Source: Acidobacteriaceae bacterium KBS 83 (GTDB taxonomy: Bacteria > Acidobacteriota > Terriglobia > Terriglobales > Acidobacteriaceae). From it: 64,000 nt of DNA. A program made the translations under genes and the position numbers. The notes under the pieces were generated by a model that did not search any database, was not told the DNA's origin, and saw nothing but the letters and a program-made list of their open reading frames with translations. Each line of letters begins with the position of its first letter. Within the stretch, counting starts at the first letter, position 1. The stretch lies in the NCBI GenBank assembly GCA_000381585.1, contig KB906734.1, positions 186,001 through 250,000 of the forward strand. The letters are read 5' to 3'. Positions 1-64,000 of the stretch are shown here, piece after piece.

Positions 1-185
1 CGTCCATCGTGAAAAGAGAGCGACTTAATTACTTCTTTGTCGCTGGTGTTCGGAAAATATGAAATGCTCATCGCCTTTTGCTTCAGAGTCTCGGGAGCAT
101 CGCCCCAGAAAAACACGACCAAATTATGGATGATGAAAAACGAATTGGGAGGCTGGACGAAGATGTGATATTGCAGCTGAAGAGT
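1..185 (-). pseudogene. Continuation of the zinc-ribbon protein frame beyond an in-frame TAG (partial at window edge)
   Basis: The reverse strand downstream of the TAG at 186-188 stays open in the same frame for about 61 codons to the window edge. The translation looks like real protein: QYHIFVQPPNSFFIIHNLVV, then a hydrophobic and polar mix with FFWGDAPETLKQKAMSI. Composition does not suggest random read-through. I read this as the C-terminal part of the gene at 186-974, separated from it by one nonsense codon. The true end lies outside the window. It could instead be a separate gene lacking a visible start. Confidence 0.5.
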
Positions 186-974
186 CTACGGCAGTGGCGA
201 TTCTGGCAGTAACATCAACACCACAGAATTCCCGGTATTGCCTGAGCGGGGAATAACTATGGAGTCGGATTTGATAAACGGATCAAGTTGGAAGAGAACA
301 GTTTTGTGCGTGCTGAAGACCTGTCTGACGAAATTTTCAGAGTTCGAAATTACCTTCTGCTGGGCTGCGAGATCGGAAGTGGCCTTTGTTAGCTGGGATC
401 TCATGGCATCAAATTGCGGTTGCAATTTATCAACTGCCTCCAGTTGAGATTGAGACGCGGCGACCTCGTTACGCAATGAAGATGCGTCATGCGCCATTTG
501 CGAACGCGTGCGTTCAGTATCTTTTGCTAAGTCACTTGACAGCCGAGATGCCTTCTCCGATGACGTCTGATTAGCGGCAATTGCTTTTTCCGCAGCTTCC
601 TGAATATCAGAGACGGCGCGAGCGGACGTGTTGCTGAGATCTTTGCTCGTTGTGTCTGCGATCTCGGAGACAGTTCTCTTCGCGCTACTGACCCCTGACC
701 AAAAATCTGATGCCTTCCATATCACTCCTCCTCCGACAATTGCCACAAGAACGGCAGCGATTGCCAGAACCGTCTTTACCCATCCCCATGCTTTCTCGAA
801 TACTTTGATCGCGCTCTCGGTCTCCAAGATGTCGCGATCGCGTACTGCGACGGAAATCGACTGTTCCACCTCTTTGGCGATGAAATCTTTGAGCAATAGA
901 GGCGCTCCGCACATTCCGCAAAAGTGCTGCGATGTCGGATTTTCGCTGTCGCATCTAAGGCATCGTGTCGTCAT
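186..974 (-). CDS. Zinc-ribbon, single-pass membrane protein with long coiled coil
   Basis: A 262-residue protein of unknown function. The N-terminus carries a zinc ribbon with CxxC pairs at about residues 5/8 and 19/22 (CLRC and CGMC). One membrane segment lies at about residues 66-86, followed by a long Ala/Ser/Lys-rich region (about 95-205) with coiled-coil character. The ATG at 974 is preferred over an upstream TTG at 983; neither has a clear ribosome binding site. The last codon before TAG is followed by 61 further sense codons in the same frame, so the product may be truncated. By topology the zinc ribbon would be cytoplasmic and the coiled coil outside, or the reverse; the sequence does not decide. 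It lies downstream of nrdJ on the same strand, separated by a large hairpin. Confidence 0.7.
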   Translation of the reverse strand: MTTRCLRCDSENPTSQHFCGMCGAPLLLKDFIAKEVEQSISVAVRDRDILETESAIKVFEKAWGWVKTVLAIAAVLVAIVGGGVIWKASDFWSGVSSAKRTVSEIADTTSKDLSNTSARAVSDIQEAAEKAIAANQTSSEKASRLSSDLAKDTERTRSQMAHDASSLRNEVAASQSQLEAVDKLQPQFDAMRSQLTKATSDLAAQQKVISNSENFVRQVFSTHKTVLFQLDPFIKSDSIVIPRSGNTGNSVVLMLLPESPLP

Positions 975-1040
975 GCGTCGCAAGTATCAGAGCTTGCAGA
1001 ATTTGCTCGCGCCGAAATTGCGTTCGCCGCTAAGCCCGTT

Positions 1041-1083
1041 CCGCCCGGACGGCGAGTCCCGCTCGCTCTCGCCGTCCAGGCGG
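1041..1083. terminator. Large hairpin after nrdJ
   Basis: The 16-base arms 1041-1056 and 1068-1083 pair except at one position, around an 11-base loop. The element sits 11 bases beyond the nrdJ stop and before the zinc-ribbon gene. On the minus strand no T-tract follows; on the plus strand TTTATTT follows. It may end nrdJ transcription or protect the 3' end. Confidence 0.5.
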
Positions 1084-1093
1084 AGTTTATTTC

Positions 1094-4000
1094 TCAGCTG
1101 CAGCCGCTCGTGCTTCCGCAGCTCATGCAACGGTAGCAGCTACCGTTACGAACCATGATGGCGCCGCAGGTGTGGCATGACGGGGCGTCGCCCATGTCGT
1201 AGAGGTCTTTCATGGCGTTGGCGACGTGGACGGCTGGCTTCGCGCCTTCGATCGAAGTCGGTGCGGCGAGAGCGCTCGCGGCGGTGAGGTCTCCGATGAC
1301 ACCTTCGACGGGGACGCTCGAGGGCAGGGGCATGCTCGCTGCGCTCGCGGCGCCGGCCATGTTGAAGAGGGAGAGCTGGTGTCCGGAGAGGAAGCGGAGC
1401 TGGAGCCAGCGGAAGATGTAGTCCATGATGCTCTTCGCGTAGCCGATCTGCTCGTTGCCGGTCCATCCGGAGGGTTCGAAGCGGGTGTGGGCGAATTTTT
1501 CGACGAGGACCTTGAGGGGTACGCCGTGCTGGAGGGCGAGGGAGACGGCGGTGGCGAAGGAGTCCATGAGTCCGGAGACGGTGGAGCCTTCCTTGGCCAT
1601 GCGGATGAAGATTTCGCCGGGCTCGCCGGAGGGGTAGAGGCCGACGGTGATGTAGCCCTCGTGTCCGGCGAGGGAGAACTTGTGGGTGAGGGAGGCGCGC
1701 TCCTCGGGGAGGCGGTGACGAATTGCTTTCGGGGGGCGCTGCTGATCGGACAAATCAGGGACGACAGCGGCGAGGTCGAGCGTCGCGGCCGGTGCAGGCA
1801 CAGCGGGAGTGCCGACAGCCTTGGTGATCGCGGCTTCGAAGGCTGCTGCGGCGGCGGCGATGGATTTGGCGGAGACTTCGAGTCGGTCGGAGACCTTGTG
1901 GGTGAGGGAGGCTTCGAGGGTCTTGAGGTCGGCGGCGAATTCGGCGGAGCGGGTGTCGACACCGGCGGCGAGCGAGGTGAGGACACGGTCGGCGGCGGCG
2001 GCGAGTAATGGATCGCTGGGGAGGGCTTTCTTCTTTTCGTCGTTGGAGGTGTTGAGGACCTGGACACCTTTGGATCCGTCGCGGTAGATGGCGACGGCTT
2101 TGAGGCCGAGGCGCCAGGCTTCGACGTAGGTCTCGGCGATGTCGTCGATGGTGCACTCGTGGGGGAGGTTGACGGTCTTCGAGATGGCGCCGGAGAGGAA
2201 GGGCTGGGTGGCGGCCATCATCTTGAGGTGGCCGAGGTAGTGGATGGAGCGGGTGCCCTTGGCGGGCTTGAAGGAGCAGTCGAAGACGGCGAGGTGCTCG
2301 GGCTTGATGTGGGGAGCGCCTTCGATGGTGCCGGTGGCGTCGATGTAGGAGACGATGGCCTGGACGTCGGCATCGGAGTAGCCGAGCTTGAAGAGGGCGC
2401 CGGGGACGGTGTTGTTGACGATCTTGATCATGCCGCCGCCGACGAGCTTCTTGTACTTGACGAGGGCGAGGTCAGGCTCGATGCCGGTGGTGTCGCAATC
2501 CATCATGAAGCCGATGGTGCCGGTGGGGGCGAGGACGGTGACCTGGGAGTTGCGGTAGCCGTACTTCTCGCCGTGGGCGAGGGCCTGGTCCCAGCAGTCC
2601 TTTGAGGCATCGATGAGGGCTTCGAGCTGCGGGGTGATAAAGGGCTCGGCTGAAGCTTTGGAGCGAGCGATCTTGTTGACCTCGGCGCGATGCATGCGGA
2701 TGACGTCGAGGAAGGGCTCACGGTTGGAGTAGAAGCCGGGGCAGGCTCCGCCCTTGGCTTCGCTGCCCTGATTGAGCGGGGTGGCGGCGGCGAGAGGACG
2801 TGCGGTCTCGGCGATGCGGGCGGACTGGAGGTAGGCCTGGCCGCAAAGGATGGCGGTGAGGGTGGCGGCGAAGTCGCGACCGGCGTCGGAGTCGTAGGGC
2901 AGGCCGAAGTTCATGAGCAGCGCGCCGAGGTTGGCGTAGCCGAGGCCGAGCGGGCGGTAGTCGTGCGAGTTGCGGGAGATGCGCTCGGTGGGGTAGCCGG
3001 AGTTGTCGACGAGGATCTCCATCGCGGTGAGCACGACGTCGATGGCGTCACGGTAGGCCTGGATGTCAAAGGTGCCTGTCGGGGCGACGAACTTCATCAG
3101 GTTGAAGCTAGCGAGGTTGCAGGCGGAGTTGTCGAGGAACATGTACTCCGAGCAGGGATTGGACGCGTTGATGCGGCCGGTGTTCTTGGAGGTGTGCCAG
3201 CGGTTGATGGTGGTGTCGTACTGCATGCCGGGATCGCCGCACTGCCAGGTGGCTTCGGCGATCTTGTGCATGAGGTCGCGGGCCTTGTAGGTCTTGACGG
3301 CCGCGCCGTCCTTGACGGTGCGGGTGGTGAACTCGCCGTCGTTCTCCCAGGCCTGCATGAACTCATCGGTGACACGGACGGAGTTGTTGGCGTTCTGGAA
3401 GAAGATGGAGGAGAAGGCCTCGGAGTCGGGACCGGAGCCGTCGTAGCCGGCCGCGATGAGGGTGTGGGCCTTGGCTTCTTCCTTGGCTTTGCACTCGATG
3501 AAGTCGACGATGTCGGGATGGTCGACATTAAGGATGACCATCTTGGCGGCGCGGCGGGTCTTGCCGCCGGACTTGATGACGCCGGCAAAGGCGTCAAAGC
3601 CGCGCATGAAGCTCAGCGGGCCGGAGGCGGTGCCGCCGCCGGAGAGCAGTTCGGACGAGCCGCGAATGGGCGAGAGATTGGTGCCGGTGCCTGAGCCCCA
3701 CTTGAAGAGCATGCCCTCGGTCTTGGCGAGGGTGAGGATGGAGTCGAGCGAGTCGTCGACGGAGTTGATGAAGCAGGCGGAGCACTGCGGGTTGCGATAG
3801 CCGGTGGTGGAGAAGATGACCTCGCGCGTCTTGGGGTCCCAGTGCCAGTTCTGCGCATCGGAGTTGGGCTCGAGGCGATCGCAGCCGACGTTGAACCAGA
3901 CGGGCGAGTTGAAGGCGACCTTCTGCTGGACGAGGAGGTGGGTGAGGTCATCGTGGAAGGCGGCGGCGTCCTCATCGGAAGCGAAGTAGCCGCCCTTCTT

Positions 4001-4336
4001 CCCCCACTCTGCGATGGTCTCGGCGACGCGACCGACGAGGGCGCGGACACCAGTCTCGCGCTCGGGGGTGCCGGTCTGGCCGTGGAGGTACTTGGAGGCG
4101 ACGATGTTGGTCGCGGTCATGGACCAGTCGACGGGGACCTCGACGTCCTTCTGCTCAAAGATGACCTTGCCGCTCATGTCATTGATGGCGGCGGTGCGGC
4201 GCTCCCACTGGACCTCGTCGTAGGGCGAGACGCCGGCTTTGGAGAACTTGCGTGTGAACTTGAGGCCGGAGGCGGAAGTGGCCCTGGCGGCGGTGGAGGT
4301 GGGGGTCTTTGCTGCGGTTTGTGTGGTCTCGGCCAT
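1094..4336 (-). CDS. nrdJ: Adenosylcobalamin-dependent ribonucleoside-diphosphate reductase (class II)
   Basis: Makes deoxyribonucleotides from ribonucleotides using a cobalamin-derived thiyl radical, in the cytoplasm and without need of oxygen. The 1080-residue protein has the class II signatures: TTGYRNPQCSACFINSVDDS near the N-terminal third, FKWGSGTGTNLSPIRGSSE, and the active-site loop NPCSEYMFLDNSACNLASF near residue 395. The C-terminus ends in a Cys-rich redox/zinc tail (CHTCG, CYRCMSCG, GCS) typical of the long bacterial NrdJ family. The start at 4336 is chosen because AGGAGG lies six bases upstream of the ATG; the frame is open for 59 more codons upstream but these look non-coding. 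No NrdR-like box was recognised upstream. The length fits the family. Confidence 0.96.
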   Translation of the reverse strand: MAETTQTAAKTPTSTAARATSASGLKFTRKFSKAGVSPYDEVQWERRTAAINDMSGKVIFEQKDVEVPVDWSMTATNIVASKYLHGQTGTPERETGVRALVGRVAETIAEWGKKGGYFASDEDAAAFHDDLTHLLVQQKVAFNSPVWFNVGCDRLEPNSDAQNWHWDPKTREVIFSTTGYRNPQCSACFINSVDDSLDSILTLAKTEGMLFKWGSGTGTNLSPIRGSSELLSGGGTASGPLSFMRGFDAFAGVIKSGGKTRRAAKMVILNVDHPDIVDFIECKAKEEAKAHTLIAAGYDGSGPDSEAFSSIFFQNANNSVRVTDEFMQAWENDGEFTTRTVKDGAAVKTYKARDLMHKIAEATWQCGDPGMQYDTTINRWHTSKNTGRINASNPCSEYMFLDNSACNLASFNLMKFVAPTGTFDIQAYRDAIDVVLTAMEILVDNSGYPTERISRNSHDYRPLGLGYANLGALLMNFGLPYDSDAGRDFAATLTAILCGQAYLQSARIAETARPLAAATPLNQGSEAKGGACPGFYSNREPFLDVIRMHRAEVNKIARSKASAEPFITPQLEALIDASKDCWDQALAHGEKYGYRNSQVTVLAPTGTIGFMMDCDTTGIEPDLALVKYKKLVGGGMIKIVNNTVPGALFKLGYSDADVQAIVSYIDATGTIEGAPHIKPEHLAVFDCSFKPAKGTRSIHYLGHLKMMAATQPFLSGAISKTVNLPHECTIDDIAETYVEAWRLGLKAVAIYRDGSKGVQVLNTSNDEKKKALPSDPLLAAAADRVLTSLAAGVDTRSAEFAADLKTLEASLTHKVSDRLEVSAKSIAAAAAAFEAAITKAVGTPAVPAPAATLDLAAVVPDLSDQQRPPKAIRHRLPEERASLTHKFSLAGHEGYITVGLYPSGEPGEIFIRMAKEGSTVSGLMDSFATAVSLALQHGVPLKVLVEKFAHTRFEPSGWTGNEQIGYAKSIMDYIFRWLQLRFLSGHQLSLFNMAGAASAASMPLPSSVPVEGVIGDLTAASALAAPTSIEGAKPAVHVANAMKDLYDMGDAPSCHTCGAIMVRNGSCYRCMSCGSTSGCS

Positions 4337-4822
4337 TGGCGCCTCCTGAGAGTTCGAACGGATAGTTTCGGCGACCGTTGCCTGTCCAGCCCCGTCTGCA
4401 CGGGGGAGCCTAGGCGAGGCTGAGACAAGCGGCGGAGGTTGCGAGTTTTTTATGCGGAACGGGCCGGCCGGAGAGGCGTATTGCCATCGGGCTAGCTGCA
4501 CCGCAGATGGCAAAATAGCGCTGCTTATCGCCTCAAGTCAAGCGAGAACCACAACATCTAGTGTATTTGATGCAGATCGGTTGCTCCAGTCGCCAATCCC
4601 TTTATTTGGCCTGAGGAAAACGCCGAAGTCGCTGATTGGCGCGGATTTTGGGTGCTTCGGTGGGGTCGGGGGAGTGGATTCAGGGTATGCCGGATGGGGT
4701 TTGGTGCCAATGTGGGAAAGATGGGACGGAAGTGGATGGTGTGGAGAAGTGGGCGGGATCTTCCATCCGGACGGTAAGCCCTACGGCACCCATAATCAAG
4801 GTGACGCTACTCCTTCCCTCTC
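4337..4822. other. Intergenic region between nrdJ and a GNAT gene
   Basis: Holds the nrdJ leader. A six-bp hairpin (CCCCGT 4390-4395, ACGGGG 4400-4405) lies about 55 bases ahead of the nrdJ start. I found no recognisable cobalamin riboswitch B12 box by eye. Near 4747-4800 there is weak resemblance to the dispersed GC-rich repeats seen elsewhere (GATCTTCCATCCGG). No convincing gene. Confidence 0.5.
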
Positions 4823-5359
4823 ATGACACAACCTCTAGAAAAGCCGGCCGCGCACCTTGAGATCATCCCCGCGACCCTGGAGCAAGAACCGATCCTGGGG
4901 AACCTGCTGGAGTTGTACAGTCACGACTTCAGCGAACTCCAGGAGCTTTCGCTTGGGGAAGATGGCAGGTTTGGCTACAAACGCCTTCCGCTTTATTGGA
5001 GCGAACCGGCCCGATATCCGTTTCTTATCAGGATGAACGGCAAATGGGCAGGGTTGGTCTTTGTGAAGCGAGGTTCGGAAGTCTCTGGCCGTGAGGCGAT
5101 CTGGGATATGGCGGAGTTCTTTATTGTTCGTGCATACCGCAGGCGTGGAGTTGGAACGCAAACAGCGCATGAAATCTTCAGGCGTTTCCCGGGCCTGTGG
5201 GAAGTCCGCGTGGTGCCGTCAAATGTTCCCGCGTGCCACTTTTGGGCGCGTGCCATTTCGTCCTTTACTGGTGAGGCCATTAATCCTGCTCGCGTGGAGA
5301 ATACAAACCTCTGGGAGCTGTACTCATTTGAATCCAAGCCAGGCGCCGAGCTCCGATAG
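4823..5359 (+). CDS. GNAT-family N-acetyltransferase
   Basis: A 178-residue predicted acetyl-CoA-dependent acetyltransferase. The family core is visible: a beta strand (AEFFIVRAYRRRGVG) with the acetyl-CoA pyrophosphate-binding motif RRRGVG at about residues 111-116, followed by the helix TQTAHEIFRRFPGLWEVRV, and a C-terminal strand with NVPACHFWARA. Substrate cannot be read from sequence. A second, frameshifted GNAT gene lies just downstream on the same strand. Confidence 0.85.
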   Translation: MTQPLEKPAAHLEIIPATLEQEPILGNLLELYSHDFSELQELSLGEDGRFGYKRLPLYWSEPARYPFLIRMNGKWAGLVFVKRGSEVSGREAIWDMAEFFIVRAYRRRGVGTQTAHEIFRRFPGLWEVRVVPSNVPACHFWARAISSFTGEAINPARVENTNLWELYSFESKPGAELR

Positions 5360-5423
5360 CGTTGGCTTTGCCCTCCGGACTGGTTCGAAATGGATTGCTT
5401 CGCGAATGGATTGATGAACTCAC

Positions 5424-5973
5424 ATGGAGGTCAATGTGGAGGCTGGGCGCATTGCCCTGATGCCGCACAGGAAGAAGACGCGGCGCGATGACGAATTGCG
5501 TACTTTAAGCGCCGGGGATGCGGATCGCATTCTCGAATTGAACAATGAGCACGCCGTTGAGACTTCGTTGCTGGATCTATCTGCAGCGGAGCGCCTGCTG
5601 GCGATGTGTTTCTATGCCAAGGGCATTGGCCTAGGGGCGCGAGGATTTCTGCTGGCGCTGGACCAGGAAGCGGGCTTACGACAATTCCAACTTCCAGTGG
5701 TTCCGCAGCCGCTTCGAGCGTTTTGTGTATATCGACCGGATCATCATTGCGAAGGATGCACGTGCACGCGGTTTCGCGCGGCTTATGTACGAGGATTTGT
5801 TCGGGGAGGCGAAGGCCGCGGGTCATGTCCGCGCGGTGTGCGAGGTCAACATTGATCCACCCAACGAGGGCTCACTTGCCTTTCATCAATCGATGGGATT
5901 TCTTGCCCTTGCCGATGTCGGCCTGAAGGGCGGCAGCAAACGCGTGCGGTATCTCGTCAAAGAGTTGCGCTGA
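5424..5973 (+). pseudogene. GNAT-family acetyltransferase broken by a single-base frameshift
   Basis: Two overlapping frames together make one GNAT protein of about 180 residues. The first frame gives the N-terminal part (AGDADRILELNNEHAVETS to FLLALDQEA). The second gives YDNSNFQWFRSRFERF, YIDRIIIAKDARARGFARLM (acetyl-CoA site region) and the C-terminus ending VRYLVKELR. Removing one G from the GGG at 5672-5674 joins them without loss. The start may be 5424 or the ATG at 5460; neither has a strong ribosome site. It is either a real mutation or a base-calling error. Confidence 0.75.
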
Positions 5974-6491
5974 TGTCGACATTCATTATTGACGCGGAAT
6001 GAAGCGATCTGGTGCCGGACCTTGCGCTGGGTGTGGGCCGGAGGGCCCTATCGCTGTCGGGACGTGCCGCTTCCTCCTATCAAAACTTGTCAAATAATTA
6101 TCTTGTTTTCCGGCGCGGCACTGTGCAACATTACCAACCAGCAAATAACCGGCAACTAACCAGCCAGTCTGGGCCAGAGATATCGAAGATTTTCTAATTC
6201 ATCCCAGAGGTGAGTTAGAAAACTCGTCGAGCTATAAGCGATTGACATAGGCGGGCGCAGCCTCCCTTCATCTTGCGCAGAGGGCCAGAGCATCTCTTCA
6301 GCCGCGCGGCCTTGGACAGGCCCGGCCAGGCGATCTTTCCCTTCGGAGCAGCCCTCTTCAAGCTCTCCTAAATCGTGTTTCCCAGATCGTGCGTTCGGTC
6401 CTTCGTGGCGCTGCGCGCTCTTCCGGTGACCGTTGACCAGCCGCCAGCGCTGGGCCGGTCCGGCCTCCCTTTTACCTGGAGTTCCACGCAC
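5974..6491. other. Intergenic region with hairpin and leader of the secreted gene at 6492
   Basis: No convincing gene. A hairpin with 11-base arms (6190-6200 and 6212-6222, TTTTCTAATTC against GAGTTAGAAAA, one T.G pair) lies in the middle. An AT-rich stretch with TTGTCA near 6089 could be a promoter. The rest is a GC-rich leader of unknown role. Confidence 0.4.
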
Positions 6492-7205
6492 ATGAAGAAC
6501 TTCCCTCTCGCATTCCTGTTGCTTCTCGCCGCCCCCGCCATCGCCCAAACCTCGTCCGGCTACCTCGACCAGTCCGGCAGCTGGAAGTGGGAGCATGACA
6601 CCGGAACCCCCGGAAGCTCTACGGGGCAGCTCATCTTCGGTGTCGCCAGTCCGTCGGTGGATGGTGCGGCAACGGAGTTTCTCGTCTCCTATTCTCAGTA
6701 CGGTGGCGAACGCTTTCATACGGTGTTCGGCAATGACACGGTTGCTACCAGCTTCATCTACGACACCTATGTTTATCTTGTGAATCCGACGCAGGTACAA
6801 AACCTGGAGCTGGATATGGACCAGGTGACGGCGAACGGAGAAACCATCATTTTCGGGACGCAGTGCTCCAGCGTCTCGGGCACGTGGGAGTACACCTATG
6901 CGTCCGGTGGCCATGCGCACTGGAAGCCGTCAAACATCGCCTGCAACCCGCAGAACTGGGCGCCCAATAAGTGGCACCATATCCAGATCCAGGCGCACCG
7001 TGTCGGGGATGTTGTCACTTACGACTGGGTGAAATTGGACAACGCCAGAGCGCGCCCATTCAAGAACGCCACCGTGCCCTCCGGTCTTTTTCTTGGCTGG
7101 ATGCCCCCCGGAGTCCTGCTCATCAACTTCCAGGTCGACGGCGCATATTCGAGCAGCGGCACGATTCAGGGCTACTTCGACAAGCTGCAAGTCTGGCGCT
7201 GGTAG
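6492..7205 (+). CDS. Secreted protein, putative lectin/jelly-roll-like domain
   Basis: A 237-residue exported protein. A signal peptide is clear (MKNFPLAFLLLLAAPAIAQ), which fixes the start at 6492. The rest is one domain closely related to the C-terminal half of the protein at 9455-10546. Shared blocks include GGERF/GGERW, DTYVYLVNP/DTYVFLPNP, LELDMDQ/LELDINQ with ANGET, a TQC cysteine, KWHHIQI/VWHHIQI, and a C-terminal aromatic KLQVWRW/KLTIYRW. The beta-rich pattern suggests a concanavalin-like or carbohydrate-binding fold, which is inference. Function is unknown; secretion suggests glycan binding or an extracellular role. Confidence 0.8.
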   Translation: MKNFPLAFLLLLAAPAIAQTSSGYLDQSGSWKWEHDTGTPGSSTGQLIFGVASPSVDGAATEFLVSYSQYGGERFHTVFGNDTVATSFIYDTYVYLVNPTQVQNLELDMDQVTANGETIIFGTQCSSVSGTWEYTYASGGHAHWKPSNIACNPQNWAPNKWHHIQIQAHRVGDVVTYDWVKLDNARARPFKNATVPSGLFLGWMPPGVLLINFQVDGAYSSSGTIQGYFDKLQVWRW

Positions 7206-7679
7206 AGGGCTTTTCTCGGCTTCGGGACTGGATTGACGGTCCTCAAATCAGGAGATGTGGGCACCGGCACGCTCCTCACCTCGCGCTAGCGAATGATCTG
7301 GCAGTCTCTGAAGTCTTTTTTGACGGTCGACAGTGCTGAGCGAATCGTTTCTTTGCTTATTCTGCTGGCTTGTTGCGGGATTGTCTCAAGACAGATTCAA
7401 ACCACGTTGCGGAATTTTGCGAGGGAGACGTCAGAGATCCACCGACAGAGCATGGGCAAGGTCCGCTGGTAAGGAGGGGCCCGGTGGGCCGGTCTCCCTC
7501 CTCCCCCGAATCAGGTCGCCGACCCACCGCGCGTGGACGCGCGTTCATTGGGTTGCTGTATAGAAACAATTGGGTTGTCCGATACAGAGCGGTGCCTTTC
7601 ACAACGTTAAAAGGCACGCCCTAATTCCTTCCCCTTTCGGAACTCTCGCCGCCGCCATGCGAGATCACAGGGCAACCTG

Positions 7680-7775
7680 CGCCGCCGCATATGCGGTTCT
7701 TCTTCCAGCCGGGTGATAGAGGTCATCGGGTGCCCCCGATGAGATTGAGGCGTTGCGCACGTGAAGGTATGTAAC
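7680..7775 (-). pseudogene. Remnant of a second M15-peptidase gene
   Basis: DNA here resembles the 3' part of the peptidase gene at 8624-9217. CATATGCGGTTCTTC occurs at 7688-7702 and 8726-8740; AGGTCATC follows 32 bases later in both. GCACGTGA follows at 7757 and 8818, 23 bases closer in the remnant. On the reverse strand both encode EEPHM. The rest has diverged. I infer an old duplicated copy that has decayed. Confidence 0.45.
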
Positions 7776-7880
7776 TCCCGAGATGCAAAATTCTGCATAT
7801 CTTTACCTCTGCGTTTCCGCACTTGCGGCACTCGCTCGCCGACTAGATCGATGCGAAGTTTCCGAGCGATGCTTCGCATC

Positions 7881-7943
7881 GTGACAAGTTCTTTTCCGTG
7901 ACATTTTCACTTTCGGTGTGACAGGTTAATTATTGATGTGACA
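7881..7943 (+). repeat. Four GTGACA direct repeats at 17-20 bp spacing
   Basis: GTGACA occurs at 7881-7886, 7898-7903, 7918-7923 and 7938-7943, all in one orientation, with steps of 17, 20 and 20 bases and AT-rich spacers. Such phased short repeats are typical of protein-binding arrays: iterons, operators, or transposase (TnsB/TniA-type) end sites. No transposase or replication gene is visible nearby. Confidence 0.6.
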
Positions 7944-8038
7944 ATTTCTTTTCGACTTAGTTCCGAAGTGGGAAATATAGGCGGTGGTTGAATATTGTGG
8001 ATTGTGAGGCGATTAAATGACGAGCTAAACTCGGCGCC

Positions 8039-8488
8039 ATGAAGATGACAGAACTCTCGCAAGAGGCGTCCGTTTCGACAGCGGAGACTTCCGTTTCGGT
8101 AAAGGACCATGTCGATGGAACTCTCGCCGGACTCTCCGGCGAGCTATTCGTGGCGGCAGAACTTTCGAAACGTGGCTTTCAAGTTTTGATCACCTTTGGA
8201 AACCCGAAAGAGATAGATCTTATCGCCCACAACTTTGAGACGAAACAGAAATTCGCCGTTCAAGTGAAGACGTTGCGGGCGAAAGGCCATTTTCCCGTTC
8301 GCAAGTTGGAGGATGGTCAGATCTGTGTCTTCGTTCTACTGAATGAGCCCAATGAGTCTGTTCAGTATTTCATTGCACGAGCTGAAGATCTCAAGAGCAA
8401 GCACGATCTACAACACCCTGAGTTTCAGGGGATCGACTGGAAAGCGCTCGCTGGATTCAAGGAAGCCTGGCATACATTCGACTGCTGA
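8039..8488 (+). CDS. PD-(D/E)XK nuclease-like protein
   Basis: A 149-residue protein with the restriction-endonuclease-like core. An early Glu lies in LAGLSGELFVAAELSKRGF (about residues 31-50), then EIDLIAHN provides the Asp, and VQVKTLR provides the (E/Q)xK element in the strand that follows. This order E - D - QxK matches small PD-(D/E)XK proteins (Holliday-junction-resolvase-like or DUF4365-like), where Gln can replace Glu. Whether it is catalytic is uncertain. The C-terminal part is probably helical. It stands alone, preceded by the GTGACA array. An ATG at 8045 is an alternative start. Confidence 0.65.
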   Translation: MKMTELSQEASVSTAETSVSVKDHVDGTLAGLSGELFVAAELSKRGFQVLITFGNPKEIDLIAHNFETKQKFAVQVKTLRAKGHFPVRKLEDGQICVFVLLNEPNESVQYFIARAEDLKSKHDLQHPEFQGIDWKALAGFKEAWHTFDC

Positions 8489-8623
8489 ATCACAAAGAGG
8501 GTCGGGAAGGATCTGCACGGATTCGTTCCCGACACAGAGATCTGGGGCGCCGGCCCTCTTCCACATCTCGAATGCGTGATGCAGAAGACGCGCTTCTCTC
8601 ATTCCACCTGGATCCGCAGCAGG

Positions 8624-9217
8624 TCAGAGAGATTTATCTTTTGACCGCCGCCGGCGCTGGCTCGATGCACGCTTTGTTTTCGCCCGTGGCCGTTGGCGGG
8701 CTTGCCTGGAGATAGAAGCGAACAACATATGCGGTTCTTCGTCCAGTGGGTTGTACAGGTCATCCGGATACCAGAGACCAGAGAACAATGACGCTTGTCG
8801 AGCGATGGTGCATCTCTGCACGTGAGGCTGGTCAATGAAGTTGTGGTGGATATTGGGATTGCCCCAGTTTCCGCCCCAGACCAGGCCGGCGCTCTCAGCC
8901 AGCTGCCCCACGATAGAGAAGTCGCCCTTCCATGAAGGCTCTCCATTGACAGACCTGACAATGTCGCATGCGAGGCCGAAATGGTGCACGCCGACCCTTC
9001 TTAATTGCGTCGCACCTTGCAGGAAGAGCTGTTCCTGCCGTTCCTGGCTTCTGTAGGTTTCGAAGATCATGAGGTCGAAACCCTGTTCTTCCGCCGCAGC
9101 GATGATCCCTTCGACCAACTCTCTTGTGATTGGCTCGAGCAGCTCTGGATCCGATATGCGGGAAGCGGAAGTGAAGCGAGGGTCTTGTTCGATCACATCG
9201 GTATAAAAAGTTCCCAT
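8624..9217 (-). CDS. M15-family peptidase (D-Ala-D-Ala carboxypeptidase/endolysin-like)
   Basis: A 197-residue predicted zinc peptidase that would cut D-alanyl or L-Ala-D-Glu links in peptidoglycan stem peptides. The M15 signatures are visible: FETYRSQERQEQLFLQG (about residues 52-68), the zinc motif VHHFGLACD (H..G..D, about 76-85), a Trp/Gly-rich WGGNWG, and a third His ligand in QPHVQRC. There is no signal peptide. The C-terminus is a very basic tail (SRQARQRPRAKTKRASSQRR). Phage endolysins of this family are similar, so a phage origin is possible. A decayed relative lies about 1 kb away. Confidence 0.8.
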   Translation of the reverse strand: MGTFYTDVIEQDPRFTSASRISDPELLEPITRELVEGIIAAAEEQGFDLMIFETYRSQERQEQLFLQGATQLRRVGVHHFGLACDIVRSVNGEPSWKGDFSIVGQLAESAGLVWGGNWGNPNIHHNFIDQPHVQRCTIARQASLFSGLWYPDDLYNPLDEEPHMLFASISRQARQRPRAKTKRASSQRRRRSKDKSL

Positions 9218-9420
9218 GATTCACCTCGGGTGGAAATGAGAGCACACCGGATGGATCTCTGGTCAAGAGAGATCTTCTATAAGTGCGCCAGCACTGCTGC
9301 ATTTCGCAGTTCCAGAGATCAATGTTGAGGGCGATGATTTTCGTCCATTGCAACAGAGCAACGGTCGTGTGATCCGTGAAAGCGACGAGATAGGTAACTG
9401 ACTAAGTGCTGAATGAAAGC

Positions 9421-9448
9421 GCCCACATTCCAGATGCGGAATGTGGGC
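9421..9448 (-). terminator. Perfect hairpin after the secreted gene at 9455
   Basis: Arms GCCCACATTCC (9421-9431) and GGAATGTGGGC (9438-9448) pair perfectly around a six-base loop. It lies seven bases beyond the stop codon of the minus-strand gene. The minus-strand sequence after it is GCTTTCATT, a weak T-tract. Probable terminator. Confidence 0.65.
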
Positions 9449-9454
9449 ACGTAG

Positions 9455-10546
9455 CTACCAGCGATAGATGGTGAGCTTATGGAGGAAGATGGTCGCCGAT
9501 CCGCTGGTCTTATTCGATCCTTCGACCTGCACCTGAGTATTGATGGTCCCCGGCGCCCAGCCGAGGAAATGCGCGGCCAGGTGGGTGTATCCCCAGGCGT
9601 GGTACGTACCATCGAAAGTCACCCAGTCATGCGTAACGACGCCACTGGAATTGCGGTGCATGCCGATCTGAATGTGGTGCCACACGTTGGCCTTCCAAGT
9701 CGTGGGATCGCACGGGGGCCCTGAGGCCCACCAGTGATCCAACTTTCCTGCGGTGTAGGCGGCTTCCCACCTTCGCACCCCGTTGATACCAGCACATTGC
9801 GTAGCGAGAAGCACCGTCTCGCCGTTCGCCATCGACTGGTTGATATCGAGCTCGAGGTTCATTACCTGCGATGGGTTGGGAAGAAAGACGTAGGTGTCGA
9901 GGACAAAATGCGTCGCTTTCGAATCGCCGGCGACGAAGCGGTACCAACGTTCGCCGCCGCGATTGGTGTAGGTCATATAAAACTTGCGGGCATCGTCATA
10001 CACGGGAGTCGTGGCTGGAAATACCGTCGAGCCTTTGGAGGTGCCGGGTGTGCCGCCATCATGAATCTGGTTCCAGGGTTCTTTCGCAGAGAGGTCGCCG
10101 GAAGATTTGGCATTCGCAGCGATGCCACCGGCAGTCGGCGGGGAAGGCGGCGGCGCCGATCCGGAGCCTACAGTGAACTGCGTGTTGACTACGGGGCAGG
10201 CGCCGCGGGCGGTCCACGATTTGAAATGGATGATATGCCTGCCGGCAGCGACAGCCTGATGAGCAACGTCGATGTCGTAGGGCGTTTCACCGCGAACGAC
10301 TGTGGCGCTGCCGTCGATGGAGTAGCCGAAGGCCGATGGGGGAACGCCTTCACATCCGATGTTGTGCGCTCGCACCCAGATGGGATTCGCTACATGCGTG
10401 CCGTTTACCGGGCTTGCGACGGTGACATCCGACGCAAACGCTGCAGGAGATACCAGCGCGCCACAGAGTACTGCGAAGAAGAAAGAAGCCAGCCCGCGCG
10501 ACAACACAAAGCGCGGACGCCGATGAGATACGTCGGGAAACTGCAT
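9455..10546 (-). CDS. Secreted protein: Ig-like domain plus lectin-like domain
   Basis: A 363-residue exported protein. The start at 10546 is supported by GGAG six bases upstream and by the signal peptide that follows (LSRGLASFFFAVLCGALVSP, then AAFA). An Ig-like domain follows (VTVASPVNGTHVANPIWVRA, about residues 40-130) of the kind seen in acidobacterial exported proteins, then a Pro/Ser/Gly-rich linker, then about 215 residues related to the whole mature protein at 6492-7205. The two share DTYVFLPNP, LELDINQ, WHHIQI and a C-terminal aromatic motif. Function unknown; binding to a surface or glycan is a reasonable inference. A perfect hairpin follows the stop. Confidence 0.8.
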   Translation of the reverse strand: MQFPDVSHRRPRFVLSRGLASFFFAVLCGALVSPAAFASDVTVASPVNGTHVANPIWVRAHNIGCEGVPPSAFGYSIDGSATVVRGETPYDIDVAHQAVAAGRHIIHFKSWTARGACPVVNTQFTVGSGSAPPPSPPTAGGIAANAKSSGDLSAKEPWNQIHDGGTPGTSKGSTVFPATTPVYDDARKFYMTYTNRGGERWYRFVAGDSKATHFVLDTYVFLPNPSQVMNLELDINQSMANGETVLLATQCAGINGVRRWEAAYTAGKLDHWWASGPPCDPTTWKANVWHHIQIGMHRNSSGVVTHDWVTFDGTYHAWGYTHLAAHFLGWAPGTINTQVQVEGSNKTSGSATIFLHKLTIYRW

Positions 10547-10694
10547 GAGTACTCCGTAGGGGATAAGTCGCGATTGACCGGGGGAGACAGACACGGAGTA
10601 TACGCCGCGACCACATAGGTTGCGGGGCTTTGGGAATAACTCATTTTTAGAATGCTGGACTATTTATTGCCAATGTAGAGGTACGCAATTTTTG

Positions 10695-11201
10695 CTAGCC
10701 ACCGTATAGTTCTTCTTCACTTACCACCGGTTCGGAGTGTTGTAGTTTTCCGGCGCGGTGGGCGGCGCCGAACATAGCTCCGCGGGCAGGCTTCAATGGG
10801 GCGAAGCGCATGAATCCTACGGGCTTAGCTAAGTCGTCGAAGATGGCTTCCATGCCACCCTGCATGAAATAGGTTTCGTGCCAGAAGCCGGTTCCGCCGG
10901 AGTCGCGCAGGAAATTTTTCCACCATACGCGGTGTGGCTCCGAGCGGCTCCAGGCAAGAAGCGAGTCGAGATCGCGCCAGTATTGGCGCATTCCCAAGTG
11001 CGCGGGAAAGAGGGAGAGGAGGAAAAATTCGTGCACGAGGAGCCCATCCGGTCCAGCGGCGACCGAGTTAGAAATCTTTGGGCCGAATCCGGCGAGAGTC
11101 TTCAGACCAGTCAGCCGATTGACGCGCATGCCGAGATAGATGACGACGAGATTGGGATATTGCGAGAGATCGACGGTCTGGCGATTCACCTTTCCGGACA
11201 T
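10695..11201 (-). CDS. DUF4188 domain protein
   Basis: A 168-residue cytoplasmic protein. The opening (VVIYLGMRVNRLTGLKTLAG) and the middle (HETYFMQGGMEAIFDDLAKP, GFMRFAPLKPARG) match what I recall of the DUF4188 family, which has a dimeric alpha/beta-barrel fold like small monooxygenases and dehydratases. The substrate is unknown. AAGGGGA lies about ten bases before the ATG. It is transcribed away from the PadR gene downstream on the plus strand. Confidence 0.7.
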   Translation of the reverse strand: MSGKVNRQTVDLSQYPNLVVIYLGMRVNRLTGLKTLAGFGPKISNSVAAGPDGLLVHEFFLLSLFPAHLGMRQYWRDLDSLLAWSRSEPHRVWWKNFLRDSGGTGFWHETYFMQGGMEAIFDDLAKPVGFMRFAPLKPARGAMFGAAHRAGKLQHSEPVVSEEELYGG

Positions 11202-11313
11202 AGCTATGCATCCCCTTGATTCATTTTGTCACCGCTGAAGGGTGTTCCGCCAGAGCGGACGGGGTGCTCAAGCGCGGCCGTTTTCAATGTTTCCCTATGT
11301 CATTCGAGTGGAG

Positions 11314-11346
11314 TATAGTGCTCTCCCATAGACAGTCTAGTGGGAG
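11314..11346 (+). promoter_or_regulatory. Promoter and inverted repeat ahead of padR/ABC permease
   Basis: TATAGT (11314-11319) is a good -10 hexamer. Right after it, CTCCCATAGAC (11323-11333) and GTCTAGTGGGAG (11335-11346) form an inverted repeat with one unpaired base. The repeat ends seven bases before the PadR start. This is a likely PadR operator for autoregulation. Confidence 0.6.
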
Positions 11347-11352
11347 CACGAT

Positions 11353-11706
11353 ATGGCAAGCGGGAAGAGAGGGCCAGTAGCTGGGGAGATGTTGCAGGGC
11401 ACGCTGGACATGCTGATTCTACGGACGCTGGTGATGGGGGCGGCGCACGGGCACACGATCGCACAGGTGATCGAGCATACGTCGGAGAATGCGCTGGAGG
11501 TGGAGCAGGGTTCGCTCTATCCGGCGCTGCATCGGCTGGAGGATCGCGGATTGGTGTCGGCGAAGTGGGGCGTGAGCGAGAACAATCGCAGGGCCAGGTT
11601 TTATCAGTTGACGGCTGCAGGAAGACGGAAGCTGGCGGCGGCGACGAGCCGGTGGCGGCAGATGACACGGGCGATCGGGTTGATTCTGGGTGAAGAAGCG
11701 GACTAA
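11353..11706 (+). CDS. PadR-family transcriptional regulator
   Basis: A 117-residue winged-helix repressor. The PadR core is clear: QGTLDMLILRTLVMGAAHGH (helix 1), the recognition region LEVEQGSLYPALHRLEDRGL, and the wing AKWGVSENNRRARFYQLTAA. The C-terminal helix is the dimerisation element. It lies 57 bases upstream of the ABC permease at 11764 on the same strand, the standard acidobacterial pairing. An inverted repeat just ahead of the start suggests it controls its own operon. The ligand is unknown. Confidence 0.92.
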   Translation: MASGKRGPVAGEMLQGTLDMLILRTLVMGAAHGHTIAQVIEHTSENALEVEQGSLYPALHRLEDRGLVSAKWGVSENNRRARFYQLTAAGRRKLAAATSRWRQMTRAIGLILGEEAD

Positions 11707-11763
11707 ATGGTGGTGCGGGCGCTCTGATCGGGACGACGATTTCGTCACTGTGTGAGGGACATT

Positions 11764-14433
11764 ATGAATCTACGGCGTTTTAGGGGACGGGGAGAGAAGG
11801 ACGCGGAGCTAACCGAGGAGATCCGCTCGCACCTGGCACATGATGAGGACCTGCGGACGGCGCGCGGGGTGGATGCTGAGGAGGCGCGGCGGCAGGCCCG
11901 TGTAAAGTTCGGCCCACAGAACTCTGTCCACGAGGAGGAGTGGCGCTATCGTTCCCTGCCCTGGCTGGAGAACCTTTGGCGCGATCTGAAGTTTGTGGCG
12001 CGCTCGCTGGGAAAGACGCCGGGATTCACCATCGTCGCGATCGTGGTGATCGCAGTGGGGATTGGCGTAAATACGGCGGTGTTCTCGGTGATCAACACGG
12101 TGCTGCTGAAGCCACTGATATTTCCGGACCAGGACTCGCTGGTGGACCTGATGAATACGTCGCCGCGAGGTTCGGGGCCTGGAGCGAATATTCCGAAGTT
12201 CAGGATCTGGCGTGAGCAGACAAGCATTTTCTCGAAGGTGGCGGGATTCGACTTCGGCGGCGCGGGGCTCAACCTGACCGGCGGCGATAAGCCGCAGCAG
12301 GTGCAGGGTGTGCACGTGACGCAGCAATACTTTTCCATGCTGGGCGCGCCGGTGATCATGGGGCGCACGTTTACGCAGGCGGAAGACTCGCCGAACGGCG
12401 GCCGAGTGACGGTGCTGAGCTACGCACTATGGAAGAGCCGCTTCGGCGACGATCCGAAGATCGTCGGCAAGACGATTCAGCTGGACGGACAGCCCTACCT
12501 GGTGCTGGGTGTGATCGGCAAGAGCTTTGTGACGGATACGCCGACCGATCTGTATCTGCCATTTCAATTCGACATGAACTCGCAGGACCAGGCGCACTAC
12601 TTTATAGTGGCCGCCCGGCTGAAGCCAGGGATCACGATCGGTCAGGCGAATGCGCAGTTGAAGCTGGCGGCGGATGAGTACCGGCGCACCTACGGCCCGA
12701 TGGCGATGGGGCCGCAGGATGGATTCGGCGTGGCGTCGCTGGCGGAGATGTGGGTCGGCGATTCGCGGACGTCGCTGTGGGTGCTGATGGGCGCGGTGGG
12801 ATTTGTGTTGCTGATTGCGTGCGCCAATGTGGCGAACCTGATGCTGGTGCGCGCGACGGGACGGAAGCGGGAGCTGGCGACGCGCGCGGCGCTGGGCGCG
12901 GGCCGCGGAATGATTGTGCGGCAACTGTTAACGGAGAGCCTGGCGTTAGCGCTGACCGGCGGCGCGCTGGGACTGGTGCTGGGCGCGGTGGGAGTGCGGC
13001 TGCTGCTGGCGATTGCGCCGGCCGGCATTCCACGCATTGGTGAAGACGGCTCGGCGGTGACACCCGATTGGCACGTGCTTCTGTTTACGCTGGGCGTATC
13101 GGTGTTGACGGGAATTCTCTTCGGGCTGGCGCCCGCGATCGGCGCATCGCGACCAAATCTGGTGGCGGCACTGAATGAGAGCAGCAACCGCAGCGGTGTC
13201 GGTTTTCGGAGCGGCAAGCTGCGTTCTGCGCTGGTGATCAGCGAGATGGCCCTGGCGCTGATCCTGGTGATTGGGGCGGCGCTGTTGATCCGCACCTTCA
13301 TGAAACTCGAAGCGGTGAATCCGGGATATGACACGCGCAATGTTCTGACGATGGCGATGTCGATCAGCGGCGATCGCTTCCAGAAAACAGCGGGCGTGGC
13401 GCAACTGGTGAAGGACGGCACTGACCGGCTGACGGCGCTTCCGGGAGTGACAGGTGCGGCGGCGACATGCTGCCTGCCGCTGGAAGGCGGCTTTGGACTG
13501 GGCTTCAACATTGTGGGGCGGCCGAATGGCAACAATCCGATAACCGGCGGCGCCGGATATGACACGGTGTCGTGGAACTACTTCAACACCTTCAAAATTC
13601 CGCTACTGCGTGGACGCATGTTCACGGAACAGGACAGTGGTTCGGCGCCCGGCGTGGTGATCATCAACGAAGCGCTGGCGAAGCAATACTGGCCGAAGGG
13701 CAAGGGCGATCCGCTGAAGGACCGGCTGGAGATCGGGCCGGGTATGGGGCCGAATTTCAAGGAGCAGCCGCGCCAGATCATCGGCATCGTTGGTGACACG
13801 CGCGTGCGGGCTCTTGATCGTCAGCCGGATCCGATGATGTACACGCCGATTGCGCAGATGCCCGATGGGATGACAGCGCTGAACTCGCGCATTGCGCCGC
13901 TCATGTGGGTTGTGCACAGCCAGGTGGAGCCGCATTCGCTGGCGGCACCGATGGCGGAGGCGCTGCGCGTGGCGAGCGGCGGCCTGCCGGTGGCGCATAT
14001 CCGCACGATGGAAGAGATCGTCGTGCTGAACACGTCGCGGCAGCGCTTCAACATGCTGCTGTTGACGATCTTCGGCGCGTCTGCGCTGTTGATGGCGGCG
14101 ATCGGGATCTATGGGTTGATGGCCTACTCGGTGCAGCAGCGGACGCAGGAGATGGGCATCCGGATGGCGCTGGGAGCGCAGGCTTCGCACATTCGCAACA
14201 TGGTGATTCGCCAGGGCATGGTGCTGGCGCTGATCGGTGTCGTGATCGGGATTGCCGGCGCATTTGGGCTGACGCGGTTTCTGGCTTCGTTCCTCTTCGA
14301 TGTAAAGCCCTGGGACCCGTTGGCGTTTGTGGTCACGCCGCTGCTATTGGCTGCAGTTGCGCTGCTGGCGGTGTGGGTGCCGGCCGAGCGCGCAGTGCGC
14401 GTGGATCCGATGGCTGCGCTGCGGTTTGAGTGA
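11764..14433 (+). CDS. ABC transporter permease, MacB/FtsX type (ADOP-like)
   Basis: An 889-residue membrane protein. It opens with a soluble helical prefix (EIRSHLAHDEDLRTARGVDA), then the first membrane helix (IVAIVVIAVGIGVNTAVFSV, about residues 85-105), a MacB-like periplasmic domain, three helices starting WVLMGAVGFVLLIACANVAN with RKRELATRAALGAG, a second periplasmic domain, and a final FtsX module (TQEMGIRMALGAQ). This duplicated permease layout is characteristic of Acidobacteriota. No ATPase gene is adjacent. Substrate is unknown; MacB relatives act in mechanotransmission, drug or lipid export. The ATG at 11764 is preceded by GAGGG; a GTG at 11752 is an alternative. Confidence 0.92.
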   Translation: MNLRRFRGRGEKDAELTEEIRSHLAHDEDLRTARGVDAEEARRQARVKFGPQNSVHEEEWRYRSLPWLENLWRDLKFVARSLGKTPGFTIVAIVVIAVGIGVNTAVFSVINTVLLKPLIFPDQDSLVDLMNTSPRGSGPGANIPKFRIWREQTSIFSKVAGFDFGGAGLNLTGGDKPQQVQGVHVTQQYFSMLGAPVIMGRTFTQAEDSPNGGRVTVLSYALWKSRFGDDPKIVGKTIQLDGQPYLVLGVIGKSFVTDTPTDLYLPFQFDMNSQDQAHYFIVAARLKPGITIGQANAQLKLAADEYRRTYGPMAMGPQDGFGVASLAEMWVGDSRTSLWVLMGAVGFVLLIACANVANLMLVRATGRKRELATRAALGAGRGMIVRQLLTESLALALTGGALGLVLGAVGVRLLLAIAPAGIPRIGEDGSAVTPDWHVLLFTLGVSVLTGILFGLAPAIGASRPNLVAALNESSNRSGVGFRSGKLRSALVISEMALALILVIGAALLIRTFMKLEAVNPGYDTRNVLTMAMSISGDRFQKTAGVAQLVKDGTDRLTALPGVTGAAATCCLPLEGGFGLGFNIVGRPNGNNPITGGAGYDTVSWNYFNTFKIPLLRGRMFTEQDSGSAPGVVIINEALAKQYWPKGKGDPLKDRLEIGPGMGPNFKEQPRQIIGIVGDTRVRALDRQPDPMMYTPIAQMPDGMTALNSRIAPLMWVVHSQVEPHSLAAPMAEALRVASGGLPVAHIRTMEEIVVLNTSRQRFNMLLLTIFGASALLMAAIGIYGLMAYSVQQRTQEMGIRMALGAQASHIRNMVIRQGMVLALIGVVIGIAGAFGLTRFLASFLFDVKPWDPLAFVVTPLLLAAVALLAVWVPAERAVRVDPMAALRFE

Positions 14434-14436
14434 GGA

Positions 14437-14580
14437 TCTTCCATTCAGGCGGGTGCGCCGGTGGCACGATCTGTGGGTTCGCTTCCTTTGGTTGGGATCT
14501 GCCATCCAGGCAGACGCGCCGGCGGCGCGGGTTGTGGGGTTCGCTTCCTACGGTCGCTCACGATGGGTGTTGTGGGCGAC
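14437..14580 (+). repeat. Dispersed GC-rich palindromic repeat, two tandem units
   Basis: Two copies in tandem right after the ABC permease stop. The first runs from about 14437 to 14493, the second from 14496 to 14580. The core is a small palindrome CGCGCC-GGC-GGCGCG (second unit 14515-14529), followed by TTCGCTTCCTNNGGTCGCTC and TGTGGGCGAC. Related copies occur at 23610, 27444, 30622 and 33083. Confidence 0.75.
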
Positions 14581-14593
14581 CTGACTCCCACTG

Positions 14594-15628
14594 TCAGCCG
14601 GCTTCAGTGCTTCCGCTCAGAGTGAGCAGGGTTGTGCCTTGCTCCTGGTCTGTGTAGACGCGGTCGCCAGCGTTGGTGGTGGAGTTTTGGCCTTCCGTCG
14701 AGTAGGGCGACACGGAGGTGCTGAGGTTGTCGATCAGCATCTGATCGAAAAAGACCTGCATGGTGTTGCTGCCGCTGGTGTCGGTTTCGTCGTAGGTGGA
14801 GCGGAAGCGCAGGTGAATGTGCGTGGTGCGTCCCTGATACCAGCCGGGAATGATGGTGGTGAACTGCACTTTGCCGGTGGCGTCGGTGATGTGATATCCG
14901 CGCAACCAGCTATCTGCTGTAGTGGACTCGCTGCCTTCTGCGGAATAGACGCCCTGCGCGTTGCAGTGCCAGATATCAACCTGAACGCCCTGCAGTGGCA
15001 CGCAACTGTTCTGACTGTCGAAAACATAGAGGGTCAAAGTGAGAGGGACGCCCTGCTGCGTGCTGGTGCCGTCGAGATTGGAAAGGATGTTGCTGCGCAG
15101 ATAGCCGCTGGCGCTGTCGTCGACGAAGTAGGGGCCTTCTTCGCCCTCCAATGTTTCGGCGCAGGAGGAGGCGGCGCCGACAGTGAGTGTGACTGCCGAA
15201 GAAGTGCTGGCAGCGTACGTAGTGTCCCCAGCATAGGTGGCCGTGAGCGAGTGTGTGCCGATGGTGCTGAAGCTGGTGGGTAGCGTTGTGGTACCGGATG
15301 CGAGAGTTCCTGTGCCCAGCGATGTGATGCCGTCATGGAAAGTGACGGCTCCGGTGGCGGCAGAGGGAGCTATGGACGCGGTGAGCGTGAGGGGGGCGCC
15401 CTGTTCGACGGTGGTTTTGGAGGCGGAGAGGGTGGTAGTGGAAGTGGTGGTGCCGCCGGTGATGGCGGAGGAGGAAGTTCGGGCGGTACTGCCGCCGCAA
15501 CCGGTGACAGCGGCGAGCGTGCTCATAGCAATGAGACGAAGCGCGGTCCGGCGGTCGAGGGGCGGGCACCATTCACGGGAATCATCGTGTTCGATGTGGC
15601 GGCGCGGTTCTACTGTGCTCTCCGGCAT
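14594..15628 (-). CDS. Intradiol ring-cleavage dioxygenase-like lipoprotein with Ig-like domain
   Basis: A 344-residue protein. The start at 15628 has AGGAG eight bases upstream. A twin-arginine signal (DRRTALRLIAMSTLAAV) runs into a lipobox ending at GC, so the mature protein is probably lipid-anchored outside the inner membrane. A Ser/Thr-rich linker and one bacterial Ig-like domain (LTLTASIAPSAATGAVTFHD, GTHSLTATYAGDTTYAAS) follow. The C-terminal half is an intradiol-type fold with probable iron ligands in DIWHCNAQGVYS and in PGWYQGRTTHIHLR (one Tyr, two His). Intradiol enzymes open catechol rings; the exported form has unknown substrate. The fusion with an Ig domain is unusual. Confidence 0.82.
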   Translation of the reverse strand: MPESTVEPRRHIEHDDSREWCPPLDRRTALRLIAMSTLAAVTGCGGSTARTSSSAITGGTTTSTTTLSASKTTVEQGAPLTLTASIAPSAATGAVTFHDGITSLGTGTLASGTTTLPTSFSTIGTHSLTATYAGDTTYAASTSSAVTLTVGAASSCAETLEGEEGPYFVDDSASGYLRSNILSNLDGTSTQQGVPLTLTLYVFDSQNSCVPLQGVQVDIWHCNAQGVYSAEGSESTTADSWLRGYHITDATGKVQFTTIIPGWYQGRTTHIHLRFRSTYDETDTSGSNTMQVFFDQMLIDNLSTSVSPYSTEGQNSTTNAGDRVYTDQEQGTTLLTLSGSTEAG

Positions 15629-15817
15629 GGGGAGTGCTCCTCGGCGAAGTAGATTGTGGCGTTCAGTGATTCGCCAGAATAGACGCCACTCATCATGCGC
15701 CAGCGCGGGGAAAAAACGGAAAAGCAGACGTATCGAATAAGTTGCAGTGGACGTGGAAAAATCTGGCGGCATAACATTCCTGCGGTCGGTGGCTGACTGC
15801 TGGAGGAGGAAAGATCG

Positions 15818-16387
15818 TTGGATCGCGCAAACGGTTATGAGGAACATGCCGATACCTTCATGCGCTCGCGGCATCCGCACATTGGGCAGAAGATAGCGGA
15901 TGAATGGGGGCGCGGATTCACGCCAGGCGCGACCGTGCTGGAGCTGGGATGCGGCGATGGCGTGGTTTCGCAGGTGCTTGTGGACGCGGGCCTGACGCTC
16001 TATGGCGTGGATGCTTCGCCGACGCTGCTTCGCGCCTTCCGTGAACGATTTCCCGGGGTAGAGACGGAGTGCGCCGCGGCGGAGGAATCAACTTATTTCA
16101 ATCGCACCTTCGATGGGGTGGTCGCGGTAGGACTGATTTTTCTGCTGCCGGAGAGTGCGCAGCGAATTGTACTTACCAAAGTTGCAAATGCGTTGAAGGC
16201 GGGCGGGAGGTTCCTGTTTACAGCACCACGCGAGGCCTGCACGTGGGTGGATGTGCTCACGAAGCGTGAGTCACGGTCGCTAGGTGTTGAGGAGTATGAG
16301 GGGCTGCTGCATGGTTTGGGGTTTGAAGTCTCCTCTGGACGCGTGGACGAGGGGGAGAATCATTACTTCTTTGCGGTGAAGGGATAG
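15818..16387 (+). CDS. Class I SAM-dependent methyltransferase
   Basis: A 189-residue cytoplasmic methyltransferase. The SAM-binding motif I is ATVLELGCGDGVVSQVL (about residues 45-60), followed by an acidic end of strand 2 (YGVDASP) and motif IV/post I region FDGVVAVGLIFLLPES. The start codon is TTG at 15818; a strong GGAGGAGGA lies about eight bases upstream and decides it. Substrate is unknown. It is divergent from the dioxygenase-like gene. Confidence 0.88.
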   Translation: MDRANGYEEHADTFMRSRHPHIGQKIADEWGRGFTPGATVLELGCGDGVVSQVLVDAGLTLYGVDASPTLLRAFRERFPGVETECAAAEESTYFNRTFDGVVAVGLIFLLPESAQRIVLTKVANALKAGGRFLFTAPREACTWVDVLTKRESRSLGVEEYEGLLHGLGFEVSSGRVDEGENHYFFAVKG

Positions 16388-16456
16388 TGTTTCGCTCGAC
16401 CAATTAGTTGGGAACCGCACCCACAGCCGGCGTTATCATGATTCGATTTGGAATCT

Positions 16457-16708
16457 ATGGGAAGAATACAAAAATCATTATGGGCGAAGTTATTACTCGC
16501 CGTGTTCTCGCTTGTTGAACTTGTCACGCTATATCAGGTCCTCTTTTGTGTGTGGATGACGGCGTATCCGCCTGCCGCACCTAACCTCACTTTCTGGCGC
16601 CACCTGCTCGTTATCCGACTCTTGACCGCTGTAGTGGCAGGACTGCTATGGATCGCTACAGCGTCTTGGTTGTTCCGACAAAGAAGACGCGGTGCGACCG
16701 CCGCCTAA
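16457..16708 (+). CDS. Small two-helix membrane protein
   Basis: An 83-residue hypothetical protein with two predicted membrane helices: LLLAVFSLVELVTLYQVLFC (about residues 13-32) and LLTAVVAGLLWIATASWLF (about 54-72), and a basic C-terminus RQRRRG. No family is recognised. The ATG at 16457 is preferred over TTG at 16448; no clear ribosome site. It ends four bases inside the convergent GH16 gene. Confidence 0.55.
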   Translation: MGRIQKSLWAKLLLAVFSLVELVTLYQVLFCVWMTAYPPAAPNLTFWRHLLVIRLLTAVVAGLLWIATASWLFRQRRRGATAA

Positions 16709-17811
16709 TTGGCATAGACGCGGACGTAGTCGACTAGCAATTCTGCGGGGAATTTTGTGGTGGCGTCGGGGGCTTTGGGCCAGTCGCCTCCTACTGCGAG
16801 ATTGAGCAGGAGGAAGACGGCGTTGCCATTGTCAAAGGGCCAGACCCCGCCGGGACGGCTGAAGTCGGCTGGAGTGTTGGTGGCGTAGATGTTCGCGGTC
16901 GTGTCGACGTAGAAGCTGATTTTTCCTTTGGACCAGAGGATGCCGTAGGTGTGCCAGTCAGCGGCGGAGAATGCGGGGTCGGGCGGCGTGGGGTAGTGGC
17001 GCGTGGTGTCGCCGTTGGTGCCGTGGAGCGACCCGGCGATCCAGTCGGGTTTGGGCGCGTTGATGTGCTCCATGATGTCCTGCTCGCCACATGCGGGCCA
17101 ATTATCAGTCGCGATGTTGTTGCCGAGTGTCCAAAAGGCAGGCCAGAGCCCCTGCCCTAAGGGGAGTTTCATGCGTGCTTCGATGCGGAGGGTGGCGGGT
17201 CCGGGAAAGAAGCTGAGCAGGCCCGCGGTTTTAAGACGGGCGGAAGTATAGACGCCGTCCGCGGGTTGAAGGGCGACGACGTGGAGGTATCCATCGGACG
17301 CAATGAAGGCGTTGGGATGTGCGGGATCGCAGGGCGAATTGGCGTCGCCCCAGGCGCAGTAGTGCTCGAACTCGCGATTGCCGAAGCCAGAGTGACCGAT
17401 GTCGTAGGTCCAGAAGTCGGGATTGGGTTTTGGGCCCAGATCGGCTGCGGAGTTGAACTCGTCGCTCCACACTAGGCTGCCGGGATTTACGGCGGCTGCG
17501 AACTTCTCGCTACCTACCTGGCCGGGCTTTCCATCGTCCACGGCGACGGCCTTTACGGTGACGTCGGATGCGATGAGGAAGGGCGCGAGGTAGCGGGTGG
17601 ATTGCGCGGTGGGCGCGGAGCCGTCGGTGGTGTAGTAGATGGTTGCGCCGGGCGCGCCGCCGGAGATGGAGACGATCATGGCGTGATTGAGCGCGGCCTT
17701 CGCCGTGATGACAGGCGCAGCCGGGGTGACGGGAGCGGCGGGACCGATGGCCTGCGCGGCGGCTGCAGCGGCATATGCCGCAGCCAGTGTTACGAATAGC
17801 AAAGCACGCAT
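16705..17811 (-). CDS. Secreted GH16-family endo-beta-glucanase with chitobiase-type N-terminal domain
   Basis: A 368-residue exported glycoside hydrolase. The start at 17811 opens a signal peptide (RALLFVTLAAAYAAAAAAQA). A small beta domain of the chitobiase/hexosaminidase C-terminal type follows (TIYYTTDGSAPTAQSTRYL, about residues 50-110). The GH16 domain then carries its catalytic signature ExDxxE as EQDIMEH (about 244-250), with SLHG and the C-terminal NLAVGGDWP. GH16 enzymes cut beta-1,3 or mixed-linkage glucans, agar or related polymers; laminarinase-like activity is likely but not proven. Confidence 0.9.
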   Translation of the reverse strand: MRALLFVTLAAAYAAAAAAQAIGPAAPVTPAAPVITAKAALNHAMIVSISGGAPGATIYYTTDGSAPTAQSTRYLAPFLIASDVTVKAVAVDDGKPGQVGSEKFAAAVNPGSLVWSDEFNSAADLGPKPNPDFWTYDIGHSGFGNREFEHYCAWGDANSPCDPAHPNAFIASDGYLHVVALQPADGVYTSARLKTAGLLSFFPGPATLRIEARMKLPLGQGLWPAFWTLGNNIATDNWPACGEQDIMEHINAPKPDWIAGSLHGTNGDTTRHYPTPPDPAFSAADWHTYGILWSKGKISFYVDTTANIYATNTPADFSRPGGVWPFDNGNAVFLLLNLAVGGDWPKAPDATTKFPAELLVDYVRVYAN

Positions 17812-17932
17812 CTTTCGAAGCCCTCCGGTACGGCGGCACGGCCGCGTGCACCAGAGTACCGCGAGAGGGGGCGGGCAAGGGTACCGCCAAGGTCGTATTT
17901 CAAACGAAGGATATGGGTGAGTACTAGAGCGC

Positions 17933-18856
17933 TCACCGCTTGCGCAATGCGGCACGGGCGGCGTCTCGGGCCTGCGTGGCGGCGGGCGAGAGGGGTGTCT
18001 GGGTGGGCATGCGGGCGAGCAGGGCTTCGAGCAGATAGGTGTGATTTTCAAAGAGCGCGAGCTGAATTAGATCGGGCGGGGACTTCTGCCATACGACGCT
18101 GTCCTGCTGTACCGATTCGAGCCACTTTTGAAAGCTGCTGAGCTCGAAGTCGTCGCGGATGATGACGGAGAGGAGCGCGACGGCGAGGCGATCCTGCTCG
18201 CCGAAGGTGTAGATGTGGCCAGCGGAGTTGAGGCGCTGCTCGACAGCGGCGAAGAGCGTCGGCTGGTCAGCCGGGGTGAAGTGCGGATTGCGGGCGAGTG
18301 CGCCGAGCAGGTCCGCGGTGTGGGCGGTGGAGTGGATCCAGCCCTTGACGGGATCGAAGCCGCGGGTGTCGCGTTCGTCGCGCAGGTAGGCGAGGGCGGC
18401 GGCGAGCAAGTCGCGGTATTGAGCGGGCGAGAGGAAGGGCTGGCGGAGATCGCGCTCGGCGAAGGAGGCGAGGGTGAGCGCGGAGAAGGAGCGCTTGAAG
18501 ACAGAGTCGGTCCCGGATTCGCCGATGCCGACGGTGAGGTTCTGTTGGAGCGATGGGAGGAGGGTGAGAAGGTCCTGATCGGTGAGCTGCGAGTGGCGGA
18601 TCCAGATGTCGAGGATGGTGTAGGCGAGAGTGTCGCGGAGCTCGGGATCAGGGGATGCGAGCCAGCGTGTGAGCTCCTGGGCCAGCGCGAAGGCGGACGC
18701 GCCGGGAGGGACGGCGAAGCTGTGGGATGCGATGTCGCGGAAGTATTGCGGAGTGTGCGGGGAGTTTGTGACGGCCGGGGCTGGGGTTTGCGCGTGCAGC
18801 GGCGGGTTGGCAGAGAGGATAAAGAGCATCATTATAGTTACGAATAACCGCGGCAT
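17933..18856 (-). CDS. Secreted DUF2785 protein
   Basis: A 307-residue protein, mostly helical. The start at 18856 has GGGAG seven bases upstream and begins a signal peptide (LFVTIMMLFILSANPPLHAQ). The hallmark is RDERDTRGFDPVKGWIHSTA followed by HTADLLGALA, which matches my recollection of DUF2785. The function of the family is not established. It is upstream of the GH16 gene on the same strand, 121 bases apart, so co-transcription is possible. Confidence 0.8.
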   Translation of the reverse strand: MPRLFVTIMMLFILSANPPLHAQTPAPAVTNSPHTPQYFRDIASHSFAVPPGASAFALAQELTRWLASPDPELRDTLAYTILDIWIRHSQLTDQDLLTLLPSLQQNLTVGIGESGTDSVFKRSFSALTLASFAERDLRQPFLSPAQYRDLLAAALAYLRDERDTRGFDPVKGWIHSTAHTADLLGALARNPHFTPADQPTLFAAVEQRLNSAGHIYTFGEQDRLAVALLSVIIRDDFELSSFQKWLESVQQDSVVWQKSPPDLIQLALFENHTYLLEALLARMPTQTPLSPAATQARDAARAALRKR

Positions 18857-19027
18857 GATTGTCTCCCCAAAACGCGGAGGCCCTGACTGCAGGGACAAGA
18901 GTATCGCCCATGACCAGTGATGGGAGAGGGTTTGGGCCGGTCGGTCGATTCAGAACGACGAAATACGGGCCTAGAGACGCGATACAGCATGGCCATGCGA
19001 TCGTCTGACTGTGCCAGACTATGAGCT

Positions 19028-19531
19028 ATGTTTCTTCGCCCGGCCGAACCGGATGATGCGATTGAGGTGGCGCGGGTGCATGTGCGCTCCTGGCAGGCGG
19101 GCTATCGCGGTCTGCTTCCGGATGCGTATCTGGATGGGCTGCGCGCGGAGAACCGGGCGCAACGATATCGCTTCGGGAGCGATGATGTGCGTGAGCCGGC
19201 CACGGTGGTCGCGATCGACGATGGGACGATCTGCGGATTTGCCACGACAGCGCCGGCGCGGGATCCGGATGTGGTGGACGATGGCGAACTCTACGCTCTT
19301 TATGTCGACCCGGCGTGGTGGGGACGCGGTGTTGGGGCGATGTTGATCGCTGCGGCGCGGGGGCGACTGGTGGAGCTGGGGTTTCGGAATGCGGTGTTGT
19401 GGCTGCTGGCCGGCAATGCCCGCGCGGACCGCTTTTACCGGATTGACGGATGGGCGCCGGACGGGCCGGCGCGGACGGATTCGGTGTGGGGCATGATGGT
19501 GGATGAGGTGCGGTATCGGCGTGCGCTCTGA
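19028..19531 (+). CDS. GNAT-family N-acetyltransferase
   Basis: A 167-residue acetyltransferase. It starts with the typical FLRPAEPDDAIEVARVHVRS and contains LYALYVDPAWWGRGVGAMLI, in which GRGVG is the acetyl-CoA binding loop (about residues 98-104). The C-terminal strand has LWLLAGNARADRFYRIDGW. Substrate unknown. It converges with the hydrolase at 19540, with an eight-base gap. Confidence 0.9.
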   Translation: MFLRPAEPDDAIEVARVHVRSWQAGYRGLLPDAYLDGLRAENRAQRYRFGSDDVREPATVVAIDDGTICGFATTAPARDPDVVDDGELYALYVDPAWWGRGVGAMLIAAARGRLVELGFRNAVLWLLAGNARADRFYRIDGWAPDGPARTDSVWGMMVDEVRYRRAL

Positions 19532-19539
19532 TAACACGC

Positions 19540-20514
19540 TCAACTAAGTTTCTGGACTAATAAGTTGTTGGACTGGCGCCTGCACCAAGTCCCAAACGAT
19601 CGATGCTCACGCCCTGTGTACGTGAGATTCCCGTCGCCATGCCTAGCGGAAGCGATATGCCCAAACGCCGAAGCGTCCTGGGCATGTCGCCTGAAGGCTC
19701 TTCCGAGAACCTGGCAGGACGCCAATTCGTTGACGATTGGGTAATCTTGCTGCAATAGGCAGAACGAAAGTATGGCGGAAGCCAGCTCGACTGGCTTCTC
19801 CAGAAAGATCAAGTGGCCCGAATTGAGTTCAATGTTCTTCGAATCAGGAACCAGATTCTCCGAGTAAGCTGGTGGCACGATCTGATCGTGCTTCGCAGTA
19901 ATCAGCAGCGTCGGGGCCTTGATTCTCGCGGCGTACTCCCGAACATCCACGCTAAGGTCAACCCTGATGACCTGATCGATCGGGCGCCAGTTAGTCGAGG
20001 CGATAAAGCTTTCAATGATTCCGTTTATGGTGCGTTCGTCAAATGCAGACAAAAAGCCGGGACTTAGGCCACTCACCAGCAGCAGTTTTGTGAATGCTAC
20101 TTTATCTGTGCTCAATAGGCGAAGCCACAGTTTGAACTGCAGATTCATCCGCGGATCGCTTCCATGGCTGAAGCCTGATACGAGTACAAGCGAACGGACC
20201 ATCTCCGGATACTCCGCTGCGATGTATATGGCAATTGCCGCTCCAAGGGAACCGCCAACTAGATCGAAGCGCTGCTTACCTTCGGCCGTGACTGCAGCTA
20301 TGACCTCATCCGCGAGATCTTTTATTGCAAGTTCATTCGTGGAGTTGGTTCCAGCGACTCGATCTATGTAATTTGGGCGAATCACCGATCGTGAGCTCGA
20401 TAGCTCTTCCACTACCCGCGACCAGTCCTCTGATTTACCCATTGTTCCATGCACAAGCACGATCGGCAGATCCTTTTCTCCGCTCAAGTGACGTCTCTCC
20501 TTTTCTGAACTCAT
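19540..20514 (-). CDS. Alpha/beta-fold hydrolase
   Basis: A 324-residue cytoplasmic hydrolase. The oxyanion motif is VLVHGTMG (about residues 19-26), the nucleophile elbow GGSLG has Ser at about 89, an Asp lies in LLITAKHDQIVPP and a His in NSGHLIFLEKP. The catalytic triad is thus complete. About 70 residues follow the usual family end (after AILSFCLL) and look low in structure; they may reflect a lost stop or lineage-specific tail. Substrate unknown. Confidence 0.85.
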   Translation of the reverse strand: MSSEKERRHLSGEKDLPIVLVHGTMGKSEDWSRVVEELSSSRSVIRPNYIDRVAGTNSTNELAIKDLADEVIAAVTAEGKQRFDLVGGSLGAAIAIYIAAEYPEMVRSLVLVSGFSHGSDPRMNLQFKLWLRLLSTDKVAFTKLLLVSGLSPGFLSAFDERTINGIIESFIASTNWRPIDQVIRVDLSVDVREYAARIKAPTLLITAKHDQIVPPAYSENLVPDSKNIELNSGHLIFLEKPVELASAILSFCLLQQDYPIVNELASCQVLGRAFRRHAQDASAFGHIASARHGDGNLTYTGREHRSFGTWCRRQSNNLLVQKLS

Positions 20515-20812
20515 GATTTCCTTTCACCTAGCACACGACTCTTATTACCTGAACTACCGTCACGATGCTCACCACTGTGTGCTCGTTGCGCGACGGCTGA
20601 CTTCCTCAGGCAAATTAGTTGTAAAGAAATTGATTGATTGACTTGTTGAATTATCCTCGATTGCCACTTGCTATCTGAGGAGTCCATTTCCGAGTCTCGA
20701 GGTTTTACATAGTTGTCTACGTGCTGTTTCAGTTTGTCTACCGCATGTACGCTCGTCTGATGACTGAGCCTCCACTTCGCTTTGTCGGTGACGAAGTGGA
20801 GGTCGGAGCTAC

Positions 20813-21562
20813 TTAGCGCATGCCGCCGGAGGCAGTGAGCAGTTCGCCGGTGAGCCAGCCGGAGTCGGGTGAGGCGAGAAAGGTGGCGAGTGGACCGATG
20901 TCCTTGACCTGCCCGATGCGGCCGAGTGGAGTGTCGGCGATCATCTTCTTTTCCCAATCGCTGCCGATGACGCCGGCGGTGACAGTGCCTTCCGTCTCAA
21001 CTCCGCCGGGGTTGATGGAGTTGACGCGGATCTTGCGCGGCGCCAGTTCATTGGCGAGAACGGCGGTGATGGCATCGACTGCGCCCTTGGTTGCGGTGTA
21101 GACGACGGTGGCGGGTGGATTGATTTTCGTGATGGCCGAGCCGACGTTGATGACGCTGCCGCCTTCGGGATTGAAGATCTTCAGCGCCTCGCGGGTGCTC
21201 TGCAGCAGACCGAGAACGTTGGTGTTGAAGTGGCGATGGAAGTCCTCTTCGGTGAAGTTGTCGATGGGGCCGAAGCTATAGACGCCGGCGTTGTTGACGA
21301 GGATGTCGACGTGGCCGAAGGCCTTTTTGGTTTCGGCGAACAGACGCTCAGTGTCCGCTGCCTTGGCGACATCGCCCTGTACGGCAATGGCTTTGCCGCC
21401 CTTGGCAGCGATGTCAGCAACGACCTTGTCCGCGCCTGCCTTGCTGGATGCATAGTTGACGACGACCTTGGCGCCGGCGGCAGCGAGGTCGCGGGCGATC
21501 TCCGCACCGATGCCCTTGGACGCCCCAGTAACGACGGCGACCTTACCTTGAAGCTTGCTCAT
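20813..21562 (-). CDS. Short-chain dehydrogenase/reductase
   Basis: A 249-residue classical SDR. TGASKGIG (about residues 13-20) binds NAD(P), NNAG (about 90-93) is structural, and Ser with YTATK (about 155-159) forms the catalytic set. The C-terminal ELLTASGGMR is typical of 3-oxoacyl-ACP-reductase-like and glucose-dehydrogenase-like members. AAAGGAG lies about nine bases before the ATG. It is 98 bases downstream of an ArsR-type gene on the same strand, which probably regulates it. Confidence 0.9.
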   Translation of the reverse strand: MSKLQGKVAVVTGASKGIGAEIARDLAAAGAKVVVNYASSKAGADKVVADIAAKGGKAIAVQGDVAKAADTERLFAETKKAFGHVDILVNNAGVYSFGPIDNFTEEDFHRHFNTNVLGLLQSTREALKIFNPEGGSVINVGSAITKINPPATVVYTATKGAVDAITAVLANELAPRKIRVNSINPGGVETEGTVTAGVIGSDWEKKMIADTPLGRIGQVKDIGPLATFLASPDSGWLTGELLTASGGMR

Positions 21563-21660
21563 GGTGCTGTTCTCCTTTGTTTGACATTTCGATGATTGTC
21601 AAACTGAGGAAGAGATGATGTATGGGAGGAAAGGATTCGGGATTTGAGATTGGGCGGGGA

Positions 21661-21987
21661 TTAAAGACTGGCGAGGCGGTCGAGATAGGCGCGGAGGACG
21701 TCGCGCTGCAGGGTGAGGTTGGCGAATTTGCCCTGGCGCTCAATGCGGACGAGGCCGGCGTTTTCCAGTTCCTTCATGTGATGGGAGAGAGTGGCGGGGC
21801 TGATGGGCTGGGTTTCGCTGAGACAGGTGCAGGGCGTGGCGCACTGGCGGCGGCTGATCTCGGCAAGGATCTCGTAGCGTCGGGGCGCGGCAAGGGCTTT
21901 GGAGATGAGGGAGAACTGGCGGTCGGTCATCTCGGTCCGCGTCGCGGGGCCATTTCGCTTTGCAGGACGGACACGCTTTTCTGTCAT
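21661..21987 (-). CDS. ArsR-family HTH regulator
   Basis: A 108-residue winged-helix regulator. The DNA-binding part is ALAAPRRYEILAEISRR, then SPATLSHHMKELENAGLV (recognition helix) and the wing IERQGKFANLTLQ. Cys residues at CATPCTC (about 50-55) could bind a metal or sense redox change, which is inference. It lies upstream of the SDR and divergent from the YeiH operon; a 14-bp palindrome in the divergent region is a candidate operator. Confidence 0.88.
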   Translation of the reverse strand: MTEKRVRPAKRNGPATRTEMTDRQFSLISKALAAPRRYEILAEISRRQCATPCTCLSETQPISPATLSHHMKELENAGLVRIERQGKFANLTLQRDVLRAYLDRLASL

Positions 21988-22045
21988 GACTCCCTACCTT
22001 ACCCCGCGAGCGAGGATTTGCCGGAGAAATTTAACATTGGGGCGG

Positions 22046-22087
22046 TTGACATACATCACGCTCTTACATACCGTCGACATATGTCGA
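22046..22087 (+). promoter_or_regulatory. Promoter with 14-bp palindrome ahead of the YeiH operon
   Basis: TTGACA (22046-22051) and TACCGT (22069-22074) with 17 bases between them form a sigma-70-like promoter, with a weak -10. The perfect palindrome TCGACATATGTCGA (22074-22087) sits at the expected transcription start, so a dimeric repressor could bind there. The divergent ArsR gene is one candidate. Confidence 0.55.
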
Positions 22088-22200
22088 GTTCTATCCGAAT
22101 CGCCGCGCAGTGTTGTTGCAGCCTGCTGCGCCCGGGTTCGGCTGGAGCGCCGTCGGTGCTGATAAAGCACTGATCGGGATCTAAAAGCTCTGAAGACCGA

Positions 22201-22240
22201 ACGCCCTGTCGCAGCCAGCTCTGCGGCGGGGCGTTTTGTT
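22201..22240 (+). terminator. Strong hairpin with T-tract in the leader of the YeiH operon
   Basis: Arms 22201-22214 and 22221-22234 pair over 14 bp with two G.U pairs and a six-base loop, followed by TTTGTTT. It lies between the promoter at 22046 and the small gene at 22303. It therefore looks like an attenuator rather than an end-of-operon terminator. The preceding 110 bases contain further hairpins (for example GCGCAG/CTGCGC), but I recognise no known riboswitch. Confidence 0.65.
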
Positions 22241-22302
22241 TCTCCCCCAAACTCGACGCGGAACCGGGCCATCTTCAACGCACGAACCGGAAGGAAGATG
22301 CC

Positions 22303-22458
22303 ATGAGTGACGAGATACGAAATTCTGAGAGAGTCGAGAGCGGGGGGACCGCGCCGGTGCAGCGGCGATGGCTATCGCTCGATAGCTGGGCGGTCCTGTT
22401 GGCGCTGGCGGCTGCGGCGCTGGTGAAACTGCACATATTGAATACGGTGAAGTGGTGA
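22303..22458 (+). CDS. 51-residue single-helix membrane peptide
   Basis: A short gene ahead of the YeiH-type transporter. GGAAGGA lies seven to eight bases before the ATG. The N-terminal half is polar (MSDEIRNSERVESGG) and basic (QRRW); the C-terminal half is one hydrophobic helix (SWAVLLALAAAALVKLHIL) ending TVKW. The stop is ten bases before the transporter start. Context suggests a small subunit or a regulatory partner of the transporter. No family recognised. Confidence 0.65.
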   Translation: MSDEIRNSERVESGGTAPVQRRWLSLDSWAVLLALAAAALVKLHILNTVKW

Positions 22459-22468
22459 GGGGGCGACG

Positions 22469-23599
22469 ATGATCACATCTTCTGTTACTCCGATATCCAC
22501 GGGCACCGGCGTTGCCGCTTCCCTTCCCGCTCACGCCGCGACGGCCGGTGAGCCGCTTCCGTTTCGCCTGCTGCGGCTGGTGCCTGGATTGTTGCTGCTG
22601 GCGGCGGTGGGTTTTGCAGGCAAGGTGATCGAGCAGTCGATCGCACGCTACGGCAAGGCGCATCATCTGACGTTGCCGAATATCGAATATGTGCTGTGGG
22701 CGATTCTGATCGGGCTGGTGATCGCCAATACTGTCGGCGTACCGAAGATCTTCGCCGCCGGCGTGGCGACGTACGACTTCTGGCTGAAGGTGGGGATCGT
22801 GCTGCTGGGTTCACGATTCCTGCTCGGCGATGTGCTGCGGCTGGGCGGGATCAGCCTGGGACTGGTGGCGATCGAGATCACGCTGGCGCTGGCACTGATG
22901 CACGGGCTGGGGCGCGCGTTCGGGTTGAAGCCGAAGCTGACGTCACTACTGGCTGTGGGATCGGCGGTGTGCGGCGTGTCGGCGATTATTGCGACACAGG
23001 GCGCGATTGATGCGGACGAGGAGGAGTCGTCGACGGCGATCGCGGCGATTTTGGCGCTGGGCGCGCTGTCTCTGTTCACGTTTCCGCTGATCGCACACAG
23101 CCTGCACCTGAGCGACCATGCGTATGGCTTGTGGGCGGGGCTGGCGGTGGACAACACGGCGGAGGCGACTGCGGCAGGCGCGCTGTACTCGGATGTTGCG
23201 GGAAGGTTTGCCGTGCTGGTGAAGACGACGCGCAATGCGATGATCGGCTTCGTGGTGCTGGGCTATGCGCTGTACTGGTCATCACGCGGGCAGGCACAGC
23301 GTGTGGGGAACAAGGCGCGATTCCTGTGGCAGAAGTTCCCTCGCTTCGTGCTGGGATTTCTGCTGATCTCGCTGCTGGCCAGCGTTGCTGTGTTCACCAA
23401 GCCGCAATTGACGGCTTTGGGGAACCTGTCGCGATGGGCGTTCCTGCTGACATTTGCAGGTGTTGGGCTGCGCACGAATATTCGCGAGCTGGGCAAACAG
23501 GGATGGCGGCCGCTGGCGATCGGCGCACTGGGTGAGGTGGCGATTGCCGCGATCACGCTGGCGCTGGTGTTTGGGGCGGATCGGTTATTTCACGTCTGA
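22469..23599 (+). CDS. YeiH/UPF0324-family transporter (putative sulfate exporter)
   Basis: A 376-residue inner-membrane protein with about ten hydrophobic segments. Family blocks include GVPKIFAAGVATYDFWLKVG, IVLLGSRFLLGDVL, the pseudo-symmetric loops GSAVCGVSAIIATQGAIDAD and GLAVDNTAEATAAGALYSD, and VLVKTTRNAMIGF. The family is annotated as putative sulfate exporters, but transport has little experimental support. The start has GAGGGGGCG just upstream. It is co-transcribed with the 51-residue peptide and probably controlled by the hairpin in their leader. Confidence 0.9.
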   Translation: MITSSVTPISTGTGVAASLPAHAATAGEPLPFRLLRLVPGLLLLAAVGFAGKVIEQSIARYGKAHHLTLPNIEYVLWAILIGLVIANTVGVPKIFAAGVATYDFWLKVGIVLLGSRFLLGDVLRLGGISLGLVAIEITLALALMHGLGRAFGLKPKLTSLLAVGSAVCGVSAIIATQGAIDADEEESSTAIAAILALGALSLFTFPLIAHSLHLSDHAYGLWAGLAVDNTAEATAAGALYSDVAGRFAVLVKTTRNAMIGFVVLGYALYWSSRGQAQRVGNKARFLWQKFPRFVLGFLLISLLASVAVFTKPQLTALGNLSRWAFLLTFAGVGLRTNIRELGKQGWRPLAIGALGEVAIAAITLALVFGADRLFHV

Positions 23600-23609
23600 A
23601 ACTCGCCGT

Positions 23610-23720
23610 TTCAGTCGGACGCGCCGGTGGCGGGATTTGCCATCCAGGCAGACGCGCCGGCGGCGCGGATAGTGAGGTTTGATTCCTTCGGTCGCTCACG
23701 AATGAGAATGTGGGCGACCC
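23610..23720 (+). repeat. Dispersed GC-rich palindromic repeat, two units
   Basis: Begins about ten bases after the YeiH stop. A short unit (23610-23640, CGGACGCGCCGGTGGCG) is followed by a full unit (23641-23720) with CCAGGCAGACGCGCCGGCGG, TTCGGTCGCTCACG and TGTGGGCGAC. Same orientation as the other copies. Confidence 0.75.
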
Positions 23721-23732
23721 CCATACCCAGCA

Positions 23733-24032
23733 CTATTGAATAAGAGCGATGTTTCGCTCCTTTATCTCCTGGTAGCAGCTGTCGCAGACAGGTTGAATAT
23801 TGACTTGCTTTGTTAGGGCTTCGGTCCAGTCTCCGCCATTGTCGATTCTTAAACGCTCGCACGCCTTGCACCACGCGTCGGGATGAGGATCATCGTCTGC
23901 TCTATCGAAGCAAAACCCTCGCCCTGTTCCATGAAGCAAGTGCTCGCAGACAAATGCCGGCTCTCTCGCTTCTCCATGGCGACCACAACTGATCAGTTTT
24001 GTCTCGGTATTTGAGTTGCCCTCACCGCTCAT
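23733..24032 (-). CDS. Cys/His-rich small protein, probable zinc-binding
   Basis: A 99-residue protein with spaced metal-ligand pairs: CGRHG, CEHLLH, CFD, CKAC and CDSCYQE. The order C-x2-H, C-x-H-x3-H, C-x2-C, C-x2-C suggests two zinc sites. No signal peptide, so probably cytoplasmic. I recognise it only as a conserved hypothetical type. It follows the ABC permease gene direction on the same strand, downstream of nothing obvious. Confidence 0.7.
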   Translation of the reverse strand: MSGEGNSNTETKLISCGRHGEAREPAFVCEHLLHGTGRGFCFDRADDDPHPDAWCKACERLRIDNGGDWTEALTKQVNIQPVCDSCYQEIKERNIALIQ

Positions 24033-24062
24033 TGAACCCTTCGATCCATGCTAGATGCACTC

Positions 24063-26510
24063 TCACTCCTCGCGTAATAAGGATGCAGGCTCCACGGTGA
24101 GGGCGCGACGGGCTGGCAGTGCGGCAGAGAGTATGCCGGTGACGAACATGGTGAGGACTACCGCGCAGACGACGAGCGGATCGTTGGCGCTGGCGCCGTA
24201 GACGATGGCGGCCAGGATGCGAGTGCTGGCGAGGCCGAGCAGCATGCCTAACGAGGAGCCGATGAGGACGATGGTGGCGACGCGGCCGAGCGCGGTGTTG
24301 AGGATGCTTTGACGCGGCGCGCCGAGGGCGAGACGGATGCCGAAGTCACGCATGCGGCGGGCGACGGAGTAAGAGGCGAGACCGAAGATACCGGTGATGG
24401 CGAGAGTAAGAGCGAGCAGGCCCAGGATACTCAGCGCGATGGTGGCGGCGCGCGCGGGAAAGAGGACAGGAGCAATGATCTGCTGCCAGGGCGCGATGGT
24501 GGTGATGGGAAGATTGGGATCGACGCTTTCGACGATGCCGGTGAGGGCGGCGGCGAGACGCGGGCGAGCAAGGGTGGCGGAGGTTGCGGTGCGCGCGAGG
24601 ACGTGACAGTCGGTGTCAGGCCGCTGCATGACCGAGTAGAAGACGACCGGAGTGGGGTCCTCGGTAAGTGAGCCGTACTTGCCGTCTTCGGTGATGCCGA
24701 TGATGGTGAAGTTGGTGCCGGAGCCATCGCGAAAGACGCGGCCGAGTGCGTTGGGCGTGTGGAAGAGGCGGCTGGCGAAGGTCTGGTTGACGATGGCGAC
24801 GGAGGGCGACGACTTGTCGTCGTGCCAGGTGAAGTCGCGGCCAGCGAGGAGACGGGTGCCGGCGGTTTCAAAGTACTTCGGTGAAAGCGCGTAGTAGGGC
24901 GCGCCGAAGAGGACGTTGCGCTGGTCGATGGGGCCTTTGCCCGCGACGTAGATCGCCGTGGTGCTCTCACCGATGATATCGAGTGGAACGCTGCTGGTGA
25001 GCGCAGCAGTGGAGACGCCAGGGAGGGCGGAAGCGGCATCGAGGATGCGGCGCTGGGCGGGGAGCGAGGCGTCATCGCGGTAGTGGGCGAGATTGAAGTT
25101 GAGGGAGAGGACGGTGACGTTTGCCGAGTCGAAGCCGAGAGGAGCGCGGAGGGAGCGCGCGAGTCCGCGGACAGAGACGAAGGCGGCGGTGACGAGGACG
25201 CAGCAGAGCGTGACCTCGACCAGGAGGAGAAGATCGCGAAGGGCGAGGCGGCGACCGAGCGATGTGGTGGAACCGGCCGCCCGGATGGCGGTGAGCACAT
25301 CCGCACGGGCGGCCTGGCGCACGGGCGCGAGAGCGCAGAAGAGACCAGCGGCGATGGAGAGCGCAATCGCGAAGAGAAAGACGGCGATGCCGGGCTCGAC
25401 GGCGACGGCGACGGGGAAATCGAAGGGCGGACGGTAGAGGGTGAGCCCGTGGAGCACGGCACGCGCGAGCAGAAAGCCGAGTGAACCGCCGATGACGGAG
25501 ACCGCGAGCGATTCGACAATGAGCTGCATTGCAATGCGGGTGGGTGTAGCGCCAAGCGCGGCGCGGATGGCGAGCTCGCGAGTGCGATCCGAGGCGCGTG
25601 CCACGTATAGTCCGCCAAGATTGATGCAGGCGGCGAGGAGCACGAGCGCGGCAAGGAACATCAGCGCGGTAAGAAAGCTGCGTAACCGTCCGCCGAGAGC
25701 GGCGCCGATGAAGCCCAGGGGCGTGATGCGGAAGGTGGTGTTGGCCTCATCAGCGGGATACTCGCGAGCAAGCTCGCTGGCGACGCGGTTGAGATCGGCC
25801 TGCGCCTGACCCGTGGTGACCCCGGGGAGACGGCGGCCCATGACCCAGATGTTCTGGTTGCGGCGGTTGTTGAGGAAGCTGTAGCCCTCGATCTGCTGCT
25901 GGTTCCAGAGGTCGGTCCAGAGATCGGCGCGAACAAAGCGCTCGGTGCCGGTGAAGTCCGGACGCGCGACGCCGAGGACCACAAATGGCTGCTGCGAGAT
26001 GCGGATGGTGTGGCCGACGATGTTGGGATCACCGGCGAAGTCGGCCTTCCAGGTGGCATAGCTGAGGACAACGTAGGGGCTGACGTTGGGACCGCGGGTG
26101 TCGTCGCTGTCGTGAAAGAAGCGGCCGATGAGCGGGGTGATGCCGAGCGCGTCGAAGTAGCTGCCGGTGGCCTGGAAGTCCCAGCGCGGTTGCGCGTGGC
26201 CGTTGGCGGCAAGACCAACCTGAGTGAAGCGATAGGCGCCGATCGTGGAGAAGGTACGGTTGCGGGCGCGCAGATCGCGATAGTTGGGGAACGACATGGT
26301 GACATCGTTGTCGTCGCGATGCTGGATGAAGGAGAGCTGGCTGGCTTTCGGGATGGAGGAGGGGCGGAGAAAGAGCCCGTCGATGACGCCGAAGACGATG
26401 ACGTTGGCGGCGACGCCGAGGGCCAGGGTCAGGATGGCGGTGGCTGCGAAGGCGGGACCGCGGCGAAGCTGACGCAGGGCATAGCGGAGGTCGGCGAGGA
26501 GCGTGGACAT
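24063..26510 (-). CDS. ABC transporter permease, MacB/FtsX type (ADOP-like, no prefix domain)
   Basis: An 815-residue membrane protein of the duplicated permease type. The start at 26510 has AGGAGA nine bases upstream and opens directly with DLRYALRQLRRGPAFAATAI, so the soluble prefix seen in the copy at 11764 is absent. First helix LTLALGVAANVIVFGVIDGL; two MacB-like periplasmic domains; middle helix group with ARASDRTRELAIRAALGA; final FtsX module with RMRDFGIRLALGAPRQSIL. No PadR gene is adjacent. The frame is open for 150 more codons upstream, which look non-coding. Substrate unknown. Confidence 0.92.
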   Translation of the reverse strand: MSTLLADLRYALRQLRRGPAFAATAILTLALGVAANVIVFGVIDGLFLRPSSIPKASQLSFIQHRDDNDVTMSFPNYRDLRARNRTFSTIGAYRFTQVGLAANGHAQPRWDFQATGSYFDALGITPLIGRFFHDSDDTRGPNVSPYVVLSYATWKADFAGDPNIVGHTIRISQQPFVVLGVARPDFTGTERFVRADLWTDLWNQQQIEGYSFLNNRRNQNIWVMGRRLPGVTTGQAQADLNRVASELAREYPADEANTTFRITPLGFIGAALGGRLRSFLTALMFLAALVLLAACINLGGLYVARASDRTRELAIRAALGATPTRIAMQLIVESLAVSVIGGSLGFLLARAVLHGLTLYRPPFDFPVAVAVEPGIAVFLFAIALSIAAGLFCALAPVRQAARADVLTAIRAAGSTTSLGRRLALRDLLLLVEVTLCCVLVTAAFVSVRGLARSLRAPLGFDSANVTVLSLNFNLAHYRDDASLPAQRRILDAASALPGVSTAALTSSVPLDIIGESTTAIYVAGKGPIDQRNVLFGAPYYALSPKYFETAGTRLLAGRDFTWHDDKSSPSVAIVNQTFASRLFHTPNALGRVFRDGSGTNFTIIGITEDGKYGSLTEDPTPVVFYSVMQRPDTDCHVLARTATSATLARPRLAAALTGIVESVDPNLPITTIAPWQQIIAPVLFPARAATIALSILGLLALTLAITGIFGLASYSVARRMRDFGIRLALGAPRQSILNTALGRVATIVLIGSSLGMLLGLASTRILAAIVYGASANDPLVVCAVVLTMFVTGILSAALPARRALTVEPASLLREE

Positions 26511-26754
26511 GGACGTGCTTCTCCTGCGGGGGATTGGGTGCAAGTGTAAGGCCAGCCTGCGCCGGCGGATTTCAAGGGTTTCGCCCGGCGAAGGGCACTT
26601 GCGTTGTGCGGGGATGGGCGCGGCCGTCCGTTTATGGACATGACCGGATGTCGGGAGGCGACTATCACACTCTCCATCGCTGTCTGGCAGCAATGCAAAC
26701 GCGACGGAGGCGCTGATCCATAGGAAGCGTGATATGTGAACCGTGGGGACACGA

Positions 26755-27435
26755 ATGTCTTCACCTCCGGTTACACTCCGTGGCATGGTTTCTGTCGCGG
26801 AACGGCTGCGCACCAATTCCGATACGCTGCTGATCGTGTTCGATCTGATCGGCACGCTGGTGTTTGCATTGGAGGGCGCGCTGCGGGCGATTCGTGGCGA
26901 CCTGGATTTTCTGGGGTTGCTGGTGCTCGCATTTGTGACGGCTGTGGGTGGTGGGATCATCCGCGATCTGCTGATTGGCGCAACACCGCCGGCAGCGATC
27001 CGCGACTGGCGCTACTTCGGGATCGCGATCCTGGGGGCAGTGGCGGTCTTCTTCTTCTATCAATCGGTGCAGGCGATTCCGGAGCAGTTGATCGTGACGC
27101 TGGATGCGGCGGGACTGGGACTGTTCGCGGTAGCCGGCGTCGAGAAGGCGCTCGACTACCAGATGCATCCGCTGATGGCGGTAGTGATGGGCGGCATCAC
27201 GGGGGTGGGCGGCGGGACGGTGCGCGATCTGCTGCTGGCAGAGGTGCCGTCCGTGCTGCGGAAAGATGTGTATGCTTCAGCCGCGTTGGCCGGCGGCGTG
27301 GTGATGGTGGTGTTGCTGAAGGTGAAGGTACCTCGAGCCGCGGCGATGCTGGCGGGCGGATGTTCGTGCTTCCTGCTGCGGATGATCGCCGTGGCGCAGC
27401 ACTGGAACCTGCCCCGGCTGATGCATCATCCATAA
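26755..27435 (+). CDS. TRIC/UPF0126-family cation channel-like membrane protein
   Basis: A 226-residue protein with about seven membrane helices and an internal repeat. Each half carries the family motif: ALRAIRGDLDFLGLLVLAFV with AVGGGIIRDLLIG, and AVAGVEKALDYQMHPLMAVV with GVGGGTVRDLLL. Bacterial TRIC proteins form trimeric potassium-permeable channels. The start could be ATG 26755, ATG 26785 or GTG 26743; none has a clear ribosome site. Divergent from the ABC permease at 24063-26510. A repeat copy and a terminator follow it. Confidence 0.88.
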   Translation: MSSPPVTLRGMVSVAERLRTNSDTLLIVFDLIGTLVFALEGALRAIRGDLDFLGLLVLAFVTAVGGGIIRDLLIGATPPAAIRDWRYFGIAILGAVAVFFFYQSVQAIPEQLIVTLDAAGLGLFAVAGVEKALDYQMHPLMAVVMGGITGVGGGTVRDLLLAEVPSVLRKDVYASAALAGGVVMVVLLKVKVPRAAAMLAGGCSCFLLRMIAVAQHWNLPRLMHHP

Positions 27436-27443
27436 GGATTTGC

Positions 27444-27480
27444 ATTCGGGCGGACGCGCCGGTGGAAGATTGTGGGCGAC
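27444..27480 (+). repeat. Dispersed GC-rich palindromic repeat, short copy
   Basis: CGGGCGGACGCGCCGGTGG starts nine bases after the stop of the TRIC-like gene and runs into TGTGGGCGAC. The middle section present in longer copies (TTCGCTTCCTTTGGTCGCTC) is missing here. Confidence 0.65.
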
Positions 27481-27491
27481 TCGGCACTGAT

Positions 27492-27528
27492 CCCACCTCT
27501 CAATCGCGAGATGTGGGACCGCTTTTTT
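27492..27528 (+). terminator. Terminator for the TRIC-like gene
   Basis: Arms 27492-27501 (CCCACCTCTC) and 27508-27517 (GAGATGTGGG) pair with one mismatch around a six-base loop, followed by ACCGC and six T residues (27523-27528) on the plus strand. A typical factor-independent terminator, just reaching the stop of the convergent permease gene. Confidence 0.75.
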
Positions 27529-30220
27529 ATTCGTAACGCAGGGCTTCGGCGGGTGGGACCGTGGTGGCGCGGGTTGCCGGTAGCAGGCAGGCGATAAGCG
27601 CGCTGAGGATGAGCAGTACGGCGGCGGAGACGAGTCCAGTGGCAGCGAAGGCGTTGTGCATCCATGCGGCGAGGATGGTGCCGATGAAGGTGTCCAGCGC
27701 GAGGCCGACGGTGACACCGATGCCCGTGCTAACGAGCGCGATGCGCGCAGCAACCCAGAGGACGTGTGCTCGCGGCGCGGCGAGTGCGAGGCGGACACCG
27801 AACTCCGTGGTCCGCTGCGCGACGCTGTAGGCGACGACGCTGAAGATGCCGACCAGGGCGAGCGCGAGGGCCATAGCGGAGAAAACGCCGAAGAGGTTGG
27901 AGAAGAGGCGCTGGCGGCTGTATTGCGCGTCGCGCTCGAGTGCTTCTTCGAGAGTGAAAGTGCCGTTCGAAATCTGCTGATCAGGCGCAATGGAGGCCAC
28001 GGCGGCGCGGATGGCGTGGAGATAGGAGAGGGGCTCGGCCTGGGTACGGACTAGGAATTGCGCGTAAGGCGGGATCAGGGTTGTATACGGGATGTAGATG
28101 GCGGGTTGGACGGGATGGTCTACGCCATCGTTGCGTGCATCGCCGACGACGCCGAGAACCTGACGCCATGCCTTGGCTTGGCTCGACATGGCATCGAGCG
28201 GACCTACGACTTGCAGTTCAGGGAAGCGGAGCTGACCATTCAGAGGATTGAGATTCGGCCAGTACCGCCGGACGAAGCTCTGATTTACGAGCGCGACGAA
28301 ATCACCGCGAGAATTTTCCGATTCATTCCAGGTACGGCCGTCAAGCAATGGGATGCCGAGTGTTGCGAAGTAATCAGGACTGACGGAGTGGATACGAACC
28401 GGTTGGTTTTCGCCACGTGGGACACCGCTGATGTCGACCGCGGATTCTTCGGCACCACTATACGGGGGTGCGACATTGAAACCGATGGAAACATCGCGGA
28501 CGCCAGGCACAGAGGCGATCTTAAGGCGGATCTGCTCGATATATGCGGTACGTGCTTCGCGTGACTGAATCTTGCTCCATTGCTACGCGTTGCGGAAGGG
28601 CAGCATGATGCCGACTTGCATGACGTTATCGGAGTTATAGCCAAGAGGAAGCTGCGTAAGCAGAAGAAAGCTGTGGATGGCAGTGCCGACGGTCGCCATA
28701 AGCAGAAGAGTGAGCTCGACCTGTGCGGCGATGAGAGCGCTCCAGCGATGCCTGGCAGGCACTGAGGCGAGGCTTTGCATGCGCGAAGGCAAAGCGCGTG
28801 AGAGATCTGGCCTTGATAGGCGCAGCGCGGGAACCAGGCCGAAGAGCAGGCCGGTGGCAAGAGCGAGCGCCAGGGAAAGAGTGAGGATCGGCAGATTGAT
28901 GCGGAGGACGGATTCCTGCGGAAAGAAGTCCCGCGCCAACTGCATCGGCAATTTGGCGAGCCAGTACGACGCGGTGACGCCGAGTATGGCTCCCGTTAAG
29001 GAGATGACGACAGCTTCGACTAGCAACTGGCGGACGATGCGCCATCGGCTGGCACCGATGGCCGAGCGGATGGCGAGCTCATGCTGGCGGGCACGCCCGC
29101 GGGCAAGCAGCAGAATGGAACAGTTGGCGCAACCGATGATGAGAAGCAACAGCACCCCGGCGAGCAGAAGATAGAGTGTGCGGCCGGTGTTCTGCTCGAA
29201 CGGTGCGATGATGGGCTGCAGTTGCAGATGCCATTGCTGGGGAAAGTGGTTGGGATTCTCCTTCGCGAACTGGCGGACGATGGCATTGAGTTCCGCATCT
29301 GCTGCAGCGGGACTCACGTGCGGTTTGAGCTTGATCCATGGGATGTAGGGGAAGGTCACGGGTGGATTCACGCTGTCGTGCAGCAGGCTGCGCGGCATGT
29401 AGATGTCGGCGACGCCTGTGGTGTCGTTGAAGTCAAAGCTGTGGGGCATAACACCGACAATGCTGTAGGGAGTATGACCAAGTTCCAGCGTGCGGCCGGT
29501 GACATGCGGATCGCCGCCGTAGTGGCGCTGCCAAAATCGGTAGTTCAAAACGGCAATGTGCTGACCGGCACCCTGGTCGTCGAAGGGCTCAATGAAGCGC
29601 CCGAGCAGGGCATGCACACCGAAGAAGCTGCCGGCGTTGCCGGTGAGGTAGGCGCCGATGACATCCTCAGGGAGCGCGCCACCGGTGATCTCCATATTTG
29701 CCCCAGCGAAGCCGAGCAGGTCTTCGATGCAGTGGGCACGGCGGAGCGTCTCGAACTGCGGTTTCATGGTCGCAAACCAGGTTGGCAGATCGGGGCGCTG
29801 TTCGTTGATGACGACGGGATTCATGATGCGATCTGCGTTTGCGTAGGGGAAAGGATGCAGCAGGACCACATAGATAAGGGAGAACATCGCTGTGGTGGCG
29901 CCGATGCCGAGGGCGAGGGAGAGAACGGCGACGGCGGCGAAGCTGAGATTGCGGCGTAGGGCGCGGAGGCCATAACGGATGTCGCCGCCTAACTCGTCGA
30001 AGAGGCGCAGGCCGACGGCGGCACGGTATGTTTCGTTTTGCATGACGGGTTGGAACAGGTCGATGCGCGCTTTGCGCTGGGCTTCTTCGGCGGTCAGGCC
30101 CTGGCGCATGAGGTCTTCGGCGTAGGCTTGCTGATGCGAGCGGAGTTCTTCTTCGACGTCGCTGTGGCTGCGGGGTGCGATGGAGCGCCACAGGTTGCGG
30201 AGGGTGGCGAGGACGTTCAT
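27527..30220 (-). pseudogene. ABC transporter permease (ADOP-like) interrupted by an in-frame TAG
   Basis: One gene of about 897 codons with a TAG at 28583-28585. The upstream part (563 codons) has the soluble prefix (VEEELRSHQQAYAEDLMRQG), first helix, periplasmic domain and central helices. After the TAG the same frame continues without a break: QWSKIQSREARTAYIEQIRL, then ASVPGVRDVSIGF and the second periplasmic domain and FtsX module (TTEFGVRLALAAP). Nothing is missing or shifted, so a single codon separates two halves that align to one family member. Its ATG overlaps the PadR stop (ATGA), so it is translationally coupled. Possible outcomes are a truncated permease, suppression, or sequencing error. 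Confidence 0.85.
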
Positions 30221-30558
30221 ATCTCGTCTGCCTTCTTGTTGAGAATGCCTGCGACGACGGCGGCCATGTCGGTCCATCTGGCGGTTTCGGTTTTGAGCTG
30301 GCGCGCTCCGGCGCGCGTGAGCGAGTAGAAGCGGGCGCGGCGACGATTCTCCGACTCACCCCATTCGCCCTTGATCCAGCCGCGGTGCTCCAGCCGATAG
30401 ATGGCGGTATAGAAGGAGCCCTGCAGAATTTCGAGCCGCTGATTTGAGATCTGCTGGATGCGCAGCAGGACGCCGTAGCCGTGCAAGGGACCGAGCGAGA
30501 CTGCCTTGAGGATCAGCATCTCAAGCGTGCCCTGGGGGAGTTCGACCTGGTTCGCCAT
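30217..30558 (-). CDS. PadR-family transcriptional regulator
   Basis: A 113-residue winged-helix repressor: LPQGTLEMLILKAVSLGPLH, recognition region EILQGSFYTAIYRLEHRGWI, wing EWGESENRRRARFYSLT, dimerisation helix to the end. Its TGA overlaps the ATG of the downstream permease. AGGAG of the ribosome site lies inside the proximal half of an inverted repeat, so a bound repressor would block both transcription and access to the ribosome site on DNA level. Confidence 0.93.
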   Translation of the reverse strand: MANQVELPQGTLEMLILKAVSLGPLHGYGVLLRIQQISNQRLEILQGSFYTAIYRLEHRGWIKGEWGESENRRRARFYSLTRAGARQLKTETARWTDMAAVVAGILNKKADEI

Positions 30559-30559
30559 G

Positions 30560-30608
30560 CTCTCTCCTATTTGGGATAGGAGAGTATGCCGCCCTCTCCT
30601 ATCCCGTC
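30560..30608 (-). promoter_or_regulatory. Promoter and operator of the padR/permease operon
   Basis: CTCTCCTAT (30560-30568) and ATAGGAGAG (30574-30582) form a perfect nine-bp inverted repeat; a third half-site CTCTCCTAT lies at 30592-30600. On the minus strand TTGACG and TACTCT, 18 bases apart, form a promoter lying across these half-sites. The design fits PadR autorepression. Confidence 0.7.
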
Positions 30609-30621
30609 AAGGGGAGGACTG

Positions 30622-30700
30622 GCCGTCCGGGCGGACGCGCCTTTAGCGCATTTCGCTGGGTTCGCTTCCTTTGGTCGCTCACGGCCAGGGTTGTGGACGA
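30622..30700 (+). repeat. Dispersed GC-rich palindromic repeat
   Basis: CCGTCCGGGCGGACGCGCC, then TTCGCTTCCTTTGGTCGCTC and TTGTGGACGAG. Here the palindrome arm is altered (TTTAGCGC). It lies between the divergent PadR and TonB-receptor genes, rather than after a gene end. Confidence 0.65.
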
Positions 30701-30804
30701 GGCAGCGTTCGCCGTTTCTTCGAGATTGGGGGGCCCAGTGCGAGAGGTACGCAGTACCACGGAGTTACACAGAAGGAGACTTGCCGGGCATGGGATGATC
30801 TAGC

Positions 30805-33084
30805 ATGCGCTTCATCCGCAGGAACCCCGGACCCGCAGTATCACTGACAATTGCATTGCTATCGCCGCTGGCCTGCGCAGGTCAGCAATGTGCGGCGGGT
30901 ATGGCGGATGTGCGCGGGACCGTGGTGGACGGGTCAAGCGCCCCTGTCCCAGGCGCGGCACTGAGCGCGGGGACTGCGAAGACAACGAGCGGCCTGGATG
31001 GTCAATTCGTGCTCCCGTGTGTTGCAAATGATGGCGTGATCCGAGTGGAGGCGATCTCGTTTGCGCCCGCTGAAGTGAAGGCCGCCGAAGGAAGAGACGG
31101 GGCCGGGGTCCGCGTGGTGCTCCGGCCGATGGGGGCGTACGAGGAAGTATCCGTGACTGCATTCGGAACGCCGCTTGCTGAAAGCGCGAGCCCGTCGAGC
31201 GTACGGCTGGTAACGAGCGAGGAGTTGCGGACGGCGGCGCCGATCACGCTGGATGACAGGCTGCGACGGGTGCCGGGGTTCGAGCTGTTCCGGCGGTCGA
31301 GTTCACTGGTGGCGAATCCGACGTCGCAAGGTGTGTCGCTACGCGGGCTGGGCTCGACCGCGGCGAGCCGCACGCTGGTGATGGCGAATGAGATCCCGCT
31401 CAACGATGCTTTCGGCGGATGGATTTACTGGGACGAGATGCCGCAGCTGAGCATTCGGGACGTGACCGTGGTGCGGGGCGGCGCGAGCGATCTTTATGGG
31501 TCGAGCGCGATCGGCGGCGTGGTCGAGATGCAGCCGGTTTCGACCGCACGCAACCATGCGGAGTTGTTTTCCAGCCAGGGATCGTTTCACACCTTTGATG
31601 AGGCGGCGCTGCTGAGCGGTACCACGGGGACCCCCGGCGGGAGCGGATGGTCCGGTCTGGCGACTGGCGGCGTTATGCTCACAGACGGCTACATATTGGT
31701 GGCGCCGGAGCAGCGCGGGCCAGTGGATATCGACTCGAACCTGCACGCGCAGAATGGGCGCGTGCAGGGCGAGCGCGACTGGAGTCATGGACGCGCATTC
31801 CTGCTGGGCAATGTGCTGAACGAGGCGCGCAGCAACGGCACGCCGCTGCAAACGAACGGCACACGGATCTGGCGTTATGAGGCGGGGCTGGATTGGACTC
31901 CGGATGGAGCGAAGGGCGGCTGGCTGCTGCTGCGCGCCTATGGTACCGCGGAGCACTTCCGGCAGAGCTTCTCATCTGTGAATGCGACGCGGACACAGGA
32001 AACGCCGACGCGATTTGCGCAGACGCCGAGTGACCAATTGGGTGGGGCGGTCCGGTGGACGCAGCCGCTGGGAGCGCGGCTGGTGGTGCTGGGCGGCGCG
32101 GACACGCGCGATGTGCGCGGCGAAGACAACGAGACTGCGCTCACTACCGGAATACGGACGCTTATATCCGCACGGCAGCGGCAGACCGGCATCTACGGCG
32201 AGGCGGTGTGGACGCCGCGGCAGTGGACGCTGAGCGCAGGCGGGCGCATCGATCACTTCCAGAATTTCGACGCGCTGCAGACGTTGCCCATCCAGCTTCG
32301 CCTGCCACAGATCACCGAGACGGTGGCAAATCCGCGGCTTGGCGTGGTGCGGCGGCTGACCCCGTCCTTGGCGTTGACGGCGATGGGCTTCCGCGCCTAC
32401 CGCTCGCCGACCGAGAACGAACTCTATCGCAACGGGCAGGTGGGCCAGGAGCTGACGCTGAAGAACCCGGACCTGCACTCGGAGCGCGCGACGGGTTGGG
32501 AGACAGGCGTAGTGGTGACACCGGCGCGATGGAACGCCACAGTGCGCGCGAGCTACTTCTGGACGATTGTGAACCGGCCGATCACTGCGCTGACCATCGC
32601 CACAACCCCAACGACGATCATCAAACAGCGCGCCAACCTGGGGCAGATTGCGAGCCGCGGCGTGAGCCTGGACGGCGAATGGCAGCCGGTGCGCCGCATC
32701 ACCGTGGTTGGCGGTTATCAATATGCGGATGCAACAGTGACACGATTCGATCAGAATCCGTCGCTCGTGGGGAGCTGGATCCCACAGGTGCCGCACCAGA
32801 TGGGCACGCTGCAGGTGCGCGGGCAGGACATCCGCTGGGGCACGCTGTCCCTGGAAGCGCGGATGACCGGGCAGCAGTATGACGATGATGCGAATACGTT
32901 CCGGCTGGCGCCGTTCTTCACGATGAATGCTTTCGCATCGCATATTTTTCGCAGACGCTACGAGGTGTTCGTGGCAGCCAACAATGTGCTGGACCGGCGG
33001 ATTGAGGTGGGGCGCACGCCGACCCTGACGCTGGGGCAGAAGCAGGATGTACGGGGCGGCCTGCGCATCACCTTCGGGGACTGA
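30805..33084 (+). CDS. TonB-dependent outer-membrane receptor
   Basis: A 759-residue receptor for energy-dependent uptake across the outer membrane. Signal peptide (VSLTIALLSPLACAGQQ), a small carboxypeptidase-regulatory-like domain (VRGTVVDGSSAPVPGAALSA, about residues 35-110), the plug (EELRTAAPITLDDRLRRVPG, GVSLRGLGSTAASRTLVMAN, VRGGASDLYGSSAIGGVVEM, about 135-235), then a 22-strand-type barrel ending in an aromatic/hydrophobic strand (GGLRITFGD). Plug motifs resemble the BtuB/FepA type. The ligand (siderophore, cobalamin or glycan) cannot be read from sequence. No TonB box was confidently placed. Confidence 0.92.
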   Translation: MRFIRRNPGPAVSLTIALLSPLACAGQQCAAGMADVRGTVVDGSSAPVPGAALSAGTAKTTSGLDGQFVLPCVANDGVIRVEAISFAPAEVKAAEGRDGAGVRVVLRPMGAYEEVSVTAFGTPLAESASPSSVRLVTSEELRTAAPITLDDRLRRVPGFELFRRSSSLVANPTSQGVSLRGLGSTAASRTLVMANEIPLNDAFGGWIYWDEMPQLSIRDVTVVRGGASDLYGSSAIGGVVEMQPVSTARNHAELFSSQGSFHTFDEAALLSGTTGTPGGSGWSGLATGGVMLTDGYILVAPEQRGPVDIDSNLHAQNGRVQGERDWSHGRAFLLGNVLNEARSNGTPLQTNGTRIWRYEAGLDWTPDGAKGGWLLLRAYGTAEHFRQSFSSVNATRTQETPTRFAQTPSDQLGGAVRWTQPLGARLVVLGGADTRDVRGEDNETALTTGIRTLISARQRQTGIYGEAVWTPRQWTLSAGGRIDHFQNFDALQTLPIQLRLPQITETVANPRLGVVRRLTPSLALTAMGFRAYRSPTENELYRNGQVGQELTLKNPDLHSERATGWETGVVVTPARWNATVRASYFWTIVNRPITALTIATTPTTIIKQRANLGQIASRGVSLDGEWQPVRRITVVGGYQYADATVTRFDQNPSLVGSWIPQVPHQMGTLQVRGQDIRWGTLSLEARMTGQQYDDDANTFRLAPFFTMNAFASHIFRRRYEVFVAANNVLDRRIEVGRTPTLTLGQKQDVRGGLRITFGD

Positions 33085-33140
33085 CCGTCCAGGTGGACGC
33101 GCCGGTGGCGCGAGTTGCTGGGCTTCTCCCTTTGATCGTC
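33083..33140 (+). repeat. Dispersed GC-rich palindromic repeat
   Basis: Starts at the stop of the TonB receptor gene: GACCGTCCAGGTGGACGCG, CCGGTGGCGCGAGTT, then a degraded form of the CTTCCTTTGGTCG segment. Same orientation as other copies. Confidence 0.65.
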
Positions 33141-33266
33141 GCCGTTTGATGAAGTGGCCTTCTAGGGAGTAATGGACCAGTGCGGTGATAATGCTCGGTT
33201 GGATCAGCAACCGAAACGGGAGCCATTATGCTTCTTTCGCATAGCCGAAATTTTCGAGGTAAGACT

Positions 33267-33602
33267 ATGAAGAACGATGTCGTGAGCAAGCTTCTCCTCT
33301 CCATCATCGCTATTGCGCTGGTTGCGATTGCGATACGGCCTTACGTTGCGCCTGATTCTGCACGTGCACAAGCCGGAACGGCCTATCCTGTGTACATCGA
33401 GCCGGGTGTGCAGATGCTGAAGTCATCGGATGGCAGCAAGCAGCTGTATGGGCGCATGGTGGTGGACCTGCGCACGGGAAAGATCTGGGGCTTCCCGACG
33501 ATGACGACAGATCCGTATCCATTCAACGCACTGAACTCGAAGCCGCAGACCTCGCATCCTTTCGATCTGGGCCGCTTCGCGTTTGAGGACATGGACAAGT
33601 AA
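33267..33602 (+). CDS. Small membrane-anchored or secreted protein, unknown
   Basis: A 111-residue protein. GAGGT lies seven bases before the ATG at 33267. An N-terminal hydrophobic segment (LLLSIIAIALVAIAIRPYV, about residues 8-26) is a signal anchor or signal peptide ending near ARAQ. The mature part (YPVYIEPGVQMLKSSDGSKQ, VDLRTGKIWGFPT) reads as a short beta-rich domain. I have seen similar conserved hypothetical proteins but know no function. It is 36 bases upstream of the SDR, probably co-transcribed. Confidence 0.75.
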   Translation: MKNDVVSKLLLSIIAIALVAIAIRPYVAPDSARAQAGTAYPVYIEPGVQMLKSSDGSKQLYGRMVVDLRTGKIWGFPTMTTDPYPFNALNSKPQTSHPFDLGRFAFEDMDK

Positions 33603-33638
33603 CGCGCAGGAGATCTGCGCATATGAGGAGATGAAGAG

Positions 33639-34406
33639 ATGAAGCTTACGGGCAACACCATCCTTATTACCGGCGGCGGTTCGGGCATTGGGCGCGGACT
33701 GGCGGAAGCATTTCATACGCTGGGCAACACGGTGATCGTCGCGGGACGGCGGCGGCAGGTGCTGGAGGAGACGACGTCGGCGAATCCGGGCATGCGGTCG
33801 GCGCAACTGGACATTGAGAGCGCGAAGTCCATTCGCGCCTTCGCGGCGACGATGGCAAAGGAGTATCCGGCGCTGAACGTGGTAATCCACAACGCGGGCA
33901 TCATGCGGCCGGAGAACCTGCTGGAGCAGGCAGAAGAACTGAGGGACGCGGAAGCGATCATCACGACGAATCTGCTGGGACCGATCCGGCTAACGGCGGC
34001 GCTGCTGCCGCAATTGAAGAAGCAGCCGGCGGCAACGATTATGACGGTCTCGTCAGGGCTGGCGTATCTGCCGATGGCGCTGACGCCGACCTACTGCGCG
34101 ACTAAGGCGGCGATTCATTCGTACTCGATGACGTTACGTTATCAACTGAGAGGGACGAAGGTCGATGTGCTGGAGCTGGTGCCGCCGTATGTGCAGACGG
34201 AGCTGATGGGCAGCCGGCAGGCGAATGATCCGCGGGCGATGCCACTGAAGGACTACATCGCCGAGACGATGAAGATCCTGAAGGAGCAGCCGCAAGCGAA
34301 GGAGATCCTGGTGCAACGTGTTCTGCCACTGCGCTTTGCGGAGAAGAACGGAGACGTGTACGAGGCGTTTCAGGGCTTCAACGAGGCGATGGCCGCAGGT
34401 CATTAA
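33639..34406 (+). CDS. SDR-family oxidoreductase, DltE-like
   Basis: A 255-residue short-chain dehydrogenase. ITGGGSGIGRGLA (about residues 9-21) binds NAD(P); HNAG, then SSGLAYLP with YCATKAA gives the catalytic Ser, Tyr and Lys. The sequence NTVIVAGRRR and the C-terminal FQGFNEAMA resemble the DltE-like group. Substrate unknown. Confidence 0.88.
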   Translation: MKLTGNTILITGGGSGIGRGLAEAFHTLGNTVIVAGRRRQVLEETTSANPGMRSAQLDIESAKSIRAFAATMAKEYPALNVVIHNAGIMRPENLLEQAEELRDAEAIITTNLLGPIRLTAALLPQLKKQPAATIMTVSSGLAYLPMALTPTYCATKAAIHSYSMTLRYQLRGTKVDVLELVPPYVQTELMGSRQANDPRAMPLKDYIAETMKILKEQPQAKEILVQRVLPLRFAEKNGDVYEAFQGFNEAMAAGH

Positions 34407-34505
34407 ATCGCCATCCGCCGCATCGGATGGGAGGACAATGGAGCGGTGTTTCTCTTTGGGCCCGGATGGTTGTGAGTCATAAATGCGGAGATGCAGGAGG
34501 TCGCG

Positions 34506-34898
34506 ATGACAGAGGCTGCCGTTGGGCTGTTGACGCTGAAGAGCGCTCACTCGGTGGACGAGACGGTTGCGAGAGTGCGCGCGCTGCTCGAAGCAAAGCA
34601 GATTCGGGAGTTTGCGCTGATCGATCACAGCGGAGAGGCAGCAAAGGTGGGCCTCGCGATGCCGAAGACGCAGGTGGTGATCTTCGGCAACCCGAAGGGC
34701 GGCACGCCGCTGATGCTGGCGACACCAAGCGTGGCGATCGATCTGCCACTGAAGCTGCTGGTACGCGAGGATGCAGAGGGGAATGTGTGGATCAGCTACT
34801 GGTCTGCGCAGGCGCTGCTCAAACGGTATGGATTGGCGGATTCCTTCGCCGGCAATATCGCGGCAGTCGACGCGATTGCGCGGCAGGCGGCGGAGTGA
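34506..34898 (+). CDS. DUF302 domain protein
   Basis: A 130-residue protein of the DUF302 fold: KSAHSVDETVARVRALLEAK, FALIDHSGEAAKVGLAMPKT, VVIFGNPKGGTPLM and LPLKLLVREDAEGNVWISY. The start at 34506 has AGGAGG five bases upstream and is favoured over 34491. The biochemical function of DUF302 is not established. Its TGA overlaps the GTG start of the next gene. Confidence 0.9.
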   Translation: MTEAAVGLLTLKSAHSVDETVARVRALLEAKQIREFALIDHSGEAAKVGLAMPKTQVVIFGNPKGGTPLMLATPSVAIDLPLKLLVREDAEGNVWISYWSAQALLKRYGLADSFAGNIAAVDAIARQAAE

Positions 34899-35683
34899 GA
34901 TGCGCGGCAGGCCGTCTCGCCTTGATAGTCACATTGCTTTGGCTGACGGCCGCGCCGCTCAGTGGGCAGGAGAAGACTGACGTTGCGCCGCCGCCATCGG
35001 CTGGCTTCCCTGCTGCGTGGTATCCGCCGGACAACGATGTGACTTCTACGATGGCTCCGGTGAAGGGCGCGCCTTACGAAGCGCGCACGATGATGGGTGG
35101 CCCACAGCCGGGCATGTTGGTCGAACTGGAAGCGCTGCATGCGCGCGATAGCGCGGGGCGAACGAGGATCGACACGTTGCAGACGCGCCTCAAGGATGGG
35201 CAGCCAGTCACGGTTCACGAGGTCGAGATAGACGATCCGGTATCGCATTGCAGTTTTCATTGGCTCGAGCCGTGGGTAGACAAGACCGAGCCAACAGCCA
35301 CGGTTTCCTGCATGCCACGGACCGTGCACTACGGCGGACAGCCGATGTGGCTCTCCTTCGCTTCGATGCAAGCGGCGGAAGAGCATCCATCGCCCATGGA
35401 GACGGATCACAATGAAACGCTCGGAGTACGGACTTTCGATGGAGTGCGAGCAACAGGTGTGCGGCACACGCGAATCATCCAGGCCAACAAGGCAGACAAA
35501 CCACAGACGATCGTGACCGAGATCTGGGTCTCTTCAGAGATGAAGGAAGTCGTTGCGATGTACCCGAAGGCTCCGGATAGCTACAGCCTGGAGCTGCGGG
35601 AGATCAAGTTGCGCGAGCCCGATGCGGGCATGTTTTACCCGCCAGCGAATTACAAGATTGTTCTCGTCAGCAATCAACCCTGA
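34895..35683 (+). CDS. Secreted protein of unknown function
   Basis: A 262-residue exported protein. The GTG at 34895 overlaps the stop of the DUF302 gene (GTGA) and opens a signal peptide (RLALIVTLLWLTAAPLSGQ). The mature region has two Cys (SHCSFHWLEPW, TVSCMPRTVHYGG) that may form a disulphide, and ends VLVSNQP. It contains TEIWVSSEMKEVVAMYPKAP, reminiscent of acidobacterial exported proteins. No function assigned. Confidence 0.7.
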   Translation: MRCAAGRLALIVTLLWLTAAPLSGQEKTDVAPPPSAGFPAAWYPPDNDVTSTMAPVKGAPYEARTMMGGPQPGMLVELEALHARDSAGRTRIDTLQTRLKDGQPVTVHEVEIDDPVSHCSFHWLEPWVDKTEPTATVSCMPRTVHYGGQPMWLSFASMQAAEEHPSPMETDHNETLGVRTFDGVRATGVRHTRIIQANKADKPQTIVTEIWVSSEMKEVVAMYPKAPDSYSLELREIKLREPDAGMFYPPANYKIVLVSNQP

Positions 35684-35693
35684 GTCATTCGCT

Positions 35694-36911
35694 TCAGACA
35701 ACTCTTGCTATGGCGAGAATCTGGCGCAGTGCAGCGGATGTGAGCCAGCTCAAGCCGAGTGCACCCGAGAACGCGATCGCGAACTTTGCGAATCCGGGCA
35801 GCGATGCCGTCAGCAGTGCGTATTGCAGCCAGCTTACGAAGACGTAATGCACGAGGTAGATGGCATAGGAGTTTGCGCTGAGGCCTTCGAGCAGCGGCGC
35901 GCGTGAACGCACGAAGTGCAGGAAGAGTGCGAGGAACGCGAGGCTTGTAGCGGCGCAGGAGAGGACGAAGCCTGCGTCGTTCGCGATGGCCCACGCAGGT
36001 GAGTGCGGATGCGAAGTGATGGTGGCTATCCCGATGGCGGACTTCGCGACAAAGATGATGGGTGCAGCGACGGTCCACAGGAGCCAATGCCGTGCGAGTT
36101 TTCCGTCAGGCGCGAGGAGTCCGCGATCCAGTCCCCAGGCTCCGATGCCGACAGCGATGAGGAAGTAGACGAGGTAGTGAAGGATGCGGCTGGTCTGGAA
36201 GGTGAAGGGACCGAAGGCCGTCCAGGCGAGGGAGTTGAACAGGTACGCCATCGGGACATAGGCAACGGCGGAGATGGCGGCGAGCGCGGCGAAGAAGACC
36301 ACAGGGCGACGGGAGAGACGAGCCGCGATGCGGCCGACGGTGTTGCCCCAGTTGGGCGCGAGCACTGACAGGAGCGTGGCCACACAGTCGAAAGCGAGCA
36401 GCACCCAGATGAACCACGCAGGGCCGGATGGCCATTGGCCGAGCGAGAGCCATTGATGCCAGAAGGCGGCGGTTGGATGGTGCTGGGAGATCTCGAGCCA
36501 GGTGGGGTAATAGGCGAGCGGCGCAAGGAGAGAGGCCGCGACGACGAATGGCAGCCCGAGACGAAGCAGGCGATCACGCAGGAACCGTGCGCTGCCTTTG
36601 CGGACGAGGCTCTGCCAGAAGAAGAGCCCGGAGAGAAAGAACATCAGCGACATGAAGAAGACGTCGTTGAAGCCAACCAGGACGGTGGCGAAGCTCCACC
36701 GCGCGGAGTCGACGACAGGAAAGGCCATCCACCAGCGAGGCTGGGCGGCGAGCGTGGCCGGTGGTGGCGGGGCGAAGGGATGATAGGCGAGAGCACTGTG
36801 ATGTGCGACGACCAGGGCGACGATGACGCCGCGAAGATATCCGATGGGGTAGTTGGATCGAGTGGCGGGGGGCGCGGCCGGCACAGTAGCGCCTTTTGTC
36901 GTGGTTGTCAT
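35694..36911 (-). CDS. Acyltransferase 3-family membrane protein
   Basis: A 405-residue inner-membrane protein with about ten helices. The family mark is an N-terminal YLRGVIVALVVAHHSALAYH with a catalytic-type His pair, then FFMSLMFFLSGLFFWQSLVR and FLRDRLLRLGLPFVV, and a C-terminal SANSYAIYLVHYVFVSWLQY. Relatives transfer acyl groups to sugars (for example MdoC-like succinylation of glucans). The ATG at 36911 has GGAG eight bases upstream. Confidence 0.88.
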   Translation of the reverse strand: MTTTTKGATVPAAPPATRSNYPIGYLRGVIVALVVAHHSALAYHPFAPPPPATLAAQPRWWMAFPVVDSARWSFATVLVGFNDVFFMSLMFFLSGLFFWQSLVRKGSARFLRDRLLRLGLPFVVAASLLAPLAYYPTWLEISQHHPTAAFWHQWLSLGQWPSGPAWFIWVLLAFDCVATLLSVLAPNWGNTVGRIAARLSRRPVVFFAALAAISAVAYVPMAYLFNSLAWTAFGPFTFQTSRILHYLVYFLIAVGIGAWGLDRGLLAPDGKLARHWLLWTVAAPIIFVAKSAIGIATITSHPHSPAWAIANDAGFVLSCAATSLAFLALFLHFVRSRAPLLEGLSANSYAIYLVHYVFVSWLQYALLTASLPGFAKFAIAFSGALGLSWLTSAALRQILAIARVV

Positions 36912-37042
36912 GCAACTTCTCCGTCGGGCGAGGCTCGAGTGAGTGCTCACGCATGGTTACGTTTTCAGGTTGGGGCCGGTTCGGGGCGTAATTCGAGATC
37001 TCAAAAGCGAGATGCGGGGCACCGCAAATCTGGTGCGTCGCT

Positions 37043-38089
37043 CTAGGAGGGGGCGCCTATTTTGGTGGTGACTCGATCCGTTTGCCTGGGGCGCAGTCTT
37101 TGCACCGTACCCCAGATCAATTGGGCAATGGCGATGAGCAGCACGAGAACCAGGCCGCGATGAATGCTGGCGTTGACGGTGGCGACAGTCTGGGGCGACA
37201 TGGGGTTGCTGCCGAAGGTGCCCTGTGCGACATAGTCGTGCGCGCGCAGCAGGAAGGCAATAACGCCGATGCCGAGCAGGTGGATGATGCTCTCGATGAG
37301 GAGGTAGTAGCGGCGCACCGGACGGAAGAGCAGCGAAATCTTTGCAGCGAGCTGGACGCAGAAGAAGGCAACGAAGACCCAGTAGAAGGTGTGCCAGATC
37401 GCAGGCAGATCAATGTTGAACATGTGCAGGACGGCATAGGGGCCGAATATGAGGACCGGGAAATCCGGGAATGCAAGCAACCAGGCGAGGAAGACGGCGC
37501 CGGCGATGACATCCGCATAGGGATGACGCGGGCCATTCTGGTCAGCGACCGGATCTGCTTTGGGCAGTTTGCGCGGATCCCAACTGGGATGGGCGAGCTC
37601 ATTGCGCATGTGCCCCTTGAAGAACTCCAGGAGTGCGAAGCCGGCGGTCATCCAGGCGAGAAACTGGAAGACAGCGCCGAAGAGTCCGGTGATGATATGG
37701 CCGACGTCGACACGCTGTGCGATGGGCGTGGCCGACGGGCCGAAGAGGATCGTGACTGCAGTGACGAGCAGCCATATGCCGACGACCCAGGGCAGGACGC
37801 GCTTAACAGTGAACCAGTAGAAGGGAAAGAGCTCCGGGCCGATGAGCGAGCGATGCGGCTGATAACGCGCCGCAACCACAATGGGATGACCGTGGCGGCG
37901 GAGCACGTCGGCCTGCTCGTCTTCGGTGAGCGGGCGGCCGAGTGCTTCCTCCTTGTCTTCCATCTGGGCGCGCAGGTTGGCTGCGAGCTCGGCGATGAGG
38001 TCGTTCTGGGCGGGAGCGCCGCGGCGCTGCGCGGGCAGGTGGCGGCTCACGGCATAGAGGTAGCGGTCGAGAAGATCGTTGGCTGCCAT
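37043..38089 (-). CDS. Membrane protein in PadR operon
   Basis: A 348-residue protein. It opens with a helical soluble part (LLDRYLYAVSRHLPAQRRGA, LIAELAANLRAQMEDKEEAL, about residues 5-70) similar in style to the prefix of the PadR-linked permeases, followed by about six hydrophobic helices (VLPWVVGIWLLVTAVTILF, VFQFLAWMTAGFALLEFF and others). Function unknown. It starts five bases after the PadR stop, with AGGAGG inside the end of the PadR gene, so the two form an operon. Confidence 0.8.
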   Translation of the reverse strand: MAANDLLDRYLYAVSRHLPAQRRGAPAQNDLIAELAANLRAQMEDKEEALGRPLTEDEQADVLRRHGHPIVVAARYQPHRSLIGPELFPFYWFTVKRVLPWVVGIWLLVTAVTILFGPSATPIAQRVDVGHIITGLFGAVFQFLAWMTAGFALLEFFKGHMRNELAHPSWDPRKLPKADPVADQNGPRHPYADVIAGAVFLAWLLAFPDFPVLIFGPYAVLHMFNIDLPAIWHTFYWVFVAFFCVQLAAKISLLFRPVRRYYLLIESIIHLLGIGVIAFLLRAHDYVAQGTFGSNPMSPQTVATVNASIHRGLVLVLLIAIAQLIWGTVQRLRPRQTDRVTTKIGAPS

Positions 38090-38094
38090 GGCGG

Positions 38095-38448
38095 TCAGGC
38101 CTCCTGGGGTGCGTTGGATAGCACCTGGTGGATAGAGCTGTTGATGGATGCCCACTCGACGAGCAACTGCTCGAGGGTGGCGGCGCCGGCGGGCGAGAGA
38201 CGGTAGAAGCGCTTGTTGCGCTTGTCCTGTTCGCGCCACTCGCTGATCAGAAGGCCCTGGGATTCGAGGCGGCGCAGCAACGGGTAGAGGGTGCTCTCTT
38301 CAATGTCGATGCCGTGATCGGCGAGGGTCTTGCGCAGGGTGTAGCCGTAGTGCTCTTCGCGAAGCTGGGCGAGCACCGCGAGGATGAGGCAGCCGCGCCG
38401 AAGCTCCAGCCGGAGGTTTTCAAAGACGGATTGGATGGCTTCACTCAT
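38095..38448 (-). CDS. PadR-family transcriptional regulator
   Basis: A 117-residue winged-helix regulator: LRRGCLILAVLAQLREEHYG, IDIEESTLYPLLRRLESQGL, wing SEWREQDKRNKRFYRLSPAG, then a dimerisation helix. It is followed by a membrane-protein gene five bases downstream. A perfect 21-bp palindrome covers its promoter. Confidence 0.93.
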   Translation of the reverse strand: MSEAIQSVFENLRLELRRGCLILAVLAQLREEHYGYTLRKTLADHGIDIEESTLYPLLRRLESQGLLISEWREQDKRNKRFYRLSPAGAATLEQLLVEWASINSSIHQVLSNAPQEA

Positions 38449-38460
38449 ACTGTGCTTTAC

Positions 38461-38495
38461 ACACTGTATGACATACAGTGTATGGCGTCAAGTAG
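38461..38495 (-). promoter_or_regulatory. Promoter with perfect 21-bp palindrome (PadR operator)
   Basis: ACACTGTATG (38461-38470), A, CATACAGTGT (38472-38481) is a perfect inverted repeat. On the minus strand TTGACG and TACAGT, 17 bases apart, form a promoter whose -10 overlaps the proximal arm. This resembles the ATACTGT/ACAGTAT-type palindromes known for PadR-like repressors, and suggests autoregulation. Confidence 0.8.
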
Positions 38496-38768
38496 TTTTC
38501 ATGAATTTATTCGGGGATCTTTCCGCGCGGGCGACGGGCAGGGTGACTTTTAGTGGTGCCAAATGCGTCGTGGACGAGGAACTCGGCTCCAGGTTGCCGA
38601 AACGCAACTTTGCAGAACTCGCATGCCCGCAGGATTTTCTACGGCCCGCTTGATCGGCCTCCCGCAATTTCCTGGCTCTGCCAATACTGCTAGTTCCGTC
38701 GACTTCGTAACGCGGACTAGACTTAGCCCCACTCTCCCAATATTTGGAACTTGATGGAGAAAGGCCAG

Positions 38769-40140
38769 ATGAAGATCAAGACCTCGAACGCTCTTGGATC
38801 GGCGATTGAAGAGACCAAGGCGATCGCCGAGGAAGGCTTCATCTACGGCCTACCGATCGTGATGAACTACGCGGTCATGTACGAGTACGCGGTGGACCGC
38901 AACTCGGGCCAGTTCAAGGCGCCATTCAACCAGATCAACAACGAAGCCCGCGTCTTCACCTACAAAGATACAGCCGTCATCACGCCCAACAGCGACACGC
39001 CCTATTCCATCCTGTGGCTGGACCTGCGTGCCGAACCCATCGTACTTTCAGTCCCCGCAGTCAAAAAGCCGCGCTACTACTCGGTCATGCTCTGCGACGG
39101 CAATACCTTTAACTTCGGATATATCGGAAGCCGGACTACCGGTACTGAGCCCGGCGACTACATGGTCGTCGGACCCGATTGGAAGGGTGATACGCCTGCG
39201 GGCATCAAGAAAGTCTTCCATTCGAGCACGCAGTTTGCGGCTGTGGCCTACCGCACTCAGCTCTTCAATCCAGCGGACATGCCCAACGTAGTCAAGATCC
39301 AGTCGGGCTACAAGGTGCAGCCACTCTCGACCTTTCTCAAACAGCCGGCGCCGCCCGCTGCACCCGCAATCGACTTCCCGAAGGCGAATGCTGAGTTGGT
39401 TAAGCAAAACTTCTTCTCCTACCTCGACTTTGCGCTGCAGTTTGCCCCCGCAGGACCGGAAGAGGCGGCAATTCGCACGAAGCCGGCAAGCATCGGCGTC
39501 GGTTCCGGCAAGACGTTTGAGATGAAGGACCTTTCTGCAGAACACAGAGCGGCCGTGTTGTTGGGCATGAAGCAGGGAGAGGACAAGGTCGAGCAGTATC
39601 TGGCCACCGGACAAAAAAACATTAACGGCTGGAAGGTTGGCTCGCTCTTTGGTGACCGCGGTTTCTACAGTGGTGATTGGTTGAAGCGGGCCGCGGCGGC
39701 CAAGGGAGGCATCTACGGTAACGATGCCATCGAGGCTATGTATCCCATGACCAAAACGCTGGCCAATGGTGAGGAGCTCGACTGCAGCAAACACAATTAC
39801 ACGCTGACCTTCGCGAAGGGCCCAGTTCCCGCCAGTCAACGCTTTCTGGTCGGTGACGATGTACGACGGCAAGACACAACTGTTGATCGAAAACCCGATC
39901 AACCGCTACCTCATCAACTCTCCGATGCTGTCCGGAATGAAGAAAAACCCCGATGGCTCGCTGACGATGTACATCCAGAAATACTCGCCCGGCAAGGCAA
40001 AGGAGTCCAACTGGCTGCCCGCGCCCAACGACACGATTTACCTCGTAATGCGCCTCTATTGGCCTAAGGAAACACCGCCCTCGATCTTGCCGCCTGGCGA
40101 AGGGACATGGCAGCCCCCGGCTATCGTGCCAGCGAACTGA
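38769..40140 (+). pseudogene. DUF1254/DUF1214 protein broken by a single-base frameshift
   Basis: Two frames make one protein of about 456 residues. The first carries the DUF1254 part (EEGFIYGLPIVMNYAVMYEY, TPNSDTPYSILWLDLRAEP) up to TLTFAKGPVPA. The second carries the DUF1214 end (AFWSVTMYDGKTQLLIENP, INRYLINSPM, DTIYLVMRLYWPK). Dropping the A at 39834 restores GPVPAVNAFWSVTMYDGKT across the junction. The start at 39 codons or fewer is uncertain: ATG 38769 has AAAGG upstream; ATG 38754 is an alternative. Family function is not well known; members are often exported, but no signal peptide is visible here. Confidence 0.85.
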
Positions 40141-40396
40141 ATTCTTTTCGTTGTTGGGCTTGACGTTTAGATTTCGAAGTTTTCTGCCGACCGCGCGGCT
40201 GGAGCGTTGTGATCGGGAAGGAGATATAGACATCAAGTTTTGCCGAAAGCAGTAGAACGTTCGGCTGGCTAATTTTGCTTTGTCAAACCAGCAAGTGGCG
40301 GAACTCCCACCGGTGAACTCGTGAAGAACACGATACGGATCCAGTCGATTGCGCCGATCGCGGAATAGAACTGGAATACGTCCCTACTGTACGTCT

Positions 40397-42736
40397 CTAC
40401 TGCAGGGGGTGCGCTTTTCCGTCCTTGACGGCCTGGTCGACGAGTGACTGCACCTTGGTGTCGGCTTCGCGGCTGGCTTCATGTTGCTGGCGGCCGAGCA
40501 GCGCTTGCTGGCGGGCTAGCTCGCCCTGAAGCCGGCCCAGGTCGCCCTGCTTCGCGCCGAGGTCGCGCATCTTCTGGATCAGTGGCTCCATCTGTTTGCG
40601 GATCTGTTCTGCCTGATCGCGCATTTGCTTTTCCATGGCTTCGCGCTGGGGCTGCTGCGCCTTGAACTGCTCCATGTCCTTGTTGAAACGGTCGCGGGCC
40701 TCTTTGGTCTGCGCCTCCAGCTCAGCGATCTGCTGCGGACTCAGCTTGTCGCGCTCTAGGGCAAGCCGAGTTTCGAGGTCGGTGAATGCCTGGACGTTCT
40801 TGTCGAAGTCCGGGGGCATCTCGAACTTGAAGTTGCTGTCGTAATTGAAATTCATGCCACCCATCTCGCCCTGCAATTCGCCGATCTGGCCCTGAAGATT
40901 ACCGAGCTTGCCTTGCTGGTCGCCCAGTTCGCCTTGTTTCTCACCGAGGGCGCCCTGCTGCTTCGCCAACTCGTTCGAATGCGAATAGGCCTGCTGCGCC
41001 TGCTTGACCAGCGCTGGGTCATCGATGACGTAGGTCTTGCCATCGCGCTCGAAGAGGATGGCGCCGCCGGGGTGGTCGCCGGGACCCGTCTTGATCTTGT
41101 GTCCGTTGAGGGAGCATTGCGCCGAGGCCTTCTGGTCGCTGGGTGAACAGATGACGATGCCGTGACCGCCGATTGAGTCGGGGCCATCAAAGTCGAGGCC
41201 GTCGACACTGACTTGCGGCATGACAAAGGCGTGCGTGCCGTCCTTGCCGATCATGAGCGGATGCATCATGGCAAAAGGCTGGACGGAGAGCACGGGCGAA
41301 ACGGAATCAATGTTTCGGAGGACGATGGTCCCGCGGTCAATCTTTGGCACAGGATTGACCTTAAGGTGGATCGTCGACTTGACATGGATGACGTGAGTGC
41401 CCGAAGCGTCGCCGCCGGTGCATAGGTCGACCGTTGGAATACAAGAGCCGACGACTGCGGGAGGCGGAGGCGGGACATCCGGCTGCGCGGGCGTCGATGG
41501 CGCTGGAGCAGGCGCGGGTGCGGCTGACGGCGCCGCGGGCGTAGACGGCGCTGGGGAAGGGACGGCACTGGGAACCGCAGCAGGCGCGGGTGTGGCCGGC
41601 GGCGCTGCTGGCTTTGCCGGAGTGGCTGGAGGCGGCGGAGCCTGCGGTGCCGCGAGAACGATAGTGGCCGGCTGCACGATGTGAACCGAGGCGGCAGCAA
41701 CGACGGCGGCCATGACAAACAGCGCAGCGGCTGCGATGGTCTGTCCGCGACGATGGCGGAAGGCACTGGAGAGTTGCGGGTCGGCGATGAGACGCTCGAT
41801 GCGTTCGCGGAGTCCGGCGGACTGCGCCATGGCGAGCATGCCTTCGGGTGTCCGCTCCGCGGTTGCAAAGCGAACCAGCAGTTGCGCATAGCTGAGGCCA
41901 TCCCCGCTCGAAGCGATAGCGGCGCGGTCGCAGATGGTCTCGCTCAGGCGAGAGAGCTGTGGGCGTAGCCACCAGGCGTGGGGACTGATCCAGAAGAAGC
42001 AATGGTGAAGAGTTGCGGCGAGCTGCAAATAGAAGTCACCTTCGCGAATGTGCTTCGTTTCGTGCGCGAGTGTGGCGCGCAGCGCGGCGTCATCCCACTC
42101 GATCGCTTCGAGCGGCAGCAGGATGCCATGGCCGACGGTAGCGGGAGAGCGGAGGTCAACGGAGAGGCGGACAGGCAGATCCGTTTCCGACGTGGCGAAG
42201 CTTTGCGCGCGACGCCAGAGGCGCACGGCGAGGAAGAGTCCGAGAAGGACACGCAGAAGAAGCAGTGTGGTGATGGCGAGATAGGCTGCGAATCCGATCT
42301 GCCACCACGCGATGTGATGGACCGGCGCGGGTACCCCCTGCAACGGCGCGGGAACGGGCACTTCGAGCCGGGCGGCAGGGACGAAGAGTTGAGACTGTCC
42401 GGAAGTTGTTGTGAAGGGAGTTGCTGTGTAGGCAGATGGGCTGGCGGCTGAAGACCTGTCCATCGTGTCGAGTGCGAAGGCGCCACGAGCGGAGACGGAG
42501 CGGGCGGCGGGCAACACGACGGTGCGGGGCGTGGACCACAGTGCGAGGAACGAGAACGACGGGATGCGCAGAGCCACCAACGCGGGCATGGCGAGCCCGA
42601 GGATAAGGACGGCGGTCCAGGCGCGCTTGGCGAGGCGCGCATGCTGGACGCGCAGCACACGCAGCACGATGGCAACGGCGAGGGCAAGCGCAAGCGACCG
42701 GACTGCCGATTCTCCGAGGATACTGATGATGCTCAT
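40397..42736 (-). CDS. M56-family (BlaR1-like) membrane metallopeptidase, antirepressor
   Basis: A 779-residue sensor-protease. Membrane helices lie at about residues 10-25, 40-60 and 150-175. The zinc motif HETKH (HExxH) follows ALRATLA at about residue 230, with SETICDRAA as the further ligand region. A last helix (IAAAALFVMAAVVAAASVHI) leads to a Pro/Ala-rich linker (about 360-425) and an extracytoplasmic domain. That domain holds seven-residue repeats (QGxLGxx, about 590-627, again about 722-752). BlaR1 proteins sense cell-wall antibiotics and trigger cleavage of BlaI; here no penicillin-binding domain is seen, so the signal is unknown. AAAGGAG lies nine bases before the ATG. Downstream of a BlaI gene. 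Confidence 0.88.
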   Translation of the reverse strand: MSIISILGESAVRSLALALAVAIVLRVLRVQHARLAKRAWTAVLILGLAMPALVALRIPSFSFLALWSTPRTVVLPAARSVSARGAFALDTMDRSSAASPSAYTATPFTTTSGQSQLFVPAARLEVPVPAPLQGVPAPVHHIAWWQIGFAAYLAITTLLLLRVLLGLFLAVRLWRRAQSFATSETDLPVRLSVDLRSPATVGHGILLPLEAIEWDDAALRATLAHETKHIREGDFYLQLAATLHHCFFWISPHAWWLRPQLSRLSETICDRAAIASSGDGLSYAQLLVRFATAERTPEGMLAMAQSAGLRERIERLIADPQLSSAFRHRRGQTIAAAALFVMAAVVAAASVHIVQPATIVLAAPQAPPPPATPAKPAAPPATPAPAAVPSAVPSPAPSTPAAPSAAPAPAPAPSTPAQPDVPPPPPAVVGSCIPTVDLCTGGDASGTHVIHVKSTIHLKVNPVPKIDRGTIVLRNIDSVSPVLSVQPFAMMHPLMIGKDGTHAFVMPQVSVDGLDFDGPDSIGGHGIVICSPSDQKASAQCSLNGHKIKTGPGDHPGGAILFERDGKTYVIDDPALVKQAQQAYSHSNELAKQQGALGEKQGELGDQQGKLGNLQGQIGELQGEMGGMNFNYDSNFKFEMPPDFDKNVQAFTDLETRLALERDKLSPQQIAELEAQTKEARDRFNKDMEQFKAQQPQREAMEKQMRDQAEQIRKQMEPLIQKMRDLGAKQGDLGRLQGELARQQALLGRQQHEASREADTKVQSLVDQAVKDGKAHPLQ

Positions 42737-42794
42737 CTCGACTTCTCCTTTACTGCAATCTCCTCAACTGCGGTACCCGTTCGGACGCTTGCTT

Positions 42795-43253
42795 TTACTT
42801 TGACTTGCCTGTCTTGCTTTCGCGCGGGGCTTTCGCGCGGGCGATCTTTGCCGCCAGCCGTTGTAATTCGTTTTCGCTGAGCACGTCGGCATTCACCATG
42901 CCGACGAGCAGAGCTTCCACGGAACCGCCACAGAAGCGATCGACGATGCGCTGCACCGCGCGGCCGGCGACGGAGCGGCCGTCCTCCGCGGCCCGGTAAA
43001 GATAGGTGCGCTGCTCGACGGTGTGGGTAAGGTAGCCCTTCTCTTCCAGGCGGCGCAGCACGGTGCGGACGGTCGACTCCTTAAGGACGCGGCCGGCGGC
43101 GTGGAGCTGCTCGCGAACCTGCTCGGCGGTTGCCTGCCGTTGCTGCCAGACCATACGGAGGATGGCCTGCTCGAGTTCGCCGAGGCCGGCGGGGTCGTGA
43201 TCCTGGGAATTGTGGGCTTCCGGATTCGGGTGCGCCGAAGTGCTACTGTTCAT
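42795..43253 (-). CDS. BlaI/MecI/CopY-family repressor
   Basis: A 152-residue winged-helix repressor. The HTH is LGELEQAILRMVWQQRQATA, then VLKESTVRTVLRRLEEKGYL with wing THTVEQRTYLYRA; the C-terminal dimerisation part is VQRIVDRFCGGSVEALLVGM. It normally represses itself and the M56 gene until cleaved. It lies 58 bases upstream of the M56 gene. An inverted repeat TGCTAC/GTAGCA sits just before its start. Confidence 0.93.
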   Translation of the reverse strand: MNSSTSAHPNPEAHNSQDHDPAGLGELEQAILRMVWQQRQATAEQVREQLHAAGRVLKESTVRTVLRRLEEKGYLTHTVEQRTYLYRAAEDGRSVAGRAVQRIVDRFCGGSVEALLVGMVNADVLSENELQRLAAKIARAKAPRESKTGKSK

Positions 43254-43255
43254 AA

Positions 43256-43347
43256 TGCTACGGACTGTAGCACTACCGAGAAGGTGAGCGCAAGGGGCGA
43301 GAATTTTGGTAGCGGGTCAATTCAAGTTCCTACCACATTGTAGCTAC
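43256..43347 (-). promoter_or_regulatory. BlaI operator and promoter region
   Basis: TGCTAC (43256-43261) and GTAGCA (43267-43272) form an inverted repeat three bases upstream of the start codon. A second palindrome GTAGCTAC lies at 43340-43347. On the minus strand TACAGT overlaps the first repeat as a -10, with TTGCGC about 18 bases further upstream. TAC/GTA half-sites are typical of BlaI operators. Confidence 0.65.
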
Positions 43348-43378
43348 CGATAATCCAGTTTTGCAGGCACTTGAATCA

Positions 43379-43729
43379 TCAATGTTGAATTGACTGACGA
43401 ATGCAGCCCCACCCATCATTGCGGCCTCCTAAAGAAGCAGCCGCTTCTCCAAGGGTCTCTTCGAATTCTGTGATCCCCGCATGAGTGGGTAGCATGTAAC
43501 GGGTGACGGTTGCATCCCAAGGCAGTTCTCGTTCGGTGTCCCACTCTTGGATGGCAACCTTGAGGCCGGTACGCCTGAAGTGGTCCGCAAACTCGCCAGC
43601 GGCACTTTCGCTCGGAAACACAACACTGAAGTCGATGTCCCGAGGCTTCGTAAAGTCATCGCCGCCCCCCTGCATACGGCGCAAGACATCGCCGTTATCG
43701 TCGTCCGGAAATTCGTCGGAACTCATCAT
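43379..43729 (-). CDS. RraB-like protein (RNase E activity regulator family)
   Basis: A 116-residue cytoplasmic protein. FTKPRDIDFSVVFPSESAAG, FRRTGLKVAIQEW and WGCI match the RraB fold as I know it (FSKPRDIDF-type signature). RraB binds RNase E and reduces its activity in enterobacteria; a similar role here is only inferred from the fold. Two adjacent ATG codons (43729, 43726) serve as possible starts; AGGA lies just upstream. Confidence 0.75.
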   Translation of the reverse strand: MMSSDEFPDDDNGDVLRRMQGGGDDFTKPRDIDFSVVFPSESAAGEFADHFRRTGLKVAIQEWDTERELPWDATVTRYMLPTHAGITEFEETLGEAAASLGGRNDGWGCIRQSIQH

Positions 43730-43867
43730 GATCCTGCACTCTTGTCAGAGTTCTATGATCGCCGAGAATAGACTGCCCGAAAACTCGGCTTTGCGGTAAG
43801 TTCACGCGCAGGTCAAATTGACCACTACCCGAAATTTCAAGAAAGTGCAGATTCGCTGAATTGCAGT

Positions 43868-43903
43868 AACAAATAAAAAGGAGGGAGCCGATGGCTCCCT
43901 CCT
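43868..43903 (-). terminator. Terminator after the aldo/keto reductase gene
   Basis: Arms 43879-43889 (AGGAGGGAGCC) and 43893-43903 (GGCTCCCTCCT) pair perfectly with a three-base loop. On the minus strand a TTTTTATTT tract follows. A strong factor-independent terminator 33 bases beyond the stop. Confidence 0.9.
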
Positions 43904-43935
43904 GATGGTCCCGACACGCGAAAATGCCGCTCGCA

Positions 43936-44814
43936 TTACTTCTTCTTCGCGTCGTCTTCGATCGCCTTCCACTCTGCGTCATCGAGGTGGAGCGAGGCGG
44001 CGGCTATGTTCTCTTCGAGATGCTTTACCGAGGATGTGCCGGGGATCGGCAGCATCACGGGTGAGCGATGCAGCAGCCAGGCGAGGGATAGTTGTGCGGT
44101 AGTGGCGCCGTGCTTCTTTGCCGCGGCATCGAGCGGTCCGCCGGGCCGAGCGAGCTTGCCGGCGGCGACCGGGAACCAGGGAATAAAGCCGAGGTTGTTC
44201 TTGGTGCAGTAGTCGACAACGTCTTCGTGCTGACGGTCGCCGAGGTTGTACTGATTCTGCACGCTGACGATCTCGATGACTTTGCGTGCCTGATCGATCT
44301 CGTGAGGCTTTACTTCAGAGAGGCCGACGTGAAGGATCTTGCCCTGCTGCTGCAGCTTTTTGATGGGTGCGAGAGATTCCTCTACCGGCACCTTGGGATC
44401 GATGCGGTGAAGCTGCCACAGGTCGATGCGCTCCACCTTGAGGCGGCGGAGACTCATCTCGACTTCTTGCTGCAGATATTCGGGTCGGCCGAGGGGCTGC
44501 CATTCATTCGGGCCGGTGCGTGTCAGTCCGGCCTTGGTGGCGATGATCAGGTCCTTGGGATAGGGATGAAGTGCTTCAGCGATGATCTCCTCGCTGACAT
44601 AGGGCCCGTAGGCGTCGGCGGTGTCGATGAAGTCGACGCCGAGTTCGACCGCACGCTGGAGGACGCGCTTCGCCTCCGCCCGGTCTTTGGGTTCGCCCCA
44701 GATGCCTTCACCGGTGAGGCGCATGGCGCCGAATCCGAGGCGGTGGACGGGGGTCTTGCCGCCGAGGGAGAAGGTGCCGCTGGATTGTGCGGAAAGAGTT
44801 GCTGTGGTGCTCAT
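43936..44814 (-). CDS. Aldo/keto reductase
   Basis: A 292-residue NADPH-dependent TIM-barrel oxidoreductase. The catalytic set is visible: DFIDTADAYGP gives Asp and Tyr, IATKAGL gives Lys and LWQLHRIDP gives His. GLSEVKPHEI and PIPGTSSVKHLEEN are the cofactor-binding parts. It reduces aldehydes or ketones; substrate unknown. The start at 44814 (MSTTATLSAQ) is most likely; an ATG at 44838 is possible. Confidence 0.92.
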   Translation of the reverse strand: MSTTATLSAQSSGTFSLGGKTPVHRLGFGAMRLTGEGIWGEPKDRAEAKRVLQRAVELGVDFIDTADAYGPYVSEEIIAEALHPYPKDLIIATKAGLTRTGPNEWQPLGRPEYLQQEVEMSLRRLKVERIDLWQLHRIDPKVPVEESLAPIKKLQQQGKILHVGLSEVKPHEIDQARKVIEIVSVQNQYNLGDRQHEDVVDYCTKNNLGFIPWFPVAAGKLARPGGPLDAAAKKHGATTAQLSLAWLLHRSPVMLPIPGTSSVKHLEENIAAASLHLDDAEWKAIEDDAKKK

Positions 44815-44942
44815 ATTGCGTTCGATGCGCCGCGGCATCGAGAAGGTGCGCGGGAGTTTGCAGGTTACGGAACTGTGAATTGCGGGGTTGCGTAGTCTCC
44901 GATGCGTCTGGATTGACGGCGCGAAGATGAGGAGCACAGCCC

Positions 44943-45350
44943 ATGACGATCCCAGTGATGTTGCCGCAGATGACGGAAGAACAGCAGGCGACCTTCAACA
45001 TGTACTACCCCAGCACGCAGCGGGACGAAATAGTCGGTGTGTTGCTGGCGGTGCTACTGGGCAGCTTTGGGGCGCATCACTTTTATTTGAAGCGCAACGG
45101 CCTTGGAATTGTCTATCTGGCGCTTTTCTGGACCGGCATTCCCGCCATCCTGGGCATCATCGAGGCGTTTTTCATGCCGGATCGCGTTCGCCGGTTCAAT
45201 GCGGAGCAGGCGACGCAGCTTGCCTACTCTGTGGTGCACGGTGCGACGTTGCCGCCTCCTCCTACGCCGATGGTGGGCTGTCCGGCCTGCGGCATGGTGC
45301 AGAATGCCGGCGCGCGGTATTGCGTGCAGTGCGGGCGGCCGATGATGTAA
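44943..45350 (+). CDS. TM2-domain protein with C-terminal zinc ribbon
   Basis: A 135-residue membrane protein. The TM2 domain has two helices: EIVGVLLAVLLGSFGAHHFY with the GxxGAHxFYL signature and LGIVYLALFWTGIPAILGII, joined by LKRNG. The C-terminus holds a zinc ribbon CPACG...CVQCG. TM2 proteins are widespread with unclear roles. The zinc ribbon may tether a soluble partner, which is inference. Confidence 0.88.
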   Translation: MTIPVMLPQMTEEQQATFNMYYPSTQRDEIVGVLLAVLLGSFGAHHFYLKRNGLGIVYLALFWTGIPAILGIIEAFFMPDRVRRFNAEQATQLAYSVVHGATLPPPPTPMVGCPACGMVQNAGARYCVQCGRPMM

Positions 45351-45357
45351 CGGCGAG

Positions 45358-45786
45358 TCAGCCGCCGTGCACCAGACTGAAGGCGAGGACGGCAAGCACA
45401 ATGAGGCTGATGATGGTGTAGAGCATGTCGCGTTCGCGGGCGAAGCCGATGACGGCGAAGATCACGCGCGCGATAGGAGTCGCGATCAGAATAAGCAAAC
45501 CAAGCGCGATGATGCTGGCACCGCTGCCGTCGCGCAAGTGACGGAAGACGGCGGCGATGGAGCGGATGGAAGTACCGGCGGATACGGCCGACGAGGGCTC
45601 GCCGGGAGCGTGGAAGATCCGATAGTTGGGCACGGGCGCTCCGGGATGGCGCAGCACCAGTGCGCCGCCAATGACCACGATCACAGCGGCGGCAATGACG
45701 CCGACGCGGAGCAAAACGGCGATGGCCGCCTCGAGTCGCTCGTCCTGCTCGGCGGTCGGCGCGTGTTTGTGCAGCGGCTCAGTCAT
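45358..45786 (-). CDS. DUF1634 membrane protein, partner of TauE/SafE
   Basis: A 142-residue protein with three hydrophobic helices (VGVIAAAVIVVIGGALVL, IIALGLLILIATPIARVI, LYTIISLIVLAVLAFSLVH). DUF1634 genes commonly sit next to TauE/SafE transporters, as here: the start is only four bases from the upstream stop. Likely a small accessory subunit. The acidic/His N-terminus (MTEPLHKHAPTAEQD) is cytoplasmic. Confidence 0.88.
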   Translation of the reverse strand: MTEPLHKHAPTAEQDERLEAAIAVLLRVGVIAAAVIVVIGGALVLRHPGAPVPNYRIFHAPGEPSSAVSAGTSIRSIAAVFRHLRDGSGASIIALGLLILIATPIARVIFAVIGFARERDMLYTIISLIVLAVLAFSLVHGG

Positions 45787-45790
45787 GACT

Positions 45791-46624
45791 TTAGAGCCTT
45801 CCCGTGAGGCTGGAGTAGATCATCTCGACACCGAGGGCGACGATGACCACGGCGAAGATCATGCGCAGGGTGGAGACGCTGGCGCGGATGAGAATGCGTG
45901 AGCCGATCAGCGAGCCGGCGAGCACTCCGAGCATGACCGGCATGGCGAGGGACGGCATGATGTATCCGCGGCTGATGTAAATGCCGGCGCTGGCGGCGGC
46001 AGTGACACCGATCATGAAGTTGCTGGTGGTGGTGGACACCTTGAATGGCAGGCGCATGGCCTGGTCCATGGCGAGCACCTTGACCGCGCCGGAGCCAATG
46101 CCGAGCAGGCCGGAGAGACCGCCGGCAACGAACATGATGCTAAAGCCGGCGGGCACGCGCTGGGCGACGTAGTCTTTCAGGCCATCCGCGGTGGGATATT
46201 CGCCGTTGAGCCGAAGGCGATCGGCGAGCCCACCGTGTTGTGGTGTCACGTCTTCGTGAGTGCCGCGAAAGCTCGCGATGGCCGAGTAGAGGAGCACCAC
46301 ACCGAAGATGATGCCGATGGCTTTGACCGGGACCAATGCAGTGAGCGATGCACCGACCAACGCACCGAGGGTGGTCGCGATCTCGAGGAACATGCCGATG
46401 CGAATGTTCGAGAAGCCCTCGCGCACGTAGGCTGCAGCGGCGCCGGAGGAGGTTGCGATGACGGAGACGAGCGAGGCGCCGATGGCATAGCGGAGATCGA
46501 CGTGAAAGAGCAGGGCGAGCACAGGCACAACGACAACGCCGCCACCCAGGCCCGTGAGCGCGCCTAGCAGGCCCGCGGTCACTGAGGTGCCGAAGATAAG
46601 GAGGGTGAAGGTAAGGATGGTCAT
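45791..46624 (-). CDS. TauE/SafE-family transporter
   Basis: A 277-residue inner-membrane protein with about eight helices. It has the TauE/SafE repeat pattern: GLLGALTGLGGGVVVVPVLA at the N-terminus and GGLSGLLGIGSGAVKVLAMD with STTTSNFMIGVTAAAS in the second half. Family members export sulfite or other sulfonates and thiosulfate derivatives. The co-transcribed DUF1634 protein supports this transporter type. Together with the YeiH gene at 22469 the window carries two sulfur-anion-type exporter families. Confidence 0.9.
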   Translation of the reverse strand: MTILTFTLLIFGTSVTAGLLGALTGLGGGVVVVPVLALLFHVDLRYAIGASLVSVIATSSGAAAAYVREGFSNIRIGMFLEIATTLGALVGASLTALVPVKAIGIIFGVVLLYSAIASFRGTHEDVTPQHGGLADRLRLNGEYPTADGLKDYVAQRVPAGFSIMFVAGGLSGLLGIGSGAVKVLAMDQAMRLPFKVSTTTSNFMIGVTAAASAGIYISRGYIMPSLAMPVMLGVLAGSLIGSRILIRASVSTLRMIFAVVIVALGVEMIYSSLTGRL

Positions 46625-46654
46625 GCGTTCCGGATCACAGCATACCTTCCGCAG

Positions 46655-48271
46655 CTATTTTTCTTCGTGGTAATCCTGCTCGGTGTTGATGTCCCATAAC
46701 GCGCCCTTGTCTGTGATGCCGGCCAGAATGTTATCAACTGCGGTCATGGCGGTGAGCATGGAGTGGTCCTGATTGTTGTATTTGTGCATGCCGTTGCGGC
46801 CGACGAGGAAGAGATTTTCGAAGGGGTCCAGCCAATCGCGGATTTCGTTGAAGCGGTCGTAGGTGCCGAAGTAGGCGGGGTAGGTCTTGGGGACGCGGAC
46901 GACATGGCCGTCGCGCACATCACCGGCATGGATGATGCCGATCTTTTCCAGTTCATGAGTGGCGAAGCGGATGATCTCTTCATCGGGCATGCGCCAGAGG
47001 TCATCGGTCTGGTAGCAGAAGTACTCAAGGCCGAGCCAGACCTTGGACGGATCGGCGACCATGTGGGGACTCCAGTTATTGAATATCTGTAACCGTCCGA
47101 TGAGCACATCGGGCTCCTGCACATAGATCCACGTGTCTTTGAGCCGTGAGCCGTCAGGCTCGGTGACGAGGAGGCGGTCCACGAGCAGGCCGACGGTGAT
47201 GAAGTCGCGGTACATGAGGCCATCGACAACCTCCTGCACGTTGGCGGGAGCTTTCTGGTCTGGATTGGATCTTTCGAGCGCGCGGACAAGCTCGGTGACG
47301 GGCATGGTGGAGAAGCAGTAGTCAGCGGCGAAGCGGCGGCGCTCGCCGGTTGCGCTCTGCGCTTCGACGGCGACGATGCGGTGGGCGCCATTGGTCTCGA
47401 TGCGGTCGACGCGCCAGCCGGTGAGGACTTCCCCGCCCTGCTGGCAGATGAGGTCAGCGACGTGCTCCCAGAGCTGGCCGGGGCCGTGCATGGGATAGAG
47501 GAACTGCTCGATGAGCGAGGTTTCGGTGTGTTTCTGCGCGAGGTCAGTGCCGCGCGGACGTGTACTGAAGGTGCGCTTAAGGAAGTGCCCGATAGCGCTG
47601 GTGAGCGAGAGCCCCTTGATTCGCTGCGCGCCCCACTCCGCGCTTATCTCGTCGCAGCGCACACCCCACACCTTCTCCGTATAGGACTTGAAGAAGGTGA
47701 GATAGAGCTGGCGGCCGAAGCGGTTGATGAGGAAGTCTTCGAGACTTTTCTCCGGACGGCGCTGGTGGAGGCGCGATTTGATGTAGCTGAGACCGACCTG
47801 AGCGGTGCGCGCGAGTCCTAGCTTGCTGAGCGTGTCGCCGGTGAGGGTGATGGGATAGTCGAAGAAGCGGCGCAGGAAGTAAATGCGGCTGCGGCGCGGC
47901 CGGACGAGCATGACGAGCTCGGGATCGGCTTCCAACTGGGTGTGCAGGTGCAGGGCGTGCAGCGAGCGATGGCGGTTCTGATAGGAGATGACGGCGTGTC
48001 CGGCGCCCTCGTCGGCAACAGGCATGAGGTCGAGCCACCATTGCATGACGCGGTCTGACTTCGAGAAGAAGCGGTGGCCGCCGATGTCCATGCGATTGCC
48101 CTTGTAACGGACGGTGCGCGAGATGCCGCCGATCGAGTCGTCGGCTTCGAGCACGATGGGGCGAATGGCCGGAGCGCCTTGCGGCGTCTTTCCGGAGCGA
48201 CGCAGGAGTTCCAATGCAGCCGTCAGCCCGGCCGGCCCTGCGCCGATGATGATGGCGGTGCGTTGGGTCAT
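46655..48271 (-). CDS. FAD-dependent oxidoreductase, UDP-galactopyranose-mutase/amine-oxidase-like
   Basis: A 538-residue flavoprotein. The N-terminal dinucleotide motif is [17 protein letters not shown] (about residues 6-22), followed by [14 protein letters not shown] and [12 protein letters not shown] typical of the NAD(P)-binding amine-oxidase superfamily used in polysaccharide work. A C-terminal motif [20 protein letters not shown] closes the FAD site. Its ATG overlaps the nagA stop (ATGA), so translation is coupled. A role in a sugar or envelope pathway is plausible; the reaction is unknown. Confidence 0.85.
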
Positions 48272-49425
48272 TGCGTGCGCGCGAAGCGGCCCGCGATCGA
48301 AGTGGCGACGAGCTGGCCTTCCGGCGAGAACGCGACGACGTCTGCACGTCGGCCGCAGACGATAGCGCCGTGGCTGTCTGCACATCCGATCATCGCGGCT
48401 GGATTCGTCGAGGCCAGACGCGCCACGGTGGGGAGCGGCGCGTGCGTGAAGCTGGCGAAGTTGCTCACGGCGCGATCCATGGTGAGCACGCTGCCGGCAA
48501 CGATGCCGTTATGCATGCCCACGCCTCCCTTGACCTCGACATCGAAGCCGCCCAGGGTGTAGTGGCCTTCCGGCATGCCGGTGGCGCTCAGGCCATCGGT
48601 GATGAGGATGGCACGCGCGGCGCCCTTGTTGCGCCAGAAGACGCGCACCGCAATAGGATCCACGTGCTTACCATCGGCAATGATCTCGGCGTAAAGGTTC
48701 TCGTCATCGAGTACCGCGCCGAGCATGCCGGGCTCGCGATGTTCGAGGCCGCGCATGGCGTTGTAGGTGTGGGTGGCGGAGACTCCCCCGGCAGCGATGC
48801 CGGCACGCGCCTCGACGGCAGTCGCGTCACTGTGGCCGAGGCTGACCCGAACGCCGAGCGATGCTGCATGGGTGATGAGGTCGAGCGCGCCGGGCAGCTC
48901 GGGCGCGATGGTGATGAGCCGCACTGTGCCACGCGCCGCTTGCCAGAAGCGGTCAAAGAGTTCCACGGATGGCGCCTGCAGATACTCGGGCGGATGCACA
49001 CCACGCTTGGCATAGGAGAGAAAAGGTCCTTCCAAGTGAAGACCGAGGGGTACGGCGCCGGGCAGGGATTTCTTCTCGATCAGCGTTGCGAGGCCATCGA
49101 GCGCATACAAGGTGCGGTCCACGGCGGCAGTGACGAGCGTTGGCAGCCACGCGCCGACGCCGTGTTTCGCCAGCAGCGTGCTCACATGCGCGACGCCGTC
49201 TGCGGTGCCTTCCATCACATCGTGGCCGGCGGCTCCGTGAACATGAATGTCAAGCATTGCTGGTGCGAGGAGAGCGCCGGGGAGGTCGTGAAGCTCGGTG
49301 TACTGCGGGAGTCCGTCGCCGCGGTTGCCGAAGCTGTGGATGATGCCGTCTTCGAGGAGCAGCCAGGCGTCGGGTAGAACACCTTCCGGCAGCAACAGGG
49401 CCCCGGCGGTCAGCAAACTACGCAT
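48268..49425 (-). CDS. nagA: N-acetylglucosamine-6-phosphate deacetylase
   Basis: A 385-residue amidohydrolase that removes acetate from N-acetylglucosamine-6-phosphate. Metal and substrate motifs: [20 protein letters not shown] (HxH, about residues 54-72), [17 protein letters not shown] (Glu ligand), SLGHSDA and [18 protein letters not shown] (His ligands and substrate loop), [14 protein letters not shown] (catalytic Asp). Cytoplasmic. It feeds amino sugar from chitin or murein turnover into metabolism. Located downstream of a GH20 hexosaminidase on the same strand. Confidence 0.95.
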
Positions 49426-49470
49426 GCAGATTCCTTCGTGTGATGAGCAAAACAGATCCCTCCACTTCCC

Positions 49471-49504
49471 CTTCGACTTCGCTCAGGGTCCGGTCGGGAT
49501 GACG
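49471..49504 (+). repeat. Short intergenic repeat (TTCGCTCAGG type)
   Basis: CTTCGACTTCGCTCAGGGTC then CGGTCGGGATGACG. A relative occurs at 61827-61842 (TTCGCTCAGGATGACA). Both sit next to gene ends. Such motifs are common between genes in this group in my recollection. Confidence 0.45.
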
Positions 49505-49560
49505 ATGCCGGATTCGGCGGGACAACAATGGCGCAGTTTTCAGTATTTCAGATCGACGCC

Positions 49561-51669
49561 CTAGTCGCCATTGATGACGGGGACACCGATTTCCTCGGCT
49601 TTTGGCAGGGAGTGAGTCTTCGAGAGCTGGGCGCGCAGGGTGTCAAACTGGCGGGCGCGCGCGATCCAGAGCTGGGTGGCCGTGTCGTATTGCGCGAGCA
49701 CATTTTCCAACCAGTAAGGGCGGTTATCGCGGCGCCATGCCTGCTCGAACAGCTCGCGAGTGAGCGTGTAGCCGTCGCGCAGGTCCTGACAGCGGCCGTT
49801 GGCGTTGCTGATCTCGACCAGGTCGCTGAAGGCGCGGGAGTGCGGAGTGGCGGCCTCAGTGTAGGCATCCGCGTAGGCGTGCGCGATCTCGTCGGCGAAC
49901 TGGAATTTCATCCCGATGAAGTCGATGCGCCGGGCGCCGAGAGCTAGGGCGTCGAGGGCGTCCTGCTGGCGGAGCGGATTGGCGGCACGGGCTTCGTCGA
50001 TGAGGATGATGGCGTTCTCGGCGTTGAGGCGCAGGTCCTTAAGTATGGGGAGGAGCTTCGCGGAGTCCTGCTGACCGGCGGGGCTCCACGGGTCTTCCCA
50101 GAAGAGCGCGTTCGAGGCACCGAAGCGAAAACCGTTGTCGGAGAGCAGCTTCTGCGCGGCCATGATCTGGCCCTGTGCCTTGTCGACCTTGCCCGAAAGG
50201 TCGCCGTGAAAGACGGCGCCGTAGCTCATCGCGAACTGCTGCAGCGGGCTTTCGCCGGGCTGCCAGGAGGCTGCCGCGCCGAAGAGGACGCCGTACCAGT
50301 CCTCGTCGAAGATGCCTTCGCCGTCGTCGTTCCACACCGTATTCAGCATTCCGCGAGCGCCCATGCGCTGGCCATCGCGGACGAAGTGCTGGATGTTGAC
50401 GAGCGCGACGTTGTTGTCCGGATAGACGCGACGCCAGTTGTTGACCCCGGGGGCGACCCAGACCTCCATGCCGGCGCGGTTGAAGGGGCGGATGTATTTG
50501 TCGAAATCTGGCAGCGCGTCGTAGACCCAGGGGACGCCGATCATGTCTTTCGGGAGCGCGGCGACGAGATCGGGACTGTGCCATGCAAGGTCGCCCCAAA
50601 AGAGAACACGCTTGCCGGTGGGCCGGATCACGCCGTCGATCTGGCGCAGAAAGTCTACATAGACCTGATCGAGGCCGCGCTGGGTGACGAGATCCTTTGT
50701 CTGCCCCTTGCCGAGCTCGACGGTCTCATCCGCGCCGATGTGCACCCAGGGAGAGGGAAACTGCTGCGTGATCTGGGTGAACCACTGTTTGATGAGGGCG
50801 AGCGAGCCGGACTGCACGGGCGAGAGCACCTGACCGTGCGGCGTTTCCGCGAGCAGCGAGTACTGCTCGTACTTGAGGACGTGATGGAGGTGGCCGAAGG
50901 CCTCCTGCTCCGGCACGATGGTGACGTGATACTGCGCGGCGTAGTGGATGAGCGTCGCGACATCCGCGGGTGACATGGAGCCGCCGGGCGGCGCGATAAG
51001 AGGCGAACCAGAGTACGCGAGGGTGTGCTCGAAGTAGGGCGAATAGATGTTGAGCTTGCAGGCGGCGAGGGTGCGGACCTGGCGCTCCTGGAACTCGAGT
51101 GTGGGGACAGGGCCTCGGGAGAGATCGTCGTCGAGACCGCGATGCGGCAGCGCGGGCCAGTCGCGGATAGTCGCGGTTTCGAGGTAGGCGACGTCGCCAT
51201 TCCCGATGATGAGTTGCTTGACGGTCTGGGCGCCGTAGAAGAGACCAGCGCTGGTGGCGGCGATTACGGCCAGTTCGTGTGGCTGGGGGACGATAACGTA
51301 GCCCTCGTCGTGCATTGCGGGATCGAAGGTGAGGTGCGCGGCGGCGAGGATGGCGCGCGCGGAGGCGGTGTTGGTGCGCAGCAAATCGATGATCGGGCCG
51401 CCGGTGTGGGCGGAGACACCGTGTTCCTCGATGGCGGCGCGAAGATCGTCGGCGGTGAAGCGATCCTCGGCATCGAGTGAGCCGGTGCGGACGAGGACTC
51501 CGTGGTCGAGGGAGAGGACGGCTCCGGCCTGCACCTGCCGCGGCATGGGGATGAGCCGAAGCGCTGGGGCGGCTTGCGCGTGGAGCAGCGCTGATGATGC
51601 GAAGAAGAAAGCACTTGCGGTGAGAAAGAGCCGGGCTGCGCCGCGGGGGGCTCGCGTGATGTCTGCCAT
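49561..51669 (-). CDS. Secreted GH20 beta-N-acetylhexosaminidase
   Basis: A 702-residue exported hydrolase that trims terminal N-acetyl-hexosamines from chitin-type or murein-type glycans. The start at 51669 has AAGGA six bases upstream and opens a signal peptide (LFLTASAFFFASSALLHAQA). A GH20 N-terminal domain (about residues 35-170) precedes the TIM barrel. The catalytic pair lies in PWVHIGADETVELG (Asp-Glu, about residue 309). FLRQIDGVIRPTGKRVLFWG and VNNWRRVYPDN follow. Released GlcNAc could enter the cell and be processed by nagA, encoded 136 bases downstream. Confidence 0.93.
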   Translation of the reverse strand: MADITRAPRGAARLFLTASAFFFASSALLHAQAAPALRLIPMPRQVQAGAVLSLDHGVLVRTGSLDAEDRFTADDLRAAIEEHGVSAHTGGPIIDLLRTNTASARAILAAAHLTFDPAMHDEGYVIVPQPHELAVIAATSAGLFYGAQTVKQLIIGNGDVAYLETATIRDWPALPHRGLDDDLSRGPVPTLEFQERQVRTLAACKLNIYSPYFEHTLAYSGSPLIAPPGGSMSPADVATLIHYAAQYHVTIVPEQEAFGHLHHVLKYEQYSLLAETPHGQVLSPVQSGSLALIKQWFTQITQQFPSPWVHIGADETVELGKGQTKDLVTQRGLDQVYVDFLRQIDGVIRPTGKRVLFWGDLAWHSPDLVAALPKDMIGVPWVYDALPDFDKYIRPFNRAGMEVWVAPGVNNWRRVYPDNNVALVNIQHFVRDGQRMGARGMLNTVWNDDGEGIFDEDWYGVLFGAAASWQPGESPLQQFAMSYGAVFHGDLSGKVDKAQGQIMAAQKLLSDNGFRFGASNALFWEDPWSPAGQQDSAKLLPILKDLRLNAENAIILIDEARAANPLRQQDALDALALGARRIDFIGMKFQFADEIAHAYADAYTEAATPHSRAFSDLVEISNANGRCQDLRDGYTLTRELFEQAWRRDNRPYWLENVLAQYDTATQLWIARARQFDTLRAQLSKTHSLPKAEEIGVPVINGD

Positions 51670-51856
51670 TCCATCCTTTATGGTTTGCCGTGGGCTGCCG
51701 GCCGGTTTTGATGACGCTTTCAATGTAACTCGGCTTGCGGCGCCCATTTCATCTCAGTTGGTCGATGATGAGGGGGCGTGCGTGAGACCGAAGGCAGATA
51801 CGGGCTTCGCAGTTCGCGGTACGCCCTTGTTGGGAGCTGCTGTATAGTCCGGTGGC

Positions 51857-52849
51857 ATGAGCGCTCCCGATCCGGTTGCACAGATACAGATGATGAGCGG
51901 CGGATATTTCGTCTCCCGCTGTCTGCAAGTGGCCGCGGAGTTGGGAATCGCGGACTTGATCGCGGATGTACCGGTGTCTGCTGCGCAATTGGCTGCCACA
52001 ACAGGATCATCGGCGGATGCGCTGGGCCGCGTGCTCACCCTGCTGTGCGCGCAGGGCATCTTCGAACGGCGCGACGGTGGCTTCGCGCACACCGAGGTAT
52101 CGCGGTTTCTGCGCAGCGATCACCCGGCGTCGATGCGTTCGTTCGCCCGCATGTTCGGAAACCCTGTGATCTGGCAATCGGTCATCCGTCTTGACGAGTC
52201 GGTGGTGACGGGCGAACCGATGGGCGAGAAGGTGACGCCCGGAGGTTTGTGGCAGTACCTGGCGGAGCACAAGGACAGAAGCGAGGTCTTCAACGAGACG
52301 ATGGCGGCTAAGGCGAGGGCCATGGTGCCGCTGGTCCCGCGTGCCTACGACTTTACCCGGTTCGCCCGTATTGCCGATATCGGCGGCGGTCGTGGACACC
52401 TGTTGCAAGCCATCCTCGCTGCGTCTCCTGACTCACGTGGCGTGCTCTTCGATCAGCCTCACGTCCTGCGCGAAGTGGCCAACCTGGCCAGTGACCGGCT
52501 GGCGCTTGAGGGCGGGAATTTTTTTGAGGATGCGCTGCCTGAAGCGGATGCTTACGTGCTGATGGAGGTGATCCATGACTGGGACGATCCTTCAGCTGAG
52601 CGCATTCTCCGTGCAGTGCGGCGCGCCGCACCTGCGGGAGCAAGGCTGGTGATAGTGGAGGCGAAGATGCCGGACCCACCCATGGCCTGCTGGACGGCGA
52701 CGCTGGATATCGTGATGCTGAACCTGGTGGGCGGACGGCAGCGCGGGTTTGGTGAGTACACGAATCTGTTGGAGCGCAGCGGCTTCGGGGAGATACGCGA
52801 GATCCCGATGGGGATGGGACACTCCATCATCGAAGCTTCGCCGGCGTGA
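51857..52849 (+). CDS. SAM-dependent O-methyltransferase (hydroxyindole/plant-type)
   Basis: A 330-residue methyltransferase. The N-terminal winged-helix dimerisation domain (VSRCLQVAAELGIADLIAD, GGFAHTEVSRFLRSDHP) precedes the Rossmann domain with IADIGGGRGHLLQAIL (about residues 168-183) and LMEVIHDWDDPSAERIL, in which His is the likely catalytic base. Such enzymes methylate small phenolic or indolic hydroxyl groups. It lies 78 bases upstream of hmgA on the same strand, so it may act on aromatic intermediates, which is inference. Confidence 0.88.
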   Translation: MSAPDPVAQIQMMSGGYFVSRCLQVAAELGIADLIADVPVSAAQLAATTGSSADALGRVLTLLCAQGIFERRDGGFAHTEVSRFLRSDHPASMRSFARMFGNPVIWQSVIRLDESVVTGEPMGEKVTPGGLWQYLAEHKDRSEVFNETMAAKARAMVPLVPRAYDFTRFARIADIGGGRGHLLQAILAASPDSRGVLFDQPHVLREVANLASDRLALEGGNFFEDALPEADAYVLMEVIHDWDDPSAERILRAVRRAAPAGARLVIVEAKMPDPPMACWTATLDIVMLNLVGGRQRGFGEYTNLLERSGFGEIREIPMGMGHSIIEASPA

Positions 52850-52927
52850 TCTGCTCGATTCGTACTTAGCCCTGACAGGACGACATCGATTTCGGGTATA
52901 ACCATTGGTTCTACGGGAGAGTCCTCT

Positions 52928-54232
52928 ATGGCGGAGCTGCGCTATCAGTCCGGGTTTCTGAACGAGTTTGCAACCGAGGCCGAACCGGGCGCGCTGCCCA
53001 TCGGACAGAATGCGCCACAGAAGCATCCGCTGGGCCTCTATGCCGAGCAGTTCAGCGGCACGCCTTTCACCATGCCGCGGGGGCGGAACCGTCGGTCGTG
53101 GCTGTATCGCATTCGCCCCTCGACGGTGCACAAGCCGTACACGCCCACGAGGATACAGCGTCTGATTCGCGGATGGCCGTGCCCGGATGCGGTGACATCG
53201 CCCAATCAGTTGCGCTGGGACCCGGAGCCGATCCCGCCGGGGGCCGTGGACTTTGTGGACGGCATCATGACGCTGGGCGGCAATGGAGATTCCTCGGTCC
53301 AGACTGGCGCCGCGATCCATATCTATGTCGCGACGCGGTCCATGCACAAGCGCTTCTTCTGGAATGCGGATGGCGAGTTTCTGCTGGTGCCGCAGCAGGG
53401 GCGGCTGCTGATCTTTACCGAGCTGGGCAAGATCGAGGTGGGGCCGGGCGAGATCTGTGTGCTGCCGCGCGGACTGAAGTATCGCGTGGAACTGCTGGAG
53501 CACGCGGCGCGAGGCTACATCTGTGAGAACTACGGGCCGCAGTTCCGGCTGCCGGACCTGGGGCCGATCGGCGCCAATGGACTGGCGAACCCGCGTGACT
53601 TTCTGACACCTGTGGCCGCATACGAAAACATCGAAGAGCATGTTGAGGTGATTGCGAAGTACGGCGGCTCGCTGTGGTGCAGCGGCATGGAGCACTCGCC
53701 GCTGAACGTGGTTGGCTGGCACGGCAACTATGCGCCCTACAAGTACGATCTGGCGCACTTCAACACCATCAACACGGTCAGCTTCGACCATCCCGATCCT
53801 TCGATCTTCACGGTGCTGACGGCGCCGAGCGAGATCCACGGCACGGCGAATATCGACTTCGTGATCTTCCCGCCGCGCTGGATGGTGGCGGAGAACACCT
53901 TCCGTCCGCCATGGTTCCATCGCAACGTGATGAACGAGTTTATGGGGCTGATCTTCGGCCAGTATGACGCGAAGGCCGAGGGCTTCCTGCCGGGGGGCTG
54001 CAGCCTGCATAACTGCATGAGCGGCCACGGACCGGACGCGGAGACATATGAGCGCGCGACCAGCGCGGACCTGAAGCCGGTGCGCCTGGAGAACACGCTC
54101 GCCTTCATGTTTGAGACGCGGTTTGTGGTGCAGACGACGAAGCACGCGCTGGAGAGCCGGACGCTGCAGCGCAACTACTTCGAGTGCTGGCAGGGACTGA
54201 ACCGCCGCTTTACACCGCCCGGACGGCAATGA
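52928..54232 (+). CDS. hmgA: Homogentisate 1,2-dioxygenase
   Basis: A 434-residue iron enzyme that opens the ring of homogentisate to maleylacetoacetate in tyrosine breakdown. Recognised by [19 protein letters not shown] at the N-terminus, [20 protein letters not shown], the cupin core ([20 protein letters not shown]) and the iron/substrate region ([57 protein letters not shown]) with conserved His and Glu. The start has GGGAGAG nine bases upstream. The stop overlaps the ATG of the next gene (ATGA). Confidence 0.97.
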
Positions 54233-55122
54233 CGCCGCCCGCGCTGCGCAGCCTGCTGACGGGGCTGATCGACTACGCGGGGCTGTTTCCGCCTGCGGGA
54301 CTCGGGATGGAAGCGGCGATACGCAACTACGACAGTTACGTGCGCGGCGAGCATGCCTGGATGCTGGGGCGCTTCATTGTGCCGGCGGCGCGGCTGGCGG
54401 AGTATGAAGATACCGTTTGCAATTCCGGAGTGGATGCGAGCGCCTGGAGCCTGAGCGTGCTGGCGACGGCGAGCGATGCCGATGTCGTCGGCCGGTTCAA
54501 TACCGGGGGCGATGAGTCCGGCAGGTGCGGATCCGGCAGCGTCGACGTGGTCGAAATCAAGGCCGCGAATGCGCGCGAGATCCAGGATGCGGCGCGGGCA
54601 TTTGGCGGGAACTACCAGATATATTTCGAGACACCGCCGGACAAATGGCACGCGTTGCTGCAGGCCACAGCGGTGGCGAGGGCAAGGGCAAAGATCCGCA
54701 CCGGTGGCGAGGTGGCGGGCGCCATTCCTGAGGAGTCGCGGGTGCTCGAGTTTCTGCGCATTGCGAGCGAGCGGCGGCTGGCCTTCAAGGCGACGGCAGG
54801 ACTGCATCATCCGCTGCGCGGGATGCAGCGTCTCACGTACCAGACGGAGAGCCCGCAGGCAGTGATGCACGGGTTTCTGAATGTGTTCTGCGCGGCGGTG
54901 CTGCTGTGGCATGAGCCGAAGATGCGTCAGGAGGCTGCGTGGATGCTGGACGAACGTGACGCGGATGCCATTACGATGGACGAATCAATGACCTGGCACA
55001 ACAGCGGTGTGACGTTGACGGCAGAGCAGATTCGCAAGGCGCGCGACAAGTTCGCGATCAGCTTTGGGTCGTGCTCCTTCACCGAACCGATTGAGGACCT
55101 GAGGAAGCTTGGATGGCTGTAA
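54229..55122 (+). CDS. Unknown protein in the homogentisate operon
   Basis: A 297-residue cytoplasmic protein. I do not recognise a characterised family. Visible elements: [19 protein letters not shown] at the N-terminus, [37 protein letters not shown] (about residues 158-175), [15 protein letters not shown] (about 185-200), and a C-terminal [20 protein letters not shown] with [17 protein letters not shown]. The alternating strands and Gly-rich turns suggest an alpha/beta, possibly TIM-barrel, fold. It overlaps hmgA by four bases and fahA by ten, so all three are translated together. It occupies the position where a maleylacetoacetate isomerase would be expected. Function not assigned. Confidence 0.8.
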
Positions 55123-56432
55123 ACACCTGCGATCCCGCGCTGCATAGCTGGGTGAAGTCGGCTGAGGCGGCGGGCACCGACTTCCCTATCCAGAATTTGC
55201 CATTCGGCGTGGCACGCATTCCGGGCGAGGCGACGCCGCGCGTGGTGACGGCGATCGGGGATCGCGCGCTCGACATCCATGCGTTGACCGAAGCGGGTGT
55301 GCTGGCGGGACTGGACGATGCGGTGGTCGCTGCGTGCCGGCAGACGACGCTGAACGCGCTAATGGCGCTGCCGCGGACGGCGCTGCGCACGCTGCGCGAG
55401 CGGCTGAGCGCGCTGCTCGAAGAAGCGCGGGTGGAAACGATGCGGCACCGCGCCGTGCTGGAAGCTGCGCTGAAGCCGCAGAGCGCGGTAGAGATGCTGG
55501 TGCCGGCAGCGATCGGCGATTACACGGATTTCTACGCGTCGATCTTTCACGCGACGAATGTCGGCAAGTTGTTCCGTCCGGAGAATCCGCTGCTGCCGAA
55601 CTATAAGTACGTGCCGATCGGCTATCACGGACGCGCTTCTTCGATTGTGCCGAGTGGCACCGCGGTGCGACGGCCGCGGGGGCAGATGGCGGGCGCGGCA
55701 GGTGAGGCACCCACTTTCGGGCCGAGCCGCCTGCTGGATTACGAGCTGGAGGTGGGCGCGTTCGTAAGCAAACCGAATCCGCTGAGCGAACCCGTGGGCA
55801 TCGATGAAGCACGCGAGCATCTGTTCGGACTGTGTTTGCTGAATGACTGGTCGGCGCGCGATATCCAGAGCTGGGAGTATCAGCCGCTGGGACCGTTCCT
55901 GGCGAAGAGCTTTGCGACGACGGTGTCGCCATGGGTGGTGACGCTGGATGCGCTGGAGCCGTTCCGCGTGCCGGCGTTTGCGCGATCCGAGGAGGATCCT
56001 GTGCCGCTTCCCTATCTGATCGGCGGGGACGATCAACGGCGCGGCGGCTTCGAGGTGCGGCTCGAGGTGCTGCTGGAAACACCGCGCATGCACCAGGCGG
56101 GCGAGGCGCCGTTTCTCTTGAGCCGCAGCAACCTGCGCGAACTTTACTGGACGCTGGGCCAGATGGTGGCGCACCACACCAGCAACGGATGCAATCTGCG
56201 GACGGCCGACCTGTTGGCGACGGGGACGGTATCGGGTGCAGCGACGACGGCGCGTGGATGCCTGCTGGAGATCACGGCGCGCGGCGCGCAACCCGTGGTG
56301 CTGCGCAATGGGGAGACGCGGAAGTTTCTGGAGGATGGGGATACGGTGATCCTGCGCGGGTGTTGCGAACGCGAGGGCGCGGTGCGGATTGGATTTGGGG
56401 AGTGCCGGGGGACTGTGCTGCCTGCGCGGTGA
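55113..56432 (+). CDS. fahA: Fumarylacetoacetase
   Basis: A 439-residue hydrolase that splits fumarylacetoacetate to fumarate and acetoacetate, the last step of tyrosine degradation. Family motifs: IGDYTDFYASIFHATNVGKL (catalytic His and metal Asp), PNYKYVPIGYHGRASSIV, LLDYELEVGAFVSKPN (metal Glu), LLNDWSARDIQSWEYQPLGP and FLAKSFATTVSPWVV (metal Asp, Lys). The length fits the family. It overlaps the upstream unknown gene by ten bases. Confidence 0.97.
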   Translation: MAVNTCDPALHSWVKSAEAAGTDFPIQNLPFGVARIPGEATPRVVTAIGDRALDIHALTEAGVLAGLDDAVVAACRQTTLNALMALPRTALRTLRERLSALLEEARVETMRHRAVLEAALKPQSAVEMLVPAAIGDYTDFYASIFHATNVGKLFRPENPLLPNYKYVPIGYHGRASSIVPSGTAVRRPRGQMAGAAGEAPTFGPSRLLDYELEVGAFVSKPNPLSEPVGIDEAREHLFGLCLLNDWSARDIQSWEYQPLGPFLAKSFATTVSPWVVTLDALEPFRVPAFARSEEDPVPLPYLIGGDDQRRGGFEVRLEVLLETPRMHQAGEAPFLLSRSNLRELYWTLGQMVAHHTSNGCNLRTADLLATGTVSGAATTARGCLLEITARGAQPVVLRNGETRKFLEDGDTVILRGCCEREGAVRIGFGECRGTVLPAR

Positions 56433-56440
56433 TACTTAGC

Positions 56441-56869
56441 CTACTGAAGGTCTGGCATCCAGAATGGCACCGGCCGGGCCCAGTAGATGACTTCGCCCGG
56501 CTTGGCGGTTGCGGTACTTCTCCCGCAGCGGTTGGTTGGCACCACGCCTTCTTTCACCGCTCTCTCAACTGAGATTTCTGAAATCGGGCCATTGCAATCA
56601 ATGAAGGGAACACGGTACGGCTCCGAACCCTTCTTTGGGCCACCGAGCATCATAAAGTTCGTCGCTCCAGCCGGAATCGTGACTCTCTTTGTGCCGTCAT
56701 TTCCCAGGCTGAGAATCGACACCTTGGAAGAGAGATTCCATTCGATCGTGAAGTTTTCGCTCCTGAAAGGCTTTCCAGAGTCGGCGTTGAGGACATGGAA
56801 AACCAAGCTTTGCGCACGAGCCATTGTTGCCAGGAACAGGAACGCCAATCCAAGCACGAAGATTCTCAT
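56441..56869 (-). CDS. Small secreted protein, tandem paralogue A
   Basis: A 142-residue exported protein. Signal peptide RIFVLGLAFLFLATMARAQ. The mature part shares its layout with the neighbouring gene: FHVLNADSGKPFRSENFTIE, a basic-then-Gly segment, a CNGP motif, then KPGEVIYWARPVPFWMPDLQ at the very end. Two Cys may form a disulphide. No known family. The ATG at 56869 is the likely start. Confidence 0.75.
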   Translation of the reverse strand: MRIFVLGLAFLFLATMARAQSLVFHVLNADSGKPFRSENFTIEWNLSSKVSILSLGNDGTKRVTIPAGATNFMMLGGPKKGSEPYRVPFIDCNGPISEISVERAVKEGVVPTNRCGRSTATAKPGEVIYWARPVPFWMPDLQ

Positions 56870-56942
56870 GGCTATATTGTCGTCCTCATCGGCGATTCGC
56901 TTCAGGGCTGTCTCATCCGTCCGCTCTTGCAGCGCAGATAGC

Positions 56943-57437
56943 TTACTGAAAATCGGGCTTCCAGAGCGGCAGTGGCCGGGCCCAGAAGACGATCTCACCG
57001 GGACTTGCCTGCACCGTGCGCGTGTTGCATTCGTTGTGCGCTACGAAACCCTTGCGGATGGCCTGCTGGACGGGAACCGCGATGGTGGGGCCGCTGCAAC
57101 TGAAGAAGGCGAGGCGGTTGGGATCGCCGTAGTCCTTAGTGCCGGGCTTCATGGTGAAGTTTGCGCTGCCGACCAGGATGTCCATGGTGCCGCGGCCCTT
57201 GCCGCCGACATAGACCAGCGATTCTTCGGCATCGGCGTCCCATTCGATCTGCACGTTCTGGTGGCTCATCGGGTCGCCGGTTTCCGCGTTAATGAGACGA
57301 ATGATCAGGCGGTTTGCACCGGCGGTGCTTAGACCGGACTTTGAATCGGCTGATGCCACGTTCGAAAGGATGGTCGCGGAGATGACAAGCATCGTCGCGA
57401 GAAGGGTCGTCCTGGTTCTGGTTGGCGTTTGACCCAT
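56943..57437 (-). CDS. Small secreted protein, tandem paralogue B
   Basis: A 164-residue exported protein. Signal peptide TLLATMLVISATILSNVASA. The mature part mirrors its neighbour: RLINAETGDPMSHQNVQIEW, a CSGP motif, VRKGF-like stretch, a second Cys (ECNTRT) and SPGEIVFWARPLPLWKPDFQ at the end. Conserved ends and spaced Cys mark the pair as a tandem duplication. 73 bases separate the two genes. Function unknown. Confidence 0.78.
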   Translation of the reverse strand: MGQTPTRTRTTLLATMLVISATILSNVASADSKSGLSTAGANRLIIRLINAETGDPMSHQNVQIEWDADAEESLVYVGGKGRGTMDILVGSANFTMKPGTKDYGDPNRLAFFSCSGPTIAVPVQQAIRKGFVAHNECNTRTVQASPGEIVFWARPLPLWKPDFQ

Positions 57438-57596
57438 GGCGGTTCGTCTCACAGCGCGCCGAGTGCGTCTGAGTGCGGGGCGCGTCACATCGATGATGCG
57501 ATGGAGACGGCGATTTCTCCGCTCACACGGAAGTGAAAGGGCATCCCCCTGCGGTGGCGCAGCGGTTCACTCTGGGAAGACCCAAAACGGGAAAGC

Positions 57597-59057
57597 TCAG
57601 AATTGGGCGACGAGCATGCGCTCTTCGGTCATGGATTCAATTGCGGAACGCAGACCTTCGCGACCGGTGCCGCTGTCCTTTACACCGCCGTAAGGCATGT
57701 GCTCGGCGCGCCAGGACGTGGCTTCGTTGATGAGCACGGTACCCGCTTCGATCTCGCGGAAGGCCTGCGTGATGCGTCCCCAGTCTTTGGTGAAGACCGC
57801 GGCCTGCAGACCGTAGCGCGAGTCGTTGACGGCGGCGATGGCCTCGTCGAAGGTTTCATATGGATTGAGGAAGACGATGGGAGCGAAGACCTCTTCCTTG
57901 AAGAGCGCTGTGGTCCGCGGCACCTTGGCCAGCAGCGCCGGTGAGAGCTGCGCGCCGCGACGTTCGCCACCGGTGATGAGGCGCGCACCGGCATCGACGG
58001 CCTTTTCGATCCATGCAGCAGCGCGCTCGGCGGCGGCGATCGAGATCATGGGGCCGATCTGGGTCTGCTCGTCGAGTGGATCGCCGGCGTGCATCTGCTC
58101 GATGCCTTCGGTGAGGCGTTGTGCGAGAGTCTGCCAGCGCATCTTGTGAACGAAGACACGCTGCACGGAGATGCAGCTCTGCCCGGAGTAGCTGAAGCCG
58201 CCGGTCAGGATGGCGCGCGCAGCGAGTTCGATGTCGGCATCCTCATGAACGATCATGGCCGCGTTGCCGCCGAGCTCGAGAGTACAGCGTAGACGCGGAG
58301 CCATTGCTTTCAGCTTCCAGCCCACCTCCGCACTGCCGGTGAAGGTCATCATGCGCAGGCGCGAGTCTGCGAGCATGCCGGCTGTGACTTCGTTCGAGCA
58401 GGGCAGAACACTGATGGCGCCGCGCGGCCAGCCGGCCTCGACCGCTATCTCGCCAAGACGAAGGGCGGTGAGCGGCGTCTGCGGCGCGGGCTTGATGATG
58501 ATGGGGTTGCCGGAAGCGATGGCAGGCGCGAGCTTGTGCGCCACGAGGTTCAACGGGAAGTTGAATGGCGTGATGCCCAAAATGGGACCGATGGGAAAGC
58601 GGCGGATCAGACCGGCGCGCTGATCGTTGCCCGGGGTCCAGTCCAGGGGCAAGAGCTCGCCGCCGATGCGCTTGGCTTCCTCCGCGGCAATGCGGAAGGT
58701 CTGAACGGCGCGCTCGACTTCGGTGCGCGACGCGGAGAGAGGCTTACCGGCCTCAAGCGCGATGCCGCGGGCTAGATCGAGTGCGTCATGTTCGATTCGA
58801 TGGGCGATGTGCTCGAGCATGCCGGCACGCCGCCACGCCGGGAGGGATTTCGTTTCGGGAAATGCATGTTCGGCGGCGCGAAGCGCTTCGTCCGCATCGC
58901 CCCCGGTGGCCCGGCAGACGGTGGCAACGACGTGGTTATCGTAGGGGCTGTGCACCTCGGCAGTGGCTTCGCTGTTGCGGAGATTGCCCGCAATGATGAG
59001 GGGGGTGGCGGCCGGGGATCCCTGGGTGGCGGCTCGCTTCGCTTTCGTGATGGTCAT
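57597..59057 (-). CDS. NAD(P)-dependent aldehyde dehydrogenase
   Basis: A 486-residue enzyme oxidising an aldehyde to the acid. Catalytic Cys is in YSGQSCISVQRVFVH (about residue 293), the general-base Glu in TLELGGNAA (about 260), and the cofactor pocket in GITPFNFPLNLVAHKLAPAI. The C-terminal PYGGVKDSGTGREG is typical. The sequence is closest in style to glyceraldehyde-3-phosphate/lactaldehyde-type members, but substrate is not certain. Start 59057 preferred; no strong ribosome site. Confidence 0.92.
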   Translation of the reverse strand: MTITKAKRAATQGSPAATPLIIAGNLRNSEATAEVHSPYDNHVVATVCRATGGDADEALRAAEHAFPETKSLPAWRRAGMLEHIAHRIEHDALDLARGIALEAGKPLSASRTEVERAVQTFRIAAEEAKRIGGELLPLDWTPGNDQRAGLIRRFPIGPILGITPFNFPLNLVAHKLAPAIASGNPIIIKPAPQTPLTALRLGEIAVEAGWPRGAISVLPCSNEVTAGMLADSRLRMMTFTGSAEVGWKLKAMAPRLRCTLELGGNAAMIVHEDADIELAARAILTGGFSYSGQSCISVQRVFVHKMRWQTLAQRLTEGIEQMHAGDPLDEQTQIGPMISIAAAERAAAWIEKAVDAGARLITGGERRGAQLSPALLAKVPRTTALFKEEVFAPIVFLNPYETFDEAIAAVNDSRYGLQAAVFTKDWGRITQAFREIEAGTVLINEATSWRAEHMPYGGVKDSGTGREGLRSAIESMTEERMLVAQF

Positions 59058-59284
59058 CGCACTAATGGTAGCGGCTGTATGGGCGCAAACGGTCGGCTGT
59101 GATCGCGGGGAAAGCAATCAATAAACAAACTTTCGTCACGGCGAAGTTCCGGCGAAGGAACCCGGTCCCATTCGAGGAATGGGTCAACAATTGAGCAAGC
59201 TTTTTAGGTGAAGAAGAGGCGAAAGCTCGCTATGGTTGGGTTGCAGGCAAGATCTTGTACCAGTGAATTTCTGAGGTGATTGCG

Positions 59285-59668
59285 ATGACTAATGCTCTGC
59301 CCCGACCTTTTATCCCGGTGACGCAACTGTTGACGGCTGTTATGCGGATTGCAGCCGAACACCACCGCGCCGGCCGTACCGCGGCCGCGAAAACGATGTA
59401 CCGGGAAGTGCTGGCGCTGGATCCGCGCCATGCAGATGCGTTGTTCCTTATGGGCGTGCTGGAGCGGCAGGCGGGACGGCTGGAGGAAGCGCGGCGGCTG
59501 CAGAGGGAAGCGGTGCGCTGGGCGACAGACCGAGCACCCATGGCGGCGGAGCTCCGGTTTGTGGAGCAGCTTCTGCTCCGGCGTAACCGCAAACCGGCGC
59601 GCGCATGGCGGGAGACGGGGACGTACCACAACGACTGCTCCGCACTGATGACGACTGCCCGGGCCTAG
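59285..59668 (+). CDS. TPR-repeat protein
   Basis: A 127-residue protein. One clear TPR-like pair: AAEHHRAGRTAAAKTMYREV, LALDPRHADALFLMGVLERQ and AGRLEEARRLQREAVRW. It probably mediates protein contacts. The ATG at 59285 follows GAGGT by seven bases. The C-terminal tail is basic. No partner is suggested by context. Confidence 0.75.
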   Translation: MTNALPRPFIPVTQLLTAVMRIAAEHHRAGRTAAAKTMYREVLALDPRHADALFLMGVLERQAGRLEEARRLQREAVRWATDRAPMAAELRFVEQLLLRRNRKPARAWRETGTYHNDCSALMTTARA

Positions 59669-59762
59669 GGAAGCGTGTGACGTCGTCGCCGGTACAATGA
59701 ACGAGGCAGCCCGCGGCGGAAGCATCGTCCGGCGACGCCGTATTTCCCCGCACAGGAACGGA

Positions 59763-60707
59763 ATGACACTCGCGTCCAGTAAACAGGAACAGCAGATTTT
59801 GCAGCAGACCATCGAGCAGGCGGCAAAGCAAGCCGGCCTCACAATTTTGTCCACCACCGAGGGGGCGGACTTCCACGGCAAGCCGACTTCGATCTTCCGC
59901 CTTGGACTGGCGCCCGACAGACCAGCGGAGCGGACTTTGGCGCTCGAATTGAGCAACGGCTTTGCGCCCGTAAATGACGACCAGAAACGAGAGCTCGCGA
60001 CTTACCTGCAGCAGGCGGCGAAACGGTTGGGCAATCCGAATCCGAACGCGATGGTCTCGCTCGCCGGGTTGCCGCTGGTTTTCCGCGAGTTTAAGTGGCC
60101 GTTTCACCTGTCGACCTCGGGCGCGGATACCTATCTGGTGCATGGTGTGGTCGGCCTCGAGGACGGCAGCGGCTCGCCGTTGCATACGAAGGTGGCCGCG
60201 AGCATGACGGTGACATTCGCCGAAGTGGTAGCGGCTCCGGAGCAGCCCTATGCGGAGGCGTTCATCTACAACGCAGTGCGCAAGACGCTGGACCAGGGTC
60301 AGCTGGAGATGCTGAAGTCCGGCAACCGGCAGCCGGTGCCGGTGACCACGCGGTATTACAGCCGCTGGCAGAATCGCTTTGTTTTCTCCGATACGACGCA
60401 GATATTGCGTCGTGAATTCCTCGCCATGAAGGTTTACTGGCTCTCTGCGGCGCTGGGCGGCAACCAGCCTGTCTGGATCGCCGATCCGTATGACGCGCAA
60501 TATCTGAACACGACACCAGAGGAGTTGCAGAGCGATGCGGCGTATCTGGCAAAGGATGGACTACTGACGCTCGATGCCGACTTTGCGACGCCGACCGCGA
60601 AGCTCTCCGAGCAGGGTGAGCATTATCGCGCGCTGCTGGCGCATGCACTCTCTCTGACGAAGCCGGAGTTCAACGAAGAGATGCGGCACGGCCACACCAA
60701 CATGTAA
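59763..60707 (+). CDS. Conserved protein of unknown function
   Basis: A 314-residue soluble-looking protein without signal peptide. I recognise no named domain. Features: N-terminal helix (QQILQQTIEQAAKQAG), beta-rich middle (LVFREFKWPFHLSTSGADTY, MTVTFAEVVAAPEQPYAEAF), and a C-terminal part with WIADPYDAQYLNTTPEELQS and a final HGHTNM. The ATG at 59763 has AGGAACGGA just upstream. It lies 51 bases before an exported hydrolase gene. Confidence 0.65.
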   Translation: MTLASSKQEQQILQQTIEQAAKQAGLTILSTTEGADFHGKPTSIFRLGLAPDRPAERTLALELSNGFAPVNDDQKRELATYLQQAAKRLGNPNPNAMVSLAGLPLVFREFKWPFHLSTSGADTYLVHGVVGLEDGSGSPLHTKVAASMTVTFAEVVAAPEQPYAEAFIYNAVRKTLDQGQLEMLKSGNRQPVPVTTRYYSRWQNRFVFSDTTQILRREFLAMKVYWLSAALGGNQPVWIADPYDAQYLNTTPEELQSDAAYLAKDGLLTLDADFATPTAKLSEQGEHYRALLAHALSLTKPEFNEEMRHGHTNM

Positions 60708-60758
60708 GCGAGCGGCCTCCGCATGCGACTGGCCACTCGTGTACTCATCGGAGCTTCT

Positions 60759-61817
60759 GTGAAGCGATTCGCCTGCGTGGTCATAATGATCGCTGCGCTG
60801 TCCCTCACCGTTCTGCCTGCTGTTGCAGAGGATGGTGCGCAGCAATTCGCCGATCTCGGGCGCTGCACGCTGGACAGCGGCCAGACCATTGAGCATTGCC
60901 GCGTGGGATATCGCACCTTCGGCACGTTGAATGCCGCAGGCGATAATGCCGTGCTGATGCCGACGTGGCTGAATGGCCGCACGGAGGACTTGCTCTCGCT
61001 GGTTGGCTCGGAGCCGAGCAAGTCAGGGCAGATCAACACCAGGCTGATCGACAGCACGAAGTTCTACGCGGTGCTGCTGGATGCGCTGGGTGATGGCGTG
61101 TCGTCCTCTCCGTCAAACAGCGACGTGCAGAAGGGCGCGGAGTTTCCCGCCATTACAGAACGCGACATGGTGCGCGCAGAGTATCGCGCGGTGACCGAGG
61201 TGCTGCACCTGAAGCATGCGCACGCGGTGATCGGCATCTCGATGGGCGGCGAGCAGACCTTCGAGTGGGCGGTGACCTATCCGGAGTTTTTTGATCTGGC
61301 GGTGCCGATCGCGGGAACGCCGCAGCCGACCAGCTATGACCTGCTATCGCACACGATTACGGAAGATGCGATGCTGGCCGATGCGGATTACAAGGGCGGG
61401 AGGTATGGGGGAAAGCAGCCCGAGTTGAAGCTGGCAAATGAGCTGCTGACGATGGAGCTGACCACGCCGCAGTTCCGCGTGGAGCACACCGAGCGGAAGG
61501 ACTTCCCTGCGCTGCTGGATGAAGCGCGCAAGCCGGAGCGGCAGGATGCGAATGACCGCATGTGGCAACTGAAGGCGGTGCTGGCGCTCGACGTGCTAGG
61601 CGGCAAGCCGATGGACGAGGTGGCGAAGGCGACGCGCGCGAGGTGGCTGGTGATCGTCTCCGCGCATGATCACCTGGTGTATCCCGGGCCTGCACTCGCG
61701 TGGGCAAAGGCCGCGGGCGCGGAGACTTACATCTCCGATACGCCGTGCGGACACGTCCTTATGGAGTGCGATGCGGAGCAGGTGTCGCAACGAGTGGAGA
61801 AGTTTCTGGCGCAGTAG
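60759..61817 (+). CDS. Exported alpha/beta hydrolase, MetX-like
   Basis: A 352-residue hydrolase. GTG at 60759 has GGAG six bases upstream and opens a signal peptide (RFACVVIMIAALSLTVLPAV); an ATG at 60723 is an alternative. The fold follows the homoserine O-acetyltransferase pattern: VLMPTWLNGRTEDL, LGDGVSSSPSNS, nucleophile elbow GISMGGEQTFEW (Ser), VIVSAHDHLVYPGP (Asp) and TPCGHVLMECD (His). Being exported, it is probably an esterase-type enzyme rather than a methionine-pathway transferase. Confidence 0.85.
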   Translation: MKRFACVVIMIAALSLTVLPAVAEDGAQQFADLGRCTLDSGQTIEHCRVGYRTFGTLNAAGDNAVLMPTWLNGRTEDLLSLVGSEPSKSGQINTRLIDSTKFYAVLLDALGDGVSSSPSNSDVQKGAEFPAITERDMVRAEYRAVTEVLHLKHAHAVIGISMGGEQTFEWAVTYPEFFDLAVPIAGTPQPTSYDLLSHTITEDAMLADADYKGGRYGGKQPELKLANELLTMELTTPQFRVEHTERKDFPALLDEARKPERQDANDRMWQLKAVLALDVLGGKPMDEVAKATRARWLVIVSAHDHLVYPGPALAWAKAAGAETYISDTPCGHVLMECDAEQVSQRVEKFLAQ

Positions 61818-61826
61818 CCTCTTCTC

Positions 61827-61842
61827 TTCGCTCAGGATGACA
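61827..61842 (+). repeat. Short intergenic repeat (TTCGCTCAGGATGACA)
   Basis: Lies ten bases after the hydrolase stop, close to the start of the convergent metalloprotease gene end. It matches the motif at 49477-49486 (TTCGCTCAGG). Small size makes this a weak but repeated pattern. Confidence 0.4.
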
Positions 61843-61852
61843 TCGACGGTTG

Positions 61853-62821
61853 TTACGCCTTCGCCGTCGTGATCGCGTCGCGAATCTTCGCGTAGGTCGC
61901 TGATGCGGAGAGCTCGACATCCGATCCGCTGTGCTGAACGCCGAGCTGCTGCCATAGCTTCGCAAGATCGACCGGAGCCGGCGACGTGCTCCATTTACGG
62001 TATTGCTGCGTCAGCACGCGCGTGCCGGTGGCGCCGTCACCGATTTCGAGTGCGCGCGGGAGCGGCCAATCGTGATCGATGGTTCCGCCTGCGGTAACGA
62101 TGGCGCGGAGCGCGTGCTCCAGACCTTTGCGATTGCCGGTTGCGACACGGATCTCGACATCGGCCACCAGGCAGAAGAGCGCGCCGCCCCAGTAGGTGCG
62201 ACCCCAGGTGTGAGTGCGGTCGAGGCCCTCGTCTCCCGGTTGCGGTTCACCCTTTCGCATGCCGTCGAGCATGTCGCTCCAGATTTGTTTTGCGGGGAGC
62301 TCGCCTGTCTGCACCCGCGCGATGGGCTCGATGTATGTGGCGAGGCCCTCTTCCATCCAGTGCTGATCGTCCGGCAGAGAGGGAAAGGCGAGATGGACGA
62401 GCTCGTGGGTGATGGTCCAGTCCGCTGCGAGTTCCTGCGGTGAGGTGTGCTGGCCGAGACGAATGCGCGTGAAGGCAGGCCAGCCGCCGACGTCACCCCA
62501 GGTGGTTCCCTGCACAACGCCGCTGCGGTCGGCAACAGGGACGATGAAGATGCGGGTACGCGGGACAGGAAAACTGCCGTAATACGTAGCGACAGCATGG
62601 GCTGCGGTTTCGATTCGCTTCATCACGACGTCGTCAGAAAGATCGAGTGCGCCGGTTGCAAACTCGACTTGCAGAGTGGAGCTGCCAACCTGGAGACGAC
62701 GCGTTGTACGGGGTGGACCGTAGCGCCGCGCCGGGTCCCATTGCGCATGCGCGATGGTGCGCGATGCCGCAAGCGAGGCCAGCATCCGGAGGGCGGAGCG
62801 TCGGCTCAGGGATAAGTTCAT
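61853..62821 (-). CDS. Exported zinc metalloprotease-like protein (HExxH)
   Basis: A 322-residue protein. The N-terminus SRRSALRMLASLAASRTIA has a twin-arginine-like signal. The zinc site is ITHELVHLAFPSLPDDQHWM followed by EEGLATYIEP, that is HELVH plus a downstream Glu, the gluzincin pattern of the peptidase-MA-like group. IFIVPVADRSGVVQGTT precedes it. Substrate unknown. The start at 62821 is inferred from the signal; no strong ribosome site. Confidence 0.8.
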   Translation of the reverse strand: MNLSLSRRSALRMLASLAASRTIAHAQWDPARRYGPPRTTRRLQVGSSTLQVEFATGALDLSDDVVMKRIETAAHAVATYYGSFPVPRTRIFIVPVADRSGVVQGTTWGDVGGWPAFTRIRLGQHTSPQELAADWTITHELVHLAFPSLPDDQHWMEEGLATYIEPIARVQTGELPAKQIWSDMLDGMRKGEPQPGDEGLDRTHTWGRTYWGGALFCLVADVEIRVATGNRKGLEHALRAIVTAGGTIDHDWPLPRALEIGDGATGTRVLTQQYRKWSTSPAPVDLAKLWQQLGVQHSGSDVELSASATYAKIRDAITTAKA

Positions 62822-62882
62822 GCCGTCAGGTTGTGAGACACCGCAAGTGGGGGAAGGTAACGGCACGCGTTGATTTCTCGTT

Positions 62883-63782
62883 TCAGGGTGTCGTAATGCC
62901 GAGTGTGTGCAACCAGGTGGCGGCGAGGTCGGGCCAGTGAGTGACGGGCAGTTTTGTTGGCCGCAAACCGTAGCCGTGTCCGCCGTTCGCAAAGAGGTGC
63001 ATCTCGGCGGGCACTTTCACCTGCTTCAGTGCTTCGTAGTAGACCAAGGCGTTCTCAACCTTTACTGGATCGTCTTCAGTCTGGATGAGAAAGCTGGGAG
63101 GCGTCAGCGCGACGGGCTTCACCTCCGGTCGCACAGCAAGCAGGTCGTTCTCCTGATGGAGATAGCCAGGGTAGATGAGCAGGGCGAAATCCGGACGCGC
63201 GCTGAGTTTGTCGGCATCGTCGATCGCAGGATACACGGCGTCCGCAGCGTGCGCGTCGAGGACCGCGACAATATGGCCGCCGGCAGAGAAACCGAGCACG
63301 CCGACACGGTGAGGATCGAGCTGCCACTCGGTTGCATGCTGGCGCACGATGCGTACAGCGCGCTGCGCATCGGCGAGATCCTCGGTGTATTTGGGGAAGG
63401 GGCCCGCATTCGGGACGCGGTACTTCACAAGAGCGCAGCTCACGCCGATGCCATTGAGCCAGTCGCAGACTTCCGTGCCCTCGAGATCGTAGGCGAGGAT
63501 CTTGTATGCGCCGCCGGGAAAGACGACGACGGTAGCGCCGGTGTTCTTACCCGCGGGTGCGGGATAGAAGGCGAGAGTTGGCTTCGAGACGAAGCCGATC
63601 CGCGCGACACGCCTGCCCGCAATCATATCGTCAGAAGAACTGGTGGTGTCGTGCTCCTGCTGGCCGTCCGGGACGTTGGGTGCACCGGGCGGAGTGCCCG
63701 GCCATAACGGCATCGTGGTCTGCGAAAAAGCCGGGACGGCGATGACGAGCGCGACTAAGAGCGAGAGGGTTGAAATACGCAC
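62883..63782 (-). CDS. Secreted alpha/beta hydrolase (carbohydrate-esterase-like)
   Basis: A 299-residue exported hydrolase. Signal peptide LSLLVALVIAVPAFSQ. The sequence LWPGTPPGAP and FYPAPAGKNTGATVVVFPGG are typical of acetyl-xylan-esterase-like members. Nucleophile elbow GVLGFSAGGH (Ser), FLIQTEDDPVKVE (Asp) and ANGGHGYGL (His) complete the triad. Likely removes acyl groups from plant polysaccharides; not proven. Confidence 0.88.
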   Translation of the reverse strand: MRISTLSLLVALVIAVPAFSQTTMPLWPGTPPGAPNVPDGQQEHDTTSSSDDMIAGRRVARIGFVSKPTLAFYPAPAGKNTGATVVVFPGGAYKILAYDLEGTEVCDWLNGIGVSCALVKYRVPNAGPFPKYTEDLADAQRAVRIVRQHATEWQLDPHRVGVLGFSAGGHIVAVLDAHAADAVYPAIDDADKLSARPDFALLIYPGYLHQENDLLAVRPEVKPVALTPPSFLIQTEDDPVKVENALVYYEALKQVKVPAEMHLFANGGHGYGLRPTKLPVTHWPDLAATWLHTLGITTP

Positions 63783-63878
63783 GCGATGAGTGTACCCGGA
63801 CTGGCCGTGCGAGGCGATCGCGACACAGGTGTTTGTGGATGAGCTTCGCCGGAGAGCTATCTGATCAAAATTCGATTT

Positions 63879-64000
63879 TCAGTATTCAAGGTAGGCAGCA
63901 CGGCGCTGCATGAACGCATCGAGTGCGAGTCGCCAGTCGCCTGCGATGCGTTGCGGATCTTCGCCGGAGCGCAGCGCATCCAGCACGGATTTGTTTACGA
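63879..64000 (-). CDS. C-terminus of a DUF1343-like (NamZ-type) protein, partial
   Basis: Only the last 39 codons are in the window, ending in TGA at 63879-63881. The sequence LDALRSGEDPQRIAGDWRLA and FMQRRAAYLEY resembles the C-terminal end of DUF1343 proteins as I recall it; these include exo-beta-N-acetylmuramidases (NamZ) that trim muramic acid from peptidoglycan. The assignment rests on a short tail and is tentative. Confidence 0.5.
   Translation of the reverse strand, partial: VNKSVLDALRSGEDPQRIAGDWRLALDAFMQRRAAYLEY

Follow-up and report, generated by a model that had tools for sequence, protein, structure and literature searches.

A conserved gene between hmgA and fahA as a candidate glutathione-independent maleylacetoacetate isomerase

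Known isomerases and the hmgA-fahA locus

The breakdown of tyrosine and phenylalanine passes from homogentisate 1,2-dioxygenase (HmgA) to fumarylacetoacetase (FahA) by way of an isomerisation, in which maleylacetoacetate is converted to fumarylacetoacetate. The standard enzyme for this step is MaiA, a zeta-class glutathione transferase (GST) described by the family model TIGR01262. For the similar reaction on maleylpyruvate, work from 1985 is said to have described a glutathione-independent isomerisation in Bacillus megaterium. MaiA carries out its reaction when glutathione is present (PMC10950700), and a glutathione-free answer to the similar reaction exists in the gentisate pathway, where the maleylpyruvate isomerase is mycothiol-dependent (PMC3937715). 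A homologue of the mycothiol-dependent enzyme is listed among the genes mapped to the tyrosine/homogentisate pathway of Streptomyces albidoflavus (PMC11012174). A further enzyme that bears on the present case is the class I deoxyribose-phosphate aldolase (DeoC/DERA), which forms a Schiff base on Lys167 and has been evolved to carry out an iminium-type Michael addition (PMC9400869).

The gene described here, gene X, occupies positions 54229-55122 of the plus strand in a stretch of 64,000 nucleotides, the whole of which is called the window. It begins with an ATG at 54229, ends with a TAA at 55120-55122 and encodes 297 amino acids (297 codons); sequence, relatives, gene order and a TIM-barrel model together make it a candidate glutathione-independent maleylacetoacetate isomerase. 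Upstream on the same strand lies hmgA (52928-54232), which NCBIfam TIGR01015 names homogentisate 1,2-dioxygenase with 679 bits against a cut-off of 510.75, and which also matches PF20510/PF04209. Downstream, again on the plus strand, is fahA (55113-56432), named fumarylacetoacetase by TIGR01266 with 554 bits against a cut-off of 375.3. The overlap of gene X with both neighbours, already claimed in the earlier note, is borne out: the start of gene X and the stop of hmgA share the 4 nucleotides ATGA (54229-54232, plus strand), and the end of gene X shares 10 nucleotides with fahA (55113-55122, plus strand), whose start is at 55113. With the in-frame GTG at 54184 as its start, gene X would be 15 codons longer, but the ATG at 54229 matches the conserved N-terminus. 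Identity to the gene X protein is 80% in a genus-mate and 34-45% in 14 other aligned genomes, and the matches are free of stop codons in all 19 genomes that have one, the genome of origin included. Gene X is a real gene: it is conserved in relatives with stop-free matches, and the same gene order with fahA recurs in different phyla.

The gene X protein had no match in Pfam, NCBIfam or PHROG up to E 1, and the identical family test gave 254 bits for a MaiA from Sphingobium. The same note had seen none of the motifs of the glutathione-dependent isomerase MaiA in gene X, and indeed the search up to E 1 yielded no GST match. An identity as a zeta-class GST was ruled out on this result, on the lack of a TIGR01262 match and on a model that has a TIM barrel and not the GST fold. 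The MDMPI/DinB domain of the mycothiol-dependent maleylpyruvate isomerase was likewise absent at the level of Pfam and NCBIfam matches, both from gene X and from its relatives in Priestia, Streptomyces, Rhodococcus, Tsukamurella and Kovacikia. With no match over the cut-off to any family, gene X has none to a thiol-dependent family either. Comparison with the sequences of solved structures, using either the single sequence or a profile, gave nothing credible up to E 10, and among openly licensed literature no title or abstract beginning that was found names the family. The family is thus new in the sense that it has no model in Pfam, NCBIfam or PHROG and no name among those titles and abstract beginnings; the reaction itself is already known.

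Linkage of gene X to fahA in genomes and plasmids

Gene X was found in 19 of 61 genomes (its own and 60 relatives). The order hmgA-X-fahA is visible in the flanks of 12 of the 19; in the other seven, either contig ends intervene or gene X has as its neighbour fahA, a distant HmgA relative (about 23-26% identity) or both. A scan of species genomes returned at least 571 relatives of gene X from at least 588 matched stretches, and the best 80 of these at least 571 relatives, which the patterns KATAGLHH and DYAG[LT]FPP had picked out, were analysed as loci. The titles among the best 80 cover Acidobacteriota, Gemmatimonadota, Planctomycetota (Phycisphaerales and others), Chlorobi, Ignavibacteria, Chloroflexota, Fibrobacteres and Krumholzibacteriota. 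Downstream of gene X, fahA lies on the same strand and within 0.8 kb in 72 of the 80 loci; this number comprises 70 loci caught by the distance rule and two (L042 and L054) that were recounted where the match ends overlap, and the 80 include two loci with short downstream flanks (L045 and L096). The two genes overlap in 29 of the 70 pairs caught by the rule, and overlap or lie within 30 nucleotides of each other in 46. All eight of the remaining genomes have fahA over the cut-off elsewhere, and at locus L050 it is found 3.5 kb from gene X on the opposite strand.

A distant relative of HmgA, with about 23-26% identity to the HmgA of the window, often occurs near gene X (L014, L015, L016, L018, L037, L049, L097 and L241). 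This protein may represent another kind of homogentisate dioxygenase.

Co-inheritance was followed in one set of 149 genomes of the same phylum, each at least 90% complete, which was searched for gene X, maiA, fahA, HmgA and the glutathione synthetase gene gshB. Gene X is present in 25 of the 149 and fahA over the cut-off in 33; both are present in 25, and gene X never occurs alone. Its absence from all 116 genomes without fahA corresponds to a Fisher p of 8.5e-22, a value that ignores kinship among the genomes. The two genes are on one strand and no more than 0.8 kb apart in 21 of the 25 genomes with gene X and about 2.8 kb apart in G196; they are not neighbours in G237, nor in G186 and G210, where they lie far apart on the same contig. 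HmgA, recognised by HgmA_C, is found in 33 of the 149 genomes, 18 of which have gene X. No HgmA_C match is present in seven of the 25 genomes with gene X; in G237, which is among the seven, a distant relative of HmgA lies near the gene.

Eight of the 33 genomes with fahA have HmgA and no gene X, and they yielded no match to maiA or gshB (G035, G139, G224, G184, G192, G232, G240 and G248, seven of the window's own family and one of another). Since such genomes exist, gene X is not required by every user of FahA. In G035, G139 and G224 (loci L183, L184 and L185), hmgA and fahA adjoin with no gene between them, and so the pathway can run, or at least seems to run, without gene X. In genomes of this kind either a further isomerase or a thiol would carry out the step, or FahA would accept the cis form.

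Gene X was also detected in 23 of 72,556 plasmid records, from Streptomyces (11), Priestia (6), Pseudonocardia (2), Rhodococcus (2), Kovacikia (1) and Nonomuraea (1); the 23 include near-identical Streptomyces and Priestia entries. By annotation, coordinates or tblastn, gene X is beside fahA in every one of the 23, and it is annotated as "hypothetical protein" in all 21 records that carry annotation. Of the six Priestia regions two were read, and one of the cassettes consists of hppD, gene X, fahA, an aminotransferase gene (hisC), a homogentisate dioxygenase gene and an amino acid permease gene, with an Lrp-type regulator upstream. From 4-hydroxyphenylpyruvate on, and considering the plasmid record alone, the isomerisation of maleylacetoacetate is the only step of the pathway without a gene in this cassette, and gene X is the only gene between hppD and the homogentisate dioxygenase without an assignment. 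A plasmid of Tsukamurella tyrosinosolvens carries hppD, homogentisate dioxygenase, a protein without an assignment and fahA. This protein, which tblastn from gene X did not find at E 1e-3, aligns to gene X with 26% identity and keeps the invariant residues. A Sphingobium plasmid has phhA, hppD, hmgA, fahA and maiA in succession, so that maiA stands beside fahA where the others have gene X. The Sphingobium MaiA matches 231 plasmid records, and none of the 60 listed is among the 23 with gene X.

On some Streptomyces plasmids (L231, L233 and L253-L255), the X-fahA pair lies beside regulators, and no homogentisate dioxygenase is annotated nearby. The substrate of gene X might therefore differ there, and is perhaps another ring-cleavage product.

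The standard isomerase and glutathione

The genome that contains the window (6.25 Mb, 99% complete) was searched for a zeta-class GST isomerase, the check that the earlier note had proposed, and no maiA match was found at E 0.001; glutathione synthetase (gshB) had no match either. The single GST_N_3 match in this genome, with 26.7 bits against a cut-off of 22, falls in a frame of 129 residues. It was rejected as a maiA located elsewhere in the genome: the frame is short and by eye glutaredoxin-like; it carries a CPHT motif and leaves no space for the C-terminal domain of a GST.

The same holds for maiA more widely. None of the 149 genomes of the phylum has maiA over the cut-off, and weaker GST-like matches occur in 27 of them, three with gene X. 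Among 45 of the 80 genomes with gene X, picked for spread over phyla and of completeness not given, none has maiA over the cut-off and one has a weak match. With regard to glutathione, gshB is over the cut-off in seven of the 149 genomes, and only one of these, G237, has gene X; in other words, 24 of the 25 genomes with gene X are without gshB at that level, with matches below the cut-off in G112, G148 and G218. G237 combines gene X and gshB with 13 GST-like matches.

The other six genomes with gshB belong to one genus, in which HmgA is present, gene X is absent and fahA does not reach the cut-off. A GST match adjoins HmgA in five of the six, and at the threshold none is found there in G197. 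At L240:4028-4717 and its sister loci from this genus, a GST-like frame lies 57 nucleotides upstream of HmgA; with the Sphingobium MaiA, this frame gave no tblastn match at E 0.01. It may be the genus's own isomerase.

Predicted fold, proposed reaction and alternatives

An alignment of nine proteins (the window protein, one relative, one from a cyanobacterium, one from Priestia and five from actinobacteria) has 24 invariant columns, including D15, E134, K155, R157, K187, T189, H193, N218, R272 and C282. In a wider set of 96 proteins, E134, K155, R157, K187, H193, H194 and C282 are present without exception. The invariance of KATAGLHH and DYAG[LT]FPP in these 96 is partly selected, because the loci were found by those patterns; E134, K155, R157, N218, R272 and C282 lie outside the search patterns and were not selected for.

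The protein is modelled with a pLDDT of 94.8 as a TIM barrel, with predicted strands at residues 14-16, 46-52, 74-78, 104-111, 130-134, 153-157, 186-189 and 276-281. On the alignments and this model, the motif DYAGLFPP (residues 15-22; 54271-54294, like all positions that follow on the plus strand) is placed at the start of barrel strand 1, and the invariant Glu134 (54628-54630) at the end of strand 5. The motif KIRTGG (155-160; 54691-54708), with the invariant Lys155, Arg157, Gly159 and Gly160, falls on strand 6. KATAGLHH (187-194; 54787-54810) covers strand 7 and the loop after it, and its Lys187 is proposed as the Schiff-base lysine or its partner. At the end of strand 8 is GSCSF (280-284; 55066-55080), which contains the invariant Cys282. 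E134, K155, R157, K187, H193 and C282 are all located in or just after predicted strands 5-8, and in the model these invariant polar residues look like an active site. The MDMPI fold is a helical bundle, and gene X differs from it in its predicted barrel as well as in the lack of a family match.

A second model, led by a relative with a Mariniblastus title, reached a pLDDT of 94.1 and is also a TIM barrel. For both models the best structural match is deoxyribose-phosphate aldolase, with a Z of about 15 over 205-225 residues. In a VIA-align comparison of the first model, this aldolase and designs based on it fill the top 32 rows (Z up to 15.5, with an rmsd of 3.4 over 214 aligned residues for the best), and they fill the top 37 with the second (best Z 15.2); rows without telling titles we take to be the aldolase or its designs. 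The top aldolase rows have Z of 13.3-15.5, against 12.7 for the next family with the first model and 12.3 with the second. Foldseek's own scores were weaker, with a single match below E 0.001 and TM-scores of only about 0.4-0.5. Gene X may resemble the aldolase in having lysines on strands 6 and 7: the model places Lys155 in strand 153-157 and Lys187 in strand 186-189, and a non-significant profile alignment pairs them with Lys167 and Lys201 of the E. coli enzyme. Unlike the aldolase, gene X has strands 7 and 8 separated by a long segment (190-275) and belongs to a different operon, and identity in the structural alignments is 9-19%. Kinship in sequence is not significant: hhalign gave P 0.18, and when 105 sequences were used the value was 0.046, where a reversed control had 0.35. 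Descent from the aldolase was accordingly not demonstrated by sequence, given these values and the lack of a DeoC match in Pfam or NCBIfam. The likeness of fold shows no function; the invariant Lys155, Lys187 and Cys282 within a predicted barrel suggest Schiff-base or thiol chemistry.

Because gene X keeps company with hmgA and fahA in distant bacteria and the genomes checked have no maiA, it probably carries out the missing isomerase step. The earlier note had read the gene either as an auxiliary enzyme or as an alternative isomerase of maleylacetoacetate, and the isomerase reading gains support from elimination and association: gene X tracks fahA across phyla and stands where other bacteria have maiA, and its own genome is without maiA. 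We put the probability at roughly 70% that gene X represents a new family of glutathione-independent maleylacetoacetate isomerases unrelated to the zeta-class GSTs, with both activity and substrate deduced from the evidence above. The step would be the one performed by MaiA, and both genes adjoin fahA (maiA in Sphingobium), whereas MaiA has a GST domain and gene X has none. Acting between HmgA and FahA and needing no glutathione, the enzyme would convert the double bond of maleylacetoacetate from cis to trans and so yield fumarylacetoacetate. The diketo acid would be bound in the barrel of deoxyribose-phosphate aldolase type, where the keto group adjoining the double bond might form a Schiff base with Lys155 or Lys187. 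The resulting iminium would weaken the double bond; Cys282 or water could then add, the bond rotate and the nucleophile leave, so that a nucleophile within the protein would do what glutathione does in MaiA. This chemistry is a proposal, and the roles of the two lysines and of Cys282 are read from the model and the conservation. The fuller version, in which iminium cis-trans isomerisation in an aldolase-type barrel, with the protein's own cysteine replacing glutathione, is the maleylacetoacetate isomerase of several glutathione-free phyla, is put forward only tentatively.

The association of gene X with fahA cannot tell an isomerase from another enzyme at the same step. Gene X might instead act on an adjacent product or a side product, for instance as a retro-aldol lyase or a tautomerase for by-products of the succinylacetoacetate type, with the isomerisation being spontaneous, thiol-catalysed or skipped by FahA. 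This would fit a predicted fold whose closest match is a C-C lyase and in which strands 6 and 7 each carry a lysine, the eight of 33 fahA genomes that lack both gene X and maiA, and the X-fahA pairs with no annotated homogentisate dioxygenase nearby, as well as the seven of 25 gene X genomes with no HgmA_C match. We nevertheless regard it as unlikely, in that gene X is the sole gene without an assignment in the run of pathway genes on one Priestia and one Tsukamurella plasmid, and accompanies fahA as maiA does in Sphingobium. A repair enzyme for side products would also be expected beside maiA, and no genome with both genes was seen over the maiA cut-off; this is a weak argument, because none of those genomes reached that cut-off.

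It is less probable still that gene X isomerises maleylacetoacetate with a small-thiol cofactor such as bacillithiol or mycothiol, as MaiA does with glutathione, and not with its own lysine or cysteine. The gene does occur in Priestia and in actinobacteria, which are users of bacillithiol and mycothiol (PMC4360819), and the mycothiol-dependent maleylpyruvate isomerase sets a precedent (PMC3937715). The presence of gene X in groups said to use different thiols nevertheless argues against one fixed cofactor, its protein has no match over the cut-off to any thiol-dependent family, and the invariant Lys155, Lys187 and Cys282 offer an alternative within the protein. A non-catalytic helper of HmgA or FahA, serving in assembly, channelling or stability, would account for the overlap of gene X with both genes, and HmgX of Aspergillus fumigatus, a tyrosine-cluster protein that once lacked an assignment, turned out to be a helper of HppD (PMC3203155). 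That role is very improbable for gene X, which is also found away from fahA and whose invariant polar residues, lying within predicted strands 5-8 or directly after them, have the look of an active site.

If gene X is indeed the isomerase, the missing enzyme of tyrosine and phenylalanine breakdown would be named for many bacteria that seemingly do not use glutathione there. These would include Acidobacteriota, Gemmatimonadota, Planctomycetota, Priestia, Streptomyces, Rhodococcus and others; gshB was searched in the phylum of the window, and the groups outside it are not known to make glutathione. Hundreds of proteins without an assignment would acquire a function, and one more reaction would prove to be served by two unrelated enzymes. 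The enzyme might possibly also show in nature the kind of iminium catalysis to which deoxyribose-phosphate aldolase has been evolved (PMC9400869).

Beyond fahA, the window contains on its minus strand two adjoining genes for small proteins without a known function (56441-56998 and 56943-57488), which share 37% identity over 128 residues. By their sequences, they are apparently a tandem duplication.
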